Positions 1 to 64,000 of a stretch of 64,000 nucleotides of DNA are shown here, one piece after another. Made by a program: the position numbers and the translations under genes. The stretch spans positions 62,001 through 126,000 of the forward strand of contig NZ_WXUB01000003.1 of NCBI RefSeq assembly GCF_011799805.1, read 5' to 3'. Each line of letters opens with the position of its first letter. Within the stretch, counting starts at the first letter, position 1. The notes beneath the pieces are model-generated. The model saw only the letters and a program-made list of their open reading frames with translations. It was not told where the DNA came from and made no database searches. This stretch comes from Maribellus sediminis (GTDB lineage: Bacteria > Bacteroidota > Bacteroidia > Bacteroidales > Prolixibacteraceae).

Positions 1-853
1 CTGAAAGGTTTTTATTTGTGGCGGCCACCACGCGCACGTCAACCTTAATTTGTTTGTCGCCACCAACACGGCTAATCTCACTTTCCTGGAGCGCGCGCAA
101 AACTTTTGCTTGTGCCGAAAGACTCATGTCGCCGATCTCATCCAGGAACAAAGTACCGCCATTGGCTTGTTCAAACTTTCCTTTACGTTGTTTCACTGCC
201 GAGGTAAAAGCCCCCTTTTCGTGCCCGAACAGTTCACTTTCGATCAACTCGGTTGGAATTGCAGCACAGTTCACCTCAACAAAAGGACCCGACGCCCGGT
301 TACTTTGGTCATGAATACGGCGGGCAACCAACTCTTTCCCGGTTCCGTTTGATCCGGTGATTAAAACGCGGGCATCGGTTGGAGCAACACGATCGGCCAT
401 GCTGATCACTTCAGTTATGGCTTTTGATTCACCAACAATGTCGTATTTTTTGTTGACTTTCCTTTTAAGGATCTTGGTTTCGGTAACCAGGTTCGATTTG
501 TCCATGGCATTTCTGATCGTGATTAGCAATCGATTCAAATCGAGTGGTTTCTCAATGTAATCGAAAGCTCCTTTTTTTATCGAATCTACTGCGGTATCAA
601 TGTTTCCGTGGCCAGAGATCATCACAATAGGTGTATCCGGTGCCAGAACCACTGCACGCTCCAGAACTTCAATGCCATCGAGTCCGGGCATTTTAATGTC
701 GCACAAAACAACATCGTACTCTGCCGATCGGATCATTTCAACTCCTTTATTTCCGTCCTCTGCCAGGTCAACCTCATATTTCTCGTATTCCAGAATGTCT
801 TTGAGCGTATTTCGAATGCTTCTTTCGTCGTCTATAACCAGGATCTTTGACAT
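1..853 (-). CDS. Sigma-54-dependent response regulator, NtrC family (3' end cut by window)
   Basis: Translating the minus strand from the ATG at 853 gives 284 open codons that run off the window edge. The N-terminus is a receiver domain: acidic pocket DDE near residue 8-10, phospho-acceptor in [10 protein letters not shown], and the conserved K in IEKPL. An AAA+ sigma-54 interaction domain follows, with Walker A-like GSNGTGKE, the [10 protein letters not shown] stretch and Walker [10 protein letters not shown]. The sigma-54 contact loop reads GAFTSA instead of the classic GAFTGA. The C-terminal HTH lies outside the window. It is codirectional with the upstream sulfur operon but separated by 125 bp, so a regulatory link is only inference. 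No partner histidine kinase is in view. Confidence 0.95.
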
Positions 854-978
854 GTAATTTGATTTTTAATGCAAGGTAAAAATAACTATTAGCCGATGCT
901 CTTGCAAAAATGATTCCAAATAAAAAATCCCGATGAAATACTCACCGGGACTTATCGAAAATATAGTAATATGGTTTT

Positions 979-1617
979 TTAGCAACCTCCTGCGGCAACA
1001 TTACTTTTCTGTCGGCGTTGCACCTGAACCGGCTTGCTCATGTCGTCAGAATTGAGTGCTGCACCGTCTTTAGGAGCAGCCATTTCAGCATAATCGAAAC
1101 GGGCAATGCCTTTAAAATAAGCGTCATCGTCGATGGTTGAATAGAGATCATCTTTGTGCTCGAAATAATAATTATAACCTCCCAGCAAGAGCTTCACGTT
1201 ATTAAATCCAACCTGGCGATAGAACATCCACGGGCCATTGGCGTGTAATTCGTCTTCACCAACCAACACAACGGTAACTCCCATATCCCGCAGCTTTTTC
1301 ATGCGATCGATGTTTTCTTCGCGGCTAAGTACCGATGCGGCAAGGTTTTCCGATCCCGGGATATGTCCCTGACCAAAAACGAAGTTATTCCGAATGTCGA
1401 ATAGTACGATACTATCCGGTTTATTGGCAATAATATCTTCCAGTTCCCAGGGATAGACATAATCCTCGGACAAGGATAGCGCACTCACACTTTCGGCTAT
1501 GGTTTTTTCGTAAGTAAACAATGGCTTTGGCTTTGTGATAAAGCCAATAATCAACACAACTACAAAAATCGACAAAGCGATCAGAGTTCTCCACGGATTG
1601 AGTTCATGTATATGCAT
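979..1617 (-). CDS. Membrane-anchored rhodanese-like protein with C-terminal KSNVAAGGC tail (paralogue 1)
   Basis: The 212-residue protein has one N-terminal membrane segment (about residues 12-27) followed by a periplasmic rhodanese-like domain with DIRNN, GHIPGSENL and a late LLGGYNYY motif. The loop that holds the catalytic cysteine in active rhodaneses reads VVLVGED, so that cysteine is absent. The only striking cysteine is the last residue, in a tail QRRQKSNVAAGGC. The next gene upstream (1642-2256) has the same architecture and the same tail. It is the last gene of the psr-like/YeeE operon, 24 bp after its paralogue. A role in periplasmic sulfur handling is inferred from context; catalysis by the usual mechanism looks unlikely. 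Confidence 0.9.
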   Translation of the reverse strand: MHIHELNPWRTLIALSIFVVVLIIGFITKPKPLFTYEKTIAESVSALSLSEDYVYPWELEDIIANKPDSIVLFDIRNNFVFGQGHIPGSENLAASVLSREENIDRMKKLRDMGVTVVLVGEDELHANGPWMFYRQVGFNNVKLLLGGYNYYFEHKDDLYSTIDDDAYFKGIARFDYAEMAAPKDGAALNSDDMSKPVQVQRRQKSNVAAGGC

Positions 1618-1641
1618 GCTACTAATTTTTACAAGTTAAGT

Positions 1642-2256
1642 TTAACATCCTCCGGCTGCAACGTTGCTCTTTTCACGACGACGTACTTCGACGTCAACTT
1701 TTGTTGCTTCCGATTCTCCTGATCCCGCTCCGGTGAAATACATCTGGGCTCCTTTTCTGAAAGTGTATGTTTCAAAATCGACAGCAGGTGCATCATCACT
1801 TGGTCGCTGCGGTTCTATAATGGTTTGCATCCAGCAATTAATTCCACCTTTCAGAACATAAGTACTGTTGTAACCCAAGCGTTTGGTGAGTACCCACATT
1901 TGATCGGCTTTAATATCGTCGTTGGAAACAAAAACAACTTTAGTCCCGGGCATTCCCAGGTACGAAAGATTGCCGTTAACCAGCAAGCTATCGAGTGGAA
2001 TGTTTACTGCACCGGGTAAGGTATAATAACTATAATCGTCCTCGCTGCGAACATCAATCAACATCAACGAAGGATCGCCCTGGATGAGCATTTTAGCTAC
2101 CTGATCGGTAGAAACATATCTTGTAGGCTGAATCATTTCCTCCAAAAGCACTTTCGGATCGATTTGATCGGGCTCATCATTCATTGAAAGGAAGAGCGTT
2201 CCTCCGGCCAGTACAAGCATTAGAATTGTGAGAAAAATATAATTTCTGTTCATCAT
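1642..2256 (-). CDS. Membrane-anchored rhodanese-like protein with C-terminal KSNVAAGGC tail (paralogue 2)
   Basis: The 204-residue protein has an N-terminal signal anchor (about residues 5-24) and a rhodanese-like fold: LMLIDVRSEDDY, a LPGAVNIPL stretch and LKGGINCW. The active-site loop reads VVFVSNDD, so the catalytic cysteine is missing here too; the cysteine in GGINCW is at a different place. The C-terminus is RRREKSNVAAGGC, matching the neighbour at 979-1617. It starts one base after the stop of the YeeE-like gene, so it is translated in the same operon. The paired inactive loops and shared cysteine tail suggest a conserved non-canonical sulfur or docking function, which is inference. 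Confidence 0.9.
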   Translation of the reverse strand: MMNRNYIFLTILMLVLAGGTLFLSMNDEPDQIDPKVLLEEMIQPTRYVSTDQVAKMLIQGDPSLMLIDVRSEDDYSYYTLPGAVNIPLDSLLVNGNLSYLGMPGTKVVFVSNDDIKADQMWVLTKRLGYNSTYVLKGGINCWMQTIIEPQRPSDDAPAVDFETYTFRKGAQMYFTGAGSGESEATKVDVEVRRREKSNVAAGGC

Positions 2257-2257
2257 C

Positions 2258-2860
2258 TTAGAATTTATATTGCTTCATATTTTTACGTACACGTTTTTCA
2301 ATAAACATGGTTCCCCAGAATGCCGCCAGCGCCACAACGGTAAAAGCCATGGCAAAATAAGGTGCAGGAATTCCGGTAAGTTCTGTTAAGGTGATATTTC
2401 CCATTGAACCACTGTTGTAAAATCCTTCGAATAGCGGGAAAGCCAGCGAGAATCCCATGATTCCCAGGTAAAGCCCTACGGTAAAAAACAGTGCATCGAG
2501 TTTACCTATTGCAATACCCGTAAAACTGGTTCCCGGGCAGTAACCGCCGATTATAAATCCAAATCCCATTATTATACCTCCAACTATCATAGGCCCGAGG
2601 TAAGTAGGAAGGATAAATATTTTTGAAAGGTCGAGCCAACCGAAGTAATCGAAATACATCAGGCCAACCATGGCTACAATAAGCGCAGTAAAAAATACGC
2701 GAAGCACTACAAAATTATAACCGTAAAATACACCGGCCAGGTTTCTCGATGAAGAAAATCCTGAAGCTTCAAGAATAAACCCAAAAGCGATTCCGATTAA
2801 AATTGCGATTACAAAATCCCAGCCTTCTCCAATTATGCCGTTAGGAATTAAAGGTCCCAT
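2258..2860 (-). CDS. YeeE/YedE (DUF395) sulfur-transport family protein, C-terminal-type half
   Basis: This 200-residue integral membrane protein has about five hydrophobic segments and the YeeE/YedE signature GFIIGGYCPGTSFTG, whose cysteine corresponds to the conserved thiosulfate-path cysteine of the family. Well-studied YeeE proteins are about 350 residues with two pseudo-symmetric halves. Here the two halves are separate genes (this one and 2992-3528). It lies in the psr-like operon and is followed directly by the rhodanese pair. Import or membrane transfer of thiosulfate, sulfite or another sulfur species is the family expectation; the actual substrate cannot be read from sequence. Confidence 0.92.
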   Translation of the reverse strand: MGPLIPNGIIGEGWDFVIAILIGIAFGFILEASGFSSSRNLAGVFYGYNFVVLRVFFTALIVAMVGLMYFDYFGWLDLSKIFILPTYLGPMIVGGIIMGFGFIIGGYCPGTSFTGIAIGKLDALFFTVGLYLGIMGFSLAFPLFEGFYNSGSMGNITLTELTGIPAPYFAMAFTVVALAAFWGTMFIEKRVRKNMKQYKF

Positions 2861-2991
2861 ATTTTAATGTTTTTGAATGTTCTATGTATAAAATGATAAG
2901 TCATATTTTCTCAGTCTTAGTTTTCAGTCTCAGTCTCAGTTCTCAGTAGATTAGCCACTGGAAACTGCCAACTGCTACTGCCAACTTTCTT
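2861..2991. other. Low-complexity gap between the two YeeE-like genes
   Basis: The gap contains iterated short words: CAGTCTCAGT repeats around 2924-2946 and near-duplicated ACTGCCAACTGCTACTGCCAACT around 2964-2986. No ORF or clear terminator is seen. Similar junk-like words (ACTGAAAACTGAACACT) recur in the gap near 38950-38978. The insertion breaks the tight spacing of the operon but the genes on both sides remain codirectional. Confidence 0.5.
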
Positions 2992-3528
2992 CTATATCCA
3001 AAGTTTTCTGAAGAAGTAGGCAATGATATATCCGGTTCCGAAAATTCCGAACATCACGATTACTCCTCCCAGGGCAAATGTCGCAGTTCCACTCAAAGCT
3101 GCTCCACTGGTACATCCGCGGCCAAACTGACTGCCAAGACCAAATAGCGCACCCCCAATTATTGCCAGAATCCAGCGCTTTTTGCTGGTAATTTGCGGGC
3201 CGTTATCGGTTCTGAATTTGCCAACACGACCAAATATCAATCCCGACAACAATCCTCCCAGCAATACTCCCAGTGATTCAAAGACCAACCAGGTATACAT
3301 TGGCGAATGATCGTCGCTGACAAATTTTCCCATGTATGCGTTTGACTGTGTTGCTGACGGAGCAACAGTATTCGATGTAGTTACCACAGCACTTTTAATT
3401 GCACCACTGGCTCCAATACCGCGCCCGGTAACAAATACAGTTGCAAGAATAAGCAGACCAAGCAAAACTCCTCCCAAATAAGGATTGATGTATTTTGGTT
3501 GACCGTTTACAGCTTTATCAGTACTCAT
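2992..3528 (-). CDS. YeeE/YedE (DUF395) sulfur-transport family protein, N-terminal-type half
   Basis: The 178-residue membrane protein has about four hydrophobic stretches and the signature GSQFGRGCTSGAALSG, which carries the second conserved family cysteine. Together with the 200-residue protein at 2258-2860 it would make one full YeeE-like transporter from two polypeptides. A polar loop of about 40 residues sits between the first two membrane segments. It follows the PsrC-like gene by 20 bp, so it is in the same transcription unit. Association of split YeeE pairs with sulfur-oxidising or sulfur-reducing enzymes is common in bacteria. Confidence 0.92.
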   Translation of the reverse strand: MSTDKAVNGQPKYINPYLGGVLLGLLILATVFVTGRGIGASGAIKSAVVTTSNTVAPSATQSNAYMGKFVSDDHSPMYTWLVFESLGVLLGGLLSGLIFGRVGKFRTDNGPQITSKKRWILAIIGGALFGLGSQFGRGCTSGAALSGTATFALGGVIVMFGIFGTGYIIAYFFRKLWI

Positions 3529-3548
3529 AATTCAATCTTATAATGTTT

Positions 3549-4490
3549 TTAATATAAATAGCGTGTTATCTGTCCGGCTTCCACCATGATAAAACGGAAC
3601 ATAAATCCACCAAACAGGATCATTGCCGGTGGCAACCATTTTGGCACATGAATTCCCCATATTTCAATGGTTTCAAATACGGCAGGTAAAATCAATCCGA
3701 TCAATACCACGAACACCCAGAAACTTACCGTAAACTCACCTCCGAGGAAAAGATTCGCAGCTTCGATTGCAGTTTGCGATCCGGCCAAAAATCCCATAAA
3801 CAGGTGAATGATCAGGAATAGTTCGATAAAGATAAATACCAGGTCAATCCGGCTTAATACTTTTCGTTCGTTCGCATCTTTGCTCATCCAGATGATAGTA
3901 GCAAGCCCCGTAGAAAAACCGGAAACCAGGAAAAGCGGCCCTAAAATGGATGTATTCCATAAAGGTCGGGCGTTGAACGCCGAAAGCAATATCCCAGTAT
4001 AAACTCCGAGGATAATCGCATAGATCATCATGATCCAGGCAAGACCAACTCTGTTTTTGATGACCCAGGCTTCGAATTTTTCAAGAAAATCGAATTTCCA
4101 GTGCCACCCGGGTACTAATTCCTTCATATAACTGGCTACCCAAACAAACGATAATGGCGTGATGATCATCAAAGTCCAGGCTCCCCAACCCATCGGCGAT
4201 TCCAGACGGATGGTGGTGTACAGTTGCCAAAAGTAGAGTTTGTGTTTCAAATCGAGAAACAGGGCAAACAAGCCGAGTATCAGTGCGATTGGAGCAAGAA
4301 TTGGCGCCCACTTAACGGTAGTCTGCATTTCCTTTTCTTTACCTCTTACTACAAAGTATCCGGCAAAAAATAAGATCCCGGCAGCCAAACCACCTAAGAA
4401 CAAATAAAGTGGAATCTGCCAGTGCCAGATATTCAGGTATGGATCGATATTTGGAATATTTCGTCCGCTTACAAATAATTCTTCCTTCAT
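3549..4490 (-). CDS. NrfD/PsrC-family membrane subunit of molybdoenzyme
   Basis: The 313-residue polytopic protein has about eight to nine transmembrane helices. The start WHWQIPLYLFLGGLAAGILFF is typical of the NrfD/PsrC family, which binds quinone and has no haem. It anchors the periplasmic catalytic and iron-sulfur subunits and exchanges electrons with menaquinone. It belongs with the genes at 4660-5193 (four-cluster ferredoxin) and 5190-7445 (molybdopterin subunit), though 169 bp with hairpins separate it from the ferredoxin gene. Polysulfide, thiosulfate or tetrathionate reductase membrane subunits all fall in this family. Confidence 0.93.
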   Translation of the reverse strand: MKEELFVSGRNIPNIDPYLNIWHWQIPLYLFLGGLAAGILFFAGYFVVRGKEKEMQTTVKWAPILAPIALILGLFALFLDLKHKLYFWQLYTTIRLESPMGWGAWTLMIITPLSFVWVASYMKELVPGWHWKFDFLEKFEAWVIKNRVGLAWIMMIYAIILGVYTGILLSAFNARPLWNTSILGPLFLVSGFSTGLATIIWMSKDANERKVLSRIDLVFIFIELFLIIHLFMGFLAGSQTAIEAANLFLGGEFTVSFWVFVVLIGLILPAVFETIEIWGIHVPKWLPPAMILFGGFMFRFIMVEAGQITRYLY

Positions 4491-4549
4491 AAATTATTAT
4501 TTTTTAGGACCTAAAGTCGTTTATACAAGTTATTGACTCTCCCTCTTCT

Positions 4550-4590
4550 CCCTCTCTACCTGTAGAGAGGGACGATTGTGACGTAGTCAC
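4550..4590. repeat. Pair of perfect short hairpins inside the psr-like operon
   Basis: CCCTCTCTAC at 4550-4559 pairs with GTAGAGAGGG at 4562-4571 around a two-base loop. Directly after, GTGAC-GTA-GTCAC (4578-4590) forms a second perfect hairpin. Neither is followed by a T-run on the minus strand, so they do not look like an intrinsic terminator. They resemble small dispersed palindromic repeats and could also act as an mRNA stability or processing element between the ferredoxin gene and the PsrC-like gene. Confidence 0.7.
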
Positions 4591-4659
4591 GATCAGGGTG
4601 AGTATGTTCGATTGAACCGCTATATTAATTCTGTAATCTATCACTTTATTACATCTACA

Positions 4660-5193
4660 TTAAGTAAGAAAATACAGTTGTGGATCAGTACCGGCTTCAG
4701 GAGCCAGCGTTTTCCATTTACGGTCTTTTATCGCCAGTGAAACATCGCTGTTCGGATCGTCGAGATCGCCGAAATGTAAACACCTGGTCGGACAAACATC
4801 AACACAAGCTGGGCTTTGTCCTTTTTGAACACGGTGCAAACAGAACGTACATTTATCAACATATCCTTCAGGATGCGAATAACGTGCATCGTAAGGACAA
4901 GATTGAATACAGGCACCGCAACCAATACATTTATGATGGGTAACCGTAACAATTCCACCTTCTTCGATATGACTTGCACCGGTTGGGCAGCAACGCACAC
5001 AAGGTGAGTTATCGCAGTGATTACAACGCTCAGAACGGAATTCCAGGCTTAAACTTGGATAGGTTCCATCCACACTTTCCACGATCCAGTCGCGGCAATA
5101 GCCGTGCGGTACATTATTCTCAGTTTGACAGGCCACTACACAGTCGCCACATCCGACACATTTTTTGGTGTCGATCGCCATTGCATACCTCAT
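4660..5193 (-). CDS. Four-cluster 4Fe-4S ferredoxin subunit (PsrB/PhsB-like)
   Basis: The 177-residue protein carries four cysteine groups of the DmsB/PsrB type: C12-x2-C15-x2-C18-x3-C22, CNHCDNSPCVRCCP, CIGCGACIQSCP, and a final CTFCLHR followed by CVDVCPTRC. It has no signal peptide and would be co-exported with the Tat-dependent catalytic subunit. It passes electrons between the NrfD-like membrane subunit and the molybdenum site. Its ATG overlaps the stop of the catalytic-subunit gene by four bases, showing translational coupling. Confidence 0.95.
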   Translation of the reverse strand: MRYAMAIDTKKCVGCGDCVVACQTENNVPHGYCRDWIVESVDGTYPSLSLEFRSERCNHCDNSPCVRCCPTGASHIEEGGIVTVTHHKCIGCGACIQSCPYDARYSHPEGYVDKCTFCLHRVQKGQSPACVDVCPTRCLHFGDLDDPNSDVSLAIKDRKWKTLAPEAGTDPQLYFLT

Positions 5194-7445
5194 GCTTTAA
5201 CCTCCTTTTCTTCCCGTGCAGGTTCTTCAGTTAAAAATGTTATAAAGTTTCCTCTCATGCCGGTTCCACCCATAATCGGATCAACCACCACGTTTGTGAT
5301 CATTTCAGTGTCGCTGGCTCCTTTTCCGAAAGCACGCGAAAGTTTTTTGTTTTTATGTCCGAAACCGTGTACCATGTAAACCGAATCCCAACGAATTCGT
5401 TCGGTTACACGCACTTTTACCGGGAACGAAGTCACATGTCCGTCCTGGTTTTTCAGCCACACTTCCTGTCCTTTTTTCAATCCCCATAAGTCGGCAACCT
5501 TTGGATTCACCCAAACGCTGTTTTCGCTCATCAGATCGGAAAGATTCGGATTATTTGAGGTACGACTGAAGGTGTGCATTGGCGCGCGGCCATATATTAA
5601 GCGGTAAAAATTCTGTTGCGGTTCCGGATGTTTGGTGAACTTTGGCATCGCATCGAAACCATGATCAGCAAAATCGGTAGAATACAATTCTATTTTACCA
5701 CTGTTGGTGTTGAACGTAAAATCTTCGTTATCGCCCATGTACAAGGGGCCACTCTTTCTCGGGAATTTCTTCACCCCGATTTTCTTCATTTCTTCCAGTG
5801 AAGTTCCGAGTTGTTTCAGTTGCCAGTCAATTACTTCAGAATAATCGTCAAAATTGAAGTAATCGTGCAAGCCCAAACGCTCACCAATTTGTTTGGCGAT
5901 CCACCATCCCGGTTTCGAATCGTACATTGGCTCGATAGCCGGCATTCTTAACGCAATGTTTGGCTCCCGGTTAGGTGCCGAACGGATCACATCGTAACGC
6001 TCCAGGTAAGTTGCTTCGGGCAACACTACATCGGCGTATCCGGTTATGTCCATCGGCATGGTATCCATAACGGCAATAAACTCAACAGCTGCTGCGGCTT
6101 CTTTGAACAATGGTTTATCCGGCATCGATAGCGGCAGGTTGGTACCTGCTACCAGCCATGCTTTTACCTGGTGTTTGTAATTGTATCTCGGAATAGATGC
6201 TTTCAGCAATTCGGTAGTAATTCCCATTGTTGCCAACGGATACCTTCCTTCGTTCCAATCTTTCCAGGTCCATTCCGGTTCCGGGAAATGCGGATGCGGA
6301 AATGCTGGTACAGAAACACCTTCAGGGAAATAAAAACCACCTCGTTTTCCCCAGGCACCAAGCAATGCAGTTAAGATAGCCATTGCACGCTCGCGTTGGG
6401 TATCGTCGCCATACCAAACCACATGACGTCCCGGGTGAACAATAACCGAAGGAGCGGCACCTGCCATTGCACGTGCTGTTTCCCTGATCTTTTCAGGCTC
6501 GATGGTTGTAATTCCATAAGCCCACTCAGGAGTAAAATTCTTAACATGATCTTTCAGGTATTCCAACCCGAAAGTGTATTTTTCAACAAAGTCTTTATCG
6601 TACAGTTCTTCGTAAACCAGCACATGGATCCAGGCCAGTAAAAGCGCGATATCGGTAGCCGGTTTAATGGGCAACCAGTGTTGCGAGTGTGCTGCTGCAG
6701 TTGAAAACCGCGGGTCGACGGTTATAATCGTAGCACCGTTGTCAATGGCTTCCGACATTTCCTGAACCTGCGAGTTATGCATGTTCTCGCCAATGTGCGA
6801 TCCGATCAGCACCAGGCATTTGGTGTCACGGATATCGGTATTTTCGGGCGATCCAACATAGGCTCCAAAGGTTGAAAAGAAAGCCGAAGAACGCGGTCCA
6901 CGACAGTTAGCAAAGGCAGGCTCGGCATTGCTTTCCGAACCATAAGCTTTTAACAGGTGATGAAACTGCCCACCCGGTGTTCCGTGGTTGAACAAGCCAA
7001 ATGCTTCAGGACCGTACTTTTCCTTTACCTCTTTCATTTTGGAAGCTACCAGGTCGAGTGCTTCGTCCCATTCTGCTTCGCGGAAAAACTGGCTTCCATC
7101 CTTGCGTGTTTCGCGGATCAGCGGTTTTTTCAGACGGTCGTTATCGTAAACCATTCCAACACCACCTGTTCCACGCGGACACAAACGGCCGTTACAATGC
7201 GGATCATCCTGGTTACCAAGCACCTTTCTGATTTTACCACTTTTATCGACATAAGCCCAGCCTGCACACTTCCAAAAACATACCTCGCAATAAGTTGGAT
7301 AAGGTGTGAGGTCTTCATCACTCACCGGGTCGACCGAATTCGATTCGAAAAGGCCAAAACCTTTCGAACCAAAAGCCTTATAACTTAAGGCTACTGCTCC
7401 GGCACCGGCTGTTGAAATTTTAATAAAATCCCTTCTGGTCTTCAT
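5190..7445 (-). CDS. Molybdopterin (bis-MGD) oxidoreductase catalytic subunit, PsrA/PhsA-like
   Basis: The 751-residue protein starts with a Tat signal (RRDFIK at residues 4-9). A [4Fe-4S] motif follows at C53, C56, C60 and C89, then the molybdopterin domain and a C-terminal dinucleotide-binding domain. A candidate Mo-ligand cysteine lies in FANCRGP. The length and the operon with a four-cluster ferredoxin and an NrfD subunit match periplasmic polysulfide/thiosulfate/tetrathionate reductases. YeeE and rhodanese neighbours favour a sulfur substrate. The exact substrate is not decidable from motifs; an arsenate or other oxyanion role is less likely given the neighbours. mobA at 14716-15273 would supply the GMP part of the cofactor. 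Confidence 0.93.
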   Translation of the reverse strand: MKTRRDFIKISTAGAGAVALSYKAFGSKGFGLFESNSVDPVSDEDLTPYPTYCEVCFWKCAGWAYVDKSGKIRKVLGNQDDPHCNGRLCPRGTGGVGMVYDNDRLKKPLIRETRKDGSQFFREAEWDEALDLVASKMKEVKEKYGPEAFGLFNHGTPGGQFHHLLKAYGSESNAEPAFANCRGPRSSAFFSTFGAYVGSPENTDIRDTKCLVLIGSHIGENMHNSQVQEMSEAIDNGATIITVDPRFSTAAAHSQHWLPIKPATDIALLLAWIHVLVYEELYDKDFVEKYTFGLEYLKDHVKNFTPEWAYGITTIEPEKIRETARAMAGAAPSVIVHPGRHVVWYGDDTQRERAMAILTALLGAWGKRGGFYFPEGVSVPAFPHPHFPEPEWTWKDWNEGRYPLATMGITTELLKASIPRYNYKHQVKAWLVAGTNLPLSMPDKPLFKEAAAAVEFIAVMDTMPMDITGYADVVLPEATYLERYDVIRSAPNREPNIALRMPAIEPMYDSKPGWWIAKQIGERLGLHDYFNFDDYSEVIDWQLKQLGTSLEEMKKIGVKKFPRKSGPLYMGDNEDFTFNTNSGKIELYSTDFADHGFDAMPKFTKHPEPQQNFYRLIYGRAPMHTFSRTSNNPNLSDLMSENSVWVNPKVADLWGLKKGQEVWLKNQDGHVTSFPVKVRVTERIRWDSVYMVHGFGHKNKKLSRAFGKGASDTEMITNVVVDPIMGGTGMRGNFITFLTEEPAREEKEVKA

Positions 7446-7956
7446 TCGTAAAATGTTATTGTTGTAAAAGAAACTGATCTTATTCGGGGATCAGAAGAAC
7501 TGACCTATAAAATACACGTTTCTACGTATCTACATCTCTAGATTATTGGCTGCAAATATAAAAAGCTTTTTAGAGAACAACGATGACATACTCCTATTTG
7601 AAAACATTAAAAATAAGCAAGTTGCAGCACAGTTTCGAGGGCGAATTTAACGATCTTTTGCTCATTTTGTTATGTTTTATATCATTCTTTTACAGACTTT
7701 TAAACAAATAATTACAATCCATCAATCACAAAATAACAAATGAGACAAAAAAGTATTAAATAGAACAAATGCTCCATAACATATCTGGTCTGTTTCCAAA
7801 TTAGAGGTCCCTCCTGTCTGAGTTGAACAAGCGCAAAAGGGCTTGAAATTGTGAGAATTACTGTTATGGAAGCCACCGAAATCAGATTGAAAAGTGGTGT
7901 GTCAGGTTTCAAATCTTGGCAATTTATCTCATATTTGCTTGTATTAATTTAAGATT
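7446..7956. other. Divergent control region between the psr-like and Rieske operons
   Basis: This 511-bp AT-rich gap separates two divergent redox operons. It holds the psr promoter (7553-7580), a leader hairpin CTGATC (7474-7479)/GATCAG (7489-7494), and a minus-strand reading frame at 7712-7912 (66 codons, TTG start) with two hydrophobic stretches. That frame might be a small membrane protein, but it has only a TTG start, no visible ribosome site and no recognised family, so it is not called as a gene. No clear TGAT-N4-ATCA site was found here. Confidence 0.6.
7553..7580 (-). promoter_or_regulatory. Predicted promoter of the psr-like operon
   Basis: On the minus strand the -7 element TATATTTG (7553-7560) matches the Bacteroidota consensus TAnnTTTG, with a TTG (7578-7580) 17 bp upstream as -33 element. 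It lies 108 bp before the ATG at 7445, leaving a leader with the CTGATC/GATCAG hairpin. Confidence 0.6.
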
Positions 7957-8343
7957 ATGAGAAGCAGGAGAACTTTTTTGAGGATTGGTGCCGTTGGATT
8001 GGTCTCCTTTTTTGCCTTTATATGGAACAAACTTACCCTGAATCATCTGGAAGCTGTAAAACAGAAAAGCCTTACATTGCCGTTTAACCGAAATAAGGAA
8101 ATTGCCTTCAGTGCTGATTATATTATTGTAACAAAAAATAACACTACCACTGTATATTCTGCACACTGCACACATTTAGGCTGCAAAATCGATAAACTGG
8201 AAGGCGACCACTTTGTATGTCCCTGTCATGGTTCGCAATACGATTTACAGGGGAACGTATTGAAAGGCCCTGCTTATAAAAATCTGAAAGTGGTCCCGTC
8301 CACCATATCGGAAGATGGAAACAACATCACAATAAATGGCTAA
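7957..8343 (+). CDS. Rieske [2Fe-2S] protein
   Basis: The 128-residue protein has a twin-arginine-like start (RSRRTFLR) and one hydrophobic segment (residues 9-23). It has a complete Rieske cluster site: C71-T-H73-L-G-C76 and C88-P-C90-H91. C71, H73, C88 and H91 would bind the cluster, and C76 and C90 would form the family disulfide. It overlaps the cytochrome b/multihaem gene by eight bases, so the two are translationally coupled and should form one quinol-oxidising complex on the outer face of the inner membrane. It is short for a bc-type Rieske protein but intact. Confidence 0.95.
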   Translation: MRSRRTFLRIGAVGLVSFFAFIWNKLTLNHLEAVKQKSLTLPFNRNKEIAFSADYIIVTKNNTTTVYSAHCTHLGCKIDKLEGDHFVCPCHGSQYDLQGNVLKGPAYKNLKVVPSTISEDGNNITING

Positions 8344-11044
8344 AATGAAACGGAAGAAAAATAAAACCACTTTTGGAACATACGCACTTGCCATGTTCTG
8401 GTTGGTTCTGTTATCCGGTGTCATGCTGGCTATTCCGTTTGATGCTAAAGATCCGTATTTGAGCGTCAGTACCATTATGGTCAGCAATCCGTGGGCGTCG
8501 TTCATAAGAAATTATCACTACTGGAGTTCTCAGTTTTTTCTTATTCTCAGCCTGATCCACCTTTACGACCATTTTCACCACAAAATGAAAATTGGACTGA
8601 AACCCGGAATCGCTTTTCGGCTGAGTCTTTCGCTGCTGATCATTTTCCTGGCCATGATCACCGGCTTTTTATTAAAAGGCGATGCCGACAGTGTCCAGGC
8701 CCGCCAGATACTTCAAACACTTTCCGAACGCATTCCGCTAATTGGTGAGTCACTGGCTTATTCATTGTTGGGCTCACCGGAAAGCTACCAGTTAATCTAC
8801 GTACACCACATTGCCACTTTTACGGTTTTTATAGCCATTGCCATGGTAGAACACAGCCGCAAATTCTGGCCTCCGGTTATGGACTTTGTGGTTTCAACAC
8901 TTGCCACTTTTGTGATCAGCTATTTCCTAAGCGCACCACTGCACGATAATATCAATCCGGCGGTTAAAGGGCCATGGTACTTTGTGGGCTTCCAGGAAAT
9001 TCTGCACTGGTTGCAACATCCGGCTTGGTCGCTTCTGTTATTTCTGGTCGTTTTGATCCTGGTATATTTAAGCAATTCCGCAGCCGGAAAAACCATGCTC
9101 ATCAGCAAACGCAGCCTGCTGCTGTTTACAGGTTTATATGCCATACTTACCTTAATAGGCCTGTTTTTTAGAGGAGAAAGCTGGCAGTTGACTAGGCCGT
9201 GGAGCCAGGAATACAAAACCAGTGTTCTGCATAATTTCAGAACACCACGTGTGGATTTCGCTCCTGATTTTACATTAAATGAAGCTTTAAATTCACCGGT
9301 CATCCAGGGAAGAAAAGAAAGTTGTCTGGCCTGCCACACCGAAACCCATGGTTTCACCGACTCTCATTCGGCTGAAGCAATCGGCTGTATTTCGTGCCAC
9401 GGCGGCAATCCATTTGCAACCGACAAAAATCAGTCGCACAACAATATGATTCTGATTCCCGGGAATCTTTCCACAGCTAAACTTTCGTGCGGAACAACGC
9501 AGTGTCACCCTGAAATTGTGGAGCGTGTTCCCACAGGCTTGATGGCCACACTCAGCGGGATGATCAGTGTTGACCGATTTACCTTTAACGAACAGGATAA
9601 TCCTGATCTGTTGACTTCAATTTATGAACTCGCAGATTCACCGGCCGATGAACACCTGCGAAATTTGTGTGTGCGTTGCCACCTCGGAAATCCAAAAACA
9701 GAATTGGGTCCGATTAATGAATTCAGCCGGGGTGGAGGTTGCCTGGCCTGCCACCTGAATTACAGTCCGGAAGCAGAAAAAGCGCTGGCAGCGAACAATG
9801 GCGAAATATTAAAATCGCATCCCGAGATCAGTTTGAAAATTACAAACAACCATTGTTTTGGCTGCCACAGCCGTTCGGGAAGAATTTCGACCAGTTACGA
9901 AGGCTGGCACGAAACTACTTTGCTTGCGAGCGAAATGCCCGACTCAACGAACTACCGCTTGATTGAAGATGAACGCGTATTTGTAAAACAACCAGCGGAT
10001 GTACACCACGAACTTGGTCTGGAATGCATCGATTGTCATCATTCGTACGAAGTAATGGGCGACGGAACACATTACGCCCACCAGGAAGATCAGCAGGATG
10101 TGCAATGCTCCGACTGCCATTTTAATGGTGAACCACGAACAATCACGGCTGAAAACCTGGATAATGAATCGGCCAAAATTGCTGCACTTCGCTTTGGAAA
10201 CATTGCGAATAAAACATTCCTGATTACCGAAAAACATAATCGTGCATTGATCAATACCTACATCGAAAACGATTCTGTTTTCTTTCTTACTAAAAACAGC
10301 GGCAGGAAAATGACTATGAAAGCGCCGGCAAAAGTATGCTCCAGAGACAATGCGCACTCGAGCCTGGCCTGCTCAAGCTGCCATACTTCGTGGGCACCCA
10401 CCTGCATCGGTTGCCATAACGAGTATGACGCTAATGAACGCGGTTACAACATGATTGAAAATCGCGAAAAGCCGGGCAGCTGGGTGGAATACATTGGCGA
10501 GTACAATGCCAAACTGCCTACGCTGGGCATTCGAAAAACAAAAGAAAAAACCGAAGTTATACCGGTACTTCCGGGCATGATCATGACCATCGACCTGCAT
10601 TCGTACACCGGAGATAAAAATGATGCTACCATCTTTCACCGCCTGTATGCGCCGGCTGCACCACATACCACTTCAGCAAAAGGAAGAAGCTGTGTTAGCT
10701 GCCACAACAGTTCGCTGGCTTTGGGTTATGGCGAAGGTGAATTAAAATACGTGATTGAAAACGGGAAAGGAAAATGGAAATTCAAGGCGCTGTATCAAAG
10801 CGATCCGAACGACGGGCTGCCGGCTGATGCCTGGATCGACTTTCTTCAAACCCGCGAAGGCAAAGTTTCAACCCGATCGAATGTTTTCCCTTTCAGCATC
10901 GATCAGCAACAACGAATTCTTACTGCCGGTGCCTGTCTTACCTGTCATAAAGAAGACTCGAAAATAATGCAACAAAGTCTGGATGATTTTGATGAGTTAA
11001 TCTCGGGGAGAAGCTCGAAGTGCATTCTTCCTGCATGGGATTAA
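8336..11044 (+). CDS. Cytochrome b fused to a twelve-site multihaem cytochrome c
   Basis: The first 280 of 902 residues are a b-type cytochrome with about seven membrane helices. Haem b ligands are visible as H61/H75 (14 apart) and H158/H173 (15 apart, as in b6-type proteins). A GPWY motif (212-215) stands where the Qo-site PEWY of bc1 complexes occurs. The rest is periplasmic and carries eleven CXXCH sites (the first at C330-H334) and one CX4CH site, CGTTQCH. With the Rieske protein before it, this is a Rieske/cytochrome b quinol oxidase whose cytochrome c partner is built in. An alternative start at 8345 would avoid the overlap. The direction of electron flow and the final acceptor are unknown. 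Confidence 0.93.
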   Translation: MAKMKRKKNKTTFGTYALAMFWLVLLSGVMLAIPFDAKDPYLSVSTIMVSNPWASFIRNYHYWSSQFFLILSLIHLYDHFHHKMKIGLKPGIAFRLSLSLLIIFLAMITGFLLKGDADSVQARQILQTLSERIPLIGESLAYSLLGSPESYQLIYVHHIATFTVFIAIAMVEHSRKFWPPVMDFVVSTLATFVISYFLSAPLHDNINPAVKGPWYFVGFQEILHWLQHPAWSLLLFLVVLILVYLSNSAAGKTMLISKRSLLLFTGLYAILTLIGLFFRGESWQLTRPWSQEYKTSVLHNFRTPRVDFAPDFTLNEALNSPVIQGRKESCLACHTETHGFTDSHSAEAIGCISCHGGNPFATDKNQSHNNMILIPGNLSTAKLSCGTTQCHPEIVERVPTGLMATLSGMISVDRFTFNEQDNPDLLTSIYELADSPADEHLRNLCVRCHLGNPKTELGPINEFSRGGGCLACHLNYSPEAEKALAANNGEILKSHPEISLKITNNHCFGCHSRSGRISTSYEGWHETTLLASEMPDSTNYRLIEDERVFVKQPADVHHELGLECIDCHHSYEVMGDGTHYAHQEDQQDVQCSDCHFNGEPRTITAENLDNESAKIAALRFGNIANKTFLITEKHNRALINTYIENDSVFFLTKNSGRKMTMKAPAKVCSRDNAHSSLACSSCHTSWAPTCIGCHNEYDANERGYNMIENREKPGSWVEYIGEYNAKLPTLGIRKTKEKTEVIPVLPGMIMTIDLHSYTGDKNDATIFHRLYAPAAPHTTSAKGRSCVSCHNSSLALGYGEGELKYVIENGKGKWKFKALYQSDPNDGLPADAWIDFLQTREGKVSTRSNVFPFSIDQQQRILTAGACLTCHKEDSKIMQQSLDDFDELISGRSSKCILPAWD

Positions 11045-11049
11045 AGTAA

Positions 11050-11079
11050 AAACGCCACTCATAAATGAATGACGTTTAC
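11050..11079 (-). terminator. Terminator of the DsrE-like end of the sqr operon
   Basis: An imperfect hairpin (AAACGCCACTCAT paired with ATGAATGACGTTT, two mismatches) sits between convergent genes. On the minus strand it is followed by a GTTTTTACTTT tail, as expected for an intrinsic terminator of the sqr operon. On the plus strand no T-run follows. Confidence 0.6.
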
Positions 11080-11098
11080 CCCCCTTGGAATGATTAAG

Positions 11099-11602
11099 CT
11101 AGGTAAAAATAATCTGAGTCCCTTCTCCACCTGACATTGCGTACAGGTCTCCTACCGTAATAATTGCCTCAACATGGTCACTCAAATCATCTTTGGTAAG
11201 CTTAAACATATCTGCTGCCATTTTACAGGCGTATATTTCTCCACCTCCGGCGGTGATCATATCCAAAAACTCATCAACCGGCGGAACGTCCAGTTCATCC
11301 ATCTGCTTTTTCATCATGGCAGAAACACCCGCTTCCACACCAGGAATTGCGCCCAGCAAAGTTGGAAACGGAAGACCACCCGGCATGCGCATTCCAGGAT
11401 TACCAACCGTTGATGTATGCAGTTTATTCATGTACTTTTTGGTAATGGCATCCAGGCCGAAAAATGTAAAGAACAGTTTCGCCTCAATACCTTCCATAAC
11501 TGCACCGTTCGCCATGATCAAGCCTGCATACACATCCTCAATATTGGCTTTGGCTACAATTATCAATACTTTTTTTAAAGGAGTTTCCTTTACTTCAGTC
11601 AT
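11099..11602 (-). CDS. DsrE/DsrF/DrsH-like (DsrE2) sulfur-relay family protein
   Basis: The 167-residue protein belongs to the DsrE/DsrF/DrsH-like family (COG2210 type). It has the Rossmann-like start KKVLIIVAKANIEDVYAGLIMANGA, GLDAI, and the conserved cysteine in GEIYACKMAADMF, the residue used for persulfide transfer in this family. It is the last gene of an operon sqr-DUF1641-dsrC/tusE-dsrE2, with 18 bp from the DsrC-like gene. In other bacteria such proteins shuttle sulfane sulfur in the cytoplasm, often next to TusA, rhodaneses or SQR. A role in handling the sulfur made by SQR is a reasonable inference. Confidence 0.88.
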   Translation of the reverse strand: MTEVKETPLKKVLIIVAKANIEDVYAGLIMANGAVMEGIEAKLFFTFFGLDAITKKYMNKLHTSTVGNPGMRMPGGLPFPTLLGAIPGVEAGVSAMMKKQMDELDVPPVDEFLDMITAGGGEIYACKMAADMFKLTKDDLSDHVEAIITVGDLYAMSGGEGTQIIFT

Positions 11603-11620
11603 AATTTCCGGATTTTGGTT

Positions 11621-11932
11621 TTAAACACAACTGGCTGGTTTTGGTATGCCAGCATATTTAGAAGACAATTTCAATGGTCCGCCCGGGAACAACTGATACA
11701 ATCCTTTGATATCAGTGATACCCGATTTTCCTACTTTCCGAATGGTAAGTGTAGCACCTGCAGCCTGTTCTTTGCGCAGATAATCCAATACCTCGTAGTG
11801 CTTGTCGGTCAATTCAATGCCGTCTTCTTTTGCCATCTCGGCCGCAATTTCCTTCGACCAATCTCCGGTGTTTACCAGGTAACCTTCTTCGGTTACTTCA
11901 ACTGTTTTTCCTGCTAAATTCTTCTCAGCCAT
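11621..11932 (-). CDS. DsrC/TusE family sulfur-carrier protein with a single C-terminal cysteine
   Basis: The 103-residue protein ends in KYAGIPKPASCV, the flexible C-terminal arm of the DsrC/TusE family with the penultimate cysteine. The second arm cysteine of true DsrC (about ten residues earlier) is replaced, the local sequence being KLSSKYAG. It therefore resembles TusE and DsrC-like proteins that carry a persulfide on one cysteine rather than forming a trisulfide with dissimilatory sulfite reductase. No dsrAB is present in the window. The gene lies 10 bp from DUF1641 and 18 bp from dsrE2 in the sqr operon, which points to cytoplasmic sulfur transfer. Confidence 0.93.
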   Translation of the reverse strand: MAEKNLAGKTVEVTEEGYLVNTGDWSKEIAAEMAKEDGIELTDKHYEVLDYLRKEQAAGATLTIRKVGKSGITDIKGLYQLFPGGPLKLSSKYAGIPKPASCV

Positions 11933-11942
11933 AGTTCATATT

Positions 11943-12623
11943 TTAAGTGTTATTTTTATTGGTTTCAGCCGCCATGTTCTTCATAAAGGTTACAAAGAAT
12001 CCAAGCGCGCGTTTCATTTCCGGTTGATTCATTTCGCGCATTACTTTAATGATTGAATATTCGGGAACATTATTCATTTCCATACTGCCGTAAATTTTTA
12101 GCCCGTTATTAAGGGCAGTCATCATTTCAGGTTGAGTTGCCGAACGTACTGTTTCCATGATCGTGACCACATTATCAGCCAGTTCGCGAACATCCTCAGG
12201 TTTATAATGCGCTATAATATTATCGATAACTGTTCCGGCTTCTGCAAAGAATTCGAAATAGCCTTTTTGGTCAAGTTCATTCAGTTTTTTAGTGAAATCG
12301 ATAATCACTTCGTTCAGAATCGGAGAGGCATCTTTTATAAGATCGTTAATGCTTTCAAACATTTCCAGAAACTTGTTCATGTTGTCAATGTTCCGGAGTA
12401 TCCTTAACATTAGTCCTTTAACCTCATCCAGATCGAGATGCACCATTCGGTTATCCAGTTCCTCAACTGCTGTGTCGTACATATCTTTCCCAACTATCGA
12501 TATATCGGCAATAAGATCTTCTAGTTGATTTGTTTTTAGACGCTGTTGGTTTACATATTCCAGCAACAAATCCACTTTCTGATTCAGTTGGGCTATTTCT
12601 GCTTGTAATGTATTTTCTTCCAT
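11943..12623 (-). CDS. DUF1641 protein
   Basis: The 226-residue, cysteine-free, largely helical protein starts with a coiled coil (EIAQLNQKVDLLLEYVNQQR). It contains the DUF1641 (COG2427) core in the second half with repeated helices such as RELADNVVTIMETV and a C-terminal RALGFFVTFMKNMA segment. DUF1641 proteins are regularly encoded beside sulfide:quinone oxidoreductases and formate dehydrogenases. The molecular role is not established; a membrane-associated partner or chaperone of SQR is the usual guess. It is 18 bp from sqr and 10 bp from the DsrC-like gene. Confidence 0.88.
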   Translation of the reverse strand: MEENTLQAEIAQLNQKVDLLLEYVNQQRLKTNQLEDLIADISIVGKDMYDTAVEELDNRMVHLDLDEVKGLMLRILRNIDNMNKFLEMFESINDLIKDASPILNEVIIDFTKKLNELDQKGYFEFFAEAGTVIDNIIAHYKPEDVRELADNVVTIMETVRSATQPEMMTALNNGLKIYGSMEMNNVPEYSIIKVMREMNQPEMKRALGFFVTFMKNMAAETNKNNT

Positions 12624-12641
12624 TATCAGGCTCCTTTTCTA

Positions 12642-13877
12642 TTAGTTCACCTTTTTCTTACCGGCCATTGTCATGTGTGGTTCTATCGGCATTTCCTTTC
12701 CTTTGAGCAAAATGTGCCAGTAGATCCAGCGGAACATCACCTTTCCGTAATGGTTGATTTTCGTATTTTTCAGCAAACCAAAGGGTCCGATTCCCGGAAG
12801 CGGGAAAGTGCCGGGCAGCGGTTCTGTATCGTAGTTAAAATCAATCAATGCTCCTTTACCATGTCCTGTTTCTATGTAACAATTGGCATGTCCGTCAAAC
12901 ATAGCCTGCAAGGGCCGACCTTCTATAGCGCTCATCAGGTTCTCGAAAAGAATTTCTGCTGCAAAGTGCGCCACCGATCCTGCTTTCGAGGTAGGAATGT
13001 TAGCTGCATCGCCCAATACAAAAATGTTTTCGTGTGCTACCGACTGCAAAGTGTGCTTGTTGGTAGGCACAAAATTCATGTCGTCGCCTAAGCCACTTCG
13101 TTCAATCATTTCATCCCCCATATTCACAGGGACAACCGTCAGCACATCAAAATCAATTTCATTCTCGTCGTAGGAAATCAACTTCTTGTTGTCGTTGTCC
13201 ACTCTTTCGATGTAGAAATCAGGAACAACCTTGATGTTTTTTTCTGCCAGTAATTCCGACAACATCTTAGTTGCAATCGGTTTCGTAAAAGCACCCGGCA
13301 TGGGCGTTACATAGGTGATATCAACTCTATCCCGGATTCCTTTTTCAGTAAAATAGGCATCGGCCAGAAAGACAAACTCTAGTGGCGCAACCGGGCATTT
13401 GTAAGGCAACTCGGTAATGGCCATTACCAGCTTTCCTCCTTCCCAGCCTTTAAAGAAATTCTGAAGCGCCATTGCGCCTTCAACTGTATAAAAATCAAAT
13501 ATCTCCTTGTACCACAATTTATCCTGAAGTCCGGGTGTTTCAGAAGGAACTGTTTTTGTTCCGGTAGCTACAATCAAAAAATCATAATTCAATACCTGGC
13601 CGCCATCAAGAACCACTTTATTCGCTTCGGCCTCAATCTTATCAATTTTCGAATAGATCATTTTTACCCCGGCCGGAATAAAGTCCGATTTTGGCTTGAT
13701 CACATCCTGTTTGTTGTAAATGCCAAAGGGGATGAATAAAAATCCCGGCTGATAATAATGGGTCTTAAACTGATCCACAATTGTGATATCCCATTCCTCC
13801 CTGTCGAGTGAATTCCGCAGTTTATTGGCCATCATTGTTCCGGCAGTACCGGCGCCAAGTATTACAATTCGCTTCAT
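12642..13877 (-). CDS. sqr: Sulfide:quinone oxidoreductase-type FAD flavoprotein
   Basis: The 411-residue protein has an N-terminal dinucleotide-binding motif GAGTAG (8-13), the NADH-dehydrogenase-II/SQR fold, a second FAD motif VLGDAANIP (288-296), and a C-terminal amphipathic region for membrane contact. The two cysteines that perform sulfide oxidation in SQRs are present: C161 in the characteristic KCPVAPLE motif and C333 in ANCYIETG. No third active-site cysteine is evident. It would oxidise sulfide to protein-bound polysulfide and reduce menaquinone. It is the first gene of a four-gene sulfur-relay operon, divergent from the Crp/Fnr regulator. Confidence 0.9.
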   Translation of the reverse strand: MKRIVILGAGTAGTMMANKLRNSLDREEWDITIVDQFKTHYYQPGFLFIPFGIYNKQDVIKPKSDFIPAGVKMIYSKIDKIEAEANKVVLDGGQVLNYDFLIVATGTKTVPSETPGLQDKLWYKEIFDFYTVEGAMALQNFFKGWEGGKLVMAITELPYKCPVAPLEFVFLADAYFTEKGIRDRVDITYVTPMPGAFTKPIATKMLSELLAEKNIKVVPDFYIERVDNDNKKLISYDENEIDFDVLTVVPVNMGDEMIERSGLGDDMNFVPTNKHTLQSVAHENIFVLGDAANIPTSKAGSVAHFAAEILFENLMSAIEGRPLQAMFDGHANCYIETGHGKGALIDFNYDTEPLPGTFPLPGIGPFGLLKNTKINHYGKVMFRWIYWHILLKGKEMPIEPHMTMAGKKKVN

Positions 13878-13937
13878 AGTTTGATAGTTTTATTGCATCT
13901 AAAGTTACCCGCCGGCAAGACTTATGATTTTTAGAGC

Positions 13938-13974
13938 CTTATGATAATTATCACTATCTAATAAATATCATAAG
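13938..13974. promoter_or_regulatory. FNR/CRP-type operator between sqr and the Crp/Fnr gene
   Basis: A perfect 12-bp palindrome TGATAATTATCA (13942-13953) matches the FNR core TGAT-N4-ATCA. It is nested in a wider 9-bp inverted repeat, CTTATGATA (13938-13946) and TATCATAAG (13966-13974). A third CTTATGAT lies at 13921-13928. The plus-strand motif TACTTTAG (13982-13989) and the minus-strand motif TAACTTTA (13900-13907) are near matches to the -7 consensus. The site could let the Crp/Fnr protein control both itself and sqr. Confidence 0.7.
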
Positions 13975-14011
13975 AATTTGGTACTTTAGTAGGGCTAAGG
14001 CCAGTACAGAT

Positions 14012-14707
14012 ATGAACTACAAAACACCTAAATGTAGCTGTGAACAATGTCAGCTGAAAAACTTATTCTTTTCACATGTTTCCGAGGATGAGCTTTTCGA
14101 CATTTGTGACATAAAGGAGGAACGGACCTACACAAAAGGGCAGCGCATTCTGAATGAAGGAGATCCCATCGACGATTTTCTGTATATGAAGGAAGGCCTG
14201 GTGAAGCTCTCCAAATCGTCTGGCGAACAAAAAGATCAGATCATCAGTTTCTCGAAACCGTTTGATTTTGTGAGTTTATTGAGTGTTTTCTCATCCAAAG
14301 TTCACATGTATTCTGTAACCGCCCTTGAAGATTCTACCGTTTGTGTCCTGGATCTGAATGTGGTAAAAAACAAGGCGCAGGAAAATGCGATGTTCACGAT
14401 GGACATGATGGTACGAATTAGTGAGGCCACCGACAAAATTATTATCGAAAACCTCATCATACGGCGAAAACAACTAAAAGGGAGGGTTGCTCACGTTCTC
14501 CTGTATTTTGCCAACTATATTTACGAACGTGACGAATTTGAATTGCCCATCTCGCGCCGCGAAATTGCTGAATATATTGGGATGACAACCGAAAATGTTA
14601 TCCGGACTTTATCCGAATTTCGAAAGGATAACATCATTAAAATATTTGGGAAGGATATACTAATCGTAGATAAAAGCCGCCTGGAAAGTATTTCAGAATT
14701 CGGCTAG
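14012..14707 (+). CDS. Crp/Fnr-family transcriptional regulator with cysteine-rich N-terminus
   Basis: The 231-residue protein has an N-terminal cysteine group (C8, C10, C13, also C32), a cyclic-nucleotide-binding-type beta barrel (GQRILNEGDPIDDFLYMKEGLVKL), a long dimer helix and a C-terminal winged HTH (ISRREIAEYIGMTTENVIRTL). Another cysteine at 111 is near where FNR has its fourth cluster ligand. An oxygen- or NO-sensing Fe-S cluster is therefore possible, but the CxCxxC spacing differs from E. coli FNR (C20, C23, C29, C122). It is divergent from sqr across a TGAT-N4-ATCA palindrome, the obvious candidate target. Confidence 0.92.
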   Translation: MNYKTPKCSCEQCQLKNLFFSHVSEDELFDICDIKEERTYTKGQRILNEGDPIDDFLYMKEGLVKLSKSSGEQKDQIISFSKPFDFVSLLSVFSSKVHMYSVTALEDSTVCVLDLNVVKNKAQENAMFTMDMMVRISEATDKIIIENLIIRRKQLKGRVAHVLLYFANYIYERDEFELPISRREIAEYIGMTTENVIRTLSEFRKDNIIKIFGKDILIVDKSRLESISEFG

Positions 14708-14715
14708 TTTGCTGA

Positions 14716-15273
14716 TTAATACAAAAGATCTTCAGGAGCATTTAAATTACGAAACAACTCAGGATATCTCACGAGCCATTCTGTTGCATCTACAAAATTG
14801 GTATTCAACTCCTGTAAAAGAAAATGCAACTTGTAGTTTTCTGCTTTAATCTGCGCCTCAATTTGCGGTAAAGCATTTTTGTGATACATGGCGATCAAGG
14901 GTTCTTTTTTGCCATCGTGAACCGGAACAATAGCATCAAATTGATCAGTCTTGTTTTTCAGAAATTGAATAAAATCAGGCTGAACGAATGGGGCGTCAAC
15001 ACTTAGAACAAAGTTCCAGTCGTTTGCCGAGTGTTTCAGGCAAGTATAAATCCCGCCAATCGGGCCGCAATCTGCAACCTCGTCTTCGATCCTTCGTAAG
15101 TTCTCGATCCGGTGCGTCGGATTATTGGAGCTGATCAGAATTTCTTCACACAATCCGGAACAAAGATCGACAGCTCGTTTCAACAAAGTCTTTCCTTCGA
15201 GCTGCAAAAGCGCTTTGTCGCTGCCCATTCGCTTGCTCTGCCCTCCGGTTAATATGGTTCCTGTGATTTGCAT
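14716..15273 (-). CDS. mobA: Molybdenum cofactor guanylyltransferase MobA
   Basis: The 185-residue nucleotidyltransferase has the GTP-binding start LTGGQSKRMGSDKALL, the GPIGGIYTCL motif, the metal-binding VLSVDAPFV segment (normally CDxP) and the C-terminal NLNAPEDL, a version of the MobA NxNTPxDL motif. It joins GMP to molybdopterin to make MGD and bis-MGD. The Psr-like enzyme upstream in the window needs this cofactor. Its ATG lies only a few bases after the T-run of the clpX terminator. Its stop is 8 bp from that of the convergent Crp/Fnr gene. Confidence 0.92.
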   Translation of the reverse strand: MQITGTILTGGQSKRMGSDKALLQLEGKTLLKRAVDLCSGLCEEILISSNNPTHRIENLRRIEDEVADCGPIGGIYTCLKHSANDWNFVLSVDAPFVQPDFIQFLKNKTDQFDAIVPVHDGKKEPLIAMYHKNALPQIEAQIKAENYKLHFLLQELNTNFVDATEWLVRYPELFRNLNAPEDLLY

Positions 15274-15281
15274 GTATAAAA

Positions 15282-15304
15282 AAGCCGGACAAAATGCCCG
15301 GCTT
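15282..15304 (-). terminator. Intrinsic terminator after clpX, abutting the mobA start
   Basis: AAGCCGG (15282-15288) and CCGGCTT (15298-15304) form a perfect 7-bp stem, followed on the minus strand by TTTTTTATA. It ends the tig/clpP/clpX direction but reaches to within a few bases of the mobA ATG at 15273, leaving almost no leader for mobA. Confidence 0.85.
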
Positions 15305-15317
15305 ATATTGTTGTTTT

Positions 15318-16550
15318 TTAACTTGCTTTCAGTCGCTGTAAACTCGATTTATCAAGCTTATCTGCGGCATATTCTTTATTGATCTCCAGGTGATCGACTT
15401 CCTCTGAAGGCATGTCGAACATGGCATCGTTCATTATGTTTTCGCAGATCGAACGCAGTCCACGGGCACCCAGTTTAAACTCGATGGCTTTGTCAACAAT
15501 ATATTCCAAAGCTTCTTCATCAAACGTTAGTTCGATACCATCAATATCGAACAGCTTTTTGTATTGCTTGATCACCGAGTTTTTAGGTTCGGTAAGAATA
15601 TTTCGCAATGTGTGTTTATCCAGCGGATCGAGGTTGGCCAATACCGGCAAACGCCCAATGATCTCCGGAATCAACCCAAACGATTTCAAATCCTGAGGCG
15701 AAACGTACTGCAACAGGTTTTCGCGCTCAATGCGATCAACTTCTTTGGCAGCACTGTAACCAATAACTTTTGTATTCAGGCGATTGGCAATTTTGCGTTC
15801 GATTCCGTCAAATGCACCACCGCAGATAAACAGTATGTTCTTTGTATCAACAGGAATCAGTTTTTGTTCCGGGTGTTTACGACCTCCTTGCGGCGGTACG
15901 TTCACAATTGAACCTTCGAGCAATTTCAGTAGTCCTTGCTGAACTCCTTCTCCCGAAACATCGCGGGTGATGGAAGGATTATCCGATTTACGGGCAATTT
16001 TATCGATCTCGTCAACAAAAACAATCCCCCGTTCTGCTGCTTCCACATTGTAATCGGCAGCCTGCAACAGACGTGTCAGCAAACTCTCGATGTCTTCGCC
16101 CACATAACCGGCTTCGGTCAATACGGTGGCATCGACAATCGTAAACGGAACATGCAACATTCGGGCAATGGTTCTTGCCAAAAGTGTTTTACCGGTTCCC
16201 GTTTCTCCTACCAGAATAATATTTGATTTTTCGATTTCGGTTTCATCGTCGCTAACATGCTGCGTCAACCTTTTGTAGTGGTTGTACACTGAAACCGACA
16301 GAATCTTTTTCGCCCTGTCCTGACCAATTACATACTGATCCAGAAATTCTTTGATCTCCTTCGGCTTTAACAATTTAATACCGTCAAGATCAAATTTATT
16401 GTTGGTTTTCACCTCTTCCTGGATGATAGAATGTGCCTGGTCAGCACAGCGGTCGCAGATGTGCCCGTCGATACCTGCAATAAGCAGGTTCACCTCGTTC
16501 TTTTCCCTTCCGCAGAACGAGCACTTATCCATATTTTTTTTATCCGCCAT
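15318..16550 (-). CDS. clpX: ATP-dependent Clp protease ATP-binding subunit ClpX
   Basis: The 410-residue AAA+ unfoldase has an N-terminal zinc-binding domain with C10, C13, C32 and C35. Walker A is GETGTGKT and Walker B is VFVDEIDKI. The pore and sensor region includes [16 protein letters not shown], and GARGLRSI lies near the end. It recognises substrates and feeds them to ClpP. It overlaps the clpP stop by one base, giving the common clpP-clpX operon. Length is normal for the family. Confidence 0.98.
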
Positions 16551-17227
16551 TATTTACCGTTCCGTACTAATACTTCATCAACCATACCGTATTCCAGCGC
16601 TTCCTGCGATGTCATCCAGTAGTCTCGATCCGAGTCTTTTTCGATTTGCTCGAAAGTTTGTCCCGAATGTTCGGCGATGATGGTGTATAATTCGTTTTTG
16701 ATTTTCTTGATTTCGCGTGCCGTAATCTCAATATCAGAAGCCTGCCCCGAAGCACCTCCCATTGGCTGGTGGATCATGATGCGTGAATGCTTCAGTGCCG
16801 AACGCTTTCCTTTTGTTCCGGCAGTCATTAACACGGCAGCCATCGATGCGGCCATTCCTGTACAGATGGTTGCAACGTCGGCAGTGATGTACTGCATGGT
16901 ATCGTAAATTCCCAAACCTGCATAAACCGAACCTCCCGGCGAGTTAAAGTAGATCTGAATATCCTTGCTTGGGTCGGTTGATTCGAGGAACAACAACTGC
17001 GCCTGAATAATATTGGCAACAGTGTCGTCGATCGGTACACCCAAAAAGATGATACGATCCATCATCAAACGCGAGAAAACGTCCATTGAAGCTATGTTCA
17101 ACTGGCGTTCTTCTATAATAGTAGGAGAGATATACGCTCCGTACATTGAAGTATATTTATGCATGGTCATGCTGCTGATTCCGGCATGCTTGGTTGCATA
17201 TTTTTGAAATTCGTTTTGATTATTCAT
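16550..17227 (-). CDS. clpP: ATP-dependent Clp protease proteolytic subunit ClpP
   Basis: The 225-residue serine peptidase carries the catalytic triad S128 (GMAASM), H153 (MIHQP) and D202 (SDRDYW), and the glycine-rich FNSPGGSVYAG strand region. The ATG at 17227 is preferred over an in-frame TTG at 17233. The N-terminus is about 25 residues longer than in E. coli ClpP and may be processed. An inverted repeat lies just upstream (17245-17282). It forms an operon with clpX and sits downstream of tig. Confidence 0.98.
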   Translation of the reverse strand: MNNQNEFQKYATKHAGISSMTMHKYTSMYGAYISPTIIEERQLNIASMDVFSRLMMDRIIFLGVPIDDTVANIIQAQLLFLESTDPSKDIQIYFNSPGGSVYAGLGIYDTMQYITADVATICTGMAASMAAVLMTAGTKGKRSALKHSRIMIHQPMGGASGQASDIEITAREIKKIKNELYTIIAEHSGQTFEQIEKDSDRDYWMTSQEALEYGMVDEVLVRNGK

Positions 17228-17244
17228 AGTCAATACTTAAAAAA

Positions 17245-17282
17245 ATAACTTTGTAAAGCACTTGTGTACCTCACAAAGTTAT
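17245..17282. promoter_or_regulatory. 10-bp inverted repeat overlapping the clpP -7 element
   Basis: ATAACTTTGT (17245-17254) and ACAAAGTTAT (17273-17282) are perfect inverted copies, 18 bp apart. The right arm includes a consensus -7 element TAACTTTG on the minus strand (17274-17281) suited to start clpP. The left arm has the same element on the plus strand. A second inverted repeat CATGTGAT/ATCACATG (17322-17329, 17352-17359) lies further upstream. An operator function is inferred. Confidence 0.5.
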
Positions 17283-17439
17283 AAAAAAGTTTCTTGCTGC
17301 TAGCTTCAGCAGAATTTATTTCATGTGATTACAATTAATGTAACCTTTGGTATCACATGTAACTCGCACTTCTTACACCAAGATTAAAATCAGTGATTAA
17401 ATGTGCTCGTTTCATGAATGTGAAATAAGCGTTTTCCGC

Positions 17440-18792
17440 CTATTGCATCATTTTATTGAATTCGTCCTGAGATACTTCCTCTTCGTCGAGTGTCACTTTT
17501 TCTTTTACCAAAGCAATCACCTTGTCTTCGTGAACCTTTTTGTAGATTCTTTCCTGCTCCTCAGGTTTATCCATCATCATTTTTGCGAACGACTCGAGTT
17601 GCTCTTCCGGCACATCGTACATTCCGTACTGCTGGAATTGTGCCAAAGCCAAACGTTTTGCAAATTCATCGGCTTCTTCAGGAGTAACTTTAATCTCGTT
17701 TTCTTTAGAGATCGAGTCTTTGATCAACTGCCATTTCAGATCGAGGATGAAGCTGTCGAATTCATTTTCTACCTGCTCAACGGTCAATTCCTTGTTAACA
17801 GCGATCAACCAACGTTTCAAAAATTCTTCAGGCAATTCCATGGCTACTTTTTCAACCAGCGCATCGCGGGTGTCCAAAGCGAATTTGTGTTCCGAAGAAT
17901 AAACCAGGCTGTTAGCCAGGTCTTCTTTGATTTTAGCTCTGAAATCCTCGATGGTTTTCACCTCGGTATCTTCGCCGTACAGTTGTTTGAAAAGCTCTTC
18001 ATTTAATTCAGCTTTTTCGAACTGAAGAATTTCAGTAACCGTAAAGCGGAATTCGCTGTTCAACTCATCAGCCTGTTCGTGCGAAATATTGAGCATGTGC
18101 CCCACTTCGTGACGGTTATCAAAAGCTTTAACCGGATCGAAAATGATCACGTCGTCTTTTTTACAACCAACAAAAGCGTTTTTAACTTCTTCGTCTTTAA
18201 TTTTGTCAACAGCTAGCAAAACACCTTCTGGAGCAATTCCGCCTTCCACTTCGTTTCCTTCAGCATCGAGCTGAACAAAATTTCCGCGTACCGAGCTGTC
18301 TTCCTTAGCTACTTCAGCCGGAACATTCTGTCCCAATTGCGATGCAGCCATTTCTTCCTGCTGTCCGATCATTTCATCGGAAACCGCAATTTTATAGTAT
18401 TTAAATTTGTTGCGTTTGTCGAGTGCAACGCTGATTTCGGGTGCCAAAGCAACATCGAAAGTAAAGGTAAAATCTTCATCTTTCTCCCAATCGATAGCAG
18501 CCTGACGCTCTTCGTTTGGAAGCGGCTCGCCCAAAATTGGCAGTTTTTCATCAACCAGATATTTCGACAGGTTTTGTGAAAGCAACTTGTTTACTTCTTC
18601 CACCAGCACACCCATACCAAATTTCTTCTGGATAAGGCCTTTTGGTGCTTTTCCCGGACGGAATCCCGGAATCGATGCTTTCTGACGGTAATCTTTCAAC
18701 ACGTCCTCTACCTGTTTTGCGTAATCGGCTTTTTCAATGGCAATGTTGATCACTGCATTTACATTGTCGATATTTTCCCTGGTAATGTTCAT
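17440..18792 (-). CDS. tig: Trigger factor, ribosome-associated chaperone
   Basis: The 450-residue protein starts like other Bacteroidota trigger factors. It has the ribosome-binding N-domain signature GFRPGKAPKGLIQKKFG (a variant of GFRKGKVP) near residues 43-59, a short PPIase-like middle region and a long helical C-terminal arm domain. It binds nascent chains at the exit tunnel. Its order with clpP and clpX is the widely conserved tig-clpP-clpX arrangement; 206 bp separate it from clpP, which has its own promoter candidate. Confidence 0.96.
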   Translation of the reverse strand: MNITRENIDNVNAVINIAIEKADYAKQVEDVLKDYRQKASIPGFRPGKAPKGLIQKKFGMGVLVEEVNKLLSQNLSKYLVDEKLPILGEPLPNEERQAAIDWEKDEDFTFTFDVALAPEISVALDKRNKFKYYKIAVSDEMIGQQEEMAASQLGQNVPAEVAKEDSSVRGNFVQLDAEGNEVEGGIAPEGVLLAVDKIKDEEVKNAFVGCKKDDVIIFDPVKAFDNRHEVGHMLNISHEQADELNSEFRFTVTEILQFEKAELNEELFKQLYGEDTEVKTIEDFRAKIKEDLANSLVYSSEHKFALDTRDALVEKVAMELPEEFLKRWLIAVNKELTVEQVENEFDSFILDLKWQLIKDSISKENEIKVTPEEADEFAKRLALAQFQQYGMYDVPEEQLESFAKMMMDKPEEQERIYKKVHEDKVIALVKEKVTLDEEEVSQDEFNKMMQ

Positions 18793-18826
18793 TATCGTAT
18801 AATTTTAATCGCTTTCAAAAAATTAA

Positions 18827-18864
18827 AACCGCCAAGCCTTACCAAAAAAGGAAGGTCGGCGGTT
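18827..18864 (-). terminator. Intrinsic terminator after tRNA-Leu
   Basis: AACCGCC (18827-18833) pairs with GGCGGTT (18858-18864), with further pairing inside. On the minus strand the stem is followed by TTTTAATTTTTT. It ends the tRNA-Leu transcript just before tig. Confidence 0.85.
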
Positions 18865-18870
18865 AGTCGT

Positions 18871-18950
18871 GCGGATGAAGGGACTCGAACCCCCACACCA
18901 TAGGTACTAGATCCTAAGTCTAGCGCGTCTACCAATTCCGCCACATCCGC
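18871..18950 (-). tRNA. tRNA-Leu (anticodon UAG)
   Basis: The 80-nt minus-strand cloverleaf has the acceptor GCGGATG/CATCCGC, a D-arm GGCGGAATTGGTAGACGCG, and an anticodon stem CTAGA/TCTAG with loop CTTAGGA (anticodon TAG). It also has a long variable arm typical of class II tRNAs, and a T-arm GGTTCGAGTCC. The 3' CCA is not encoded. Confidence 0.97.
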
Positions 18951-18961
18951 TTTTAGCGGCG

Positions 18962-18969
18962 CAAAGGTA
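18962..18969 (-). promoter_or_regulatory. -7 element of tRNA-Leu promoter
   Basis: TACCTTTG on the minus strand matches TAnnTTTG and lies 11 bp before the mature tRNA 5' end. No convincing -33 TTTG is seen at the usual distance. Confidence 0.6.
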
Positions 18970-19050
18970 TATAAAAATTTTATTTCGCCATAAATTACAC
19001 GAAAAATTAAGGGAATATTAAATCGGTTTATGGAAATAATGTTTTTTGAT

Positions 19051-19178
19051 GGCAGAGCTTCATGCTACAAGCCGCAAGCTACAAGTCAGAGCTTTGAATC
19101 ATTCTATCCAACTCTGTTTTCTGTTTTTCCGGCAAAGCTTTCAACTTTGAACTCTAAACTCCGAACTCCAAATTCACC
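19051..19178. repeat. Gap with dispersed short repeat words
   Basis: This stretch holds CTACAAGCCGCAAGCTACAAG (about 19067-19086) and a run of AACTTTGAACTCTAAACTCCGAACTCCAAA variants. The AAGCCGCAAGCT word recurs in the gap around 38697-38709 (TTCAAGCCGCAAGCTT). No ORF of note is present. Confidence 0.5.
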
Positions 19179-20120
19179 TTAACGCCACTCCACAATGGTA
19201 CCGCGTTCAGCTTCCTGCATTTCTTTTGGAACTGCGTCGCGCATAACGTTCCAAAGTAGGTTGATCAGTTTATGTTTCGCAAAATGCCGCGAATAAACCA
19301 AACTCACCTCACGCAAAGGTTTGATAGTGGTAAAATTCTTCACGTTATACGCACGCCTTTTCGACATGGTAGCCTTTGCCAGTTCAGGAATCAGCGTCAG
19401 TCCGCCTTCGTGATCAACGATATTCATCAGGGTTTCCAGCGAACCAGCTTCGAAGTGGAAAGGCAACTCGCTGTCGGCCGTTCCGAGGTAATTACAGAGA
19501 TTAACTACCTGGTCGCGAAAACAGTGCCCGTCGCTCAACAACCAGATTTCCGGTGTGGCGATGTCCTGAAGCGTAATTTCTTTTTGTGTATGCAGTTTGT
19601 GCTGACTGTTGGCATAAATCAGCATTTCTTCGTAGAAAACCGGCTTTTCAATAATCTTCTCCTCTTTCAGCGGAGTTACCAAAACGCCCACATCAATAAG
19701 GTCTTTATTCAGCAGCTTGATAATATTTTCGGTAGTTGCCTCGGTAACCTTTATAAAGATATTCGGATATTTCTTTTTGTACTCGCCAATAAATATCGGT
19801 AAAAGATAAGGAGCCAGAGTTGGAATAATGCCAATGCGCAACATCCCAGAAACCTGGTGCTTATGATCTTTCACAATATTCATGATCTCTTCAGACTGCT
19901 TTAAAACTACTCTGGCCTGCTCAATGATGCGTTGACCAATATCGGTTGGGATAAGTGGCTGCTTGCTCCGGTCGAAGATAATAACTTCCATATCTTCTTC
20001 GAGCTTTTTGATTTGCATGGAAAGCGTTGGCTGAGTGATAAAACAAGCCTCTGCGGCTTTACCGAAGTGCCTGTGGGTATCAACAGCTACAATATATTCC
20101 AATTGGGTTAAAGTGATCAT
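19179..20120 (-). CDS. oxyR: Hydrogen peroxide-sensing LysR regulator OxyR
   Basis: The 313-residue LysR protein has an N-terminal winged HTH (KAAEACFITQPTLSMQIKKLE) and a C-terminal inducer domain with the redox pair C200 and C209 in DGHCFRDQVVNLC. The nine-residue spacing matches C199/C208 of E. coli OxyR, so peroxide sensing by disulfide formation is expected. It is a single gene with its own leader. No catalase or ahpCF is next to it in the window. Confidence 0.95.
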   Translation of the reverse strand: MITLTQLEYIVAVDTHRHFGKAAEACFITQPTLSMQIKKLEEDMEVIIFDRSKQPLIPTDIGQRIIEQARVVLKQSEEIMNIVKDHKHQVSGMLRIGIIPTLAPYLLPIFIGEYKKKYPNIFIKVTEATTENIIKLLNKDLIDVGVLVTPLKEEKIIEKPVFYEEMLIYANSQHKLHTQKEITLQDIATPEIWLLSDGHCFRDQVVNLCNYLGTADSELPFHFEAGSLETLMNIVDHEGGLTLIPELAKATMSKRRAYNVKNFTTIKPLREVSLVYSRHFAKHKLINLLWNVMRDAVPKEMQEAERGTIVEWR

Positions 20121-20209
20121 GGCGCGTTGATTTTCGGCTAAAGTAGAAAAAATCTATCAAATGGAAGAAAACTGTCGATGGAATTAAAATTTATTAAAAC
20201 AATAATGAA

Positions 20210-20728
20210 CTACAACGAATAATTGGTTTGCCGCAGCCATTCGAAAGCCGCCACCGACAGTGCATTGGAAACATTCATCGATTTGCAGCCACCCGGCATT
20301 GGAATAACTACTTTATGATTGATTTTATCAAGAATGTGCTCCGGAATTCCGTGCGATTCGCTGCCGGCCAGCAACAGGATTTTCTTCGGTAGTTGAGTAG
20401 TAAATATATTGGTTGCTCCGTCGCAGGTTTCAAGTGCAGCACTATCGTAATACGGCAGGTAATTGCTAAGAAATTCTTCTTCTGAACAAAAACTCCAGTT
20501 TTGCTGATCGAAGGAAAAACCTGCTGTTTTTTTGATTTTAGAAAGCCGGTGGTTTTCGCCGCCTTGTATAAATAATGCCTGACTTGCCCCAACATTGTGA
20601 GCCAGCCGGATGATCTTTCCGATGTTTTCGGAATTACTGATCTGCCAGGCTGCCAGGATTATTTCCGCAGCACCTCCGGGCACGTCAACGGGATTAGTAT
20701 TAAAAAATTGTATCGAGTTGGTATTCAT
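20210..20728 (-). CDS. SpoU/TrmH-family RNA 2'-O-methyltransferase
   Basis: The 172-residue SPOUT-fold protein has motif 1 (SNSENIGKIIRLAHNVGA), motif 2 (LLLAGSESHGIP) and motif 3 (VVIPMPGGCKSMNVSNALSVAAFEWLR). These form the knotted SAM site that methylates tRNA or rRNA ribose. The ATG at 20728 is preferred over an in-frame GTG at 20755, because the intervening bases include a near -7 element (TACTTTTA). It lacks the N-terminal RNA-binding extension seen in RlmB/TrmH-type enzymes, so its exact RNA target is open. Confidence 0.9.
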   Translation of the reverse strand: MNTNSIQFFNTNPVDVPGGAAEIILAAWQISNSENIGKIIRLAHNVGASQALFIQGGENHRLSKIKKTAGFSFDQQNWSFCSEEEFLSNYLPYYDSAALETCDGATNIFTTQLPKKILLLAGSESHGIPEHILDKINHKVVIPMPGGCKSMNVSNALSVAAFEWLRQTNYSL

Positions 20729-20780
20729 ATTTAGGCACTTAAAAGTACGCGACACGTTCGTTCAACTCGGGCTAAAATAC

Positions 20781-20788
20781 TACTTTTG
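20781..20788 (+). promoter_or_regulatory. -7 element before the lipoprotein gene
   Basis: TACTTTTG is an exact TAnnTTTG match, 16 bp before the ATG at 20805. It supports the short start for the downstream gene rather than a start at 20610. Confidence 0.6.
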
Positions 20789-20804
20789 CGAAAAACATTT
20801 GACG

Positions 20805-21599
20805 ATGAAACAGGCAATTCTATATATTATACTGCTACTGATTATTGTTGTAACTGCTTGCGGCCCTTCTGACGAAGACAAGGCTCGCGTAAAACTGGAA
20901 GCTGCAAAATTGCTGCTCGAAAAACAGGATACCACGCAGGCACTGCTGCAACTCGACAGCATTGCAAGGCTTTATCCTGAAGCTGTGTATTCGGTTAATG
21001 CGGCCAATAACATTGCAAAGGATGTACGTTTTGAAGTTTACGGACGCACCGAGGCCGAACTCGATTCGCTGAAATTGACGATTGCCGACCTGGAAAAGAA
21101 TTTTGTAACGGAAAAAACCGAGTTCGACCGCTACACGCAATACATTCACAAACGCCAGACCTTTAAACGCGCCTGGGACCGCTCGTACATTCAGGTACAT
21201 TTGGATGAACGGGGCGATCTGTACCTCAGCAGCAACTACCATGGCGACCACTGGCTGAACCACACCGGGCTGCGGGTGTACGACAGTGGCGAAGATGCCA
21301 AAACCGATAAAATTGAAATCGGCACCCCCGACAATCACCGCAGCGATTTTATGGAAGCAAAATGGGAAAAAGTATCGTACCGAAATGGAAAGGACAATGG
21401 CGTAATAGAGTTTATTGCCCAACATGTCGACCGCAATTTAAAAGCTGTTTTCCTGGGCGACGAATATTATTACATCATCCTGGAAAAGTACGACAAGGAA
21501 GCTGTTCGCGATGCACTGGCACTTTCGAAAGCCATCAAAAAACAAAAGAAGCTTGAAGGAGAAATCAAAACGCTGGAGAAGCAACTGAACATTCAATAA
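20805..21599 (+). CDS. Putative lipoprotein with helical repeat and coiled coil
   Basis: The ATG at 20805 starts a lipoprotein signal (hydrophobic core, then VVTAC with the lipid cysteine at residue 19). The mature 264-residue chain begins with a TPR-like helix pair (KLEAAKLLLEKQDTTQALLQLDSIARLYPE) and a coiled-coil stretch (LKLTIADLEKNFV). A beta-rich middle contains YLSSNYHGDHWLNHTGLRVY, and a second coiled coil ends the chain. The reading frame is open upstream to 20610, but that part runs antisense through the methyltransferase. I do not recognise a named family. Cell-envelope location is likely. Confidence 0.85.
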   Translation: MKQAILYIILLLIIVVTACGPSDEDKARVKLEAAKLLLEKQDTTQALLQLDSIARLYPEAVYSVNAANNIAKDVRFEVYGRTEAELDSLKLTIADLEKNFVTEKTEFDRYTQYIHKRQTFKRAWDRSYIQVHLDERGDLYLSSNYHGDHWLNHTGLRVYDSGEDAKTDKIEIGTPDNHRSDFMEAKWEKVSYRNGKDNGVIEFIAQHVDRNLKAVFLGDEYYYIILEKYDKEAVRDALALSKAIKKQKKLEGEIKTLEKQLNIQ

Positions 21600-21708
21600 T
21601 ATTAAAAGTTGGAGTTTCTTTCCAACAGAAGAAAACCAGAGACATATTTCTAAAAGGTACTATACTGAAGCATACTTTAGTAATTAGGTTACGCTATTAA
21701 AATTACAG

Positions 21709-22926
21709 ATGAAACAATTTAAACTTTTCGGAATTTTAGGTTTGCTGGTAATTACAGCGGCTTGTGCACAAAAAAAAGAACAAAGTATAAGGGTTGAAGC
21801 TCAGCCGATCGATGCAACCGTAATGGGAAATATCCTGGTTGGCCCATCGGCATTGAATGATCCCGATCGATTTGTGTGGGGAGGCAGTGTGGTTAAGGGC
21901 GACGATGGAAAATACCACATGATCTACAATGTTTTTGAATGTGGCGATTCGCTCCCCGCTTTTACTGACGGCTGGGTACTGCATTCAAAACTGGCGTATG
22001 CCGTTTCCGATTATCCCGATCACGATTTCAAATTCCAGAAAATTGTGTTGCGCGGACGTGCTCTTGATGGCGATACTGCCGCCTGGGATGCACAAATGGT
22101 TTCGAATCCGCACATCAAAAAATTTAACGGTAAATATTACCTCTATTACATCGGCTCGAAAGATCCCGGTGTTCAGCCTCCCGGGTCGCCCGGCGAGAAA
22201 CTAAACAAACGTAACCGCGTTCAGCAAAATCAAAAAATTGCGGTCATCGAGTTTAACAATTTCGAGGACCTGATGAACGGGAACTTCAATCGGCCGGATG
22301 CTCCTATTTTGGCACCTCGCACTCGCGTAAAACCCGATAATATTGTTGATCCTTCGCCAGAAGGAACGCAGGCAAAACCCGATAATATTATCGTGGTGAA
22401 CCCTTCGGTGACTTATCGTCCTGCCGACGGGAAATACCTGCTTTACTTTAAAGGCAACCTTTACGATCCGAACTGGAGAGGCGTACATGGCGTAGCGCTT
22501 TCCAATTCACCAACAGGGCCGTTTACTCCGCTCGATGACATTATTTTCGACATCAGAACCGAAGACGGGAAAATTGCCAGTGCCGAAGATCCTTATGTGT
22601 GGTACCACAAAACGCAACAAAAATTTTATGCGGTATTTAAGGACTTCTCGGGTAAAATCACGGGGCAGGAACCGGGTCTGGCTATCCTGGAATCGATAGA
22701 TGGTTTAAAGTGGACCAAGCCCGAACAGCCCTTCTTTATGGAAAAGCAGTTGGTGCTGCAATCAGGCGACACCCTAAAAGTGAATCGCCTGGAACGCCCG
22801 CAATTGCTGATCGACGATGCCGGAAATCCGCAGGTACTGTATTCGGCCTGTTCCATCATCAACATTAATCCAACCACAAAAGGCGAATCGTTTAATGTGC
22901 AGATTCCACTGAAGTTGAAACAGTAG
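21709..22926 (+). CDS. Lipoprotein with glycoside hydrolase-type five-bladed beta-propeller fold
   Basis: The 405-residue protein has a lipoprotein signal (VITAACAQK, cysteine at 19). Repeated blade motifs typical of GH43/GH32-like propellers follow: FVWGGSVVKGDDGKYHMIYN, NPHIKKFNGKYYLYYIGS, NPSVTYRPADGKYLLYFKG and AEDPYVWYHKTQQKFYAVFKD. It probably acts on a plant or algal polysaccharide or oligosaccharide at the cell surface. It is not inside a SusC/SusD locus, and the exact family cannot be fixed by eye. A 110-bp gap separates it from the preceding lipoprotein. Confidence 0.8.
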   Translation: MKQFKLFGILGLLVITAACAQKKEQSIRVEAQPIDATVMGNILVGPSALNDPDRFVWGGSVVKGDDGKYHMIYNVFECGDSLPAFTDGWVLHSKLAYAVSDYPDHDFKFQKIVLRGRALDGDTAAWDAQMVSNPHIKKFNGKYYLYYIGSKDPGVQPPGSPGEKLNKRNRVQQNQKIAVIEFNNFEDLMNGNFNRPDAPILAPRTRVKPDNIVDPSPEGTQAKPDNIIVVNPSVTYRPADGKYLLYFKGNLYDPNWRGVHGVALSNSPTGPFTPLDDIIFDIRTEDGKIASAEDPYVWYHKTQQKFYAVFKDFSGKITGQEPGLAILESIDGLKWTKPEQPFFMEKQLVLQSGDTLKVNRLERPQLLIDDAGNPQVLYSACSIININPTTKGESFNVQIPLKLKQ

Positions 22927-22977
22927 AAACTGGTTTGAAGTTGGAAGCTGGAAGAATTTTACCTGGATTCAGAGACC

Positions 22978-23152
22978 GAATCCCTACAGGATTCCTTTTC
23001 TTTTGTGGACATAGCTTTTTACCAGAATCAAGCCCTTACCGGGCTTATTATTGGAAAGGATTTTATCGCGATAATACCATTTGAGAAACTCCGTAGGAGT
23101 TAGATTGTAGTAACGGCCTTATCGGGAAAAGCACCACAACCCGGTACGGGTT
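22978..23152. repeat. Periodic array of short hairpins
   Basis: Four hairpins with 6-bp arms recur at regular spacing: GAATCC/GGATTC (22978-22994), AAGCCC/GGGCTT (23030-23046), AACTCC/GGAGTT (23087-23101) and AACCCG/CGGGTT (23138-23152). Their centres are 52, 56 and 51 bp apart. A 12-bp perfect palindrome TTATCGCGATAA (23063-23074) lies between the second and third. Arm sequences differ but most loops contain TA (CTACA, TTACC, GTA, GTA). No protein-coding frame is evident. Confidence 0.75.
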
Positions 23153-23238
23153 GGAGTAGAAACAGATAAAGTTTCACGAATAACTTCATAATTCTGGCTT
23201 TAAAGTTGTTTTTGAAAACGAGCGACAAAAATTCCATT

Positions 23239-23504
23239 TACTATTTGAAGGGGGTAATATCAAAACCATCACCAAATGGTTAAAGCCTGAATAATATCCG
23301 GTGAAGCCATAACCAAACAGTTAAGCCTTCAACTTTCATTTTTTTATGCTTTAAACAGACACCCACGCCTTCACTTTGCTCCGGGGGAACGTTTAACCAA
23401 ACGTTTAAAGCTTCACTAGGACTCCGGGCAATCAATAAACTTTTGGTTAAACCTTCATTTGGCTTCCGGTGAGCTTTTAACCAAACATCCACGATTTTCT
23501 TCAA
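23239..23504. repeat. Degenerate 42-bp tandem repeat, about six copies
   Basis: Read on the minus strand, this stretch repeats every 42 bp: unit starts at 23489, 23447, 23405, 23363 and 23321, with a sixth decayed copy to about 23239. The unit encodes a 14-residue pattern around VWLK-hR-pSEGL-T (for example DVWLKAHRKPNEGL and TKSLLIARSPSEAL). A 74-codon frame (23280-23504) runs through five copies. It probably reflects the repeat rather than a functional gene, although repeat length divisible by three is notable. Confidence 0.7.
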
Positions 23505-23569
23505 AGAATTATGATTACTTTTATTCAGATAAATAAGTTTTGGAACTAAAACAAATACGACGGAATAAG

Positions 23570-23893
23570 ATGAAAAACTGCCCCAATTGCAAAGCTGAGA
23601 TCGAAGACAATTTTGAGTTATGCTGGAATTGTAATTACAGCCTGTCAGAGCAAAAAGTAATTGATATAAAAGATTTAAGCGAGAATAAAAGACAAATTGA
23701 CTGCTTAAGGTGCAAGGCGCCTATGATATTTTCAGGAGAATACAAATTTCATGAAGGACCTAAAATTGGAATTCTGGGAAATATATTTGAGGCTTTTATT
23801 AATCGAGAATCATTTGACTTGTATGTTTGCCCCAAATGTGGAAAAGTAGAATTCTTTGTACCTCTGAATGAAGGTGAATATCATATATATTAA
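23570..23893 (+). CDS. Small double zinc-ribbon protein
   Basis: The 107-residue protein has four CxxC-type knuckles: CPNC and CWNC in the first 30 residues, then CLRC and CPKC in the second half. This gives two zinc ribbons separated by an acidic linker. The ATG at 23570, preceded by GGAATAAG, is preferred over an upstream in-frame ATG at 23540. No signal or membrane segment is present. The function is unknown; related small ribbons are often accessory proteins. It follows the repeat-rich gap. Confidence 0.75.
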   Translation: MKNCPNCKAEIEDNFELCWNCNYSLSEQKVIDIKDLSENKRQIDCLRCKAPMIFSGEYKFHEGPKIGILGNIFEAFINRESFDLYVCPKCGKVEFFVPLNEGEYHIY

Positions 23894-23960
23894 CACAGGC
23901 TCAAAGCGCTGATTTTGAATCTCAATTTAAACATAGCCGTTCGTTCATTACCTTAAAACA

Positions 23961-24173
23961 ATGAAATCAAAAATCGAAAAAGAGTTGCTTGACACCATGC
24001 ATAAAAATCCGGCTAACTGGCGGGGTGTTTTTTATTTTAACCGGAAAGATCCACGTTTAACAGTTCCCAAAATTACATCAACTGGCTGGACTTTCAACTT
24101 TGCTTGTCCCTGGAGCTATGCATTAATTGTGGCGATCATACTGATCATTATTGCATCGCAATATTTCGTATAA
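23961..24173 (+). CDS. Small membrane protein, DUF5808-like
   Basis: The 70-residue protein has the pattern NWRGVFYFNRKDPRLTVPK followed by GWTFNFACPWSY, resembling DUF5808. A C-terminal membrane helix (about residues 53-69) follows. DUF5808 modules are found in small inner-membrane proteins and SdpI-type proteins of unknown role. It lies 18 bp before the peptidase gene and may be cotranscribed with it. Confidence 0.75.
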   Translation: MKSKIEKELLDTMHKNPANWRGVFYFNRKDPRLTVPKITSTGWTFNFACPWSYALIVAIILIIIASQYFV

Positions 24174-24191
24174 AGTGGCCAATTTCAAAAT

Positions 24192-25313
24192 ATGAAACAA
24201 CTTCTAATACTCTTCTTGCTTTTTAGTTCCGTTTGCTTCGGACAAAATAAACTGCCCCGCGATTACGGCATCATATCCGGGATTTATGAAACAGGAGCGA
24301 ACAATGCGATTACCGATGTAGCGGGTGTAAAAGTTGGTCATACCACCATAATGGAGGGCAGCGATATAAGAACCGGGGTAACTGCCGTACTTCCTCACGA
24401 CGGAAATATATTTATGGAAAAGGTTCCTGCTGCGATGTATATTGCCAATGGATTTGGGAAACTCACCGGCTATTCGCAGGTAGAAGAGCTTGGCGAAATA
24501 GAAACGCCCATTATTCTCACCAATACGTTATCGGTTCCAACTGCAGCTGATGCTTTAATCGATTATGTGCTTTCCAGCGGTGATAATAAAAAATACGTAC
24601 GATCCATCAATCCGATTGTCGGGGAAACCAACGACGGTTCTTTAAACGATATCCAGGGACGACATGTAACAAAAGACCATGTAATTGAAGCGATAACTAA
24701 CGCCAAATCAGGGACGGTAGAACAGGGCGCTGTTGGTGCCGGAACGGGAACCATTTGTTTTGGATACAAAGGCGGAATTGGAACAGCCTCGCGTGTTTTG
24801 CCAAAAGAAAAAGGCGGCTACACGATTGGCGTGCTGGTTCAAACCAATTTTGGCGGTCATTTAAGCATTGCAGGTAAGCCTGTCGGCCACGAATTAAAGG
24901 AGCGTAAACAGTTGAATTCCGGCGATGGCTCCTGTATGATCGTAGTCGCCACCGACGCTCCCTTAACAGCAAGAAACTTAAAACGCCTTGCAAAACGGGC
25001 AATCTTGGGACTGGCAAAAACCGGAGGAAGCGGTTCGAACGGAAGCGGCGAGTATGTGATCGCCTTTTCAACGGCGGAAGATTTACGCATTCCCTATTTC
25101 CCGGGAGAAAATACCTTAGTGGGAAACAGGGAATTACGAAACGATAAAATTACGCCGCTGTTCGAGGCGGTGAATGAAGCGACCGAAGAAGCCATTTTAA
25201 ATTCGCTTTTTGCTGCCAAAACAATGACAGGAAAAGACGGCTTAACAATTGAGGCGCTGCCGGTAAAAGAGGTCCTTGAAATAATCGAAGGTAAAGGAAA
25301 ATTTACTCCCTAG
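24192..25313 (+). CDS. P1-family (DmpA-type) self-processing aminopeptidase, secreted
   Basis: The 373-residue protein has a signal peptide (first 18 residues, ending CFGQ). It shows the DmpA/L-aminopeptidase D-esterase fold: ITDVAGVKVGHTT, GVTAVLPH, NGFGKLTGYSQVEELG, GAVGAGTGT and VLVQTNFGG. The nucleophile of the family, exposed by self-cleavage, is the Ser of GDGS at about residue 247, followed by the typical VVATDAPL. It likely trims N-terminal residues from peptides in the periplasm. Confidence 0.93.
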   Translation: MKQLLILFLLFSSVCFGQNKLPRDYGIISGIYETGANNAITDVAGVKVGHTTIMEGSDIRTGVTAVLPHDGNIFMEKVPAAMYIANGFGKLTGYSQVEELGEIETPIILTNTLSVPTAADALIDYVLSSGDNKKYVRSINPIVGETNDGSLNDIQGRHVTKDHVIEAITNAKSGTVEQGAVGAGTGTICFGYKGGIGTASRVLPKEKGGYTIGVLVQTNFGGHLSIAGKPVGHELKERKQLNSGDGSCMIVVATDAPLTARNLKRLAKRAILGLAKTGGSGSNGSGEYVIAFSTAEDLRIPYFPGENTLVGNRELRNDKITPLFEAVNEATEEAILNSLFAAKTMTGKDGLTIEALPVKEVLEIIEGKGKFTP

Positions 25314-25373
25314 CTGCCCGCAGGAAGCAGACAAAAGCAATATCAATACTACTTACAAAATTGAAAGTATTGC

Positions 25374-26990
25374 CTACCCTTTTCGTTTGATTTTGAGCTT
25401 TTGCCCCACATACAAACCACGGTCGTTACTCAGGTTGTTCAACTTCATAATGTCATCAGAAGAAATGCCTGCATATTGTTTCGCAATATCCCAAATGGTA
25501 TCGCCACTGCGCACGGTATGGTAGACATAGTTCGGGTCGAGCGGTTCCACCTTTTTCGGCTCGGCCGGTTTAACCGTTTTACCTATCGAAGCTTGCTTTT
25601 CAGCAAAACTCATGGAGTTGATCTTTTCATATCTTGCCTTTTGTCCTTCGGGAACATAAACGGCCAGCTTTTGACCCACGCGAATGATATCGCGGTTAAT
25701 GTTGTTCCAGTAACGCAGGTCGGAAGCCCGGACATGAAACCACGATGAAATAAAACCAACATTATCACCCGATTTCACGGTGTACAGCACTTTTTCTTTT
25801 CCTTTAATATCAACGGGAGTAAAATAACCGCCTGAACTGGTGGTTGGATCTATCAAGGTATTGTTCGGAAAATATTTTTCGCGTTCGTAAGCCAGAACTG
25901 TAGTGTCTTTTTCAACAAAATCCAACATTACCGAATTTGGCAGAACCAGTGGATAAGGCTTGTTTGCTTTCGCCGGAATCACATCGCGTCGATACATTGG
26001 ATTGAGCGCACGCAACTGTTCCTTGTCGATAGCCAGGTTAGCCACCACCTGGTCGAAATGCAGGTAATCGCTGATCATCACCGTATCAACCGATAAGGGA
26101 ATATCGGGATACCGGGGCACCAGGTTATGTTCTTTGTAGTGCTCGAAAGTATAGGTTGCCGCAATAAATGCCGGCACATAACCACGGGTTTCGCGTGGCA
26201 GGCGGTAATAAATTTCCCAGTAATTGGTTTTTCCTCCCGAGCGACGAATCGCACGGTTCACATTTCCCGGGCCGCAGTTGTAAGCTGCAATTGCCAGGTG
26301 CCAGTCGCCGTAAATATCGTACAAACGTTCGAGGTAACGTGCCGCAGCATCGGTAGCCTTGATCGGGTCGCGGCGCTCATCCACAAAGCTGGTGATCTCC
26401 AACTTCATATTTTTTGCCGTTCCGTACATAAACTGCCAGAGACCGTTGGCGCCAGCCCTTGAACGTGCTGTTGGATTCAGCGCCGATTCAATAATGGCGA
26501 GGTACTTGATCTCGAGTGGCATATCGTATTTGTCGAGCGTTTCTTCAAAAATAGGAAAGTAGTAGGCCGAAAGTCCCAGCATCACTTCCACCAGATCGCG
26601 CTTCTTTTCGGTATACATCTGAATGTAGCGTTTTACCACCTGGTTGTAAGACAAGTCGATCACCTGCTCGATATCTTTCAGGCGCTCCATGTATACCGAA
26701 TCACTGATATTTGTCGGATAAGAATTAAAAACCACTTCCGAACTGTCGAAATTGAAACGATTCTGTACCTCCCACGAGTGCAGCAGACTGTCCATTCTGT
26801 CGGAGAAAACACTATTCAGGTCATCGTCAATTTGCAGTAATTCGTTGCTGATGGAGTCCGTTTCCAGCGAATCAGTAGCGAAGGTATCCAGTTCAGCCAG
26901 ATCAACAGGAATCGAATCCTGAAACTGTGCCATGGCGTTCACCGAAAAAATAAAAAAGAGAATATTTAAAAGAAAGTACTTATTCATCAT
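25374..26990 (-). CDS. Membrane-bound lytic transglycosylase with two LysM domains (MltD-like)
   Basis: The 538-residue protein has a signal peptide (residues 1-21) and a serine/acid-rich N-terminal spacer. The SLT domain has its catalytic glutamate in AIIESALNPTARSRAGANGLWQFM and the motifs AAYNCGPGNVNRAI and YVPAFIAATYTFEHY. Two C-terminal LysM domains follow (VLYTVKSGDNVGFIS and VYHTVRSGDTIWDIA) that bind peptidoglycan. It cleaves glycan strands to anhydro-muropeptides. Its ATG overlaps the stop of the DUF5683 gene by one base, so both are one operon. Confidence 0.95.
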   Translation of the reverse strand: MMNKYFLLNILFFIFSVNAMAQFQDSIPVDLAELDTFATDSLETDSISNELLQIDDDLNSVFSDRMDSLLHSWEVQNRFNFDSSEVVFNSYPTNISDSVYMERLKDIEQVIDLSYNQVVKRYIQMYTEKKRDLVEVMLGLSAYYFPIFEETLDKYDMPLEIKYLAIIESALNPTARSRAGANGLWQFMYGTAKNMKLEITSFVDERRDPIKATDAAARYLERLYDIYGDWHLAIAAYNCGPGNVNRAIRRSGGKTNYWEIYYRLPRETRGYVPAFIAATYTFEHYKEHNLVPRYPDIPLSVDTVMISDYLHFDQVVANLAIDKEQLRALNPMYRRDVIPAKANKPYPLVLPNSVMLDFVEKDTTVLAYEREKYFPNNTLIDPTTSSGGYFTPVDIKGKEKVLYTVKSGDNVGFISSWFHVRASDLRYWNNINRDIIRVGQKLAVYVPEGQKARYEKINSMSFAEKQASIGKTVKPAEPKKVEPLDPNYVYHTVRSGDTIWDIAKQYAGISSDDIMKLNNLSNDRGLYVGQKLKIKRKG

Positions 26991-27622
26991 TAAAAAGTAA
27001 ATGTACAGTTTAAACCGTAAACAGGTTGCCTGTTAAAGGAGTTCATGGTTGGCTGCCAGTTAAACGTCAGGTCTTCACTGATGTCGAAATCGAAAAAATG
27101 CGCATCAACGCTGGCATCGATGATTTGAAGGCCATAAAAACCAAAAGTACAAATCACCAGCAGGTCGCGGTTCCGGCGGTAATAATCCTGCTGTTTGGCC
27201 ACGTTGGTCTTAAAGTTCGTAATATCAGGTTCCTTTTCCAGGTTATAATACTGTGCCCCATCCAAATCGAGATACGAATTGGTATCCGGATCATCATCCG
27301 TAAAATCGTTGTAGGCATTTTTCATTATTTGGTAGTTGCCGTTGTTCCAGTGAATGAAATAACCCAGGGTACCAAAACCCGCGTAAACCAACGGAATTTT
27401 CCAGTATTTTTTGTTGTAGGCCTGTCCCAGCCCCGGCAGAATCGCCGAATAAATGGTTGCTTTTTTAGGTGAATGCACTTCCTTTACCTGCTTTTCAGTT
27501 TCCTGATTCATCTCCACAATACGGGTAGAATCTACATCAAGAATTTGTCCGTTTGCACTAAAACAAATAAACAGAACAGGTAAAATGACAAGTATTTTAG
27601 AAAAAAGGTTCCCTGCGTTCAC
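26990..27622 (-). CDS. DUF5683 membrane protein
   Basis: The protein of about 210 residues has a signal peptide ending in SANGQ and the DUF5683 core AILPGLGQAYNKKYWKIPLVYAGFGTLGYF. A second membrane stretch (LLVICTFGFYGLQIIDASVDAHFFDF) follows. The GTG at 27622 is preferred: the longer TTG start at 27640 would lie inside the -7 promoter element at 27638-27645. The function is unknown. It is commonly found downstream of parAB in Bacteroidota, as here, and is coupled to the lytic transglycosylase gene. Confidence 0.88.
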   Translation of the reverse strand: MNAGNLFSKILVILPVLFICFSANGQILDVDSTRIVEMNQETEKQVKEVHSPKKATIYSAILPGLGQAYNKKYWKIPLVYAGFGTLGYFIHWNNGNYQIMKNAYNDFTDDDPDTNSYLDLDGAQYYNLEKEPDITNFKTNVAKQQDYYRRNRDLLVICTFGFYGLQIIDASVDAHFFDFDISEDLTFNWQPTMNSFNRQPVYGLNCTFTF

Positions 27623-27637
27623 ACTAAGAATTTTGGG

Positions 27638-27645
27638 CAAAAATA
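27638..27645 (-). promoter_or_regulatory. -7 element before the DUF5683 gene
   Basis: TATTTTTG on the minus strand matches TAnnTTTG. It lies about 16 bp upstream of the GTG start at 27622 and implies a very short leader. Confidence 0.5.
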
Positions 27646-27680
27646 GAAAATACGAAACGTATTGAGCTGAAAGTTAAAGT

Positions 27681-28547
27681 TTATTTTTGATTTTCTATTA
27701 TTTTAACAATTCGCTCCAAATCCTTCTCAGATTTGAATGGGATAGTGATTTTCCCCTTTCCTTTCTCATTCATCGAGAAATCGACACGGGTACTAAAAAT
27801 CTGATCCAGCTGCTTTTTAAAGCCGTTGTATTCCTTCGGAAATTTCGGGCCTTTTTTAGCGTCCTTTGTTTCGTCCTGCGTATTGAGATTGCGAACGATC
27901 TCTTCAACTCTTCTTACCGAAAAACCGTGTTTAACAATCTGTTCGTAAATGTCGATCAGAAGATTCTCATCTTCAATATTGATAATGGCACGTGCATGCC
28001 CCATTGAAATTTCTTTGTCGATCAATCCCTTCTGAACAATGGCCGGTAATTTTAACAAGCGCAGGTAATTGGCAATGGTCGAACGCTTTTTCCCGACCCT
28101 TGAACTCAGTTCTTCCTGGGTATATTCCAGCTCATCAATCAAACGCTGGTAGCTTATTGCAATTTCGATGGAATCGAGGTCTTCGCGCTGAATGTTTTCA
28201 ACCAGCGCCATCTCCAGCATGCCGTCGTCTTTAGCTTTACGAACGTATGCCGGAATTGACTTGAGCCCGGCCAGTTGTGATGCTCTGAAACGACGCTCAC
28301 CGGCAATGATCTGGTATTTGTCTTCAGCAACTTTTCGCAGCGTGATCGGTTGGATCAGGCCAATTTCCTTGATGGACGTTGCGAGTTCCTGCAAAGCCTC
28401 TTCATCAAATTTTGTCCTCGGCTGAAAAGGATTTGCCTCAATTTTACTGAGATCAATTTCACTGATGCCGGCGCCCATTTGTACTTTTTCGGCGTCGTCG
28501 ATCAATGCTCCAAGTCCTCTTCCCAGTGCGTTTCGCTTTACCATCAT
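27681..28547 (-). CDS. parB: Chromosome-partitioning protein ParB
   Basis: The 288-residue protein has the N-terminal LGRGLGALI motif, the CTPase/ParB signature NPFQPRTKFDEEALQELATSIKEIGL...QPI and IIAGERRFRASQLAG (the GERR box). A central HTH domain follows (YTQEELSSRVGKKRSTIANYLRLL) and then a C-terminal dimer domain. It binds parS and spreads to form the partition complex. It is 8 bp from parA. No parS-like palindrome was found in the nearby gaps. Confidence 0.97.
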   Translation of the reverse strand: MMVKRNALGRGLGALIDDAEKVQMGAGISEIDLSKIEANPFQPRTKFDEEALQELATSIKEIGLIQPITLRKVAEDKYQIIAGERRFRASQLAGLKSIPAYVRKAKDDGMLEMALVENIQREDLDSIEIAISYQRLIDELEYTQEELSSRVGKKRSTIANYLRLLKLPAIVQKGLIDKEISMGHARAIINIEDENLLIDIYEQIVKHGFSVRRVEEIVRNLNTQDETKDAKKGPKFPKEYNGFKKQLDQIFSTRVDFSMNEKGKGKITIPFKSEKDLERIVKIIENQK

Positions 28548-28555
28548 AAACTCCC

Positions 28556-29359
28556 TTAATTGATTACTATATTTTTATCTTTCGACATCTGGGTCATTTC
28601 ATTACGCTGCAAAATCTCACGCGCCAGATTCATGTGGTTAATCGCACCCCGTGAACTGGCATCGTAAAGCACCACCGGTTTCCCGTAACTTGGTGCCTCG
28701 CTGAGCTTTACATTTCGCTGAATAACAGTTTCGAAAACCATTTCCTGAAAATGGTGCTTCACTTCTTCGTAAACCTGGTTCGACAAGTTCAATCGACCAT
28801 CATACATGGTAAGCAGGAAGCCTTCGATCGCTAGCTCGGGATTCAAACGACTCTGAATAATTTTGATGGTGTTGAGCAGTTTACCCAAACCTTCCAGGGC
28901 AAAATATTCGCACTGCACCGGAATAATTACCGAATCAGAAGCGCTTAATGCATTCACGGTGATCAGTCCTAAGGATGGCGAACAGTCGATAAATATAAAG
29001 TCGTAATTTTCTTTTAACTGCTCAATCGCGTTTTTCAAAACTTTTTCACGGTTGGGCATGTTCAGCATCTCAATTTCGGCTCCCACCAAATCGATGTGCG
29101 ACGGAATCAAATCGAGGTTTTCGATCTGAGTTTTCAGCGTCACCTTGCTGGCATCCACATCATCAACAATACATTCATAAATGCTCGACTGAACATTGTT
29201 CACATCAAATCCCAGTCCTGAAGTTGCGTTTGCCTGCGGATCGGCATCAATCACCAGCACCTTCTGCTCAAGCACCGCCAAACTGGCGGCCAGGTTAATG
29301 GTAGTGGTGGTTTTTCCAACTCCTCCTTTCTGATTTGCCAACGAAATTATTTTTCCCAT
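28556..29359 (-). CDS. parA: Chromosome-partitioning ATPase ParA (Soj)
   Basis: The 267-residue Walker-type ATPase has the deviant Walker A KGGVGKTTTTINLAA at the N-terminus, VIDADPQANATSG, FIFIDCSPSLG and the VPVQCEYFALEGL switch region. It acts with ParB to move sister origins. On the minus strand TACCTTTG (29389-29396) is a consensus -7 element 30 bp before the ATG. It heads an operon parA-parB. Confidence 0.97.
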   Translation of the reverse strand: MGKIISLANQKGGVGKTTTTINLAASLAVLEQKVLVIDADPQANATSGLGFDVNNVQSSIYECIVDDVDASKVTLKTQIENLDLIPSHIDLVGAEIEMLNMPNREKVLKNAIEQLKENYDFIFIDCSPSLGLITVNALSASDSVIIPVQCEYFALEGLGKLLNTIKIIQSRLNPELAIEGFLLTMYDGRLNLSNQVYEEVKHHFQEMVFETVIQRNVKLSEAPSYGKPVVLYDASSRGAINHMNLAREILQRNEMTQMSKDKNIVIN

Positions 29360-29477
29360 CTACGCGTCTTTTTCTTTTAGAGTGGTTTCAAAGGTAACAA
29401 AAACCCAAAAACCTCCATCGATTTTTTATTAACGGGTTATCAGTAAGCTATCAACGATTTTATCGTGAATAACTTGT

Positions 29478-30473
29478 TTAATACTTAGCTGATTTCATTT
29501 CTTTTCGGAGCTGTTCGCTGTCGACCGGAACTACGCCAACCTTCTCGCAAACCAGGCCGCCCGCAAGGTTCGACATCAGCGCCATAACTTTTGGTGAAAG
29601 CCCGGCTGCCATTGCCAGACTGGCTACTCCAATCACGGTATCGCCGGCCCCTGAAACATCAGCAATATCGCGAATTACCACCGGATAATACTGCTCTTTC
29701 ACGCCGTTACTTATAAATACACCAAGCTCTGAAAGGGTAATAAAAATGAGTTTCAGGTTTTGTTGTTGTTTAAAACTGTCGGCATGCATTTTTATGGTTT
29801 CCAGATCGTCTTTTGCAATGGGTTGGCCAATGCCTTCAACAAACTCCTTAAAATTCGGCTTGAACAGGCTAACATTTTTGTAGTTCCAAAAATTTCGCCG
29901 TTTGGGATCAACGGCTGTTGGAATATTTTTTTCGATGGCTGCTTTGTTAACTGTTTCAAACAAGTTTGGCGTAATAATGCCCTTGTCGTAATCAACAAAA
30001 ACGATCACATCGATCTTGTTTTCTTCAATTTCCTGCAGTATGGCGCTAATCAGTTTTTGCTCCATTTCCTTCGAAATGTAGCTCGTAGATTCCTCATCAA
30101 CACGCACGATCTGTTTGCCGCTGCTGATGATCCGGTTTTTAACCGTTGTACTCCGCGAAGTATCTACAAAAATTCCTTTGTTGCTTAATTCGCGTTTTAG
30201 AAGCAGGCTCTCGAATTCCTTGCCGTTATCATCGTCGCCAACAACCGAAAAGAGTATCGGAGTGGCGCCCAAAGCCTGAATATTACGGCTTACATTTGCC
30301 GCGCCGCCAAGTCGGTTTTCGCGCCGGGTAACCGAAACAATGGGAACCGGAGCTTCAGGAGAAAGCCGTTCTACCTTCCCCCACAGATAGGTATCGAGCA
30401 TGGCGTCGCCGATGACAAGAACCCGCATCCGGGAAAACTGTTCAAAAATCTGATTTACGTCTTTACTGTTCAC
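29478..30473 (-). CDS. D-glycero-beta-D-manno-heptose-7-phosphate kinase (RfaE/HldE kinase domain)
   Basis: The 331-residue PfkB-family sugar kinase has VIGDAMLDTYLWGKVERLSPEAPVPI, the GGAANVSRNI motif and the catalytic-base segment DVSGAGDTVIG. It phosphorylates heptose-7-phosphate for the ADP-heptose of lipopolysaccharide core. The nucleotidyltransferase half of E. coli HldE is absent, so this is the stand-alone kinase (HldA/RfaE1 type). The start is a GTG at 30473; an ATG at 30428 would remove 15 residues. A -7 element lies at 30492-30499. Confidence 0.93.
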   Translation of the reverse strand: MNSKDVNQIFEQFSRMRVLVIGDAMLDTYLWGKVERLSPEAPVPIVSVTRRENRLGGAANVSRNIQALGATPILFSVVGDDDNGKEFESLLLKRELSNKGIFVDTSRSTTVKNRIISSGKQIVRVDEESTSYISKEMEQKLISAILQEIEENKIDVIVFVDYDKGIITPNLFETVNKAAIEKNIPTAVDPKRRNFWNYKNVSLFKPNFKEFVEGIGQPIAKDDLETIKMHADSFKQQQNLKLIFITLSELGVFISNGVKEQYYPVVIRDIADVSGAGDTVIGVASLAMAAGLSPKVMALMSNLAGGLVCEKVGVVPVDSEQLRKEMKSAKY

Positions 30474-30491
30474 AAAATTGTGTTAAGGCTA

Positions 30492-30499
30492 CAAATCTA
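30492..30499 (-). promoter_or_regulatory. -7 element of the heptose kinase gene
   Basis: TAGATTTG on the minus strand fits TAnnTTTG, 18 bp before the GTG start at 30473. A TTTCG about 19 bp upstream may serve as -33. Confidence 0.55.
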
Positions 30500-30600
30500 T
30501 AAAAAATTCCATGCCCGAAAAATGTGTTAACGCATAAAACGAAGGCGAGACAAGAAGAAAATTGCAGATGCAGGAACGTGTTGAGAAGGGCGAAGAATGG

Positions 30601-30646
30601 ATTGAATTGGATTGAAAGAGATTGAGGCAGATTGAATGGAGATTGA
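30601..30646. repeat. Five ATTGA words with 10-bp spacing
   Basis: ATTGA begins at 30601, 30611, 30621, 30631 and 30642, so the copies lie about one helical turn apart, upstream of the heptose kinase promoter and downstream of priA. It may be a phased protein-binding or bent-DNA element, or simple slippage repeat. Nothing else is visible in this gap. Confidence 0.5.
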
Positions 30647-30668
30647 ATCCGGATGAGTCAGAAACTAC

Positions 30669-33143
30669 TTAAAACGGATCGACATCGATATTGATCTGAC
30701 TGTTGCTGTTTGAAGGTGCTGACTTAACAGCTTTTACGGCTTCCATTATACCTGATTTTACCTGATCGAGTGGTAACTTCCGATCGATTTTTATCCAGAT
30801 TTCCTTATGGTGCCACAACTGAATGCGGCTGATCATCGGGAATTCGGGGCCAAGAATAACGAGCGACCTGTTCTTTCGTAAGAAATCTGCAAGATGTTTG
30901 GCCACGCGATCAACGGTCTCCAGATTCTTGTGTTTCACCACTATTTTTATGAGTCGGTAAAATGGCGGGTATTTAAACAACTGCCGTTCTTCGAATTGCA
31001 ACTTCATGGCTTGCTTAAAATCCTGCCGGCTAATCAGATCGATGAGCGGATGTTCGGGTTGCGTGGTTTGAATGACCACTTTGCCGCGCTTGTGTTTTCT
31101 TCCGGCACGCCCTGCCACCTGCGAGATCAATTGAAAAGCCCGCTCGTGTGCCCTGAAATCAGGAAAGTTGATCAGGTTATCGGCATTTAAAATACCAACC
31201 ACACTCACATGATCGAAATCGAGGCCTTTAGTCACCATTTGGGTGCCGATCAGAATATCGGTCTTTCGCTTTTCCAGTTTACCTACGATTTTTTCGAAGG
31301 CATTTTTCGTTTGCGTGGTGTCCAGGTCCATGCGGTCGATCCTTGCATTTCGGAACAATTGCTTGATCTCGTCCTCAATCTTTTCGGTACCAAAACCGCG
31401 GGTCTTGATCTCGGGCGAGCCACATTCGTCGCACCTTTCGGGAAGCTGGTAGCTAAAACCACAATAATGACAGGTCAGGCGCTTTTTGTATTTGTGATAC
31501 GTTAAGCTCACGTCGCAACGTTCGCACTTTGGAATGTTCCCGCAGGAAAAACACTCAACATAAGGTGAGTAGCCGCGCCGGTTTTGGAAGAGGATCACCT
31601 GCTCTTTGTTTTCAAGGGCCGATTCCACCAACTCGAACAACTGAGGCGTGAGCACCGAATGCATTTCTTTACGTTTATAGGCGCGTTTCATATCGGCCAC
31701 AACAATCTCGGGAAGTTCCATTTCGGAATGGCGTTTGGTCAGATTTACCAGCCCGTACTTTTGAGCGAGAGCGTTGTGGTAGGACTCGTACGAAGGGGTT
31801 GCTGACCCCAGCACTACCTTCGCCTGGTTTTGATAGCCCATCACAACCGCCATGTCGCGGGCATTGTAACGCGGCGCCGGATCGAACTGCTTAAAGGAGT
31901 TTTCGTGCTCCTCATCCACAATGATCAATCCCAAATCTGAAAAGGGCAAAAATACTCCTGAGCGAGCCCCGAGAATGACCTGGTATCCCTCATCCGGTTT
32001 TTCAGCAAAAAGCAGTGTTTTTTCCCAAATCTCAACGCGCTCCTGGCTGTTTAGTTTCGAGTGATAAATGCCCACTTTGTGTCCGAATACATTCTTTAAA
32101 CGCTGAACGATCTGGGTGGTTAAAGCGATTTCGGGAACCAGGTACAATGCCTGCTTGCCCGATTTTAGTATTTCGTCGATCAGGTGAATGTAAATTTCGG
32201 TTTTCCCGCTTGCTGTGATCCCGTGGATCAAAACTACCTGCTGTGTTTCAAATTCGTGCTTGATTTCTTCCAACGCCTTTGCCTGGTACTTGTTGAGCAT
32301 ATTGATGCTCACCTGCTCAATCTGTTCCTCATCGAGCCTGGACACCTGCTTCTGATAATCGACCAAAATATGCTTTTCGGCCAGGCCTTTTACCAGCGCC
32401 GGAGCAAAACTGGTTCCGTGAAGCAATTCTTTTTTTGAAATTTCGGGCAGAGCATCCGGCTCAAAAACCCGCGTAAGGTCACAAAAATGATGCAGAAGTG
32501 CCTCCTGTTTTTTGGCCCGTTTCAGCAGTTCAAGCTTTTTACTGAGTTCTTTTTCAGAAGTAATCGACGAATTCAGTTTTACAAAACCTTCTGTTTTGGG
32601 GCGGTATTTTCTGCTGATCTTTTCCTCGGCATAAACCAGATTTTTATTCATCAGTGCTTTAAGTGTGGAATATGAAAAACTGGTTCCCAGTTTTCGTTGC
32701 AAGTCAGCAAGAATGTTGGTTTCATTCTCAATTTCGCGAAGCATCAGACTTTCAGTTTCCGACAGCTCGGCTTCTTCTTCGGAACCGGTTAAAAAAACTT
32801 TGGTTTTGCTTTCGAGCTTTAGCCCGGTTGGAAGTGCCGCGCGAAAAACGTCGCCCAAAGTGCAGCAATAATATTGCGCCATCCAGTGCCACAACTGAAA
32901 ATTCCGGGTCAACACCACAGGATGTTCGTCTAAAACCTCCTGTATTTCCTTTATTTCTTCAACATTATCAGGTTTAGTTAAACTGAGTGAGCTGACCAGC
33001 GCGGCATACAATTTTCGCGCACCGAACTGAACGATCACCCGTTTACCCGGCACAACAGCACTTTCCAGCGAAGCCGGCACTTTGTAAGTGTAAGCATCGT
33101 GCAACGAAAGGGGCAATATTACCTGTGCATAAAGTTGAGCCAT
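30669..33143 (-). CDS. priA: Primosomal replication-restart helicase PriA
   Basis: The 824-residue superfamily 2 helicase has an N-terminal DNA-binding domain, Walker A GITASGKTEIY, DEEH box (IIVDEEHENSF) and GSATPS motif. A zinc-binding insert has eight cysteines (CFSCGNIPKCERCDVSL, then CHYCGF and CDECGSP). Helicase motif V/VI segments ILIGTQMVTKGLDF and QVAGRAGR are also present. It reloads the replisome at stalled forks. It is a single gene with gaps on both sides. Confidence 0.97.
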   Translation of the reverse strand: MAQLYAQVILPLSLHDAYTYKVPASLESAVVPGKRVIVQFGARKLYAALVSSLSLTKPDNVEEIKEIQEVLDEHPVVLTRNFQLWHWMAQYYCCTLGDVFRAALPTGLKLESKTKVFLTGSEEEAELSETESLMLREIENETNILADLQRKLGTSFSYSTLKALMNKNLVYAEEKISRKYRPKTEGFVKLNSSITSEKELSKKLELLKRAKKQEALLHHFCDLTRVFEPDALPEISKKELLHGTSFAPALVKGLAEKHILVDYQKQVSRLDEEQIEQVSINMLNKYQAKALEEIKHEFETQQVVLIHGITASGKTEIYIHLIDEILKSGKQALYLVPEIALTTQIVQRLKNVFGHKVGIYHSKLNSQERVEIWEKTLLFAEKPDEGYQVILGARSGVFLPFSDLGLIIVDEEHENSFKQFDPAPRYNARDMAVVMGYQNQAKVVLGSATPSYESYHNALAQKYGLVNLTKRHSEMELPEIVVADMKRAYKRKEMHSVLTPQLFELVESALENKEQVILFQNRRGYSPYVECFSCGNIPKCERCDVSLTYHKYKKRLTCHYCGFSYQLPERCDECGSPEIKTRGFGTEKIEDEIKQLFRNARIDRMDLDTTQTKNAFEKIVGKLEKRKTDILIGTQMVTKGLDFDHVSVVGILNADNLINFPDFRAHERAFQLISQVAGRAGRKHKRGKVVIQTTQPEHPLIDLISRQDFKQAMKLQFEERQLFKYPPFYRLIKIVVKHKNLETVDRVAKHLADFLRKNRSLVILGPEFPMISRIQLWHHKEIWIKIDRKLPLDQVKSGIMEAVKAVKSAPSNSNSQINIDVDPF

Positions 33144-33464
33144 GTGGTAGTTTTACCAGGGTTAAAAATAACATAAAAACACAAGGTGGAAGTAAGAAAC
33201 TTGATCAAGTAACACCTCAAACAACGTGAATTCTATATAAACACAAACTCCAATTTCTTGCACCGTTCTTTAGAGCGGTGTTACAACCAGTTCCGTGACC
33301 AAGATTTTTTTTAGGATTTTTGTAAATTAAAATCTCCAAAAATCCTAAAAAAATTAGCTCGATCTGTGAAATCAGCCTCACCGCCTTAAAAGACGGTGCA
33401 AAATAATTTCCGCTGTATGTGATCTTTTGGAGAAAGGCGGCTCAAGGCGCAAAACAGATTTAAA
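33144..33464. other. 321-bp gap between ispH and priA with palindromic element
   Basis: The gap is filled largely by the symmetric palindrome at 33261-33398, which is listed separately. The rest is AT-rich DNA without an ORF. The inner inverted repeat has a T-run on one side and could also serve as a terminator for ispH. Confidence 0.6.
33261..33398. repeat. Symmetric triple palindrome (MITE- or REP-like)
   Basis: A central 17-bp perfect inverted repeat (33306-33322 with 33337-33353, core AGGATTTTTG/CAAAAATCCT) is flanked by two related hairpins. One is CACCG...CGGTG at 33261-33280 and the other CACCG...CGGTG at 33379-33398. The centres of the side hairpins (33270.5 and 33388.5) lie exactly 59 bp on each side of the centre of the middle repeat (33329.5), and the side hairpins are imperfect reverse complements of each other. 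Confidence 0.8.
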
Positions 33465-34328
33465 CTAATCAAACTTTTCGTGTACCCATTCTGCGGCTTT
33501 CTCCATTAACCAGTTGGGTGTTGATGTAGCGCCGCAAATTCCTACCGAATTTACGCCTTCAAACCAATCGGGATTGATTTCATCGATGGTAGCCACTTTG
33601 TATGATTTTGGATTTTCCTCTTTACAGATGGTGTAGAGGTACTTACCGTTCGAACTTTTCTCGCCGGCAATAAAAAGAATCAGATCGTATTGCGTTGCAA
33701 ATTTTTTCAGATTCGGCACCCGGTTTGAAACCTGACGACAAATGGTATCCTTAATTTCCAGCGGAACTCCGGGTTGCATTTTCGATTTTACGCTTTGTGC
33801 AATGTCGTAGAAATCTTCGATGCGCTTTGTTGTTTGCGAATACAACGCCACCGGACGGCTCGGGTCCACTTTTTCCAGATCGGCCATACTCTCGATTACA
33901 ATCGCACTGTTATCGGTTTGCCCGTTAAGGCCGATGATCTCAGCGTGGCCTTTTTTGCCATAAATCACCACCTGCCCTTGCTGCTGATTGTTCTTCAGGT
34001 ACGAACCTTTTACCTTTTCCTGCAGCGTAATAACTACCGGACAGGTTGCATCAATGAGTTCAATATTGTTGTTTTTGGCGTGTTCGTACGTTTCCGGCGG
34101 CTCACCATGGGCACGGATCAGCACCTTACAATTGCTCAGTTTGAAGTATTCGTCTTTTGAAATGGATTTCAAGCCCATTTTTTCGAGGCGTTCCACTTCC
34201 ATCCCGTTGTGAACGATATCGCCCAGACAATACAGGCTGCCTTCGCGCTGCAACTCGTTTTCTGCTTCCTTGATCGCATTAATTACTCCAAAACAAAAAC
34301 CAGATCGTCTGTCAATCTCAACTATCAT
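33465..34328 (-). CDS. ispH: 4-hydroxy-3-methylbut-2-enyl diphosphate reductase IspH
   Basis: The 287-residue iron-sulfur enzyme has the three cluster cysteines in GFCFGV (C12), DATCPVV and DTICRQVSNR, plus RAHGEPPE with the substrate-binding histidine and GYK-type KKGHAEIIGLNGQ. It makes IPP and DMAPP in the last step of the MEP isoprenoid pathway. Its ATG overlaps the stop of cmk by four bases, giving a cmk-ispH operon as in many Bacteroidota. Confidence 0.97.
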   Translation of the reverse strand: MIVEIDRRSGFCFGVINAIKEAENELQREGSLYCLGDIVHNGMEVERLEKMGLKSISKDEYFKLSNCKVLIRAHGEPPETYEHAKNNNIELIDATCPVVITLQEKVKGSYLKNNQQQGQVVIYGKKGHAEIIGLNGQTDNSAIVIESMADLEKVDPSRPVALYSQTTKRIEDFYDIAQSVKSKMQPGVPLEIKDTICRQVSNRVPNLKKFATQYDLILFIAGEKSSNGKYLYTICKEENPKSYKVATIDEINPDWFEGVNSVGICGATSTPNWLMEKAAEWVHEKFD

Positions 34329-35020
34329 CCCTCAATTATTTCTTTTACTTTGTTTATGGTCCACTCCAATTGTTCTTCGCGCGTCATATGGCTGTTATCC
34401 AAAACAAGTGCATCGTCGGCTTGTTTCAACGGACTCGCGGCACGTGTTGAATCGATCCTATCGCGGCCTTCAACATTAGCCAGAATTTCCTCGAAACTTA
34501 CATCCAGCCCTTTTTCTTTCAGCTCTTTATAGCGGCGTTCGGCCCTAATCTCAGGCGATGCTGTCATAAAGATCTTGAGCTCGGCATCGGGAAAAACAAC
34601 GGTGCCGATATCGCGGCCATCCATTACAATTCCTTTGTTAACACCGTTCTCGCGTTGCTGGCGAACCATTTCTTTTCGCACATCAGCAATGGTACTAATC
34701 GGGCTCACATTTTCGGAAACTTCCAGCCGGCGAATCTCTTCCTCCACATTTTCCCCATTCAGAAAAGTGGTGTTTTTCCCCAGGCTTTCATCCCACTGAA
34801 ATGTAATTTTTATGTCCTTTAGTCCTTCGATCACTTTTGCTACGTCGGGTACTTTATTTTCCATCCAGCCATTTCGCAGCGCCACCAAGGTAACTACCCG
34901 GTACATGGCTCCCGAATCAATATAGATATAACCCAGTTTTTGTGCCAGTTGTTTAGCCATCGTGCTTTTTCCGCACGATGAATGCCCGTCGATTGCAATT
35001 ATGATCTTTTTTTCGCTCAT
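34325..35020 (-). CDS. cmk: Cytidylate kinase
   Basis: The 231-residue nucleoside monophosphate kinase has the P-loop GHSSCGKSTMAKQL, the YIDSGAMYRVVTL CMP-binding motif, MDGRDIGTVVFPDAELKIFMTAS and a C-terminal lid (RRYKELKEKG, then DRIDSTRAASPLKQADDALVLD). It phosphorylates CMP and dCMP. It is translationally coupled to ispH and 51 bp from porQ, both codirectional. Confidence 0.97.
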   Translation of the reverse strand: MSEKKIIIAIDGHSSCGKSTMAKQLAQKLGYIYIDSGAMYRVVTLVALRNGWMENKVPDVAKVIEGLKDIKITFQWDESLGKNTTFLNGENVEEEIRRLEVSENVSPISTIADVRKEMVRQQRENGVNKGIVMDGRDIGTVVFPDAELKIFMTASPEIRAERRYKELKEKGLDVSFEEILANVEGRDRIDSTRAASPLKQADDALVLDNSHMTREEQLEWTINKVKEIIEG

Positions 35021-35071
35021 ATGATTTCAGCTAACAAAGATGAGAATTATTTAAGAGAATTTAGTCCTTTT

Positions 35072-36100
35072 TTACAAATTGTCGTTCAGGTTAATCGAAA
35101 GCGAAAAGAGGTTTGACGATCCGGCTAAATGAAAACGGGAGATTCCGTAATCGAGCCTGAAGCGTTTGATTCGCAAACCGAAACCTGCCGAAAAACCTAC
35201 TGTTGAAGCTTTCTCTTCAAACTTCAGTTCCTGACGACGCTGGTAATTGTAACCGGCCCTTAAAATAAAGTTTTCCGAAGGCAGAAGCTCTACACCAAAA
35301 ACCAGGTGACGCATAAATTGCTTCATGAATTTCTCGTCGTATTCGTAAATGGTTTCGGTTGAAAAATCAGGCTCTTCTGCCGGGCTTGACAGATCCCACT
35401 GAGTGAGGTGCTGCAAGGTAGCTGAAAACACTAAGGGTGCATGTTGTAAACGCTGACTGATTCCCATTTCAAGGTTAAACGGGATTTTTTCGCGTTTACC
35501 ATCCTGATAATATGTGCTGATCTGTGTTCCGAAATTTCGTGCTACAATTCCAACAGTTGTAAACTTTGACTTACTGCTGAAATTCAGCCCCAAATCAGCG
35601 GCAATTCCAAACGATTGATAGCTTTCGAAAGAAGAAAATATAGGTTTTAAGTTTACTCCGTAACTTAAGCGCTGGTAACTGTTCGAGTAGATCAGGTTCA
35701 GCGCATATTCCGCAGCTTTAAAAGTAGCACCGGTCAACTCTCCCGTTTCAAGCGCTTCCTCAAACTTCCCGTAATTAATGTAATGCATACCAACGGCAAA
35801 GTTCCCAATCCCTTCATACGACTGCGCATAAGAGGCATATCCATAATTAATATCGGCCAGGTAATTCACATAGTTCACCAGCACACGATTACTCATTTCG
35901 CGGTGCAGCAACGAGGGATTATGGTACGGAAGATTTAAATCCAATGAATCGGAAACGGCTACCTGGGTACCTCCCAAAGCAGCAATTCTGGCCGAGTTGG
36001 TGAGCTCCAGAAACTGGTAGGTGTACTCACCACCAATCTGTGCCCGGCCGGTTAATGCAATAATTCCAAGTAATAAAATAAGGTAAACCTTTCGCTTCAT
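35072..36100 (-). CDS. porQ: Type IX secretion system outer-membrane protein PorQ
   Basis: The 342-residue protein has a signal peptide from the ATG at 36100 (preferred over an in-frame TTG at 36118). The PorQ signature QIGGEYTYQFLELTNSARIAALGGTQVAVSD follows, with PorV/PorQ-like amphipathic strands throughout. In Bacteroidota PorQ acts with PorU, PorV and PorZ in the attachment complex that modifies secreted cargo. Its presence implies a type IX secretion system elsewhere in the genome. No clear T9SS C-terminal targeting domain was noticed among the exported proteins here. Confidence 0.93.
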   Translation of the reverse strand: MKRKVYLILLLGIIALTGRAQIGGEYTYQFLELTNSARIAALGGTQVAVSDSLDLNLPYHNPSLLHREMSNRVLVNYVNYLADINYGYASYAQSYEGIGNFAVGMHYINYGKFEEALETGELTGATFKAAEYALNLIYSNSYQRLSYGVNLKPIFSSFESYQSFGIAADLGLNFSSKSKFTTVGIVARNFGTQISTYYQDGKREKIPFNLEMGISQRLQHAPLVFSATLQHLTQWDLSSPAEEPDFSTETIYEYDEKFMKQFMRHLVFGVELLPSENFILRAGYNYQRRQELKFEEKASTVGFSAGFGLRIKRFRLDYGISRFHLAGSSNLFSLSINLNDNL

Positions 36101-36274
36101 TCGCGATTTAATTTTCAATAATACCGATTGTTATTTGGTGAAAGTCTTTAAATGCGCCATGCTTTGTAAAGCCTGCCAACTATACATCGGCTTTATACCA
36201 CAAGTAAATACAGTTCACTTTGCTTCTTTTTCGTATAAAACGCCAAAGGTAATTAAATAGTATAATTTGGGGTT

Positions 36275-36598
36275 TTAAAACCAGTTCAATTTATGGTTGA
36301 GATAAAGGACCAGGAGCAGAACCGCAAGAAAGGTAAACACAATACCTATTGTAAAACCAATGTTTTGCTGATGCCTTTGTTGAAATAATTTCGCCCGCAA
36401 TTTACGTTTGTCGCTTTGGGAATACTTTTTTTGCCTGAGCCAGCTAAAGTCGCGTTTGCTGATGTGATAATAATCTCCGACATCCGGGGTATGCCGGGCA
36501 TCTCCGCCTCCACCGTCAGGTTTGCTTCGTTTCGAAAGGAATTTTCTGGGTTTCATAGTTGCTATCCATCGCTGGTAGCCCATTCCGTTATAGCCCAT
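36275..36598 (-). CDS. Small basic protein with C-terminal membrane anchor
   Basis: The 107-residue protein has a basic, glycine-rich N-terminal half (KPRKFLSKRSKPDGGGGDAR), a central DYYHISKRDF stretch and a single C-terminal membrane helix (about residues 80-100, FTIGIVFTFLAVLLLVLYL). A start at the internal ATG 36556 is possible. Similar small proteins occur in other Bacteroidota without known function. It lies between porQ and the ABC ATPase, all on the minus strand. Confidence 0.75.
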   Translation of the reverse strand: MGYNGMGYQRWIATMKPRKFLSKRSKPDGGGGDARHTPDVGDYYHISKRDFSWLRQKKYSQSDKRKLRAKLFQQRHQQNIGFTIGIVFTFLAVLLLVLYLNHKLNWF

Positions 36599-36684
36599 AA
36601 TAGCAATATTCGTTTAGCTCCATAAAGATATCATATTTTACATAAAATCGAAGAGAATGCAGTAACCTGACAGAAAAAAATCCT

Positions 36685-38175
36685 CTAGCTAAAAACACCA
36701 GATCCAATTACCCGGCCTTTTTTCAACTCCAAAAAATGTGTGATACACGAAGGAACCTCTTCCTTACGGTGTGTTACATAAATAAGGGTGGTGTGGTTTC
36801 TGGTACAAACCTCATTCAAAACAGAGGTGAAGCGATTGACTTGCGACGAATCAAGTCCCTGGCACGGTTCGTCAAGAATTAAAAGATCAGGTGATTTAAC
36901 CAATGCCCGCGCCAAAAGAATGATCCGTTGTTCGCCCAACGAAACATGCAAAAACGGAGCGGTGGCTAAATGCTCCATTTGCAGCAGATGAAGCCATTTT
37001 CGCGCAGTTTCAATTTCCATGTGCGAAGAGGTGGTTGTAAAGCCTACTTCATCTTTGAATCCCGACAAAACCACATCGAGGCATTTCATTGAAGAAGAGC
37101 TTACTTCGGTTGATGCCGCTGCATTGTACAAACCACGCCGGCGAATAAAATAAAGGTGCAACTCGGGCGATACAAAACCTATTTTCGCTTTAATATCCCA
37201 GATGCTTTCGCCACTTCCGCGTTTGCGGTCGAACAACATCAGGTCGTTGGAATAGCCCTGCGGATTATCTGCAGAAATAAGACTCAGTAAAGTCGTTTTA
37301 CCCGCACCGTTATGTCCCTGCAAAAGCCATTTTTCACCCGGTTTTATTTCCCAGTTGATTTCCGACAAAACAGCTTCTCCACCATACATCACTTTTACAA
37401 TGTTCATTTTAACTATAGAATCGTAACCCTGTTGTTCCTTTATACTGAGTTCGGGAAAGGCATTTAATTCCTCATTCTTTGAGGCATCAAATCCGCGGTG
37501 AAAGGTGTGTTGCTTTTCGTCCTGAAGCTCCAGCTCAATATGTTGGTCAGTAAATGGCGGAATAAGACCTGATTCGCTCACCAAAACCATTGTAATTCCG
37601 GCCTGCTTTTGTTTTTCAAGAATACGAAAAAAAGTTTCTCTTGCATGTACATCAAGTCCCACAAAAGGCTGATCGAAAAGCAGCAGATCGGGTTTCTGCA
37701 ACAAAGCTTCAGCCAGTTGGACGCGTTTTCGCTCACCGTTACTTAAAGACAATATTTTGCGCTCAAACAGGTATTCAATTTCAAGTTCCTCCAAAACCGT
37801 GGTTATCGCTTCCTGCCCGGTTCCGGGAACTTTTTTCAGGAGAAATTCACGAACAGTCGGAACCAATTCTTCATTGGGTTTTTCGTAGCGCTGGCTGTAA
37901 TAGGAAACCCGCAATCCTGATGCCGACAGAAAATCGTCCTGTTGCGGTACCAGTTTTGAAGTTATTTCTTCTGCAAATATGATTTGACCCGTAGTTGGCT
38001 TGAGCTTTTGACCGATAATATTTAGCAGCGTCGTTTTCCCGCTACCGGAAGGACCTGTGATAGTTACGCTTTCGCCTTTGGCAATTGCCACATTTAAATC
38101 CTGCAGAATAGTTTTATAATTCACTTTGTAAGCAAGGTCAACCAAAGTAACTATAGGATTTTGATAGTTCACCAC
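36685..38175 (-). CDS. Twin ATP-binding cassette protein, ModF-like
   Basis: The 496-residue protein has two ABC domains and no membrane part. The first has Walker A GPSGSGKT and signature LSNGERKRVQL. The second has GHNGAGKT, the ModF-like GESIWDIKAKIGFVSPELHL and the degenerate signature VSLGEQRIILLARAL. Soluble twin cassettes of this type (E. coli ModF) have been linked to molybdate metabolism, but the role is not firm. The GTG start overlaps the YkgJ gene stop. Molybdenum use in region 1 makes the ModF resemblance worth noting. Confidence 0.88.
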   Translation of the reverse strand: MVNYQNPIVTLVDLAYKVNYKTILQDLNVAIAKGESVTITGPSGSGKTTLLNIIGQKLKPTTGQIIFAEEITSKLVPQQDDFLSASGLRVSYYSQRYEKPNEELVPTVREFLLKKVPGTGQEAITTVLEELEIEYLFERKILSLSNGERKRVQLAEALLQKPDLLLFDQPFVGLDVHARETFFRILEKQKQAGITMVLVSESGLIPPFTDQHIELELQDEKQHTFHRGFDASKNEELNAFPELSIKEQQGYDSIVKMNIVKVMYGGEAVLSEINWEIKPGEKWLLQGHNGAGKTTLLSLISADNPQGYSNDLMLFDRKRGSGESIWDIKAKIGFVSPELHLYFIRRRGLYNAAASTEVSSSSMKCLDVVLSGFKDEVGFTTTSSHMEIETARKWLHLLQMEHLATAPFLHVSLGEQRIILLARALVKSPDLLILDEPCQGLDSSQVNRFTSVLNEVCTRNHTTLIYVTHRKEEVPSCITHFLELKKGRVIGSGVFS

Positions 38176-38672
38176 TCCTTCTTTTTTAATTCTTCCACAA
38201 TATCGGAAACTACCGGGCAGGTTTCACAATTTTTATGGGTAAGATTCAGAATCTGGTAAAAACGTTTGCGGTCGGTGTGCGGATATTCGCGGCAGGCACG
38301 CGGGCGGCTTTCGTAAACCATGCAATAATTATCGGGCAGCAAAAACGGACAGGGATGTTCGCGAAAAATCATGTCGCCGTCTTCGTCCACCACAATGTAC
38401 TGATCCATAAACTCCGAAGGCTTCATTTTTAAATGTTTGGCCAAGCGCTCCACATCTTTATCAATCAGCCGCGGGCCAATGGTTTTACAACAGTTGGCAC
38501 AATCGAGGCAATCGAAATCTGAAAAAGCCGCCACATGCAGGTCGTGAACCACATCATCCAGGTTTTTGGGCTTTTTCTTTTTCAGCTTTTTCAGAAAAGC
38601 AGTCGTTTCAGCCCGGTTTTTATCGGTCAGTATCTTTAATTGTTCCGGCGTTTTATATTCTACTCTTTTCAT
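38169..38672 (-). CDS. YkgJ-family cysteine cluster protein
   Basis: The 167-residue protein has the YkgJ/CxxCxxCC cysteine pattern: CLDCANCCKTIGPRL, HPCPFLLPDNYC and RACREYPH, followed by CETCP. Eight conserved cysteines probably bind zinc or an Fe-S cluster. No signal peptide is present. The molecular role of the family is unknown. It is translationally coupled to the ModF-like ABC gene by a seven-base overlap. Confidence 0.9.
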   Translation of the reverse strand: MKRVEYKTPEQLKILTDKNRAETTAFLKKLKKKKPKNLDDVVHDLHVAAFSDFDCLDCANCCKTIGPRLIDKDVERLAKHLKMKPSEFMDQYIVVDEDGDMIFREHPCPFLLPDNYCMVYESRPRACREYPHTDRKRFYQILNLTHKNCETCPVVSDIVEELKKKEW

Positions 38673-38975
38673 TTTTTAGCCTCAAGTTTAAAGCTTCAAG
38701 CCGCAAGCTTGTTTGGCTTTTATTTAATATTCGTCATTCTAATTGATGATACTTTCAAATTGTGAAACTATCACTGGTCATTGAAAAGATCCTGAAACAA
38801 GTTCAGGATGACGTTCTGGACACTGAGACTGGTAACTTTTTTCATTCATTCTTAAATCTTCAATCGTTAATCATCATTCGCTAATCACTATTTCTCTATT
38901 CAGCAGGTGACAGTTTGTTTTGTCTCGTAGTCAGCAGCCTAACACCCACTCGTCACTGCGACTGAAAACTGAACA
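38673..38975. repeat. 303-bp gap with several short repeats
   Basis: The gap includes CTTCAAGCCGCAAGCTT (38694-38710), a hairpin ATCCTGAA (38789-38796)/TTCAGGAT (38802-38809), and low-complexity words such as CTGAAAACTGAACACT near the end. No T-rich terminator or ORF stands out. The hairpin type GATCCTGAAACAAGTTCAGGAT is of a kind dispersed in many genomes. Confidence 0.5.
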
Positions 38976-39908
38976 CTAACCTTTACGTTGTGTGCTAACT
39001 TCAATGGCCTCAAAAGCATCTGCCTTCCTGCGCTTCCTGAGTTGAGCCAGGAACAAACCTGAAACTACGATCAGAATACCAATAATTTGCTGAATGCCTA
39101 AACTGTCCTTCAGAATAATAACCGAAAGAATAGCCACAAAAACGGGGATCAGGTTAATAAAAGTATTCGAACGATTTACCCCCAGGCTTCGGATGGCTTG
39201 CGTAAAGAACACAAAACCAAGCGTGGAGGCAAAAACAGCCAGGAATACAATGGCACGGAACGCTTGCGGATGAAATGGCTTGCTTGTAAACTCCTGAAAT
39301 TCGAGCCCCAACCACACCGGTAAAAACATCACTACTCCTATAATATTTTGCCAGGCAATTATCGAAAGTGTATTGTAGCGCCCTACCAGGTTTCGCAACA
39401 CGATAGAGTACGAAATGGCGGCTAGTACAGCCATCGATTCGAGCCCAACGCCCAGTGGAGAAGCATCGAAACGAAAGGAACCATTTAAAACCACCAGTCC
39501 AACTCCGACAAAAGAAAAAAGCAGGCCTGCCACATTCATCCAGCGTACCTGTTCGCGGTAAAAAAACCATGCTGCAATGGGCGAAAACAATGGGATGGTG
39601 GCCACAATTACTGCTGCCACTGTCGATGAGATATACATTAATCCGTAGCTTTCGCCAATAAAATACAGGAAAGGCTCGAAAAACGACATCAGCACAAACA
39701 ACCAGAAATCCCTCTTTGAAGGCAGCTGAAAGCGTTTCAAACTCCAGGCGATCACACTGATCAGAACCGCAGAAATAGCCAATCTGAAAATCACTACCGT
39801 AATGGGATCGTAACCCAGGTAGGCAATTTTAAACCAGATAAACGAAAAGCTCCAGAAAAAAGCAGCTCCCAAAGCTGATCCATACGCCAGAAAGTCTTTG
39901 TTCTTCAT
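38976..39908 (-). CDS. EamA-family (DMT) transporter
   Basis: The 310-residue protein has ten membrane helices in two EamA repeats: AAFFWSFSFIWFKIAYLGYDPITVVIFRL, then a second half starting MAVLAAISYSIVLRNLVGRYN. Both halves end with the usual GxxLIxxGv-type helices (GLLFSFVGVGLVVLNG; QQIIGILIVVSGLFLAQLRKR). It exports or imports a small metabolite of unknown identity. The ATG at 39908 is preferred to an in-frame TTG at 39929. Confidence 0.92.
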   Translation of the reverse strand: MKNKDFLAYGSALGAAFFWSFSFIWFKIAYLGYDPITVVIFRLAISAVLISVIAWSLKRFQLPSKRDFWLFVLMSFFEPFLYFIGESYGLMYISSTVAAVIVATIPLFSPIAAWFFYREQVRWMNVAGLLFSFVGVGLVVLNGSFRFDASPLGVGLESMAVLAAISYSIVLRNLVGRYNTLSIIAWQNIIGVVMFLPVWLGLEFQEFTSKPFHPQAFRAIVFLAVFASTLGFVFFTQAIRSLGVNRSNTFINLIPVFVAILSVIILKDSLGIQQIIGILIVVSGLFLAQLRKRRKADAFEAIEVSTQRKG

Positions 39909-39980
39909 TATTAATGACTGAGGCGGCAAAATTAATCAATTAACGATAAACGCGACAGATGATCCGGTTTGAAAAAACAA

Positions 39981-40010
39981 AAATGCCGGAACACAATTGC
40001 CCCGGCATTT
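39981..40010 (-). terminator. Intrinsic terminator after the ECF/outer-membrane operon
   Basis: AAATGCCGG (39981-39989) and CCGGCATTT (40002-40010) form a 9-bp stem followed on the minus strand by TTTTTGTTTTTTC. It marks the 3' end of the operon that starts at 44378. Confidence 0.85.
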
Positions 40011-40028
40011 TCTTTTTACTCACCCCTC

Positions 40029-40676
40029 CTAAAACTTCCCAAACTTGAACGTCATTCCGAAATTGAAACCTCGCAGTACATCCTGTTCGGTATCATACAA
40101 ATCGATGTCGGAAGTGAAACGATAACTGGCATATGCCGAGGTTCTGAAAAACCGTGTAAGGTTAAATTCCAGTTCCACGGCTGGTTCGAAAACAAAAAAC
40201 AAATCGTGATCGTATTCATGTCCCGGGTGGTAGGGATCGATATCCCATTCCCAGCCCCAGCCGTTATTTTCGACCAATGCAATGCCACCCATTCCCACCA
40301 AAATCGGGAAGGAAACATGCACCGGTTTTGTTCCTGCAATAATCGGTTCAAGAAATATTCCGCCATAACCACCGGCAAGCATAAATCGTTCTTCGGGATT
40401 GTCTCCAACGTAGCTGTCATAATCGAGATTGTTCACAAAACCGTATCCGCCTAAACCAATGGCAAAAGAGTGATCAAAAATAAATGCTCCGCGGGCACCG
40501 GTAATCAGTGCATCGCGACCATCAATTTGTGAATATCCGATGGAGAACGCACCGTAACCTCCGTTACTTTTATTTCTTGAGAAGATGGTTTCTACCTCAT
40601 CGCTTCGGTAGTCGTCTTGTGCGCCGGCGTAAAGCGCGGCCATTATAAGCACAAGAAAAATGCTTAATTGTTTCAT
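40029..40676 (-). CDS. Secreted small outer-membrane beta-barrel protein
   Basis: The 215-residue protein has a signal peptide ending YAGAQ and amphipathic strands such as GYGAFSIGYSQIDG, SFAIGLGGYGFV, FFRTSAYASYRFTSD and a C-terminal GFNFGMTFKFGKF with the terminal aromatic that suits outer-membrane insertion. The family is not named. It is the last gene of the cluster led by the ECF sigma factor, 22 bp after a second small barrel gene. Confidence 0.8.
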   Translation of the reverse strand: MKQLSIFLVLIMAALYAGAQDDYRSDEVETIFSRNKSNGGYGAFSIGYSQIDGRDALITGARGAFIFDHSFAIGLGGYGFVNNLDYDSYVGDNPEERFMLAGGYGGIFLEPIIAGTKPVHVSFPILVGMGGIALVENNGWGWEWDIDPYHPGHEYDHDLFFVFEPAVELEFNLTRFFRTSAYASYRFTSDIDLYDTEQDVLRGFNFGMTFKFGKF

Positions 40677-40698
40677 TTTAAATATGTTTAAATGTTTT

Positions 40699-41190
40699 TT
40701 AAAATAGATATTTCACGGTAAAAGCAAAGTCGAATAATTCAACGTTGAACATCTCCCTGCCAAGTATATCAAAGTATGGTTTTACTTCCAGTCCCAACGA
40801 GATGGGCACTTCGTAAAACTGGTACTCGAGCCCGACCAGGCCGTCGAGACCAGCCAGCATTGCGGTTCGTTCTTCGTACCAACTGCTGTTACCTTCAACA
40901 TAATGTTTTTGCCACTGTTCGTACCCGATGTGCATACCGGCACCGTAGAAAAAAATTAACTGATCGGTGAAATTGAACATGTCGTATTGGTGAAATTCCT
41001 TAAAAGCATGCAGCTGAACGCCGTTGTCGCGTGAGCCGAGCAGGAATTTATATGAATTGGCATCGTCGGTGTAAATGCGGTATTCGAATCCTGATGTAAG
41101 TCCGCCCCGGATACCTACAGCATTTTTATACAATTGCGAAAATGCGATGGCTGGGAACAAGAGGAGAATCAGTACTAAAGTCTTCTTCAT
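40699..41190 (-). CDS. Secreted small outer-membrane protein
   Basis: The 163-residue protein has a signal peptide (residues 1-18, ending AFSQ) and alternating strands (NAVGIRGGLTSGFEYRIY, FFYGAGMHIGYEQW, LAGLDGLVGLEYQFY) with a C-terminal FDFAFTVKYLF. It looks like an eight-stranded barrel. No named family is recognised. It follows the head-GIN gene by 17 bp. Confidence 0.8.
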   Translation of the reverse strand: MKKTLVLILLLFPAIAFSQLYKNAVGIRGGLTSGFEYRIYTDDANSYKFLLGSRDNGVQLHAFKEFHQYDMFNFTDQLIFFYGAGMHIGYEQWQKHYVEGNSSWYEERTAMLAGLDGLVGLEYQFYEVPISLGLEVKPYFDILGREMFNVELFDFAFTVKYLF

Positions 41191-41207
41191 GGCGAGGTAC
41201 TTTGAAG

Positions 41208-41927
41208 TTAGTTTTTATGAATTGCATGGCCTGAGCCTGAAATGTGTGTTTCAAGCGTAGGAGTTCCGTAGTAATAAACATTACCACTTCCCGAGATACG
41301 CGCTTCGAGGTAATCGTCAACACTGACCCACATATTCCCTGATCCCGACGTAAGTGTTTTACAATCGTTCACTGCCAGATCGGCTGCATCGATATTACCC
41401 GACCCGCTGACAACCAACTCAACGTGGTCGGCACTACCTGAGATATCCAGCTGACCTGAACCTGACAACAAAACATCTCCTGAATTGGCACCGAATAAGG
41501 CTACTATCCTTCCCGATCCCGAGAGCACTGCATCAAAATGGTCAGTCTCAAAATAATCGGCAATGATCTTACCCGAACCACTTTGAATAACGCCATCCAA
41601 AACCGGAGTGGTGATGTAAACTTCCATCGGAACAATGGCTTTAACGCTGTGTAATTCGTCAATATCGATTTTAAGCGTTTCACCACTTACATACGTTTCA
41701 ATGTATTGCAACAGGTTTTCGTCGGCACTAACCATAACGCTGTATTCTTCACCGTTTGTAATGTAAACGTCGAACGCGCCTAAAGATTTTACCTGGCTAA
41801 AAGCAGAAGTGGTTCTCGATTCTGTAGCCTGAATTCCATTGCCACTAACGTTGATGTCGTTGATGCAGCTGGTGGCTGTTAAGAGCAAAAAAAGTGCTCC
41901 GGTCAAAAAAGTTGTAAGTGTTTTCAT
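41208..41927 (-). CDS. Head-GIN (DUF2807) beta-solenoid lipoprotein
   Basis: The 239-residue lipoprotein has a signal ending LTATSC (cysteine at 21). It then has a DUF2807 right-handed beta-solenoid with repeating SGSG turns: VIQSGSGKI, VLSGSGRI, LLSGSGQL, VVSGSGNI, LTSGSGNM, RISGSGNV, HISGSGHA. Such proteins are abundant in Bacteroidota envelopes and some bind or signal at the surface. It is downstream of the ECF sigma/anti-sigma genes and of a second solenoid-like protein. Confidence 0.9.
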   Translation of the reverse strand: MKTLTTFLTGALFLLLTATSCINDINVSGNGIQATESRTTSAFSQVKSLGAFDVYITNGEEYSVMVSADENLLQYIETYVSGETLKIDIDELHSVKAIVPMEVYITTPVLDGVIQSGSGKIIADYFETDHFDAVLSGSGRIVALFGANSGDVLLSGSGQLDISGSADHVELVVSGSGNIDAADLAVNDCKTLTSGSGNMWVSVDDYLEARISGSGNVYYYGTPTLETHISGSGHAIHKN

Positions 41928-42164
41928 GTTACTAAAATTTTCTGTTTTTGTTTAATTGTTTTCACGACCTGAGGCTGGCGACCTCATTTGGCCAACGTTT
42001 ATTTGTTTTCATCTGTTTAGTATTGTTTATTTTAAACGGTGACAGATGGAACTCGCATGAAATTATTCTTTATGGCTTATTTCAAATATCTTATCATGCT
42101 TGTTTCATTTTTAGAGACAGGTGATTTTTTTGAGGGTTGCAACTTTTCTTAAAAAAAGTGAAAT

Positions 42165-43259
42165 TTATTTCGAGCGAATGCTCAAACTGCCCGATTCTGC
42201 TGTGATGTTCAGCTTTGGAGTGGCTTCAGAAGATTTTCCAAAACTACCTTTCAATGTTACCGTTTTTTCATCATCGCTAACTTTTTCATCGGCAACCTTC
42301 AAATAATCGTCGAGCGAAAGCTGCGTTTTACTGTGGTTGATTTCGAAATTAAACAGAGACTCACGGTTAAAATACAAACTGATATCGGTGGATTTCGACT
42401 GGAGAATGACGCCCCCAAAATCGGCAGCAATATTGTCAATTTCCACATCGCCGTATTCCGACTTTAGGTTTATCCGGTCGGTAAGTTCGTTTATTCTGAA
42501 ATTGGAGAAGCTTCCCTGTGCATCTATTAAATCAACTTGCTGTATCCGGAATTTGTCGCGACGCGAATCGGCATTTAGTTCCCCGATTTCCTGTAAATCG
42601 AACTCGGTGGATTTACTGATTATCCGAACAGATTCTGCTTTTTTCAGGTAAAGTTCACTAAAATTACAGTCGAGCCTCCCCTTTTTAACAGAGTTGATGG
42701 TGGCATCGGCAAAATTTAGTGTTAGGTCGAGATTTTCAGTAAAATCGTTGGCTTTCAGATTTCCGTTCGAGAGGTTGATCCACACCTCTCCCATGTAATC
42801 ACCAATAAAAATATCACCAAATTTGTTCTCAACTTTCAGGCGGTTGGTTTTCGGAACCCAAACTGTGTAATCCACCTGGATATTCCCATCGGAACTCAGC
42901 AGGGTTTCTTTAAACTTCTGGAACTCTTTCGACAGTCCTCCTTTGTTTTTTTCCACCTCGGTTTTTATAATCAGGTAATGTCCGCTGCTGGTCACATCAA
43001 ATTCAATGTTACGCATCGATTCTTCGAGCTTCGACAGTTTTTTCTCTTCCACCCTGATACTGATCTCGAACACCGCAGAATCTTTATCCCAGGTATTAAT
43101 GTCTATTTTCCCGTACTTATTGGCAATTTCAATCTGGGTTTCGGGCGACACGGCAAACTCCTTTACCAGCTCGCGTGTATCGCTGAACTGAGCCTTCGAC
43201 CAAAACGGCAGCAGGCCAAGTACCAAAATGAAAAATCCTGTCAAAATATAACGTTTCAT
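42165..43259 (-). CDS. Secreted beta-solenoid (DUF4097-like) protein
   Basis: The 364-residue protein starts at the ATG 43259, which has a strong AAGGAG site 7 bp upstream, rare in this genome. It has a signal peptide ending SKAQF. Repeating short strands are typical of DUF4097-type solenoids (IEIANKYGKIDINTWD, LKVENKFGDIFIGDYMGEVWINLSNGNLKA, NLKSEYGDVEIDNIAADFGG). It overlaps nothing but is 14 bp from the anti-sigma gene. Function unknown; probably an envelope protein of the ECF-controlled operon. Confidence 0.85.
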   Translation of the reverse strand: MKRYILTGFFILVLGLLPFWSKAQFSDTRELVKEFAVSPETQIEIANKYGKIDINTWDKDSAVFEISIRVEEKKLSKLEESMRNIEFDVTSSGHYLIIKTEVEKNKGGLSKEFQKFKETLLSSDGNIQVDYTVWVPKTNRLKVENKFGDIFIGDYMGEVWINLSNGNLKANDFTENLDLTLNFADATINSVKKGRLDCNFSELYLKKAESVRIISKSTEFDLQEIGELNADSRRDKFRIQQVDLIDAQGSFSNFRINELTDRINLKSEYGDVEIDNIAADFGGVILQSKSTDISLYFNRESLFNFEINHSKTQLSLDDYLKVADEKVSDDEKTVTLKGSFGKSSEATPKLNITAESGSLSIRSK

Positions 43260-43273
43260 GGAATACTCCTTTC

Positions 43274-43780
43274 TTAACAATTAATTTGTTCCAACACGTC
43301 GTCGCAAAGTTTTAAGCGGTAACGGTTGTTTTCAATCATGGCCTCAATAACACTTTTATTCGATATGTTTTCTCCCAGATCGTCTTTCAATACTTTATAC
43401 ATATCTTCCAGTTCGTTCAGGTCGGTTTCAATTTCGTCCTTCAATTCGGGATAGGTGTAATAACACTTTTGAATTTCCTTCAGCTTTTTATTCACCTGAT
43501 GCGAGTAATAGGTTTCTGTTTCCATCAGTTCAACCAGCTCGGGATCGGCATTTCGGGCCAGTTTATTCGACGATAAAATACCGGATTGCCACACCAGAAC
43601 CGAACTAATAAGTGCAACAACAAGAACTGCTGCCACGCGCATAAAATAGCTTCTTAACGGCACAACTTTCTTTTGCGGGGTATTTTTTGCAATCTTCTCC
43701 CAGAGTTCCGGCGACGGTTCTCTAAAATCGAACTCATCGCGATTGGCGCTCACAAATTCCTCTAACCTGTCTTTTTTCAT
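43274..43780 (-). CDS. Membrane anti-sigma-factor-like protein
   Basis: The 168-residue protein has an acidic cytoplasmic N-terminus (FDFREPSPELWEKI), one membrane helix (about residues 49-66) and a periplasmic helical region with few cysteines (LKEIQKCYYTYPELKDEIETDLNELEDMY). The position directly after the ECF sigma gene and the topology suit an anti-sigma factor. It lacks the zinc anti-sigma HxxxCxxC motif, so it is not ZAS type. Confidence 0.8.
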   Translation of the reverse strand: MKKDRLEEFVSANRDEFDFREPSPELWEKIAKNTPQKKVVPLRSYFMRVAAVLVVALISSVLVWQSGILSSNKLARNADPELVELMETETYYSHQVNKKLKEIQKCYYTYPELKDEIETDLNELEDMYKVLKDDLGENISNKSVIEAMIENNRYRLKLCDDVLEQINC

Positions 43781-43805
43781 CGTTATCCGATTTTAATTGT
43801 ATCCA

Positions 43806-44378
43806 TTATCCTTCTGTAATTCCTTTTAATAAATCGGCCACCTTTCGTTTTGCCCGCATGTACTGGCTTTTCGAGGTCGACTCGGTAATTCCCATAATCT
43901 GGGCAATTTCTCCATGGTCGTAACCTTCGAGCAGGTAAAGCGAAAGCACCATCCGGCTTCCTTCCGGAAGTTGTTCAATGGCCCGGGTAACCAATTGAAC
44001 CGTATAAACCGGCTCCGCTTCCTCTTCTTCCGAAACAGCATCGGAATAAATTTCCTCGCAATACGTCAAATCAACTTTACGTTTGTTTATGGCATTGATA
44101 CAGGTGTTCACAACAATTCGTTTTAACCACGATCCGAAACTGGATTCGTACCGGAATGAGTCGAGTTTCATAAAGGCCTGCGTAAATGCTTCCTGCAACA
44201 TATCCTCGGCTTCTTCACGGTTGTTCATCATGCGATAACTTACGTTGTACATAGCCTTTGCATACAGTTGATACAACTGGTAACGGGCACTTTCGTTTCC
44301 CTTCTTACATGCCTCAATTATTTTTTTATGTATGTGCTCTACGTTTCCCAATTGTGCAACTTTCAATTTTAATGACAA
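43806..44378 (-). CDS. ECF-subfamily RNA polymerase sigma factor
   Basis: The protein of about 190 residues has region 2 (YQLYAKAMYNVSYRMMNNREEAEDMLQEAFTQAFMKLDSFR) with the DMLQEAF core, and region 4 (LPEGSRMVLSLYLLEGYDHGEIAQIMGITESTSKSQYMRAKRKV) with the HTH. No ATG is available: the frame opens at TTG 44378, and TTG 44366 is another candidate. It likely directs its own operon, which includes an anti-sigma-like protein, two solenoid proteins and two barrels. Confidence 0.93.
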   Translation of the reverse strand: MSLKLKVAQLGNVEHIHKKIIEACKKGNESARYQLYQLYAKAMYNVSYRMMNNREEAEDMLQEAFTQAFMKLDSFRYESSFGSWLKRIVVNTCINAINKRKVDLTYCEEIYSDAVSEEEEAEPVYTVQLVTRAIEQLPEGSRMVLSLYLLEGYDHGEIAQIMGITESTSKSQYMRAKRKVADLLKGITEG

Positions 44379-44481
44379 GAAAAAGATACAGGGGTTGCAT
44401 GAAATTTACACAATTGGTATTTATTTTTTAGAAGATATTACTCGAACACTAAAAATGAATTTTGTTTTTTCTTAAATTTAA

Positions 44482-44511
44482 GTTGATGAACAAATAAAAT
44501 ATTTATATTTG
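44482..44511 (+). promoter_or_regulatory. tRNA-His promoter
   Basis: A GTTG (44482-44485) as -33 and TATATTTG (44504-44511) as -7 are separated by 18 bp. They lie 16 bp before the tRNA 5' end and match the Bacteroidota housekeeping promoter. Confidence 0.65.
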
Positions 44512-44527
44512 CACCCGCAAAACAAAT

Positions 44528-44602
44528 GGTGGATGTAGTTCAGTTGGTTAGAACGCTGGATTGTGGTTCCAGAGGTCGCCGGTTCAAGTCCGGTCTTCCA
44601 CC
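44528..44602 (+). tRNA. tRNA-His (anticodon GUG)
   Basis: The cloverleaf has the acceptor GTGGATG/CTTCCAC with one T-T mismatch, an extra G(-1) at 44528 opposite the discriminator C (44602) as in bacterial tRNA-His, anticodon stem CTGGA/TCCAG with loop TTGTGGT (anticodon GTG), and T-arm GGTTCAAGTCC. The 3' CCA is not fully encoded. Confidence 0.96.
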
Positions 44603-44603
44603 C

Positions 44604-44633
44604 AAAGCTTCGGAGAAATCCGGAGCTTTTTTT
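44604..44633 (+). terminator. Intrinsic terminator after tRNA-His
   Basis: AAAGCTTCGGA and TCCGGAGCTTT flank a GAAA tetraloop and are followed by a T-run. Confidence 0.88.
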
Positions 44634-44968
44634 ATGTGTGTTATTCAACCAGATTTTGTTACCACTCGCCACTTTTATCCAAACAATTTTTTATAGGGAG
44701 TTAGAATTCCCACACTTTCTTTCCGCCTGAGAACATCAATTTTGTTTTACACAAAAATGAAGCACGAGGAAGGCATTTCCGAGCTCAAGGCTGCCTCAAA
44801 TTTATAGATCATTTATTTTTAACTTTTTTTAACATCTATATAAAACACCTTTATTTTCAAGTCTTACACGAGTTAAAATAACTTTTTGTTTATTTTTATA
44901 CTATTTTGCTTAAACATTTTAAGCAGAGATTCTGTTAGAGTAGGTGTAACAATTAAAAATTAAAAGAC
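44634..44968. other. 335-bp leader region before the fasciclin gene
   Basis: AT-rich DNA without an ORF of note. No exact TAnnTTTG was found close to the ATG, but several partial matches (CTATTTTG near 44901) occur. It probably holds the fasciclin promoter and a long leader. Confidence 0.4.
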
Positions 44969-45613
44969 ATGAAGACTCTAAATCTTAAAAAGAAATTGAA
45001 CTTACGAATTTTTGCATTCCTAACACTTTTTGCTGTTGCAGCCATGACAATAAGCTGTGAAAAACCGAGTGATGATTTTGAACCCATCTCAACCGAAGAT
45101 GCTGAATTGAAAGCCGGAAAAGCCGTAAAGAAGGGTGATTTAAGTATTGCCGAGATTGCCCTGGCAGATGATGGAGAATTTGACGAACTGGTTGCTGCAT
45201 TATTATATGTTGACGATTCGCTGGGTACTGGCCTGGTAGATATGTTTTTGAACGGCACTGATCAATACACCGTATTTGCACCGACCGATGCCGCTTTTGA
45301 AGCTTTGTATGGTGCACTGGGAGTTACTGCAATAACTGATCTGGATGCCGGCTTGGTTTTAAATGTACTTCTGTATCACGTAACTGATGGTCGCCGCGCT
45401 GCGAACAGCGTTGTTCCGAAAAACAGTCCAAGAAACATTGAAACTTTACTTGAAGGTGCTTCATTTAAAGTAGACAATGCCGGAATGATTTGGGCTGTTG
45501 GTAATACTGCCAATTTCGTAACAGATGAAGAAGGTAACCTAATGGTTAACATTTCGGCATCCAACGGAATAATCCATGTGATTGACGCCGTAATACTACC
45601 GATTGAGGTTTAA
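44969..45613 (+). CDS. Fasciclin (FAS1)-domain lipoprotein
   Basis: The 214-residue lipoprotein has a long signal with TISCEKP (cysteine about residue 30) and one FAS1 domain: FDELVAALLYVDDSLGTGLVDMF, the YTVFAPTDAAFEAL H1 motif, VLLYHVTDGRR and a final GIIHVIDAVILP H2 motif. FAS1 proteins mediate adhesion or matrix binding. It is a single gene with its own terminator at 45640-45667. Confidence 0.95.
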   Translation: MKTLNLKKKLNLRIFAFLTLFAVAAMTISCEKPSDDFEPISTEDAELKAGKAVKKGDLSIAEIALADDGEFDELVAALLYVDDSLGTGLVDMFLNGTDQYTVFAPTDAAFEALYGALGVTAITDLDAGLVLNVLLYHVTDGRRAANSVVPKNSPRNIETLLEGASFKVDNAGMIWAVGNTANFVTDEEGNLMVNISASNGIIHVIDAVILPIEV

Positions 45614-45639
45614 TAGAGATAACGCCATGAATACATCGA

Positions 45640-45667
45640 AGGGCAGCACGTACAGTGTTGCTCTTTT
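45640..45667 (+). terminator. Intrinsic terminator after the fasciclin gene
   Basis: AGGGCAGCAC and GTGTTGCTCT form a stem with G-U pairs around GTACA, followed by TTTTTATTT. Confidence 0.75.
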
Positions 45668-45828
45668 TATTTAAGAATACCCCTTGTGAAACGCGCAATA
45701 CAAGTTCCAAAATCAAGTCGCCCCTAAAATCTTGTTAATGTTTATTCAAAATCCTTAAATACAAAGCTTCGTTCGTAGGCATTCGCCTATATTTTTCCTA
45801 TTTTTCGCAAGGTTTTGAAACAGAGAAA

Positions 45829-47304
45829 ATGACGAATTTATCACGCAGAAAATTTTTGATGACCACCTCGGCAGGGATTGCCGGAGCAACTATTGTTCCA
45901 TCCAATGTAATTGCCGGACTCGGCCATAAGGCACCCAGTGACAAACTAAACATTGCAGGGATCGGTGTTGGCGGAAAAGGCTTCACCAACCTAAAATTCA
46001 TGGAAACTGAAAACATCGTTGCGCTTTGCGATGTGGATTGGGAATACGCAGGCAGGAATGCTTTCCCGCGTTGGCACCGGGCCACACAATACAAAGATTT
46101 CCGGGTGATGTTCGAACAGGAAAAAGATATTGATGCAGTAATGATCGCCACTCCGGATCATACGCACGCACTTCCTGCTTTGATGGCCATGCGTGAAGGG
46201 AAGCATGTTTTTCTTCAAAAACCGCTTACCCATTCTGTGTACGAATCAAGAATCCTGGCCGAAACCGCTGAACGTTACGGCGTAGCAACGCAAATGGGTA
46301 ACCAGGGAAATTCTGCTGAAGGAATCCGTCAAATCTGCGAATGGATTTGGGCAGGTAGCATTGGTGAAATCACGCATGTTGACACCTGGACCAACCGCCC
46401 CATCTGGCCACAGGGATTAAGCCGTCCTGAAAAAAGCAAACGTGTACCCAAAGATCTGGACTGGGATCTGTTTATCGGCCCCGCTCCTTTCCGCGATTAT
46501 AATCCGATTTATCACCCCTGGAACTGGCGTGGCTGGTGGGATTTTGGTACCGGAGCTCTAGGCGATATGGGCTGCCATATTCTCGACCCGGTATTTAAAG
46601 CGCTCAACCTGCAATACCCGACAAGTGTTGAAGCCAGTTCAACTGCATTTAATAACGATTCGGCGCCGAATGCCGAGTTTGTCCGTTACGAGTTTCCACG
46701 CCGTGATAATCTGCCAAAAGTGGGAATGCCAGAGGTTAGCGTGCATTGGTACGACGGTGGATTTATGCCACCTCGTCCCGACGAACTAAAAGACGACGAA
46801 CAAATGGGTGACGATGGCGGTGGCTGTATTTTTTACGGAACACGCGGGAAAATTATGTGTGGAACTTATGCCGCCAATCCTACCTTGCTGCCAACGTCGG
46901 AAATGGCGCATTTCGATCAACCTAAAATGTCGATTCGAAGAATTGCGGATGCAATGGAAGGTGGCCACGAACAAGACTGGATAAGAGCCTGCAAAGAAGA
47001 CAAAAGCCACCGTGTGGAAGCCTCTTCTAACTTTAGTTATGCCGGACCTCTGAATGAAATGGTGGTAATGGGTGTGCTGGCCGTTCGCTTGCAAAGCCTG
47101 CAGCGCAAGCTGGAATGGGACGGACCAAATATGCGTTTCAAAAACATATCATCTTCGGATAAACTGCGTATTCTTACACGCGATAATTTTGAAGTTGTGA
47201 ATGGCGATCCGCGTTTCAACAAGGATTATGCAACACTTCCGGCACTGGAAATGGCCGAAGAATGGATTCGACACAATTATAGAAAAGGCTGGGAACAGAT
47301 ATAA
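45829..47304 (+). CDS. Tat-exported Gfo/Idh/MocA-family oxidoreductase
   Basis: The 491-residue protein has a Tat signal (SRRKFLMTTSAG, residues 5-16). A Rossmann fold follows with GIGVGGKGFTNL and VMIATPDHTHALPALMAMREGKHVFLQKPL, where the usual EKP lysine motif reads QKP. A C-terminal substrate domain follows with GWWDFGTGALGDMGCHILDPVFKAL. These periplasmic members of the family act on sugars or cyclitols with tightly bound NAD(P). It is a single gene ending in a bidirectional terminator. Confidence 0.94.
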   Translation: MTNLSRRKFLMTTSAGIAGATIVPSNVIAGLGHKAPSDKLNIAGIGVGGKGFTNLKFMETENIVALCDVDWEYAGRNAFPRWHRATQYKDFRVMFEQEKDIDAVMIATPDHTHALPALMAMREGKHVFLQKPLTHSVYESRILAETAERYGVATQMGNQGNSAEGIRQICEWIWAGSIGEITHVDTWTNRPIWPQGLSRPEKSKRVPKDLDWDLFIGPAPFRDYNPIYHPWNWRGWWDFGTGALGDMGCHILDPVFKALNLQYPTSVEASSTAFNNDSAPNAEFVRYEFPRRDNLPKVGMPEVSVHWYDGGFMPPRPDELKDDEQMGDDGGGCIFYGTRGKIMCGTYAANPTLLPTSEMAHFDQPKMSIRRIADAMEGGHEQDWIRACKEDKSHRVEASSNFSYAGPLNEMVVMGVLAVRLQSLQRKLEWDGPNMRFKNISSSDKLRILTRDNFEVVNGDPRFNKDYATLPALEMAEEWIRHNYRKGWEQI

Positions 47305-47331
47305 TTTAATTCGACTTATGACATAAAAGAA

Positions 47332-47360
47332 AAGGGTAGCATCTTGTAAATGCTACCCTT
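47332..47360. terminator. Bidirectional terminator between Gfo/Idh gene and pyrF
   Basis: AAGGGTAGCAT (47332-47342) and ATGCTACCCTT (47350-47360) form a perfect 11-bp stem. TCTTTATTT follows on the plus strand and TTCTTTTATG on the minus strand, so it can serve both convergent genes. Confidence 0.88.
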
Positions 47361-47382
47361 CTTTATTTGGTTTATATTTCTT

Positions 47383-48216
47383 CTAAATTAGATTTGCTTC
47401 AGCCAGCAGGACTTCCATTTCCTGCTGAACTTTTTTGGCTGCGGCTTTTGCCTGGTCTGCAAAGTCAACATCCGACGAAGCATAAATAATGCCGCGCGAT
47501 GAGTTTACCAATAATCCACATTTGCTGTTCAAACCGTTGTGCGCCACTTCCTGCAAACTGCCACCTTGTGCACCAACACCCGGAACCAAAAGGAAATGGT
47601 TCGGAACGATTTCGCGAATCTCTTTTAGCTTTTCGGCTTTTGTTGCACCAACCACGTACATCAGGTTTTCTTCGGTTCCCCATTTTTGCGAGGTCTTCAA
47701 TACTGTTTCAAACAGCTTTTCGCCGTTCTCTTTATTTTCGATAAACTGAAAATCGTACGCTCCCTGGTTTGATGTCAAAGCCAACAGGATCACCCATTTT
47801 TCAGGGTAAGTCATAAACGGCTTCACTGAATCCTCACCCATGTACGGCGCTACTGTAACCGCATCGTATTTCTGCTTGCCAAAAAATGCGCGGGCGTATA
47901 AATTCGAAGTATTCCCGATATCGCCACGCTTGGCATCGGCAATAATAAAAATATTCGGGTATTTCGATTTTACATACGAAACCGTTTTTTCGAGGCTCAC
48001 TATTCCTGCCGATCCCTGGCTCTCGTAAAAGGCAAGATTCGGTTTGTAAGCAACGGTAAACTCTGCTGTAGCATCAATAATTTCCTTGTTGAAAGAAAAC
48101 ATCGGATCAGAAGTATCGAGTAAATGCTGCGGTATTTTTTGGATATCGGTGTCCAGCCCAACACAAAGAAAACTGCGTTTCTTTTGTATCTGTTCAAAAA
48201 GTTGTTGTTGATTCAT
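47383..48216 (-). CDS. pyrF: Orotidine 5'-phosphate decarboxylase (PyrF, long type)
   Basis: The 277-residue TIM-barrel enzyme has [14 protein letters not shown] at the N-terminus, the catalytic [15 protein letters not shown] motif, [12 protein letters not shown] and a phosphate-binding [11 protein letters not shown]. It makes UMP from OMP. It is the longer Bacteroidota/actinobacterial-type PyrF. It precedes nothing on its side and follows prfA with 50 bp. Confidence 0.95.
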
Positions 48217-48266
48217 GTCTCTTAGTCGGAAGCTTGAAGATCGGAGTCACAAGACTTCCATTATTA

Positions 48267-49352
48267 TTAGATTTCTGCTTCTTTCAGTTTTTCTGCGTTC
48301 TCTTCGAACATCAGTTTTTCGATGATCTCTTCGATCTCGCCACCGATGATCGCCTGCAGGTTGTACAGTGTAAGGTTGATACGGTGATCGGTAACACGTC
48401 CCTGCGGCCAGTTGTAAGTACGGATCTTTGCCGAACGGTCGCCGGTAGAAACCATGGTTTTACGTTTCGACGAAATTTCATCGATGTATTTCTGGTATTC
48501 CATATTGTACAAACGCGTACGCAGCTCGGCCATCGCTTTATCCAGGTTTTTCAGTTTCGATTTCTGATCCTGACAAGTCACCACAATTCCGGTTGGAAGG
48601 TGGGTCAAACGAATGGCCGAATAAGTGGTGTTCACCGACTGTCCACCCGGTCCCGACGAACAGTACTCATCGCGACGAATATCTTCGGTCCTGAGTTCCA
48701 CATCGAATTCATCGGCTTCGGGCAAAACAGCCACAGTGGCCGCCGAAGTATGCACACGCCCCTGTGTTTCGGTTTGCGGAACACGCTGTACACGGTGCAC
48801 ACCCGATTCGTATTTCATGATGCCGTAAACGCCTTCTCCGGTAATGTTGGCTACAATTTCCTTGAAGCCACCGGCAGTTCCTTCGTTGGCATTGGTTACC
48901 TCGAGCCGCCATCCTTTTTTCTCGCAGAATTTTGAGTACATGCGGAAAAGATCGCCCGCGAAAATACTGGCTTCGTCGCCACCTGTTCCGGCACGAATCT
49001 CAAGAATCGCGTTCTTGGCATCTTCCGGATCGGCAGGTACCAGCAACATTTTTACTTCTTTTTCAACCCGAGGCAGCTTTTCTTCCGACTCTTCAATTTC
49101 GTCGCGTGCCATTTCACGCATTTCTTCATCGCTTTCTTCTGCCAGCATTTCTTTCCCGGTCAGGATATTATCCACCAGGTTTTTATACTCCTGAAATTTT
49201 GCCACCAGCTTTTGCAGCTGTTTATATTCCTGATTCAGCTTCACATAACGCTGCATATCAGCAATCACTTCAGGATCGGTAATCTGCTGTTCCACCTCTT
49301 CGTAGCGGTGTTTTATCGATTCAAATTTTTCCAGTAACGGGTATTGTGCCAT
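48267..49352 (-). CDS. prfA: Peptide chain release factor 1
   Basis: The 361-residue protein has the PxT-region segment LPTGIVVTCQDQKS after the catalytic GGQ (SSGPGGQSVNTTYSAIRLTH). Its RF1-type length and the N-terminal coiled helices also fit. It ends translation at UAA and UAG. The ATG at 49352 is chosen over an in-frame TTG at 49373 because E. coli RF1 has 360 residues. It lies 17 bp after purM. Confidence 0.97.
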   Translation of the reverse strand: MAQYPLLEKFESIKHRYEEVEQQITDPEVIADMQRYVKLNQEYKQLQKLVAKFQEYKNLVDNILTGKEMLAEESDEEMREMARDEIEESEEKLPRVEKEVKMLLVPADPEDAKNAILEIRAGTGGDEASIFAGDLFRMYSKFCEKKGWRLEVTNANEGTAGGFKEIVANITGEGVYGIMKYESGVHRVQRVPQTETQGRVHTSAATVAVLPEADEFDVELRTEDIRRDEYCSSGPGGQSVNTTYSAIRLTHLPTGIVVTCQDQKSKLKNLDKAMAELRTRLYNMEYQKYIDEISSKRKTMVSTGDRSAKIRTYNWPQGRVTDHRINLTLYNLQAIIGGEIEEIIEKLMFEENAEKLKEAEI

Positions 49353-49369
49353 CTCTTTTTTCCTTACAA

Positions 49370-50539
49370 TCAATATTCAAAAGTACCTTTCTCCGATGTT
49401 ATGGTAAGCTTCTTACCATCGAAAGGTTCCACTCTCCCAACAATTTGTGCATCAATGTTAAACGACTCTGAAATCTTCATGATCTCTTCGGCCACATCGG
49501 CGCCACAATATATCTCAAAACGGTGCCCCATGTTGAACACCTTATACATCTCTTTCCAATCGGTTCCCGACTGTTCCTGTATCATGCTGAACAACGGAGG
49601 AACCGGAAACATGTTGTCTTTTATCACGTGTACATCATCGACAAAATGCAGCACTTTGGTTTGTGCACCACCCGAACAGTGTATCATTCCCGAAATCTGG
49701 TCACGATACTTGTCGAGGATTTTTTTGATCACCGGCGCATAAGTCCGCGTTGGCGACAACACCAGTTTTCCGGCATCAATATCCAGACCTTCAATCGCAT
49801 CGGTCAGTTTTTTCTGTCCGGAATACACCAGTTCAGCAGGCACTTCAGGATCAAAACTTTCAGGATATTTTTCGGCGAGGTATTTCGCGAAAACATCGTG
49901 ACGGGCTGAAGTCAATCCATTGCTTCCCATGCCACCGTTGTACGCATCTTCATATGTAGCTTTACCCGATGATGAAAGCCCTACGATTACATCGCCGGCT
50001 TTTATCCGGTCCGCCGAAACCACATCCTCCCGTTTCATGCGGCAGGTAACGGTTGAATCAACAATGATGGTACGAACCAGGTCGCCAACATCGGCAGTTT
50101 CACCACCTGTTGAATAAATGCTGATCCCCATTTCGCGCAGCGTGGCCAGCAACTCTTCAGTTCCGTTGATAATAGCGGCAATAACTTCGCCCGGGATGTT
50201 GTTTTTGTTTCTTCCAATGGTGGATGAAACCAAAATATTATCAGTTGCACCCACACAAAGCAGATCGTCAACATTCATAATCAGTGCATCCTGTGCAATG
50301 CCTTTCCAAACCGAGAGGTCTCCGGTTTCTTTCCAATACATGTAGGCCAGCGACGATTTTGTTCCAGCTCCATCGGCATGCATAATGTTGCACCAATCAG
50401 CATCGCCACCCAAAATATCGGGCACGATTTTACAAAATGCTTTCGGGAACAAACCCTTATCCACATTTTTGATGGCTGCATGAACATCTTCTTTCGAGGC
50501 CGAAACTCCCCTGGCACTATATCTCGATTCGGTTACCAT
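49370..50539 (-). CDS. purM: Phosphoribosylformylglycinamidine cyclo-ligase (AIR synthase)
   Basis: The 389-residue PurM/AIR-synthase fold protein has ADGAGTKSSLAYMYWKETGD with the ATP site, MNVDDLLCVGATDNILVSSTIGRNK, STGGETADVGDLV and a C-terminal half with CSGGAQTKVLHF. It converts FGAM to AIR in purine synthesis. It is a little longer than E. coli PurM (345 residues), as in other Bacteroidota. It forms a purM-prfA-pyrF stretch on the minus strand. Confidence 0.93.
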   Translation of the reverse strand: MVTESRYSARGVSASKEDVHAAIKNVDKGLFPKAFCKIVPDILGGDADWCNIMHADGAGTKSSLAYMYWKETGDLSVWKGIAQDALIMNVDDLLCVGATDNILVSSTIGRNKNNIPGEVIAAIINGTEELLATLREMGISIYSTGGETADVGDLVRTIIVDSTVTCRMKREDVVSADRIKAGDVIVGLSSSGKATYEDAYNGGMGSNGLTSARHDVFAKYLAEKYPESFDPEVPAELVYSGQKKLTDAIEGLDIDAGKLVLSPTRTYAPVIKKILDKYRDQISGMIHCSGGAQTKVLHFVDDVHVIKDNMFPVPPLFSMIQEQSGTDWKEMYKVFNMGHRFEIYCGADVAEEIMKISESFNIDAQIVGRVEPFDGKKLTITSEKGTFEY

Positions 50540-50596
50540 TTACTTTGCGATTTTTGTGGCTACAAAATTAACAAATTCTGCCGACCTGTAATAAAA

Positions 50597-50626
50597 AAAG
50601 GAAAGCCTCCGCAAAAGCTTTCCTTT
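50597..50626 (-). terminator. Intrinsic terminator after the acyl-CoA ligase gene
   Basis: AAAGGAAAGC (50597-50606) and GCTTTCCTTT (50617-50626) form a perfect 10-bp stem, and TTTTATTAC continues on the minus strand. Confidence 0.88.
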
Positions 50627-50644
50627 CCATTAATATGGTTATAA

Positions 50645-52309
50645 CTAAGCGTATAAAAAGCGCTTGATTTTCTTTGTTGGTGTACGTTCGAAAGGCATCG
50701 GCTGAAGAACAACCTGGCTGATGCGTGAGAATTTATTCACTTCCTGGTTTACTTTCTTGTGAATCTCATTCAGAATCTCTTCCGATTTTAAAGCGATAAA
50801 CTGTTTAGCTTCCAATTTCAGGTGCTGAAATTGCTCTTCAATCTCTTCCCTGTTTAAATGAATCATGGCCACTAGTTTGCCCTTTTTCTCCACCACCAGC
50901 GACTCCAGCACAAAACGCATCTTGTTGATCACTGATTCGATTTCTTCAGGATAAATGTTTTCTCCGCTGGCTCCAACAATCATCGTTTTAATACGACCTT
51001 TAATGTGCAGTCGTCCGTTTTTGTCAAACACCCCACGGTCGCCGGTTCGGAACCAGCCATCCTCGGTAAAAACTTCAGCTGTAATATCCGGAGCTTTATA
51101 ATAACCCTGCATTACATTTTCTCCTTTGGCCTGTATTTCTCCCTCACCGGTTTTTGGATCGGGATCGGCAATACGCAGCGAAACACCTTCCATGGCAATA
51201 CCGGTTGATCCGATGGTCCTGGTTTTACCAACGGCGCCGGCTAAAAGCGGTGCAGTTTCTGTAAGTCCGTAACCAATGGCATACGGGAAACCACCTTCGT
51301 ATAAGAAGCGTTCCACTGTACTATCGAGTTTTGAACCCCCAATGCCAAAAAAATGAATTTTACCGCCAAAAGTCTTCAGCAGTTTTTTTGCGGCCACTTT
51401 ATGCAACACAATTCGCGTAGGTTTAAACGTGCTCAGAAAACGCATTAAAGCATTTTTCTGAAACGTCGGCAGTACTTTCGAGCGATAAACTTTTTCAATG
51501 ATCAAAGGCACCGACAACATCACGGTTGGTTTTACCTTCTGAAATGCAGGCATTAAAACAGAAGCTACCGGCGGTTTGCGCAGGTAATGAACCGATGCTC
51601 CGTACATTATCGCAAGCAAGAAACCAACTGTGTTTTCGAGTGTGTGCGACAACGGCAGTATGGACAAAAATCGGTCATTAGAATCAATCTTTTGTAAGGT
51701 TCTGCTCTGACGCGCTGTCCAGGTCAGGTTTTTGTGTGATAGCATCACTCCTTTTGGATTACCTGTTGTTCCTGATGTATAAATAATCGATGCCAGATCA
51801 TCTTCCTCAACCTCAGCCGGACTGTATTTCTCAACTTTCACCGGTAAAGAAGTCTCCAGTATTTTCAGATGATCTGCCGGAGTAGCTTGTGGAATAATGG
51901 CATAATTTTCCATCAAAACCATCCCTTTCAGCAGTTGGCTGGTTTCTTCGCCAAGGCTGTGGTACAAACCTTCCGAAACAAATAAGATCTTCGATTCAGA
52001 ATGTTCGATAATGGTATGAATCTCACGGCTATGAAAATCGGGCAGAATTGGAACTGCCACGGCCCCAACCATCGAAATAGCAAAAAACACCTTACCCCAA
52101 TTGGGCATATTGGTGCTTAATATTGCTACCTTATCGCCCTTTGAAACTCCCAGTTCCAAAAGCATTTCAGCCAACAATTCAACCTCTTCACCCATTTCGC
52201 GGTAAGTGTAATTCTTCTCACCGGCAAAAACGATCGAGGTTTTATCTTTATAAGTTTTTACCGAATGTTGAAACATCGCCGGCAAAGTCAATTTCTCTGT
52301 ATAAGTCAT
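50645..52309 (-). CDS. Long-chain fatty acid-CoA ligase (AMP-binding enzyme)
   Basis: The 554-residue ANL-superfamily enzyme has the P-loop motif SIIYTSGTTGNPKGVMLSH and the adenylate-binding YGLTETAPLLAG. The late motifs are GWFRTGDRGVFDKNGRLHIKGRIKTMIV and the catalytic lysine region TPTKKIKRFLY. It activates fatty acids with ATP and CoA. The ATG at 52309, with AGGA upstream, is preferred over TTG 52378, which would overlap the -7 element at 52376-52383. Confidence 0.93.
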   Translation of the reverse strand: MTYTEKLTLPAMFQHSVKTYKDKTSIVFAGEKNYTYREMGEEVELLAEMLLELGVSKGDKVAILSTNMPNWGKVFFAISMVGAVAVPILPDFHSREIHTIIEHSESKILFVSEGLYHSLGEETSQLLKGMVLMENYAIIPQATPADHLKILETSLPVKVEKYSPAEVEEDDLASIIYTSGTTGNPKGVMLSHKNLTWTARQSRTLQKIDSNDRFLSILPLSHTLENTVGFLLAIMYGASVHYLRKPPVASVLMPAFQKVKPTVMLSVPLIIEKVYRSKVLPTFQKNALMRFLSTFKPTRIVLHKVAAKKLLKTFGGKIHFFGIGGSKLDSTVERFLYEGGFPYAIGYGLTETAPLLAGAVGKTRTIGSTGIAMEGVSLRIADPDPKTGEGEIQAKGENVMQGYYKAPDITAEVFTEDGWFRTGDRGVFDKNGRLHIKGRIKTMIVGASGENIYPEEIESVINKMRFVLESLVVEKKGKLVAMIHLNREEIEEQFQHLKLEAKQFIALKSEEILNEIHKKVNQEVNKFSRISQVVLQPMPFERTPTKKIKRFLYA

Positions 52310-52375
52310 AAATATTCCTAACTGTCTGTTTCGTAAAAGCCGTTTATATAGCAATTTACGTTCCCTAACTGCGTG

Positions 52376-52383
52376 CAAAAATA
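52376..52383 (-). promoter_or_regulatory. -7 element of the acyl-CoA ligase gene
   Basis: TATTTTTG on the minus strand matches TAnnTTTG, leaving a leader of about 60 nt before the ATG at 52309. Confidence 0.5.
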
Positions 52384-52534
52384 GTAAAAAACTAATGTTT
52401 GCTACGGTGACATAAGTCTCACTGAATTAACACCTTCTCAAATATGCTGATATTCTGCTACTTACAAAACAAGGATTAAATTATTAACGTTTTTTATGCT
52501 TTTTGGATGAAGAATATTTACCAAATTTCGAATT

Positions 52535-53191
52535 ATGAATACAAATTTTCGACAAAAACAGCTACTGAAAGCCACAGAGGATTACATAAAAGCTTATTTT
52601 GAAAACGAAGGATCGGGACACGACTGGTGGCACATTTACAGGGTGAAAAAAGTGGCTTTACAAATAGCTAAAACCGAAGGAGGTGATATTTTTCACATCG
52701 AACTGGCTGCTTTGCTCCACGATCTTGACGACTGGAAGTTAAATGGCGGAAGCAAAGTTTCGAAGACATTCGAGTGGCTGAGCAAAATGGACGTCTCTGA
52801 ACAGGATATTGAAAAAGTATTGGAAATCATTCACGAGGTTTCATACAAAGGAGCCGGTGTTCCAACTCCGGCGAGTTCACTGGAAGCAAAAATTGTGCAG
52901 GATGCCGACCGGCTAGATGCCATTGGAGCGATAGGCATTGCAAGAACTTTCGCCTATGGTGGCAACAAAAACAGATTGATTTACAATCCGGCTGTTCAGC
53001 CGGAAAACCACGATAGTTTCGAGGCTTACAAAAAAACAAATGCGCCCACCATTAATCATTTTTACGAAAAGCTATTGCTGCTGAAAGACCGGATGAATAC
53101 CCAAACGGCGAAAGAACTTGCTGAAAAACGCCATCAATTCATGGAAGATTTTCTGGAACAATTCTTTAACGAATGGGAAGCTAATTTTTAA
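52535..53191 (+). CDS. HD-domain phosphohydrolase
   Basis: The 218-residue protein has the HD signature: GHDWWHIYRVKKVALQIA (first H), LAALLHDLDDWK (HD pair), IIHEVSYKG and IVQDADRLDAIGAIGIARTFAYGG (last D). Proteins with this layout hydrolyse nucleotides or related phosphates; the substrate is not known. It is a single gene, 64 bp before the VOC gene. Confidence 0.93.
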   Translation: MNTNFRQKQLLKATEDYIKAYFENEGSGHDWWHIYRVKKVALQIAKTEGGDIFHIELAALLHDLDDWKLNGGSKVSKTFEWLSKMDVSEQDIEKVLEIIHEVSYKGAGVPTPASSLEAKIVQDADRLDAIGAIGIARTFAYGGNKNRLIYNPAVQPENHDSFEAYKKTNAPTINHFYEKLLLLKDRMNTQTAKELAEKRHQFMEDFLEQFFNEWEANF

Positions 53192-53255
53192 TTCGGTCGC
53201 TGTGGCTTTTCAATAAAACGTTTCGTATTTTTAAAAGAACAAAAAAACAGAAGCC

Positions 53256-53645
53256 ATGCGAATTGAACATCTTGGTATTTGGACTTATAACCTCGAGGGT
53301 CTCCGAAATTTTTACACGCACTATTTCGATGCGTCATCATCAGAAATATACTATAACCACAGCAAAGAATTTCGTTCGTATTTTCTCACATTTAATGGAG
53401 ACTGCCGAATAGAACTGATGGAAATGCCCAACATTCCAAAATCGAAAAATGACCCGATAAAACAACATTCCGGATTGATTCATTTTGCCATACAGGTTGG
53501 TTCAATAACAAAGGTTCGTGAACTTACTGAAGAATTGCGCAAAGATGGTTTCCGGATTATCAGCGAACCAAGAATTACAGGTGACGGTTATTACGAAAGT
53601 GTGATTTTGGATCCTGAAGGAAACCGGGTTGAAATTATGGCTTAA
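53256..53645 (+). CDS. VOC-family (glyoxalase/bleomycin resistance-like) protein
   Basis: The 129-residue protein is a single vicinal-oxygen-chelate unit: RIEHLGIWTYNLEGLRNFYTHYFDA with a metal His, RIELMEMP with a metal Glu, HSGLIHFAIQVGS with a second His, and ILDPEGNRVEIMA with the final Glu. All four metal positions of glyoxalase I-like proteins are kept. The substrate is unknown. Confidence 0.93.
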   Translation: MRIEHLGIWTYNLEGLRNFYTHYFDASSSEIYYNHSKEFRSYFLTFNGDCRIELMEMPNIPKSKNDPIKQHSGLIHFAIQVGSITKVRELTEELRKDGFRIISEPRITGDGYYESVILDPEGNRVEIMA

Positions 53646-53684
53646 TTTTTTTCATAAACATTTTTGCCCCTACCTACATTTATT

Positions 53685-54023
53685 TTAAGGCTGCGAAGTT
53701 GAATCAACAGGGCATTCCCACAGCAATACAGTTCGGTTTTTATTGGCCCAGAAATCGGCGCGATCAGTATACTCCCAATCCACGGGTTCACCATCATAAT
53801 GATAAATCTCGCAATCGATACACGACCAGTAATTGCAATACACGTGGTAAAAAAATTCTTCCTTGTAAGTATATCTTCTGATGTTGCAGCCCACACATCC
53901 CGAGTCTTCGAGCTCGGCAATCCGGGCCTCGAGCCAAACTGGAATAACAACCGGATCGGGCTCGCGGTCTTCGCAAGCAATAAAAGCTAGAAGCAGTAAA
54001 ACGATAAAATAGAATTTGCGCAT
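53685..54023 (-). CDS. Cysteine-rich small lipoprotein
   Basis: The 112-residue protein from ATG 54023 has a lipoprotein signal with LAFIACEDR (lipid cysteine). The mature part has paired cysteines in CVGC and CNYWSCIDC plus a last WECP, likely forming disulfides or a metal site. Overlapping frames at 53642-53980 and 53794-54126 have no such features. No family is recognised. It is 72 bp after the TonB receptor gene on the same strand. Confidence 0.7.
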   Translation of the reverse strand: MRKFYFIVLLLLAFIACEDREPDPVVIPVWLEARIAELEDSGCVGCNIRRYTYKEEFFYHVYCNYWSCIDCEIYHYDGEPVDWEYTDRADFWANKNRTVLLWECPVDSTSQP

Positions 54024-54100
54024 CCTCAAATTTAATCATCCTCTTTCTGGAAAACAATAGTTTAAAACTGATTAAGCGAACGCCCTTATTGAGAACCTTC

Positions 54101-56881
54101 CTAAAAATCATCTTTTGCGTTTCCAAATAACTTGAAGTTGTAAGTAACCGTGAAAATGGGTTGCCCGAAAATCGACATTTTATAACCTTTCACCTGTTCA
54201 TTCTCGGTGCGGAAAAAGATGGAGTATGGATTTTTCCGACCGAAAACATTGTACACCGCAAAGGTCCAGGAACTGTGATTAAGCTTCTTTCGCAGCAGGT
54301 TCCCGTTAATGTTTGCCGCCACGTCAAGCCGGATATAATCATCCATGCGCACTGCATTTCTGTCGGAATAATACACGCGCATGGCATCGTTAAAATAATA
54401 ATAGGCTACCGGTGCCGTATAAGGCCTTCCGGTGTTGTATAAAAAGTTGGCCGACAGATTAAATCGCCTGGAATATTTGTAATTAAACACCAGTTTAAAG
54501 TTGTGTGGCATATCGTAGTTTGCCGGAAAATATTCGCCGTTATTCACCCGCTCCTCTTCAAATTCGCTGTCGATTTTGTGTAAAATACGCGAATAGGTGT
54601 AGTTTATCCAGCCGGTGTACTTGCCCTTTTTTTTCTGTAACATCAACTCAATTCCGTAGGCTTTTCCTTTTCCGTTGATTACATCAGTTTCCAGGTGATC
54701 GCTCATAACAAGCTGAGCACCACCTTTGTAATCCAGAATATTATCCAGCTTCTTATAATAGGTCTCAATCGAAGCTTCGATGGTATTCTGCCGCATATTA
54801 TGGTAAAAGCCTATCGAAAATTGATCGCCGCGTTGTGGTTTCAGGTACGAATCACTGAGTTTCCACACATCGGTTGGCGACATGGCCATTGTATTCGACA
54901 TCAGGTGAATGTACTGATACATACGGTTTGCACCGATCTTTAATGAATTATCGAGCCCCAATTTGATATTAGCCGAGAACCGTATTTCGGGAGCAGAATA
55001 AAACTGAACAACTTCATTTTTACTGAAATGGGTCGTATCAATTATCGACGCCTCGTTTCGCGGGATGCCAGCCAGATAATTAACCTGTGTTTTGGGGCCG
55101 AAGTTGGCATAAAAGTTATACCTGAATCCGGCTGCCAGCGAGATCCTTCCGTTTAAATCAAATTCATCGCCAATATATAAAGCCGACTCCAGTGCCTGTT
55201 CCTTTTCAATCGCTTTCTCAGTGATCAGCGAAGTGCTGCCGACCGGCCACTGGTTTCCGGGATACAGATCATACCAGGTTGAATTCAATCCAAAATCGAT
55301 TTTGTGATTGTTGGCAGTATGATAGGTAAAATCGGCTTTAAACGTTTTCTGCAGAATTTTGTATTGCACATTATTCAGCTGGGTGCTGTCGGTTCTCGAT
55401 TTCATGGTGTAATCGTAATTGCTCACAACACCCGTAAAAGTGGAAAACAAGCGTGGACTGAAAATGTGTTTCCATCGGAAAGTTGAGGCAAACGATTGGT
55501 ATTCGAATGCGTCTTCAGCATAATAATCGAAGGCATCATGGCTCAGGTAACCTGACAGGTACAAACTGTTATTCGGGTTAATATCGAACGAAACATTTCC
55601 CTGCACATCATAGAAACCGGCCGAGCTATTTTTGAGCTTTTCATCGTCAAGCAGGCCCAGAATCCAGTTCGAATATGTTGACCGCGCCCCAATAATAAAC
55701 GAGCTTTTGTCTTTAACGATCGGTCCTTCTAAATTCAATCGGCCCGAAACGGGACTGATCCCACCACCGAATTCCGTCTTTTTGCGATTACCGTCTTTTA
55801 AAGTAATATCCATAACCGACGAAACCCGACCACCATATTTGGCCGGAATACCACTTTTATACAAGGTGATGTCTTTTACGAGTTCAGAATTAAAGCCTGA
55901 GAAAAAACCAAAAAAGTGTGAGGTATTCAAAATCGACGCATCGTTCAAAAGAATAAGGTTTTGGTCGACGCTACCACCTCGTACGTTGAAGCCACTTGAC
56001 GCTTCGCCCACCGACTGTACTCCCGGAAGCAGTAAGGAACTTTTTATAATGTCTGCTTCTCCAAATCCCATCGGTAGCTGCTTCAATGTTTTCATCGAAA
56101 TTTTCTCCACTCCCATGCGAACAGTTTTCACATTATTTTCCTCTTTGGCTATTACAATAACTTCGTTTAGTGCCTCGGGTTTGTACTCGAGCTCCACGTT
56201 CAGTTTACCATCGGAATGAATTATAATGTTTCGCTGCACCGTGCGCATACCGATCTGACGATACTCTACTTTATATTGACCTTTGGGAATGGTTATGGTG
56301 TAATAGCCGTAAGCATTGCATGCGGTTCCCAGTTTCAGCTCTTCAATGTAAACGGTGGCTCCTACAAGGGGTTCGCCTGAGTCAGCATCCTTAATCGTTC
56401 CCTGCAGAGTGGCCGTTTTTGAGCGCGGATTAACCGAAGGACTACCAATGGTGTATACTTTGAATTCGCTGTCCTGGGGATTTTCTTCCTTCGATCTGGG
56501 CAAACCGTAAACGGTATCAGCAGGAGCAACTTGTTTGTTATCCAGGTAGTCGATATAAGCCGCTGCAAAATCGGTTTTAAGCTTGTAGTCTTTTGTAAAA
56601 ACGATTCTTTTCCCTTCCAAAATTGCAAAGGACAGGTTCTGAGGTTGGCACAATTTATCCAGAACCTCGTTTAATGAAGCTGCATTCACATTCATAGTAA
56701 ATAGCAGGCTGTCAACCCACTCAGGATTGTAATAAAAATGATAACCCGTTTGTTTTTCAAGCCCGTAAATAATGTTTTCAAAAGATTCGTTGCTGACGTT
56801 CAGCGTGATCTTTTCGTTTTGAGCCACAGATTGTATCAGAGCAACTAAAACCAGTATAGCGATTAATACAATCTTCTTCAT
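54101..56881 (-). CDS. TonB-dependent receptor with N-terminal STN and carboxypeptidase-regulatory domains
   Basis: The 926-residue protein has a signal peptide (MKKIVLIAILVLVALIQSVAQ from the ATG at 56881, ending near residue 21), an STN/secretin-like domain (residues about 25-100) and a carboxypeptidase-D regulatory-like domain starting LQGTIKDADSGEPLVGATVYI. A plug domain (ADIIKSSLLLPGVQSVGEASSGFNVRGGSVDQNLILLND) and a 22-strand barrel ending in FTVTYNFKLFG follow. The STN domain suggests signalling to an anti-sigma factor, but no FecIR pair is next to it. The gene is 2 bp to 12 bp downstream of the 256-residue secreted protein gene. Confidence 0.95.
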   Translation of the reverse strand: MKKIVLIAILVLVALIQSVAQNEKITLNVSNESFENIIYGLEKQTGYHFYYNPEWVDSLLFTMNVNAASLNEVLDKLCQPQNLSFAILEGKRIVFTKDYKLKTDFAAAYIDYLDNKQVAPADTVYGLPRSKEENPQDSEFKVYTIGSPSVNPRSKTATLQGTIKDADSGEPLVGATVYIEELKLGTACNAYGYYTITIPKGQYKVEYRQIGMRTVQRNIIIHSDGKLNVELEYKPEALNEVIVIAKEENNVKTVRMGVEKISMKTLKQLPMGFGEADIIKSSLLLPGVQSVGEASSGFNVRGGSVDQNLILLNDASILNTSHFFGFFSGFNSELVKDITLYKSGIPAKYGGRVSSVMDITLKDGNRKKTEFGGGISPVSGRLNLEGPIVKDKSSFIIGARSTYSNWILGLLDDEKLKNSSAGFYDVQGNVSFDINPNNSLYLSGYLSHDAFDYYAEDAFEYQSFASTFRWKHIFSPRLFSTFTGVVSNYDYTMKSRTDSTQLNNVQYKILQKTFKADFTYHTANNHKIDFGLNSTWYDLYPGNQWPVGSTSLITEKAIEKEQALESALYIGDEFDLNGRISLAAGFRYNFYANFGPKTQVNYLAGIPRNEASIIDTTHFSKNEVVQFYSAPEIRFSANIKLGLDNSLKIGANRMYQYIHLMSNTMAMSPTDVWKLSDSYLKPQRGDQFSIGFYHNMRQNTIEASIETYYKKLDNILDYKGGAQLVMSDHLETDVINGKGKAYGIELMLQKKKGKYTGWINYTYSRILHKIDSEFEEERVNNGEYFPANYDMPHNFKLVFNYKYSRRFNLSANFLYNTGRPYTAPVAYYYFNDAMRVYYSDRNAVRMDDYIRLDVAANINGNLLRKKLNHSSWTFAVYNVFGRKNPYSIFFRTENEQVKGYKMSIFGQPIFTVTYNFKLFGNAKDDF

Positions 56882-56892
56882 CAGGTACAAAA

Positions 56893-57663
56893 TTATTCGG
56901 TAATTAAGTTTACAGCTTCAAGTAATTGGGTGGCCGACAGGTCTTCGAACCGGGCATGAAACGATCGAAGCTTTTTGGAAATAGCCTTTTTATTTTCGGG
57001 AAACTGATTTAAGAATTTTCGTTTTGAATTGAGGTCGTAATATTTTCCTTTTAACAAAAGTGTTTTCTTTCGCACATAATCGTACCTGAAAATGCCTTGA
57101 ATAACAGCCTCCTCACCTTCGTTGTTCCCCTGAATAGCCTCGTGGTGCACAAAAATCGCTTTATCCCCCGACTTAATGGTTTCATAAAATCCGTTGGCTA
57201 ATACATCTTGCTCAATCTCAGAAAAATTAACCTTTACAAAAGTAAATTCCGTCTCGCGGCGTAATTGTAAGGGCGATTTACTTTCGGGTTTCGCCACCAC
57301 TTTAAAAGAGTCGATTACTTCATTATTCAGACAAATAAAATTGGATGCGGGAAAAATATCGGTTAAACAGACCAGCTCATCCTTGTAAATATCGTACATG
57401 AGCGTGGCCGAATACGATTCGCCATTGGAATAAATAATGCCGTCCATTCCGAGGGTTGCATTAAACAAGGGACTGGTTTCTAATCCGTAATGATATAACT
57501 CATAAGTCTTTCCGTATAAATATCCGTAATCCCGCGGTAATTCATGCTTATACGCTTCAAGCGCCTTCTTTTCATCCAAAGCATAAGCAGGCGATTTTTG
57601 TGCATAAAGTGTAGTAACGCACCCAAGCAAAAAGTGGATTAAAATTAAACAGCGCACGAACAT
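56893..57663 (-). CDS. Secreted protein of unknown function paired with the TonB receptor
   Basis: The 256-residue protein has a signal peptide ending TLYAQ and a mature domain of mixed strands with FNATLGMDGIIYSNGESYSATLMYDIYKDEL and a lysine-rich C-terminus. No named domain is recognised. It is directly upstream of the receptor gene in one operon. A -7 element TATTTTTG lies at 57689-57696, 26 bp before the ATG. It may be an envelope partner of the receptor. Confidence 0.75.
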   Translation of the reverse strand: MFVRCLILIHFLLGCVTTLYAQKSPAYALDEKKALEAYKHELPRDYGYLYGKTYELYHYGLETSPLFNATLGMDGIIYSNGESYSATLMYDIYKDELVCLTDIFPASNFICLNNEVIDSFKVVAKPESKSPLQLRRETEFTFVKVNFSEIEQDVLANGFYETIKSGDKAIFVHHEAIQGNNEGEEAVIQGIFRYDYVRKKTLLLKGKYYDLNSKRKFLNQFPENKKAISKKLRSFHARFEDLSATQLLEAVNLITE

Positions 57664-57703
57664 TAACTAATAAATGAATTATCCATCCCAAAAATAACAT
57701 AAT

Positions 57704-59023
57704 ATGTACGACAGTAACCATATGATCAATATTTTTTACTTTCTTTATGCAAAAAGAAAGAATTCGGTGGCCTTATATAACATTAAGACTTTATTTCGAA
57801 CATCAATTTGGTTGAAAATATGCTGCGCCCTGTTTGTAATATGGGCATTGCAGGCTTGTCTGGAACCGTTTTCAGCTTCGGTTGGCGATGAAGCATCGAA
57901 CCTGCTTGTTGTGGACGGATTAATTTCGAATGAAAACACAGCCTACCAGGTACGGTTAACCCGCGCAGTGGCCAATATAAATGAAGACATAACTCTCGAA
58001 ACAGGTGCGAACGTTATCATTGAGGACGACTTAGGCAACATGACTGCGTTTACGGAAACCGAAGATGGAATATACGAAACCAATGAGAACAATTTCATCG
58101 GAGTACCCGGCAGAACATACACTTTACAAATATCAACTAAAAACGGACGTGTATATCGATCGGATGCATGTATGATGAAACCGGCGACCCAAATCGACAG
58201 CATTTACTATGTACCAGGCAATCATCCCGACAGCGTTGCTGAAAGCTATTTCACAGGATTACGGGTATTTATTAACGGAAAAGTGAATGCTGAAGACGTG
58301 GAATACCTGCGTTGGGCCTACGATGAAGACTGGAAATTTGCCATCCCGTTTGGCTACGACGAAGTACCCACTCCGGATGGAGACTGGGAAAAAACAATTT
58401 CAAAAAAATACTGCTGGAAATCGGAAGTGTCAAACGAAATTCTGATTCAAAATTTTGGCGGACAATCACAGAAAAACATTGAAGGCAAGGAGTTGTTTTT
58501 TGTGGATTCGAAAAATACAGATAAGCTTTTCCAGCGCTACAGTGTATTAATCAAACAATATTCTATAACCAAGGAAGAATACGAATACTGGCGAAAACTC
58601 GAACAAACCAATCCGGATGTCAACAATATTTTTGGTGAACAGCCTTTTACCATCCAGGGGAATATTAAGAATGAAGCCGATCCTGATGAAAAAGTGCTGG
58701 GGTACTTTTCTGTGGTCTCGGCAGCAACACGGCGACTATATATCGACTACAGCGAAATACGATATCTGCAACTTCCGGTGAATGACTATTACAACAGCTG
58801 TGGTTTCGACTCATTGATGGTGAAAGATCTGAATATGTCGGTATATGAAATTTACGAGAACTATATTCTGAACGATTTCTATGAATACGTTCTGGCATTT
58901 CCAATCCTTCACGAAAATCCATTTATCGACAAAGTTATCGGATTGGCTGTTTCTACGCCGCAATGTTGTGATTGTACCTTACAAGGAGAATTGAATCCTC
59001 CCGATTTTTGGGAAGATGAATAA
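57704..59023 (+). CDS. DUF4249 lipoprotein
   Basis: The frame of 439 residues has a lipobox WALQAC. The DUF4249 pattern follows, with NLLVVDGLISNENTAYQVRLTRA near the start of the mature protein, GVPGRTYTLQISTKNGRVYRSD and a C-terminal cysteine group CCDCTL. A TTG at 57812 would give a normal 16-residue lipoprotein signal instead of the long N-terminal extension from ATG 57704; the true start is uncertain. DUF4249 proteins typically accompany TonB-dependent receptors, here the divergent one. It overlaps the next gene by eight bases. Confidence 0.88.
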   Translation: MYDSNHMINIFYFLYAKRKNSVALYNIKTLFRTSIWLKICCALFVIWALQACLEPFSASVGDEASNLLVVDGLISNENTAYQVRLTRAVANINEDITLETGANVIIEDDLGNMTAFTETEDGIYETNENNFIGVPGRTYTLQISTKNGRVYRSDACMMKPATQIDSIYYVPGNHPDSVAESYFTGLRVFINGKVNAEDVEYLRWAYDEDWKFAIPFGYDEVPTPDGDWEKTISKKYCWKSEVSNEILIQNFGGQSQKNIEGKELFFVDSKNTDKLFQRYSVLIKQYSITKEEYEYWRKLEQTNPDVNNIFGEQPFTIQGNIKNEADPDEKVLGYFSVVSAATRRLYIDYSEIRYLQLPVNDYYNSCGFDSLMVKDLNMSVYEIYENYILNDFYEYVLAFPILHENPFIDKVIGLAVSTPQCCDCTLQGELNPPDFWEDE

Positions 59024-61319
59024 GATAAATATGAAGCTACCAAAGATCATATTAACCTTTTTGATACTTGTGTTTGTGTTTTTTGCCACAGCTCAGGAAA
59101 CGGTTGTGCTTCGAACTGATCGAGACATTTACATCAGTGGTGAGCCCGTATGGCTTAAAATTGACTGTATAAAAAGCGGTAGCACAAATAAGTCGGAACT
59201 CAGCCAGGTGGCATACCTTGAGGTAATCAACGGCAAAAACACGCCTGTTGTTCAGTTAAAATTTGCCCTCGAAAACGGAAGCGCCGACACGAAATTTGAA
59301 TTACCCGACACGCTCTCGACCGGTATTTTCAGAATAAGAGCCTACACCAAATGGATGAGAAACTACAACGCAGACCTGTTTTTTACGAAAGACATTGTGG
59401 TTATGAATCCATTTTCAAAAAAACCTTTCCCGGCTGCCGAAAATATATTCAGGGACGACACTGTAATTTTTTACGGAGAGAATGGTCGTATTCCCGCGCA
59501 CTGTCAAACTAAAATTCTAGCCCGCTCATTCAATAAAACAGGAAACCCGATCAGTACTTCGGGAACGATTTTATCTCCTGGCGGTGATTCAATTGCCAGT
59601 ATTCAAACCGATAAAAACGGATTTGGAGCTGTTTTGATTCAGACAGAACAACCGGGCCGTTACACGTTCCAGGCCGGAAGCAATTCCCTAAAAACGATTA
59701 CCGCATTTGAAGCAAATGAAAACGCTTATGCTTTGCAACTCAGTAACGAGACCGGTAATTCACTGCAGTTTAAATTACATTCTACTACACCAAACGAGTT
59801 CCATACACCAGAATGGAAGCTGGATATTCTAAGCTCCACGGGAGAATTGCTGAACAGCTACCGCTTCGTCGATCAGAAAATACCTGTTGTTAATGTTGAA
59901 AAAAAGGAGCTGCTAAAGGGCTATTTAAATGCATTACTTATTCATCCTTCAGGCGAGGTTGTGGCATCGCGCTTTTTTGTGAAAGATGCCGAAACCGTTG
60001 AGAGCCGTTTTGAAGTAAACACTGACAAACAAAATTACACCGGGCGCTCACAGGTCGTGTTGCAAATTAAAAATCAGGGCCAGCTGAAAGACGTATCTGT
60101 TTCGGTGTTAAAAGACTGTCTGCTGGCTGCAAAATCGAATAAGAATTCACCAACTGTGTTTAATTCTCCGCTTAATGAATTAACTAAATATGCGAGTGAA
60201 AATCTAACTGTTAATGATCTTTTGATTGCCTATTCGCCGATTCAAAAAATTCTCGCCGATTCGGATAACAAACTTTATTTACCCGAGCGAAAAGGTGAAA
60301 TCATTTCAGGAAGGATACTTGATATTGAAACGCAGGAACCGATCAAAAATGAGGCTTTCATGCTGAGTTTTGTCGGGCATCATCCAACAATCGACATAAG
60401 CGAAACGGATGAGGCCGGCCAATTTTATTTTGAAGCGAACGGATTTGGCGAACAGGAAATGGTCATTCAGCCTTTCCTCCAGGATTCATTGTCGGCAAGA
60501 TACAAAGTCAACCTCGATTTACCTTTTTCCGCGAAGTATTCAAGCCGACCACTGACGCCCCTATACATGGAACGTGAAAAACTGGCTCAACTCAACCAGG
60601 CCATTATTAATATGCAGATCTCTGTGCTTTATGACAAGGTTAATCCGTGGCCGGCACAGGAACTGCAACAGGCTGAACCGGTGAGTTTTTATGGTTCTCC
60701 CGGCAGTTCAACAGTGCTAGACAACTACATTGAAATGCCAACCATGGAGGAGATTTTCCGCGAATTGGTGCCACAGGCACATCTGGTGAAGAAGGCTGAT
60801 GAATTCAGCTTCTCGATATCAGAAGGAGAAGTTAATTCGCGCGAAATCAACTCGTTCTGCATGGTTGACGGCGTTCCAGTTGCCAATCAGAATGACCTCT
60901 TAAAAGTTAATGCGGCAAAGGTTGAACGAATTGATGTTGAAAGCCGTGATGTGTTTGTTCATCAGTATCAAATTGGCAAGGTAATGAATCTGGTTACGAA
61001 GGCAGGAGACATGGCTGCCTTTGATTTCGATAAAAACCTGTTTCGGCAATCCTATACTATGTATACTCCGGTATACAAATTTAATTCGCCCGACTACTCG
61101 CAGGATTCACTTAAGCATACACGAATTCCTGATTTCAGAAATGTACTTTACTGGAATCCTGAAGTAAGGTTCAACGAAAATAATACAGTTGAAATCCGCT
61201 TTTTCACATCTGATGAAGCGGCAACTTATACTATTGTTTTAGAAGGCATTAACAGTGAAGGACTAATTGAACGACAAACTTTCCCACTAAGCGTTTCGGA
61301 CGTAGCGGCAGCCCAATAA
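59016..61319 (+). CDS. Secreted MG2-like (macroglobulin-type) protein with plug-like C-terminus
   Basis: The 767-residue protein has a signal peptide (from ATG 59016 or 59031, ending FATAQ). The MG2-like domain TDRDIYISGEPVWLKI resembles those of bacterial alpha-2-macroglobulins. Further beta domains include GRILDIETQEPIKNEAFMLSFVG. The C-terminal half has a plug-like VDGVPVANQNDLLKVNAAKVERIDV, and a final macroglobulin-like strand set DEAATYTIVLEGI. No thioester CxEQ is seen. It is translationally coupled to DUF4249 and probably acts with the divergent TonB receptor. Confidence 0.85.
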   Translation: MNKINMKLPKIILTFLILVFVFFATAQETVVLRTDRDIYISGEPVWLKIDCIKSGSTNKSELSQVAYLEVINGKNTPVVQLKFALENGSADTKFELPDTLSTGIFRIRAYTKWMRNYNADLFFTKDIVVMNPFSKKPFPAAENIFRDDTVIFYGENGRIPAHCQTKILARSFNKTGNPISTSGTILSPGGDSIASIQTDKNGFGAVLIQTEQPGRYTFQAGSNSLKTITAFEANENAYALQLSNETGNSLQFKLHSTTPNEFHTPEWKLDILSSTGELLNSYRFVDQKIPVVNVEKKELLKGYLNALLIHPSGEVVASRFFVKDAETVESRFEVNTDKQNYTGRSQVVLQIKNQGQLKDVSVSVLKDCLLAAKSNKNSPTVFNSPLNELTKYASENLTVNDLLIAYSPIQKILADSDNKLYLPERKGEIISGRILDIETQEPIKNEAFMLSFVGHHPTIDISETDEAGQFYFEANGFGEQEMVIQPFLQDSLSARYKVNLDLPFSAKYSSRPLTPLYMEREKLAQLNQAIINMQISVLYDKVNPWPAQELQQAEPVSFYGSPGSSTVLDNYIEMPTMEEIFRELVPQAHLVKKADEFSFSISEGEVNSREINSFCMVDGVPVANQNDLLKVNAAKVERIDVESRDVFVHQYQIGKVMNLVTKAGDMAAFDFDKNLFRQSYTMYTPVYKFNSPDYSQDSLKHTRIPDFRNVLYWNPEVRFNENNTVEIRFFTSDEAATYTIVLEGINSEGLIERQTFPLSVSDVAAAQ

Positions 61320-61330
61320 AAACCAGATCC

Positions 61331-61873
61331 TCAATCGTCGTAAATAGTAAGCATCACATTGGTTTCAAAATCGCCGGCCCCGTGAACAATGGAAATACCG
61401 CTCAAGCGAAACTGAATGGGGATCTCTGAAATTAAGCCTTTACCACGGAAGAAATAGCTGGAGTTGGCAGAAACAACCTGGTAATTCTGACCATCGTTAA
61501 CGTGATTGCTTTTATTATTTTCTTTCGAATATCCGTTTCCGCTTCTTACGATTTCAACCTGCATGGCATCATCCCAACTTACATCCTCTTTTCGCACTTC
61601 AACTTTCCATTTTCGGTTTGGATTGTTCGTTTTATCCCATGCATCATTTGAATCTACCGTAACAAAGAGCGTTGATTCACTTTCAACGGAAGCATTAAAA
61701 TCGGCTCCTGCATTTTCGATACTAAAACTTGCGGCATCAAAAGTTGCCATCCCTTCAACCTGAAGCTCGAGTTCCTGCGCCTTTACAACGAAACCGATAA
61801 GCAGTAAACATCCGGCAAAGACCAGTTTTTCTAATAGAAATTTTGTTTTGTATACTTTCATCGTTCGCTGCAT
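61331..61873 (-). CDS. Small secreted protein, possible surface-fibre subunit 2
   Basis: The 180-residue protein has a signal peptide (ending VVKAQ) and a compact beta-rich mature domain with FNASVESESTLFVTVDSND, RKWKVEVRKEDVSWDD and a C-terminal strand ETNVMLTIYDD. The alternating pattern and terminal strand resemble pilin-like or Ig-like subunits. Its ATG shares one base with the stop of the 61873-62433 gene; an inner ATG at 61861 is also possible. No database family is recognised by eye. Confidence 0.65.
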   Translation of the reverse strand: MQRTMKVYKTKFLLEKLVFAGCLLLIGFVVKAQELELQVEGMATFDAASFSIENAGADFNASVESESTLFVTVDSNDAWDKTNNPNRKWKVEVRKEDVSWDDAMQVEIVRSGNGYSKENNKSNHVNDGQNYQVVSANSSYFFRGKGLISEIPIQFRLSGISIVHGAGDFETNVMLTIYDD

Positions 61874-62433
61874 TAATTGTCACTAATGGTGTACATTACG
61901 GTAAACACCTGATCTCCCGCCGATTCTATTTTCGAAAAGTCGGTAATCTCAATCGAGTACTTCAACTCGTGTCCCATGTTCACACCGTCGCCGGTATAAC
62001 AACTTCCAATGCCGCTAATAATTGGCCGCGGATCTTTAGTCATCTGGACTTTCCCAAGTGAATTTCCCTGGTTGGCGCTGCCAAAGGGAGTTGCCGCCGA
62101 AGCTTCTATAAAAAAAGCAATGCCGGCCGGAATTTCTCCTTCGCTAATCTGTGCCACAATTTTTCGCTTATTGCTGTTTGGTCGTATGGCCGAAGAATAA
62201 TTGATCCAAAGCGATTCTTCAGAAAGTTTCTCCACCACCGGTTCAGCACCCGGCTGATCGGAAGCACTTATGGCAAACTCTACGTTGTTTAGCGCCGGCT
62301 CAATGTCGACCACGGCAATCTCGGGAACCGTAAAACGCACGTTCACAGCCTTATCGTTCAATTGCGAAAACACCGGAAACGCCTGCATTAACACAAATGT
62401 CGTGAGCACTATATTTTTTCGAAATCGCTTCAT
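61873..62433 (-). CDS. Small secreted protein, possible surface-fibre subunit 1
   Basis: The 186-residue protein has a signal peptide ending FPVFSQ. The mature beta-rich domain begins VNVRFTVPEIAVVDIEP, contains NKRKIVAQISEGEIPAGIAFFIEA and a single GSCYTG cysteine, and ends in the strand VFTVMYTISDN. A terminal beta strand after a compact beta domain is reminiscent of DUF4402-like pilins, but this is only a resemblance. It overlaps the barrel/SPOR gene by four bases (ATGA), so it is translationally coupled. Confidence 0.65.
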   Translation of the reverse strand: MKRFRKNIVLTTFVLMQAFPVFSQLNDKAVNVRFTVPEIAVVDIEPALNNVEFAISASDQPGAEPVVEKLSEESLWINYSSAIRPNSNKRKIVAQISEGEIPAGIAFFIEASAATPFGSANQGNSLGKVQMTKDPRPIISGIGSCYTGDGVNMGHELKYSIEITDFSKIESAGDQVFTVMYTISDN

Positions 62434-64000
62434 TTTATCCTGGTATTGAATTGATTAAGAGTCATTATCTCATCGTTAACAACTACCACCGGAAATGCAT
62501 TCCGATAACGCAGCTTTAACACTTTCAGCTGTTTTAAGACCGCTTCTTCGGAATCATATTTCCCAACAAAATATTTGTGAAAGTTATCAATTTGTTTTTC
62601 GAAATAAAAAGTATGTCCACTCAGAAAATCAGCATCTTTTGGTAAAGGCTTTCTGAACGCGCCAATTTGAATGGTGTAATAAGGTTTGGCTTCAGCTTTT
62701 TCAGGCTTTGTTGTACTTGCCACTTTCAAAGTACTAACACCCCCTTTTACCGACATGGCCGTACCCGAAGGTTTAAAAATAATGTTCTTCTTTTTAACCG
62801 AAAGAACCAAATCGATTTCGCGCTCTTCACCGGGCACCAGTTCATACTCGTAGCTAGACTGCGCTGCCTGATAACCGGCCGGAATGGTATTGGCATAAAT
62901 GCGAAACACAACTGTTCCGGGACGCACCAGCGGAAAGGAAAAAGAACCACTCTTGTCAGTTGTTATGCGATAAGACTCGAAGTCGGTCTTTAATTCCACA
63001 ACAATGTTTGCTGCACTCGCCTGCATATCATCAAGCGCCGAAAGCGATGCTTCACCCAGTTTTAACTGCCCCTTTATCCTGGCACCTTTCAAAATCTGAA
63101 TATTTACCTGCGAGACTTCATTTTCATGTACATCCAATTCCAGTGGCATGCGAATATTTGTGGTTTCGTCAATCTTAAGTTTATCGCGATCGATCGTCAA
63201 CAGTTGTTTTCCCGGAGGAACGGCTTTAAATTCAAATTCACCCGCCTTATCCGAAACTGCAATTTCACTTAGCACCTTTATGTAAATGCCTTCTACGGCA
63301 TTGCCTTGCTGATCGGTAATTCTACCTTCGATTTTGCCGGCTTTGATAACCTGTTTCAAAGGAATTCCCAGGTTGTAGGAGTAAGTCGCCGAGATTGTAA
63401 ATTCAGGATCGCTGGTCTGGCTTTTAAAAATGGTGTAAAAACTGCGTAGCGAAATTGTATGCCGTTTTAAAAATGAATAATCGAGATTGAATTGCATCAG
63501 GTTTCGGTTACGGTAGTAATCGTCGATATCGTAAGCATTCTGAAGGTAGAAATTCATTCGGAGGTTTCGGGTAATTCTACTCGAAGCTGAAAGTCCGGCC
63601 ATCAAACTTCGCTGATCGTCGGATACAAACTGATTGATGTTCGACCAGTGCCCAAAAAGCCGGATCGAATTCCGGGTATTGAATTGATAAGTCAGGTTCG
63701 TGCTAACACGGTAGCTGTTTTGTTTGTTTTGCCCGTCTGCCAGCAAATAGTTGGTGGTTTCGCCTAACTCGCCGGTAAGGCTGTAGTTAAACCGCTTGAG
63801 TCGTTGGTTAAACTGCAGGTTCCACGAATCGGTTGTGTAATGGAATTTTTGAAGACTTAGCCTGTCTTTTCGCTCGGTTTCCCGCCAGTACAATTTCACG
63901 CTGCTTTCGGAACCAAGCCGGTAATTAAGCCCTCCCTGAAACGACCTGGAATAGGGAGCCACAACAAAAAAGGTATCGAGCTGGGCATTGTTGAAGTCTT
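62430..64000 (-). CDS. Outer-membrane beta-barrel protein with carboxypeptidase-regulatory-like domains and C-terminal SPOR-like domain (5' end beyond window)
   Basis: The minus-strand frame is open to the window edge, so the true start is outside. The visible 520 or so residues begin with barrel strands (SFQGGLNYRLGSESSVKLYW, LTGELGETTNYL, NSIRLFGHWSNI). A carboxypeptidase-regulatory-like domain follows (GRITDQQGNAVEGIYIKVLSE), then a second beta domain near RITTDKSGSFSFPLVRPG. The end is a SPOR-like region (YYTIQIGAFRKPLPKDADF, then YFVGKYDSEEAVLKQLKVL). A barrel followed by small secreted beta proteins suggests a usher- or secretion-pore-like role, but this is inference. Confidence 0.75.
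   Translation of the reverse strand, partial: DFNNAQLDTFFVVAPYSRSFQGGLNYRLGSESSVKLYWRETERKDRLSLQKFHYTTDSWNLQFNQRLKRFNYSLTGELGETTNYLLADGQNKQNSYRVSTNLTYQFNTRNSIRLFGHWSNINQFVSDDQRSLMAGLSASSRITRNLRMNFYLQNAYDIDDYYRNRNLMQFNLDYSFLKRHTISLRSFYTIFKSQTSDPEFTISATYSYNLGIPLKQVIKAGKIEGRITDQQGNAVEGIYIKVLSEIAVSDKAGEFEFKAVPPGKQLLTIDRDKLKIDETTNIRMPLELDVHENEVSQVNIQILKGARIKGQLKLGEASLSALDDMQASAANIVVELKTDFESYRITTDKSGSFSFPLVRPGTVVFRIYANTIPAGYQAAQSSYEYELVPGEEREIDLVLSVKKKNIIFKPSGTAMSVKGGVSTLKVASTTKPEKAEAKPYYTIQIGAFRKPLPKDADFLSGHTFYFEKQIDNFHKYFVGKYDSEEAVLKQLKVLKLRYRNAFPVVVVNDEIMTLNQFNTRIK

Follow-up and report, generated by a model that had tools for sequence, protein, structure and literature searches.

A C-terminal Gly-Gly-Cys tail on rhodanese proteins encoded beside half-size YeeE transporters in Bacteroidota, and its possible role in sulfur import

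Introduction

Two adjacent genes of Maribellus sediminis, encoding the rhodanese proteins Rhd1 and Rhd2, both terminate with the codons for KSNVAAGGC followed by TAA, and the question they raise is what purpose such a shared terminal cysteine might serve. The genes lie in what is termed here the window, the whole 64,000-nucleotide stretch of DNA that was analysed. An initial annotation of this DNA had pointed out the common ending, had proposed, among other roles, that the last cysteine may carry sulfur in place of a missing catalytic cysteine, and had recognised no described family with this tail. Our literature search, with most subscription journals outside its coverage, likewise found no published description of it.

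The question bears on a broader one. According to PMC11582611, it has yet to be settled how YeeE-type importers receive their sulfane sulfur, and for a large group of Bacteroidota we propose that the answer may be a tethered terminal cysteine located beside conserved pore cysteines, in which case the tail would also provide a sequence marker for such systems.

The Rhd1-Rhd2 locus

The genes of the locus, in window positions, are as follows.

979..1617, minus strand: Rhd1, 212 aa, with an N-terminal membrane anchor (assigned by eye), a rhodanese domain without loop cysteine and a GGC tail
982..1008, minus strand: KSNVAAGGC tail of Rhd1
1642..2256, minus strand: Rhd2, 204 aa, with an N-terminal membrane anchor (assigned by eye), a rhodanese domain and a GGC tail
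1645..1671, minus strand: KSNVAAGGC tail of Rhd2
2258..2860, minus strand: YeeE_A, half-size YeeE/YedE protein matching the N-terminal half of PF04143, its only cysteine being C108 in GGYCPGTS
2992..3528, minus strand: YeeE_B, half-size YeeE/YedE protein matching the C-terminal half of PF04143, its only cysteine being C139 in GRGCTSG
3549..4490, minus strand: NrfD-like membrane subunit
4660..5193, minus strand: 4Fe-4S subunit (NrfC-like)
5190..7445, minus strand: PhsA-like molybdoenzyme with a twin-arginine-like start

The genes for the YeeE halves and for the NrfD-like, 4Fe-4S and PhsA-like proteins are located upstream of those for Rhd1 and Rhd2 and run in the same direction. Rhd1 and Rhd2 score 43.8 and 53.7 bits, respectively, against a gathering score of 22.2 for PF00581 and belong to the rhodanese family, with 26% identity to one another across their aligned length. 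The loops VVLVGED of Rhd1 and VVFVSNDD of Rhd2 lack the catalytic cysteine, as the initial annotation had stated, with a serine in its place in Rhd2, and neither protein qualifies as a catalytic rhodanese. Its reading of the shared end was also borne out at the codon level, where synonymous differences account for seven of the nine tail codons and the remaining two, those for V and the first G, are the same in both genes. The window proteins carry one cysteine each in YeeE_A, YeeE_B and Rhd1 (C212), and Rhd2 has one (C141) in addition to that of the tail (C204).

The two YeeE proteins conform to the PmpAB/YedE1E2 pattern, in which the transporter is split into two halves and each half has a single conserved cysteine, here C108 and C139. 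They fall short of assignment to TsuA (NF052577), for which they reach 17.0 and 28.4 bits against a curated cut-off of 400, and a sequence search of the PDB with both halves yielded no match at E 0.01. The molybdoenzyme matches PhsA (NF012032) at 454 bits, below the curated equivalog cut-off of 694, and is therefore described as PhsA-like and not assigned to PhsA. A Pfam search at E 0.1 revealed no SoxY domain (PF13501) in Rhd1 or Rhd2 and added a sub-threshold holin match for Rhd1.

Conservation of the terminal cysteine

Among the best 120 of 337 Rhd1 homologues, window protein included, 119 end in GGC and the lone exception (P0098) is a 173-aa fragment; among the best 120 of 457 Rhd2 homologues, again including the window protein, the ending occurs in 118 and is missing from P0170, where the sequence breaks off after GG, and from P0203, with 178 aa. 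The terminal cysteine is usually the sole cysteine of the Rhd1 homologues among these best 120. In these homologues the GGC is kept and the linker preceding it is not. The shared KSNVAAGGC end exemplifies a broader pattern in the sampled Bacteroidota, where nearly every rhodanese beside or fused to a half-size YeeE pair finishes with a terminal cysteine.

When the endings at YeeE loci were tallied, GGC (38) was followed by EGC (10), GGCE (4), MGC (4), GGCS (3), GGCG (3) and others in smaller numbers; GGCD and GLCS also occur and GGCGG was absent from the tallied endings. Given this variation, it is the cysteine that constitutes the constant element. The catalytic position was compared in 166 aligned rhodaneses from YeeE loci, nearly all of them tail-bearing and with tandem rhodaneses left out, and the column holds serine in 87, alanine in 32, glycine in 30 and cysteine in 6. 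An intact loop cysteine in most relatives, together with a freely drifting tail, had been named beforehand as a finding that would count against a special role of the tail, and these six fall far short of it.

Association with the half-size YeeE pair

Genome sampling covered the order and the phylum to which the window belongs; the Rhd1 profile detected relatives in 56 of the 198 order-level genomes and in 6 of the 296 sampled from the phylum. In 60 fetched neighbourhoods, together with the stretches from the own genome, the tail was present on 91 of the 96 rhodanese ORFs scoring above 40, a count that omits the lower-scoring tandem rhodaneses, and on none of 220 recognised other neighbour genes. 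A scan of all genomes with the Rhd2 profile yielded 293 named loci, and each of the 80 that scored best has a tail rhodanese and a title naming a Bacteroidota or Chlorobiota lineage; named strains among the matches listed include Marinifilum, Labilibaculum, Ancylomarina and Carboxylicivirga.

A search seeded with YeeE_A, and so independent of rhodanese seeding, located YeeE_A in 83 of the 198 and 50 of the 296 genomes. Eighty further loci were fetched, those not obtained earlier via the rhodanese search, and three high-scoring (G228, G332, G259:C35) and four low-scoring (G377:C34, G377:C94, G458:C149, G056:C66) YeeE matches were left out. In the 74 loci with a good YeeE_A match, about 3 kb having been fetched on each side and some stretches being cut by contig ends, a rhodanese was found in 73, YeeE_B in 73 and NrfD in 26. 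A script could score 69 of the 74; of the other five, L228 is open-ended and L255, L259, L268 and L272 were read as ending in GGC or EGC. A cysteine lies within the last three residues of the adjacent or fused rhodanese in 68 of the 69, and L275 is the only scorable locus lacking the tail, which leaves a single case of the tail-less syntenic homologues that had been named in advance as telling against the proposal. The fusion protein of L214 has no tail. As the partner of the tail, the initial annotation had suggested either the molybdoenzyme or YeeE, and it is the half-size YeeE pair that proved constant and the molybdoenzyme that did not; a tie to the latter was rejected, 48 of the 74 loci lacking NrfD in the fetched stretch.

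No rhodanese adjoins YeeE at six loci where the YeeE match is weak, and at three of them a tail-less rhodanese-domain protein of about 490 aa is encoded nearby. The own genome encodes nine PF00581 proteins, and the three that bear the tail are those beside its two half-YeeE pairs; no rhodanese occurs in the 3.9 kb read around its full-length YeeE. At the second half-YeeE locus of this genome (L110, 16588-18808 of contig C5) the rhodanese ends in QLDGGCE and is followed by a 145-aa rhodanese-like protein without cysteine and without tail, with a tail-less tandem rhodanese alongside.

The cysteine motif is retained in 133 of 134 YeeE_A and 130 of 132 YeeE_B relatives. A total of two cysteines was counted in 99 of 126 half-size YeeE_A relatives, and the single cysteine per half seen in the window is therefore not general. 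At one locus, L085, decay or sequencing error has broken up every one of the reading frames for the molybdoenzyme, FeS, NrfD and YeeE_A, and that of the tail rhodanese is whole.

Different proteins bearing the tail

The tail is carried by single rhodaneses, by YeeE_A-rhodanese fusions and by tandem rhodaneses. YeeE_A frames exceeding 380 aa occur in 36 of the 48 YeeE-seeded loci without NrfD, and among the best 120 of 2420 homologues of the YeeE fusion 118 have a GGC end. In the 41 of these 120 that were aligned, no cysteine other than C108 of the pore motif and the terminal one is invariant. An AlphaFold2 model of a 408-aa fusion predicts the rhodanese domain with confidence and no structure after residue 379; the four C-terminal residues have confidence values under 50, and the membrane half is of low confidence.

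The tail-bearing tandem rhodaneses are about 380 aa long, have a lipoprotein-like start (by eye) and retain their loop cysteines, that of the second loop being present in all 13 inspected by eye, and they do not occur at every locus. Since the tail is also found on proteins that keep their catalytic cysteines, the initial proposal that the terminal cysteine simply replaces that of the loop is weakened, and the part of it that stands is the sulfur-carrying arm, which fits the evidence.

Tails matched within a locus

When the nine residues preceding GGC were compared between Rhd1 and Rhd2 at 28 loci, their identity averaged 0.647 within a locus versus 0.258 between loci, a result reached in none of 5000 permutations. 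For the rhodanese cores of the same 28 loci, identity was 27.6% within and 26.3% between loci, and 44 of 5000 permutations reach that excess. For all tail proteins at 36 loci the values were 0.469 and 0.199 (none of 2000 permutations), and another 14 loci, analysed as a separate set, gave 0.579 and 0.165 (none of 5000). The 28- and 36-locus sets omit L111, L053, L066 and L103 as, respectively, a copy of the window, a partial locus, a near-duplicate and a second locus of one genome. A poor tail match was noted by eye at several loci, among them L104, L211 and L214, and most of these encode fusions.

Rhd1 and Rhd2 form separate clades, with support 100/99, and recent duplication is therefore not the reason for the match. 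It is rare for paralogues that separated long ago to have short tails that are matched within a locus and diverge between loci.

Concerted evolution via gene conversion is common, and short tracts could have been exchanged between the neighbouring 3' ends of these genes, which are adjacent and in tandem, such that the linkers would match with no reader involved and the GGC might still be an arm. Identical tail residues share the same codon in 122 of 247 cases, the expectation being 115.2 ± 7.3, and the 3' flanks are alike at 0.34 within versus 0.30 between loci. With codon sharing close to chance and flanks little more alike, recent gene conversion is not visible, and the carriers moreover include differing frames such as those of the YeeE fusion and of the tandem rhodanese. 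An old conversion with saturated synonymous sites would accord with the codon result, and overall we consider gene conversion unlikely.

Two loci of one genome have tails that are 0.206 alike on average (range 0.11 to 0.44; a value was obtained for 7 of 8 genomes), from which it follows that the match is a property of the individual locus and does not extend across a genome. Genome-wide composition, for which composition-only shuffling gives 0.250, and a genome-wide reader were rejected on this basis.

Linkers matched in this way are suggestive of a reader that the locus itself encodes. Correlating distances over 110 loci (seven left out) gave no clear winner and did not single out YeeE, the partial correlations being 0.26 for MoPhsA, 0.24 for Rhd, 0.17 for YeeE_B, 0.05 for FeS, -0.04 for YeeE_A and -0.19 for NrfD. 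Tentatively, and with rather less conviction than for the arm itself, we entertain a single co-evolving arm across architectures, shared by rhodaneses without activity, by tandem rhodaneses that are active and by the transporter, which could act as a locus-specific barcode such that a single partner would accept sulfur from its own locus and from no other locus in the cell.

A possible sulfur arm for the importer

The reading that we favour, with modest confidence, is that the GGC tail is a periplasmic sulfane-sulfur arm that loads a YedE1E2/PmpAB-type importer and whose linker is read by a partner encoded in the locus. It builds, at the level of sequence, on the observed anatomy, conservation, partner association and matched tails. 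The GGC would form the tip of a flexible, membrane-tethered arm, and its placement in the periplasm is suggested by the N-terminal anchors, clear for Rhd2 and less so for Rhd1, and by the lipoprotein-like tandem members. The terminal cysteine would be charged as a persulfide or thiosulfonate by an active donor, candidates being the tandem rhodanese where there is one, polysulfide made by sulfide:quinone reductase (SQR), or the Phs-like enzyme where present. Transfer would probably proceed inwards, the arm entering the periplasmic mouth of the YeeE_A/YeeE_B importer and giving its sulfur to the channel cysteines. The rhodanese domain without loop cysteine may act as a substrate-binding or docking body, and the 9-12 residues before GGC would be read by a same-locus partner, most likely the transporter or the complex, which would keep the tails of one locus's carriers alike.

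Alternatively, the tail could be a recognition or processing signal, its linker bound by an enzyme of the locus that modifies, cleaves or anchors the protein at GGC, the cysteine carrying no turnover sulfur. Matching of the tail body per locus at the protein level and the presence of the tail on several architectures would be expected for such a signal, but among the window gene families searched only YeeE accompanies the tail throughout, the tail cysteine of the fusions pairs with one invariant channel cysteine, and the tail lacks the C-terminal membrane segment that known sorting tails have; we judge a processing signal to be distinctly unlikely.

The terminal cysteines might also form disulfides between carriers (Rhd1-Rhd2 or rhodanese-tandem), making the tail a tether or redox switch for complex assembly. 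Two or more tail proteins do occur at 36 loci, and disulfides could also link copies of one protein, whereas a single tail-bearing rhodanese was detected in 79 of the best 80 of 293 loci (some cut by contig ends) and the fusion is the only tail protein seen in many fusion loci, which renders this role very improbable. Least probable of all is an arm that carries selenium, tellurium or a metal in place of sulfur, hinted at by a weak YeeE_A match, 19 bits against a cut-off of 200, to a family of putative selenium transporters and by a neighbouring cytochrome resembling those of Ext selenite/tellurite operons, but at odds with the PhsA-like operon, with the SQR, DsrE2-like and TusE/DsrC-like genes nearby and with the reported import of zero-valent sulfur by half-size pairs (PMC10812762).

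A link to selenoproteins of the TsoB family was considered separately and rejected, the scores being weak and at the level of rhodaneses only.

Comparison with known sulfur systems

Cysteines near the C terminus serve as carriers in DsrC/TusE, and the DsrC arm had been offered in the initial annotation as the comparison. The likeness lies in the position of the cysteine, on a different protein family, and a separate TusE/DsrC-like gene is present in the window:

11621-11932: TusE/DsrC-like gene

SoxY seems closer. It is reported to carry sulfur on a C-terminal GGCGG (PMC6067878, PMC5336275), so that there too a periplasmic sulfur protein has an arm with a C-terminal Gly-Gly-Cys, and PMC11582611 calls it conceivable that the SoxY cysteine passes sulfur to the cysteines of the YeeE protein SoxT. 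Unlike SoxY, the tail proteins contain a rhodanese domain, are membrane-anchored or fused to the transporter, usually end in GGC and not GGCGG, and carry matched tails on several proteins; nearest to the SoxY ending are two proteins of L099, with GGCGD and GGCGE. SoxY itself gave no match in the own genome, a weak result in that the control query matched nowhere. The tail system suggests, by analogy, a SoxY-like arm on an unrelated protein, and it is from this similar chemistry laid out on another fold that the GGC is read as a sulfane-sulfur arm probably loading the importer from the periplasm.

For YedE1E2, a half-size YeeE pair, import of zero-valent sulfur with one essential cysteine per subunit has been reported (PMC10812762). 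The window resembles YedE1E2/PmpAB in its two half-size YeeE proteins with one cysteine each (PMC10812762, PMC11582611) and differs in the size of the halves, 200 and 178 aa as opposed to the reported approximately 130 aa, and in the tail rhodanese alongside. TsuA/YeeE functions with TsuB/YeeD in thiosulfate uptake (PMC11582611, PMC13047784), and the window shares with it a YeeE pore with a sulfur protein as partner, but the pore is split and the partner is a rhodanese. A TusA-like partner has also been reported for YeeE transporters (PMC11582611), and the own genome gave no match to the TusA family in a search whose control matched in 11/14.

The Rhd2 profile matches the PDB entry 1qxn, named sulfide dehydrogenase, at 4.1e-5. 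Sud of Wolinella is a periplasmic rhodanese that feeds polysulfide reductase and uses its loop cysteine. The window resembles it in having a rhodanese adjoining Psr/Phs-type genes, but the loop cysteine is replaced and a cysteine is located on the tail.

Neighbouring genes

Further genes of the window, beyond the operon, include the following.

7957-8343, plus strand: Rieske protein
8336-11044, plus strand: 902-aa protein with a cytochrome b part joined to a multihaem cytochrome c part
11943-12623, minus strand: 226-aa protein with no NCBIfam match at E 0.1
12642-13877, minus strand: Type III sulfide:quinone reductase

The SQR scores 660 bits against a cut-off of 525 for an NCBIfam model named as the selenoprotein subtype, and despite this match its ORF was read without a recoded stop. 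The gene for the 226-aa protein is located between the TusE/DsrC-like gene and that of SQR, as it is also in L086 and L090. The cytochrome c part of the 902-aa protein scores 244 bits, with a cut-off of 800, against ExtM from operons for selenite/tellurite reduction, which it resembles; the Rieske protein is encoded upstream of this cytochrome, relatives of which occur in several of the fetched loci.
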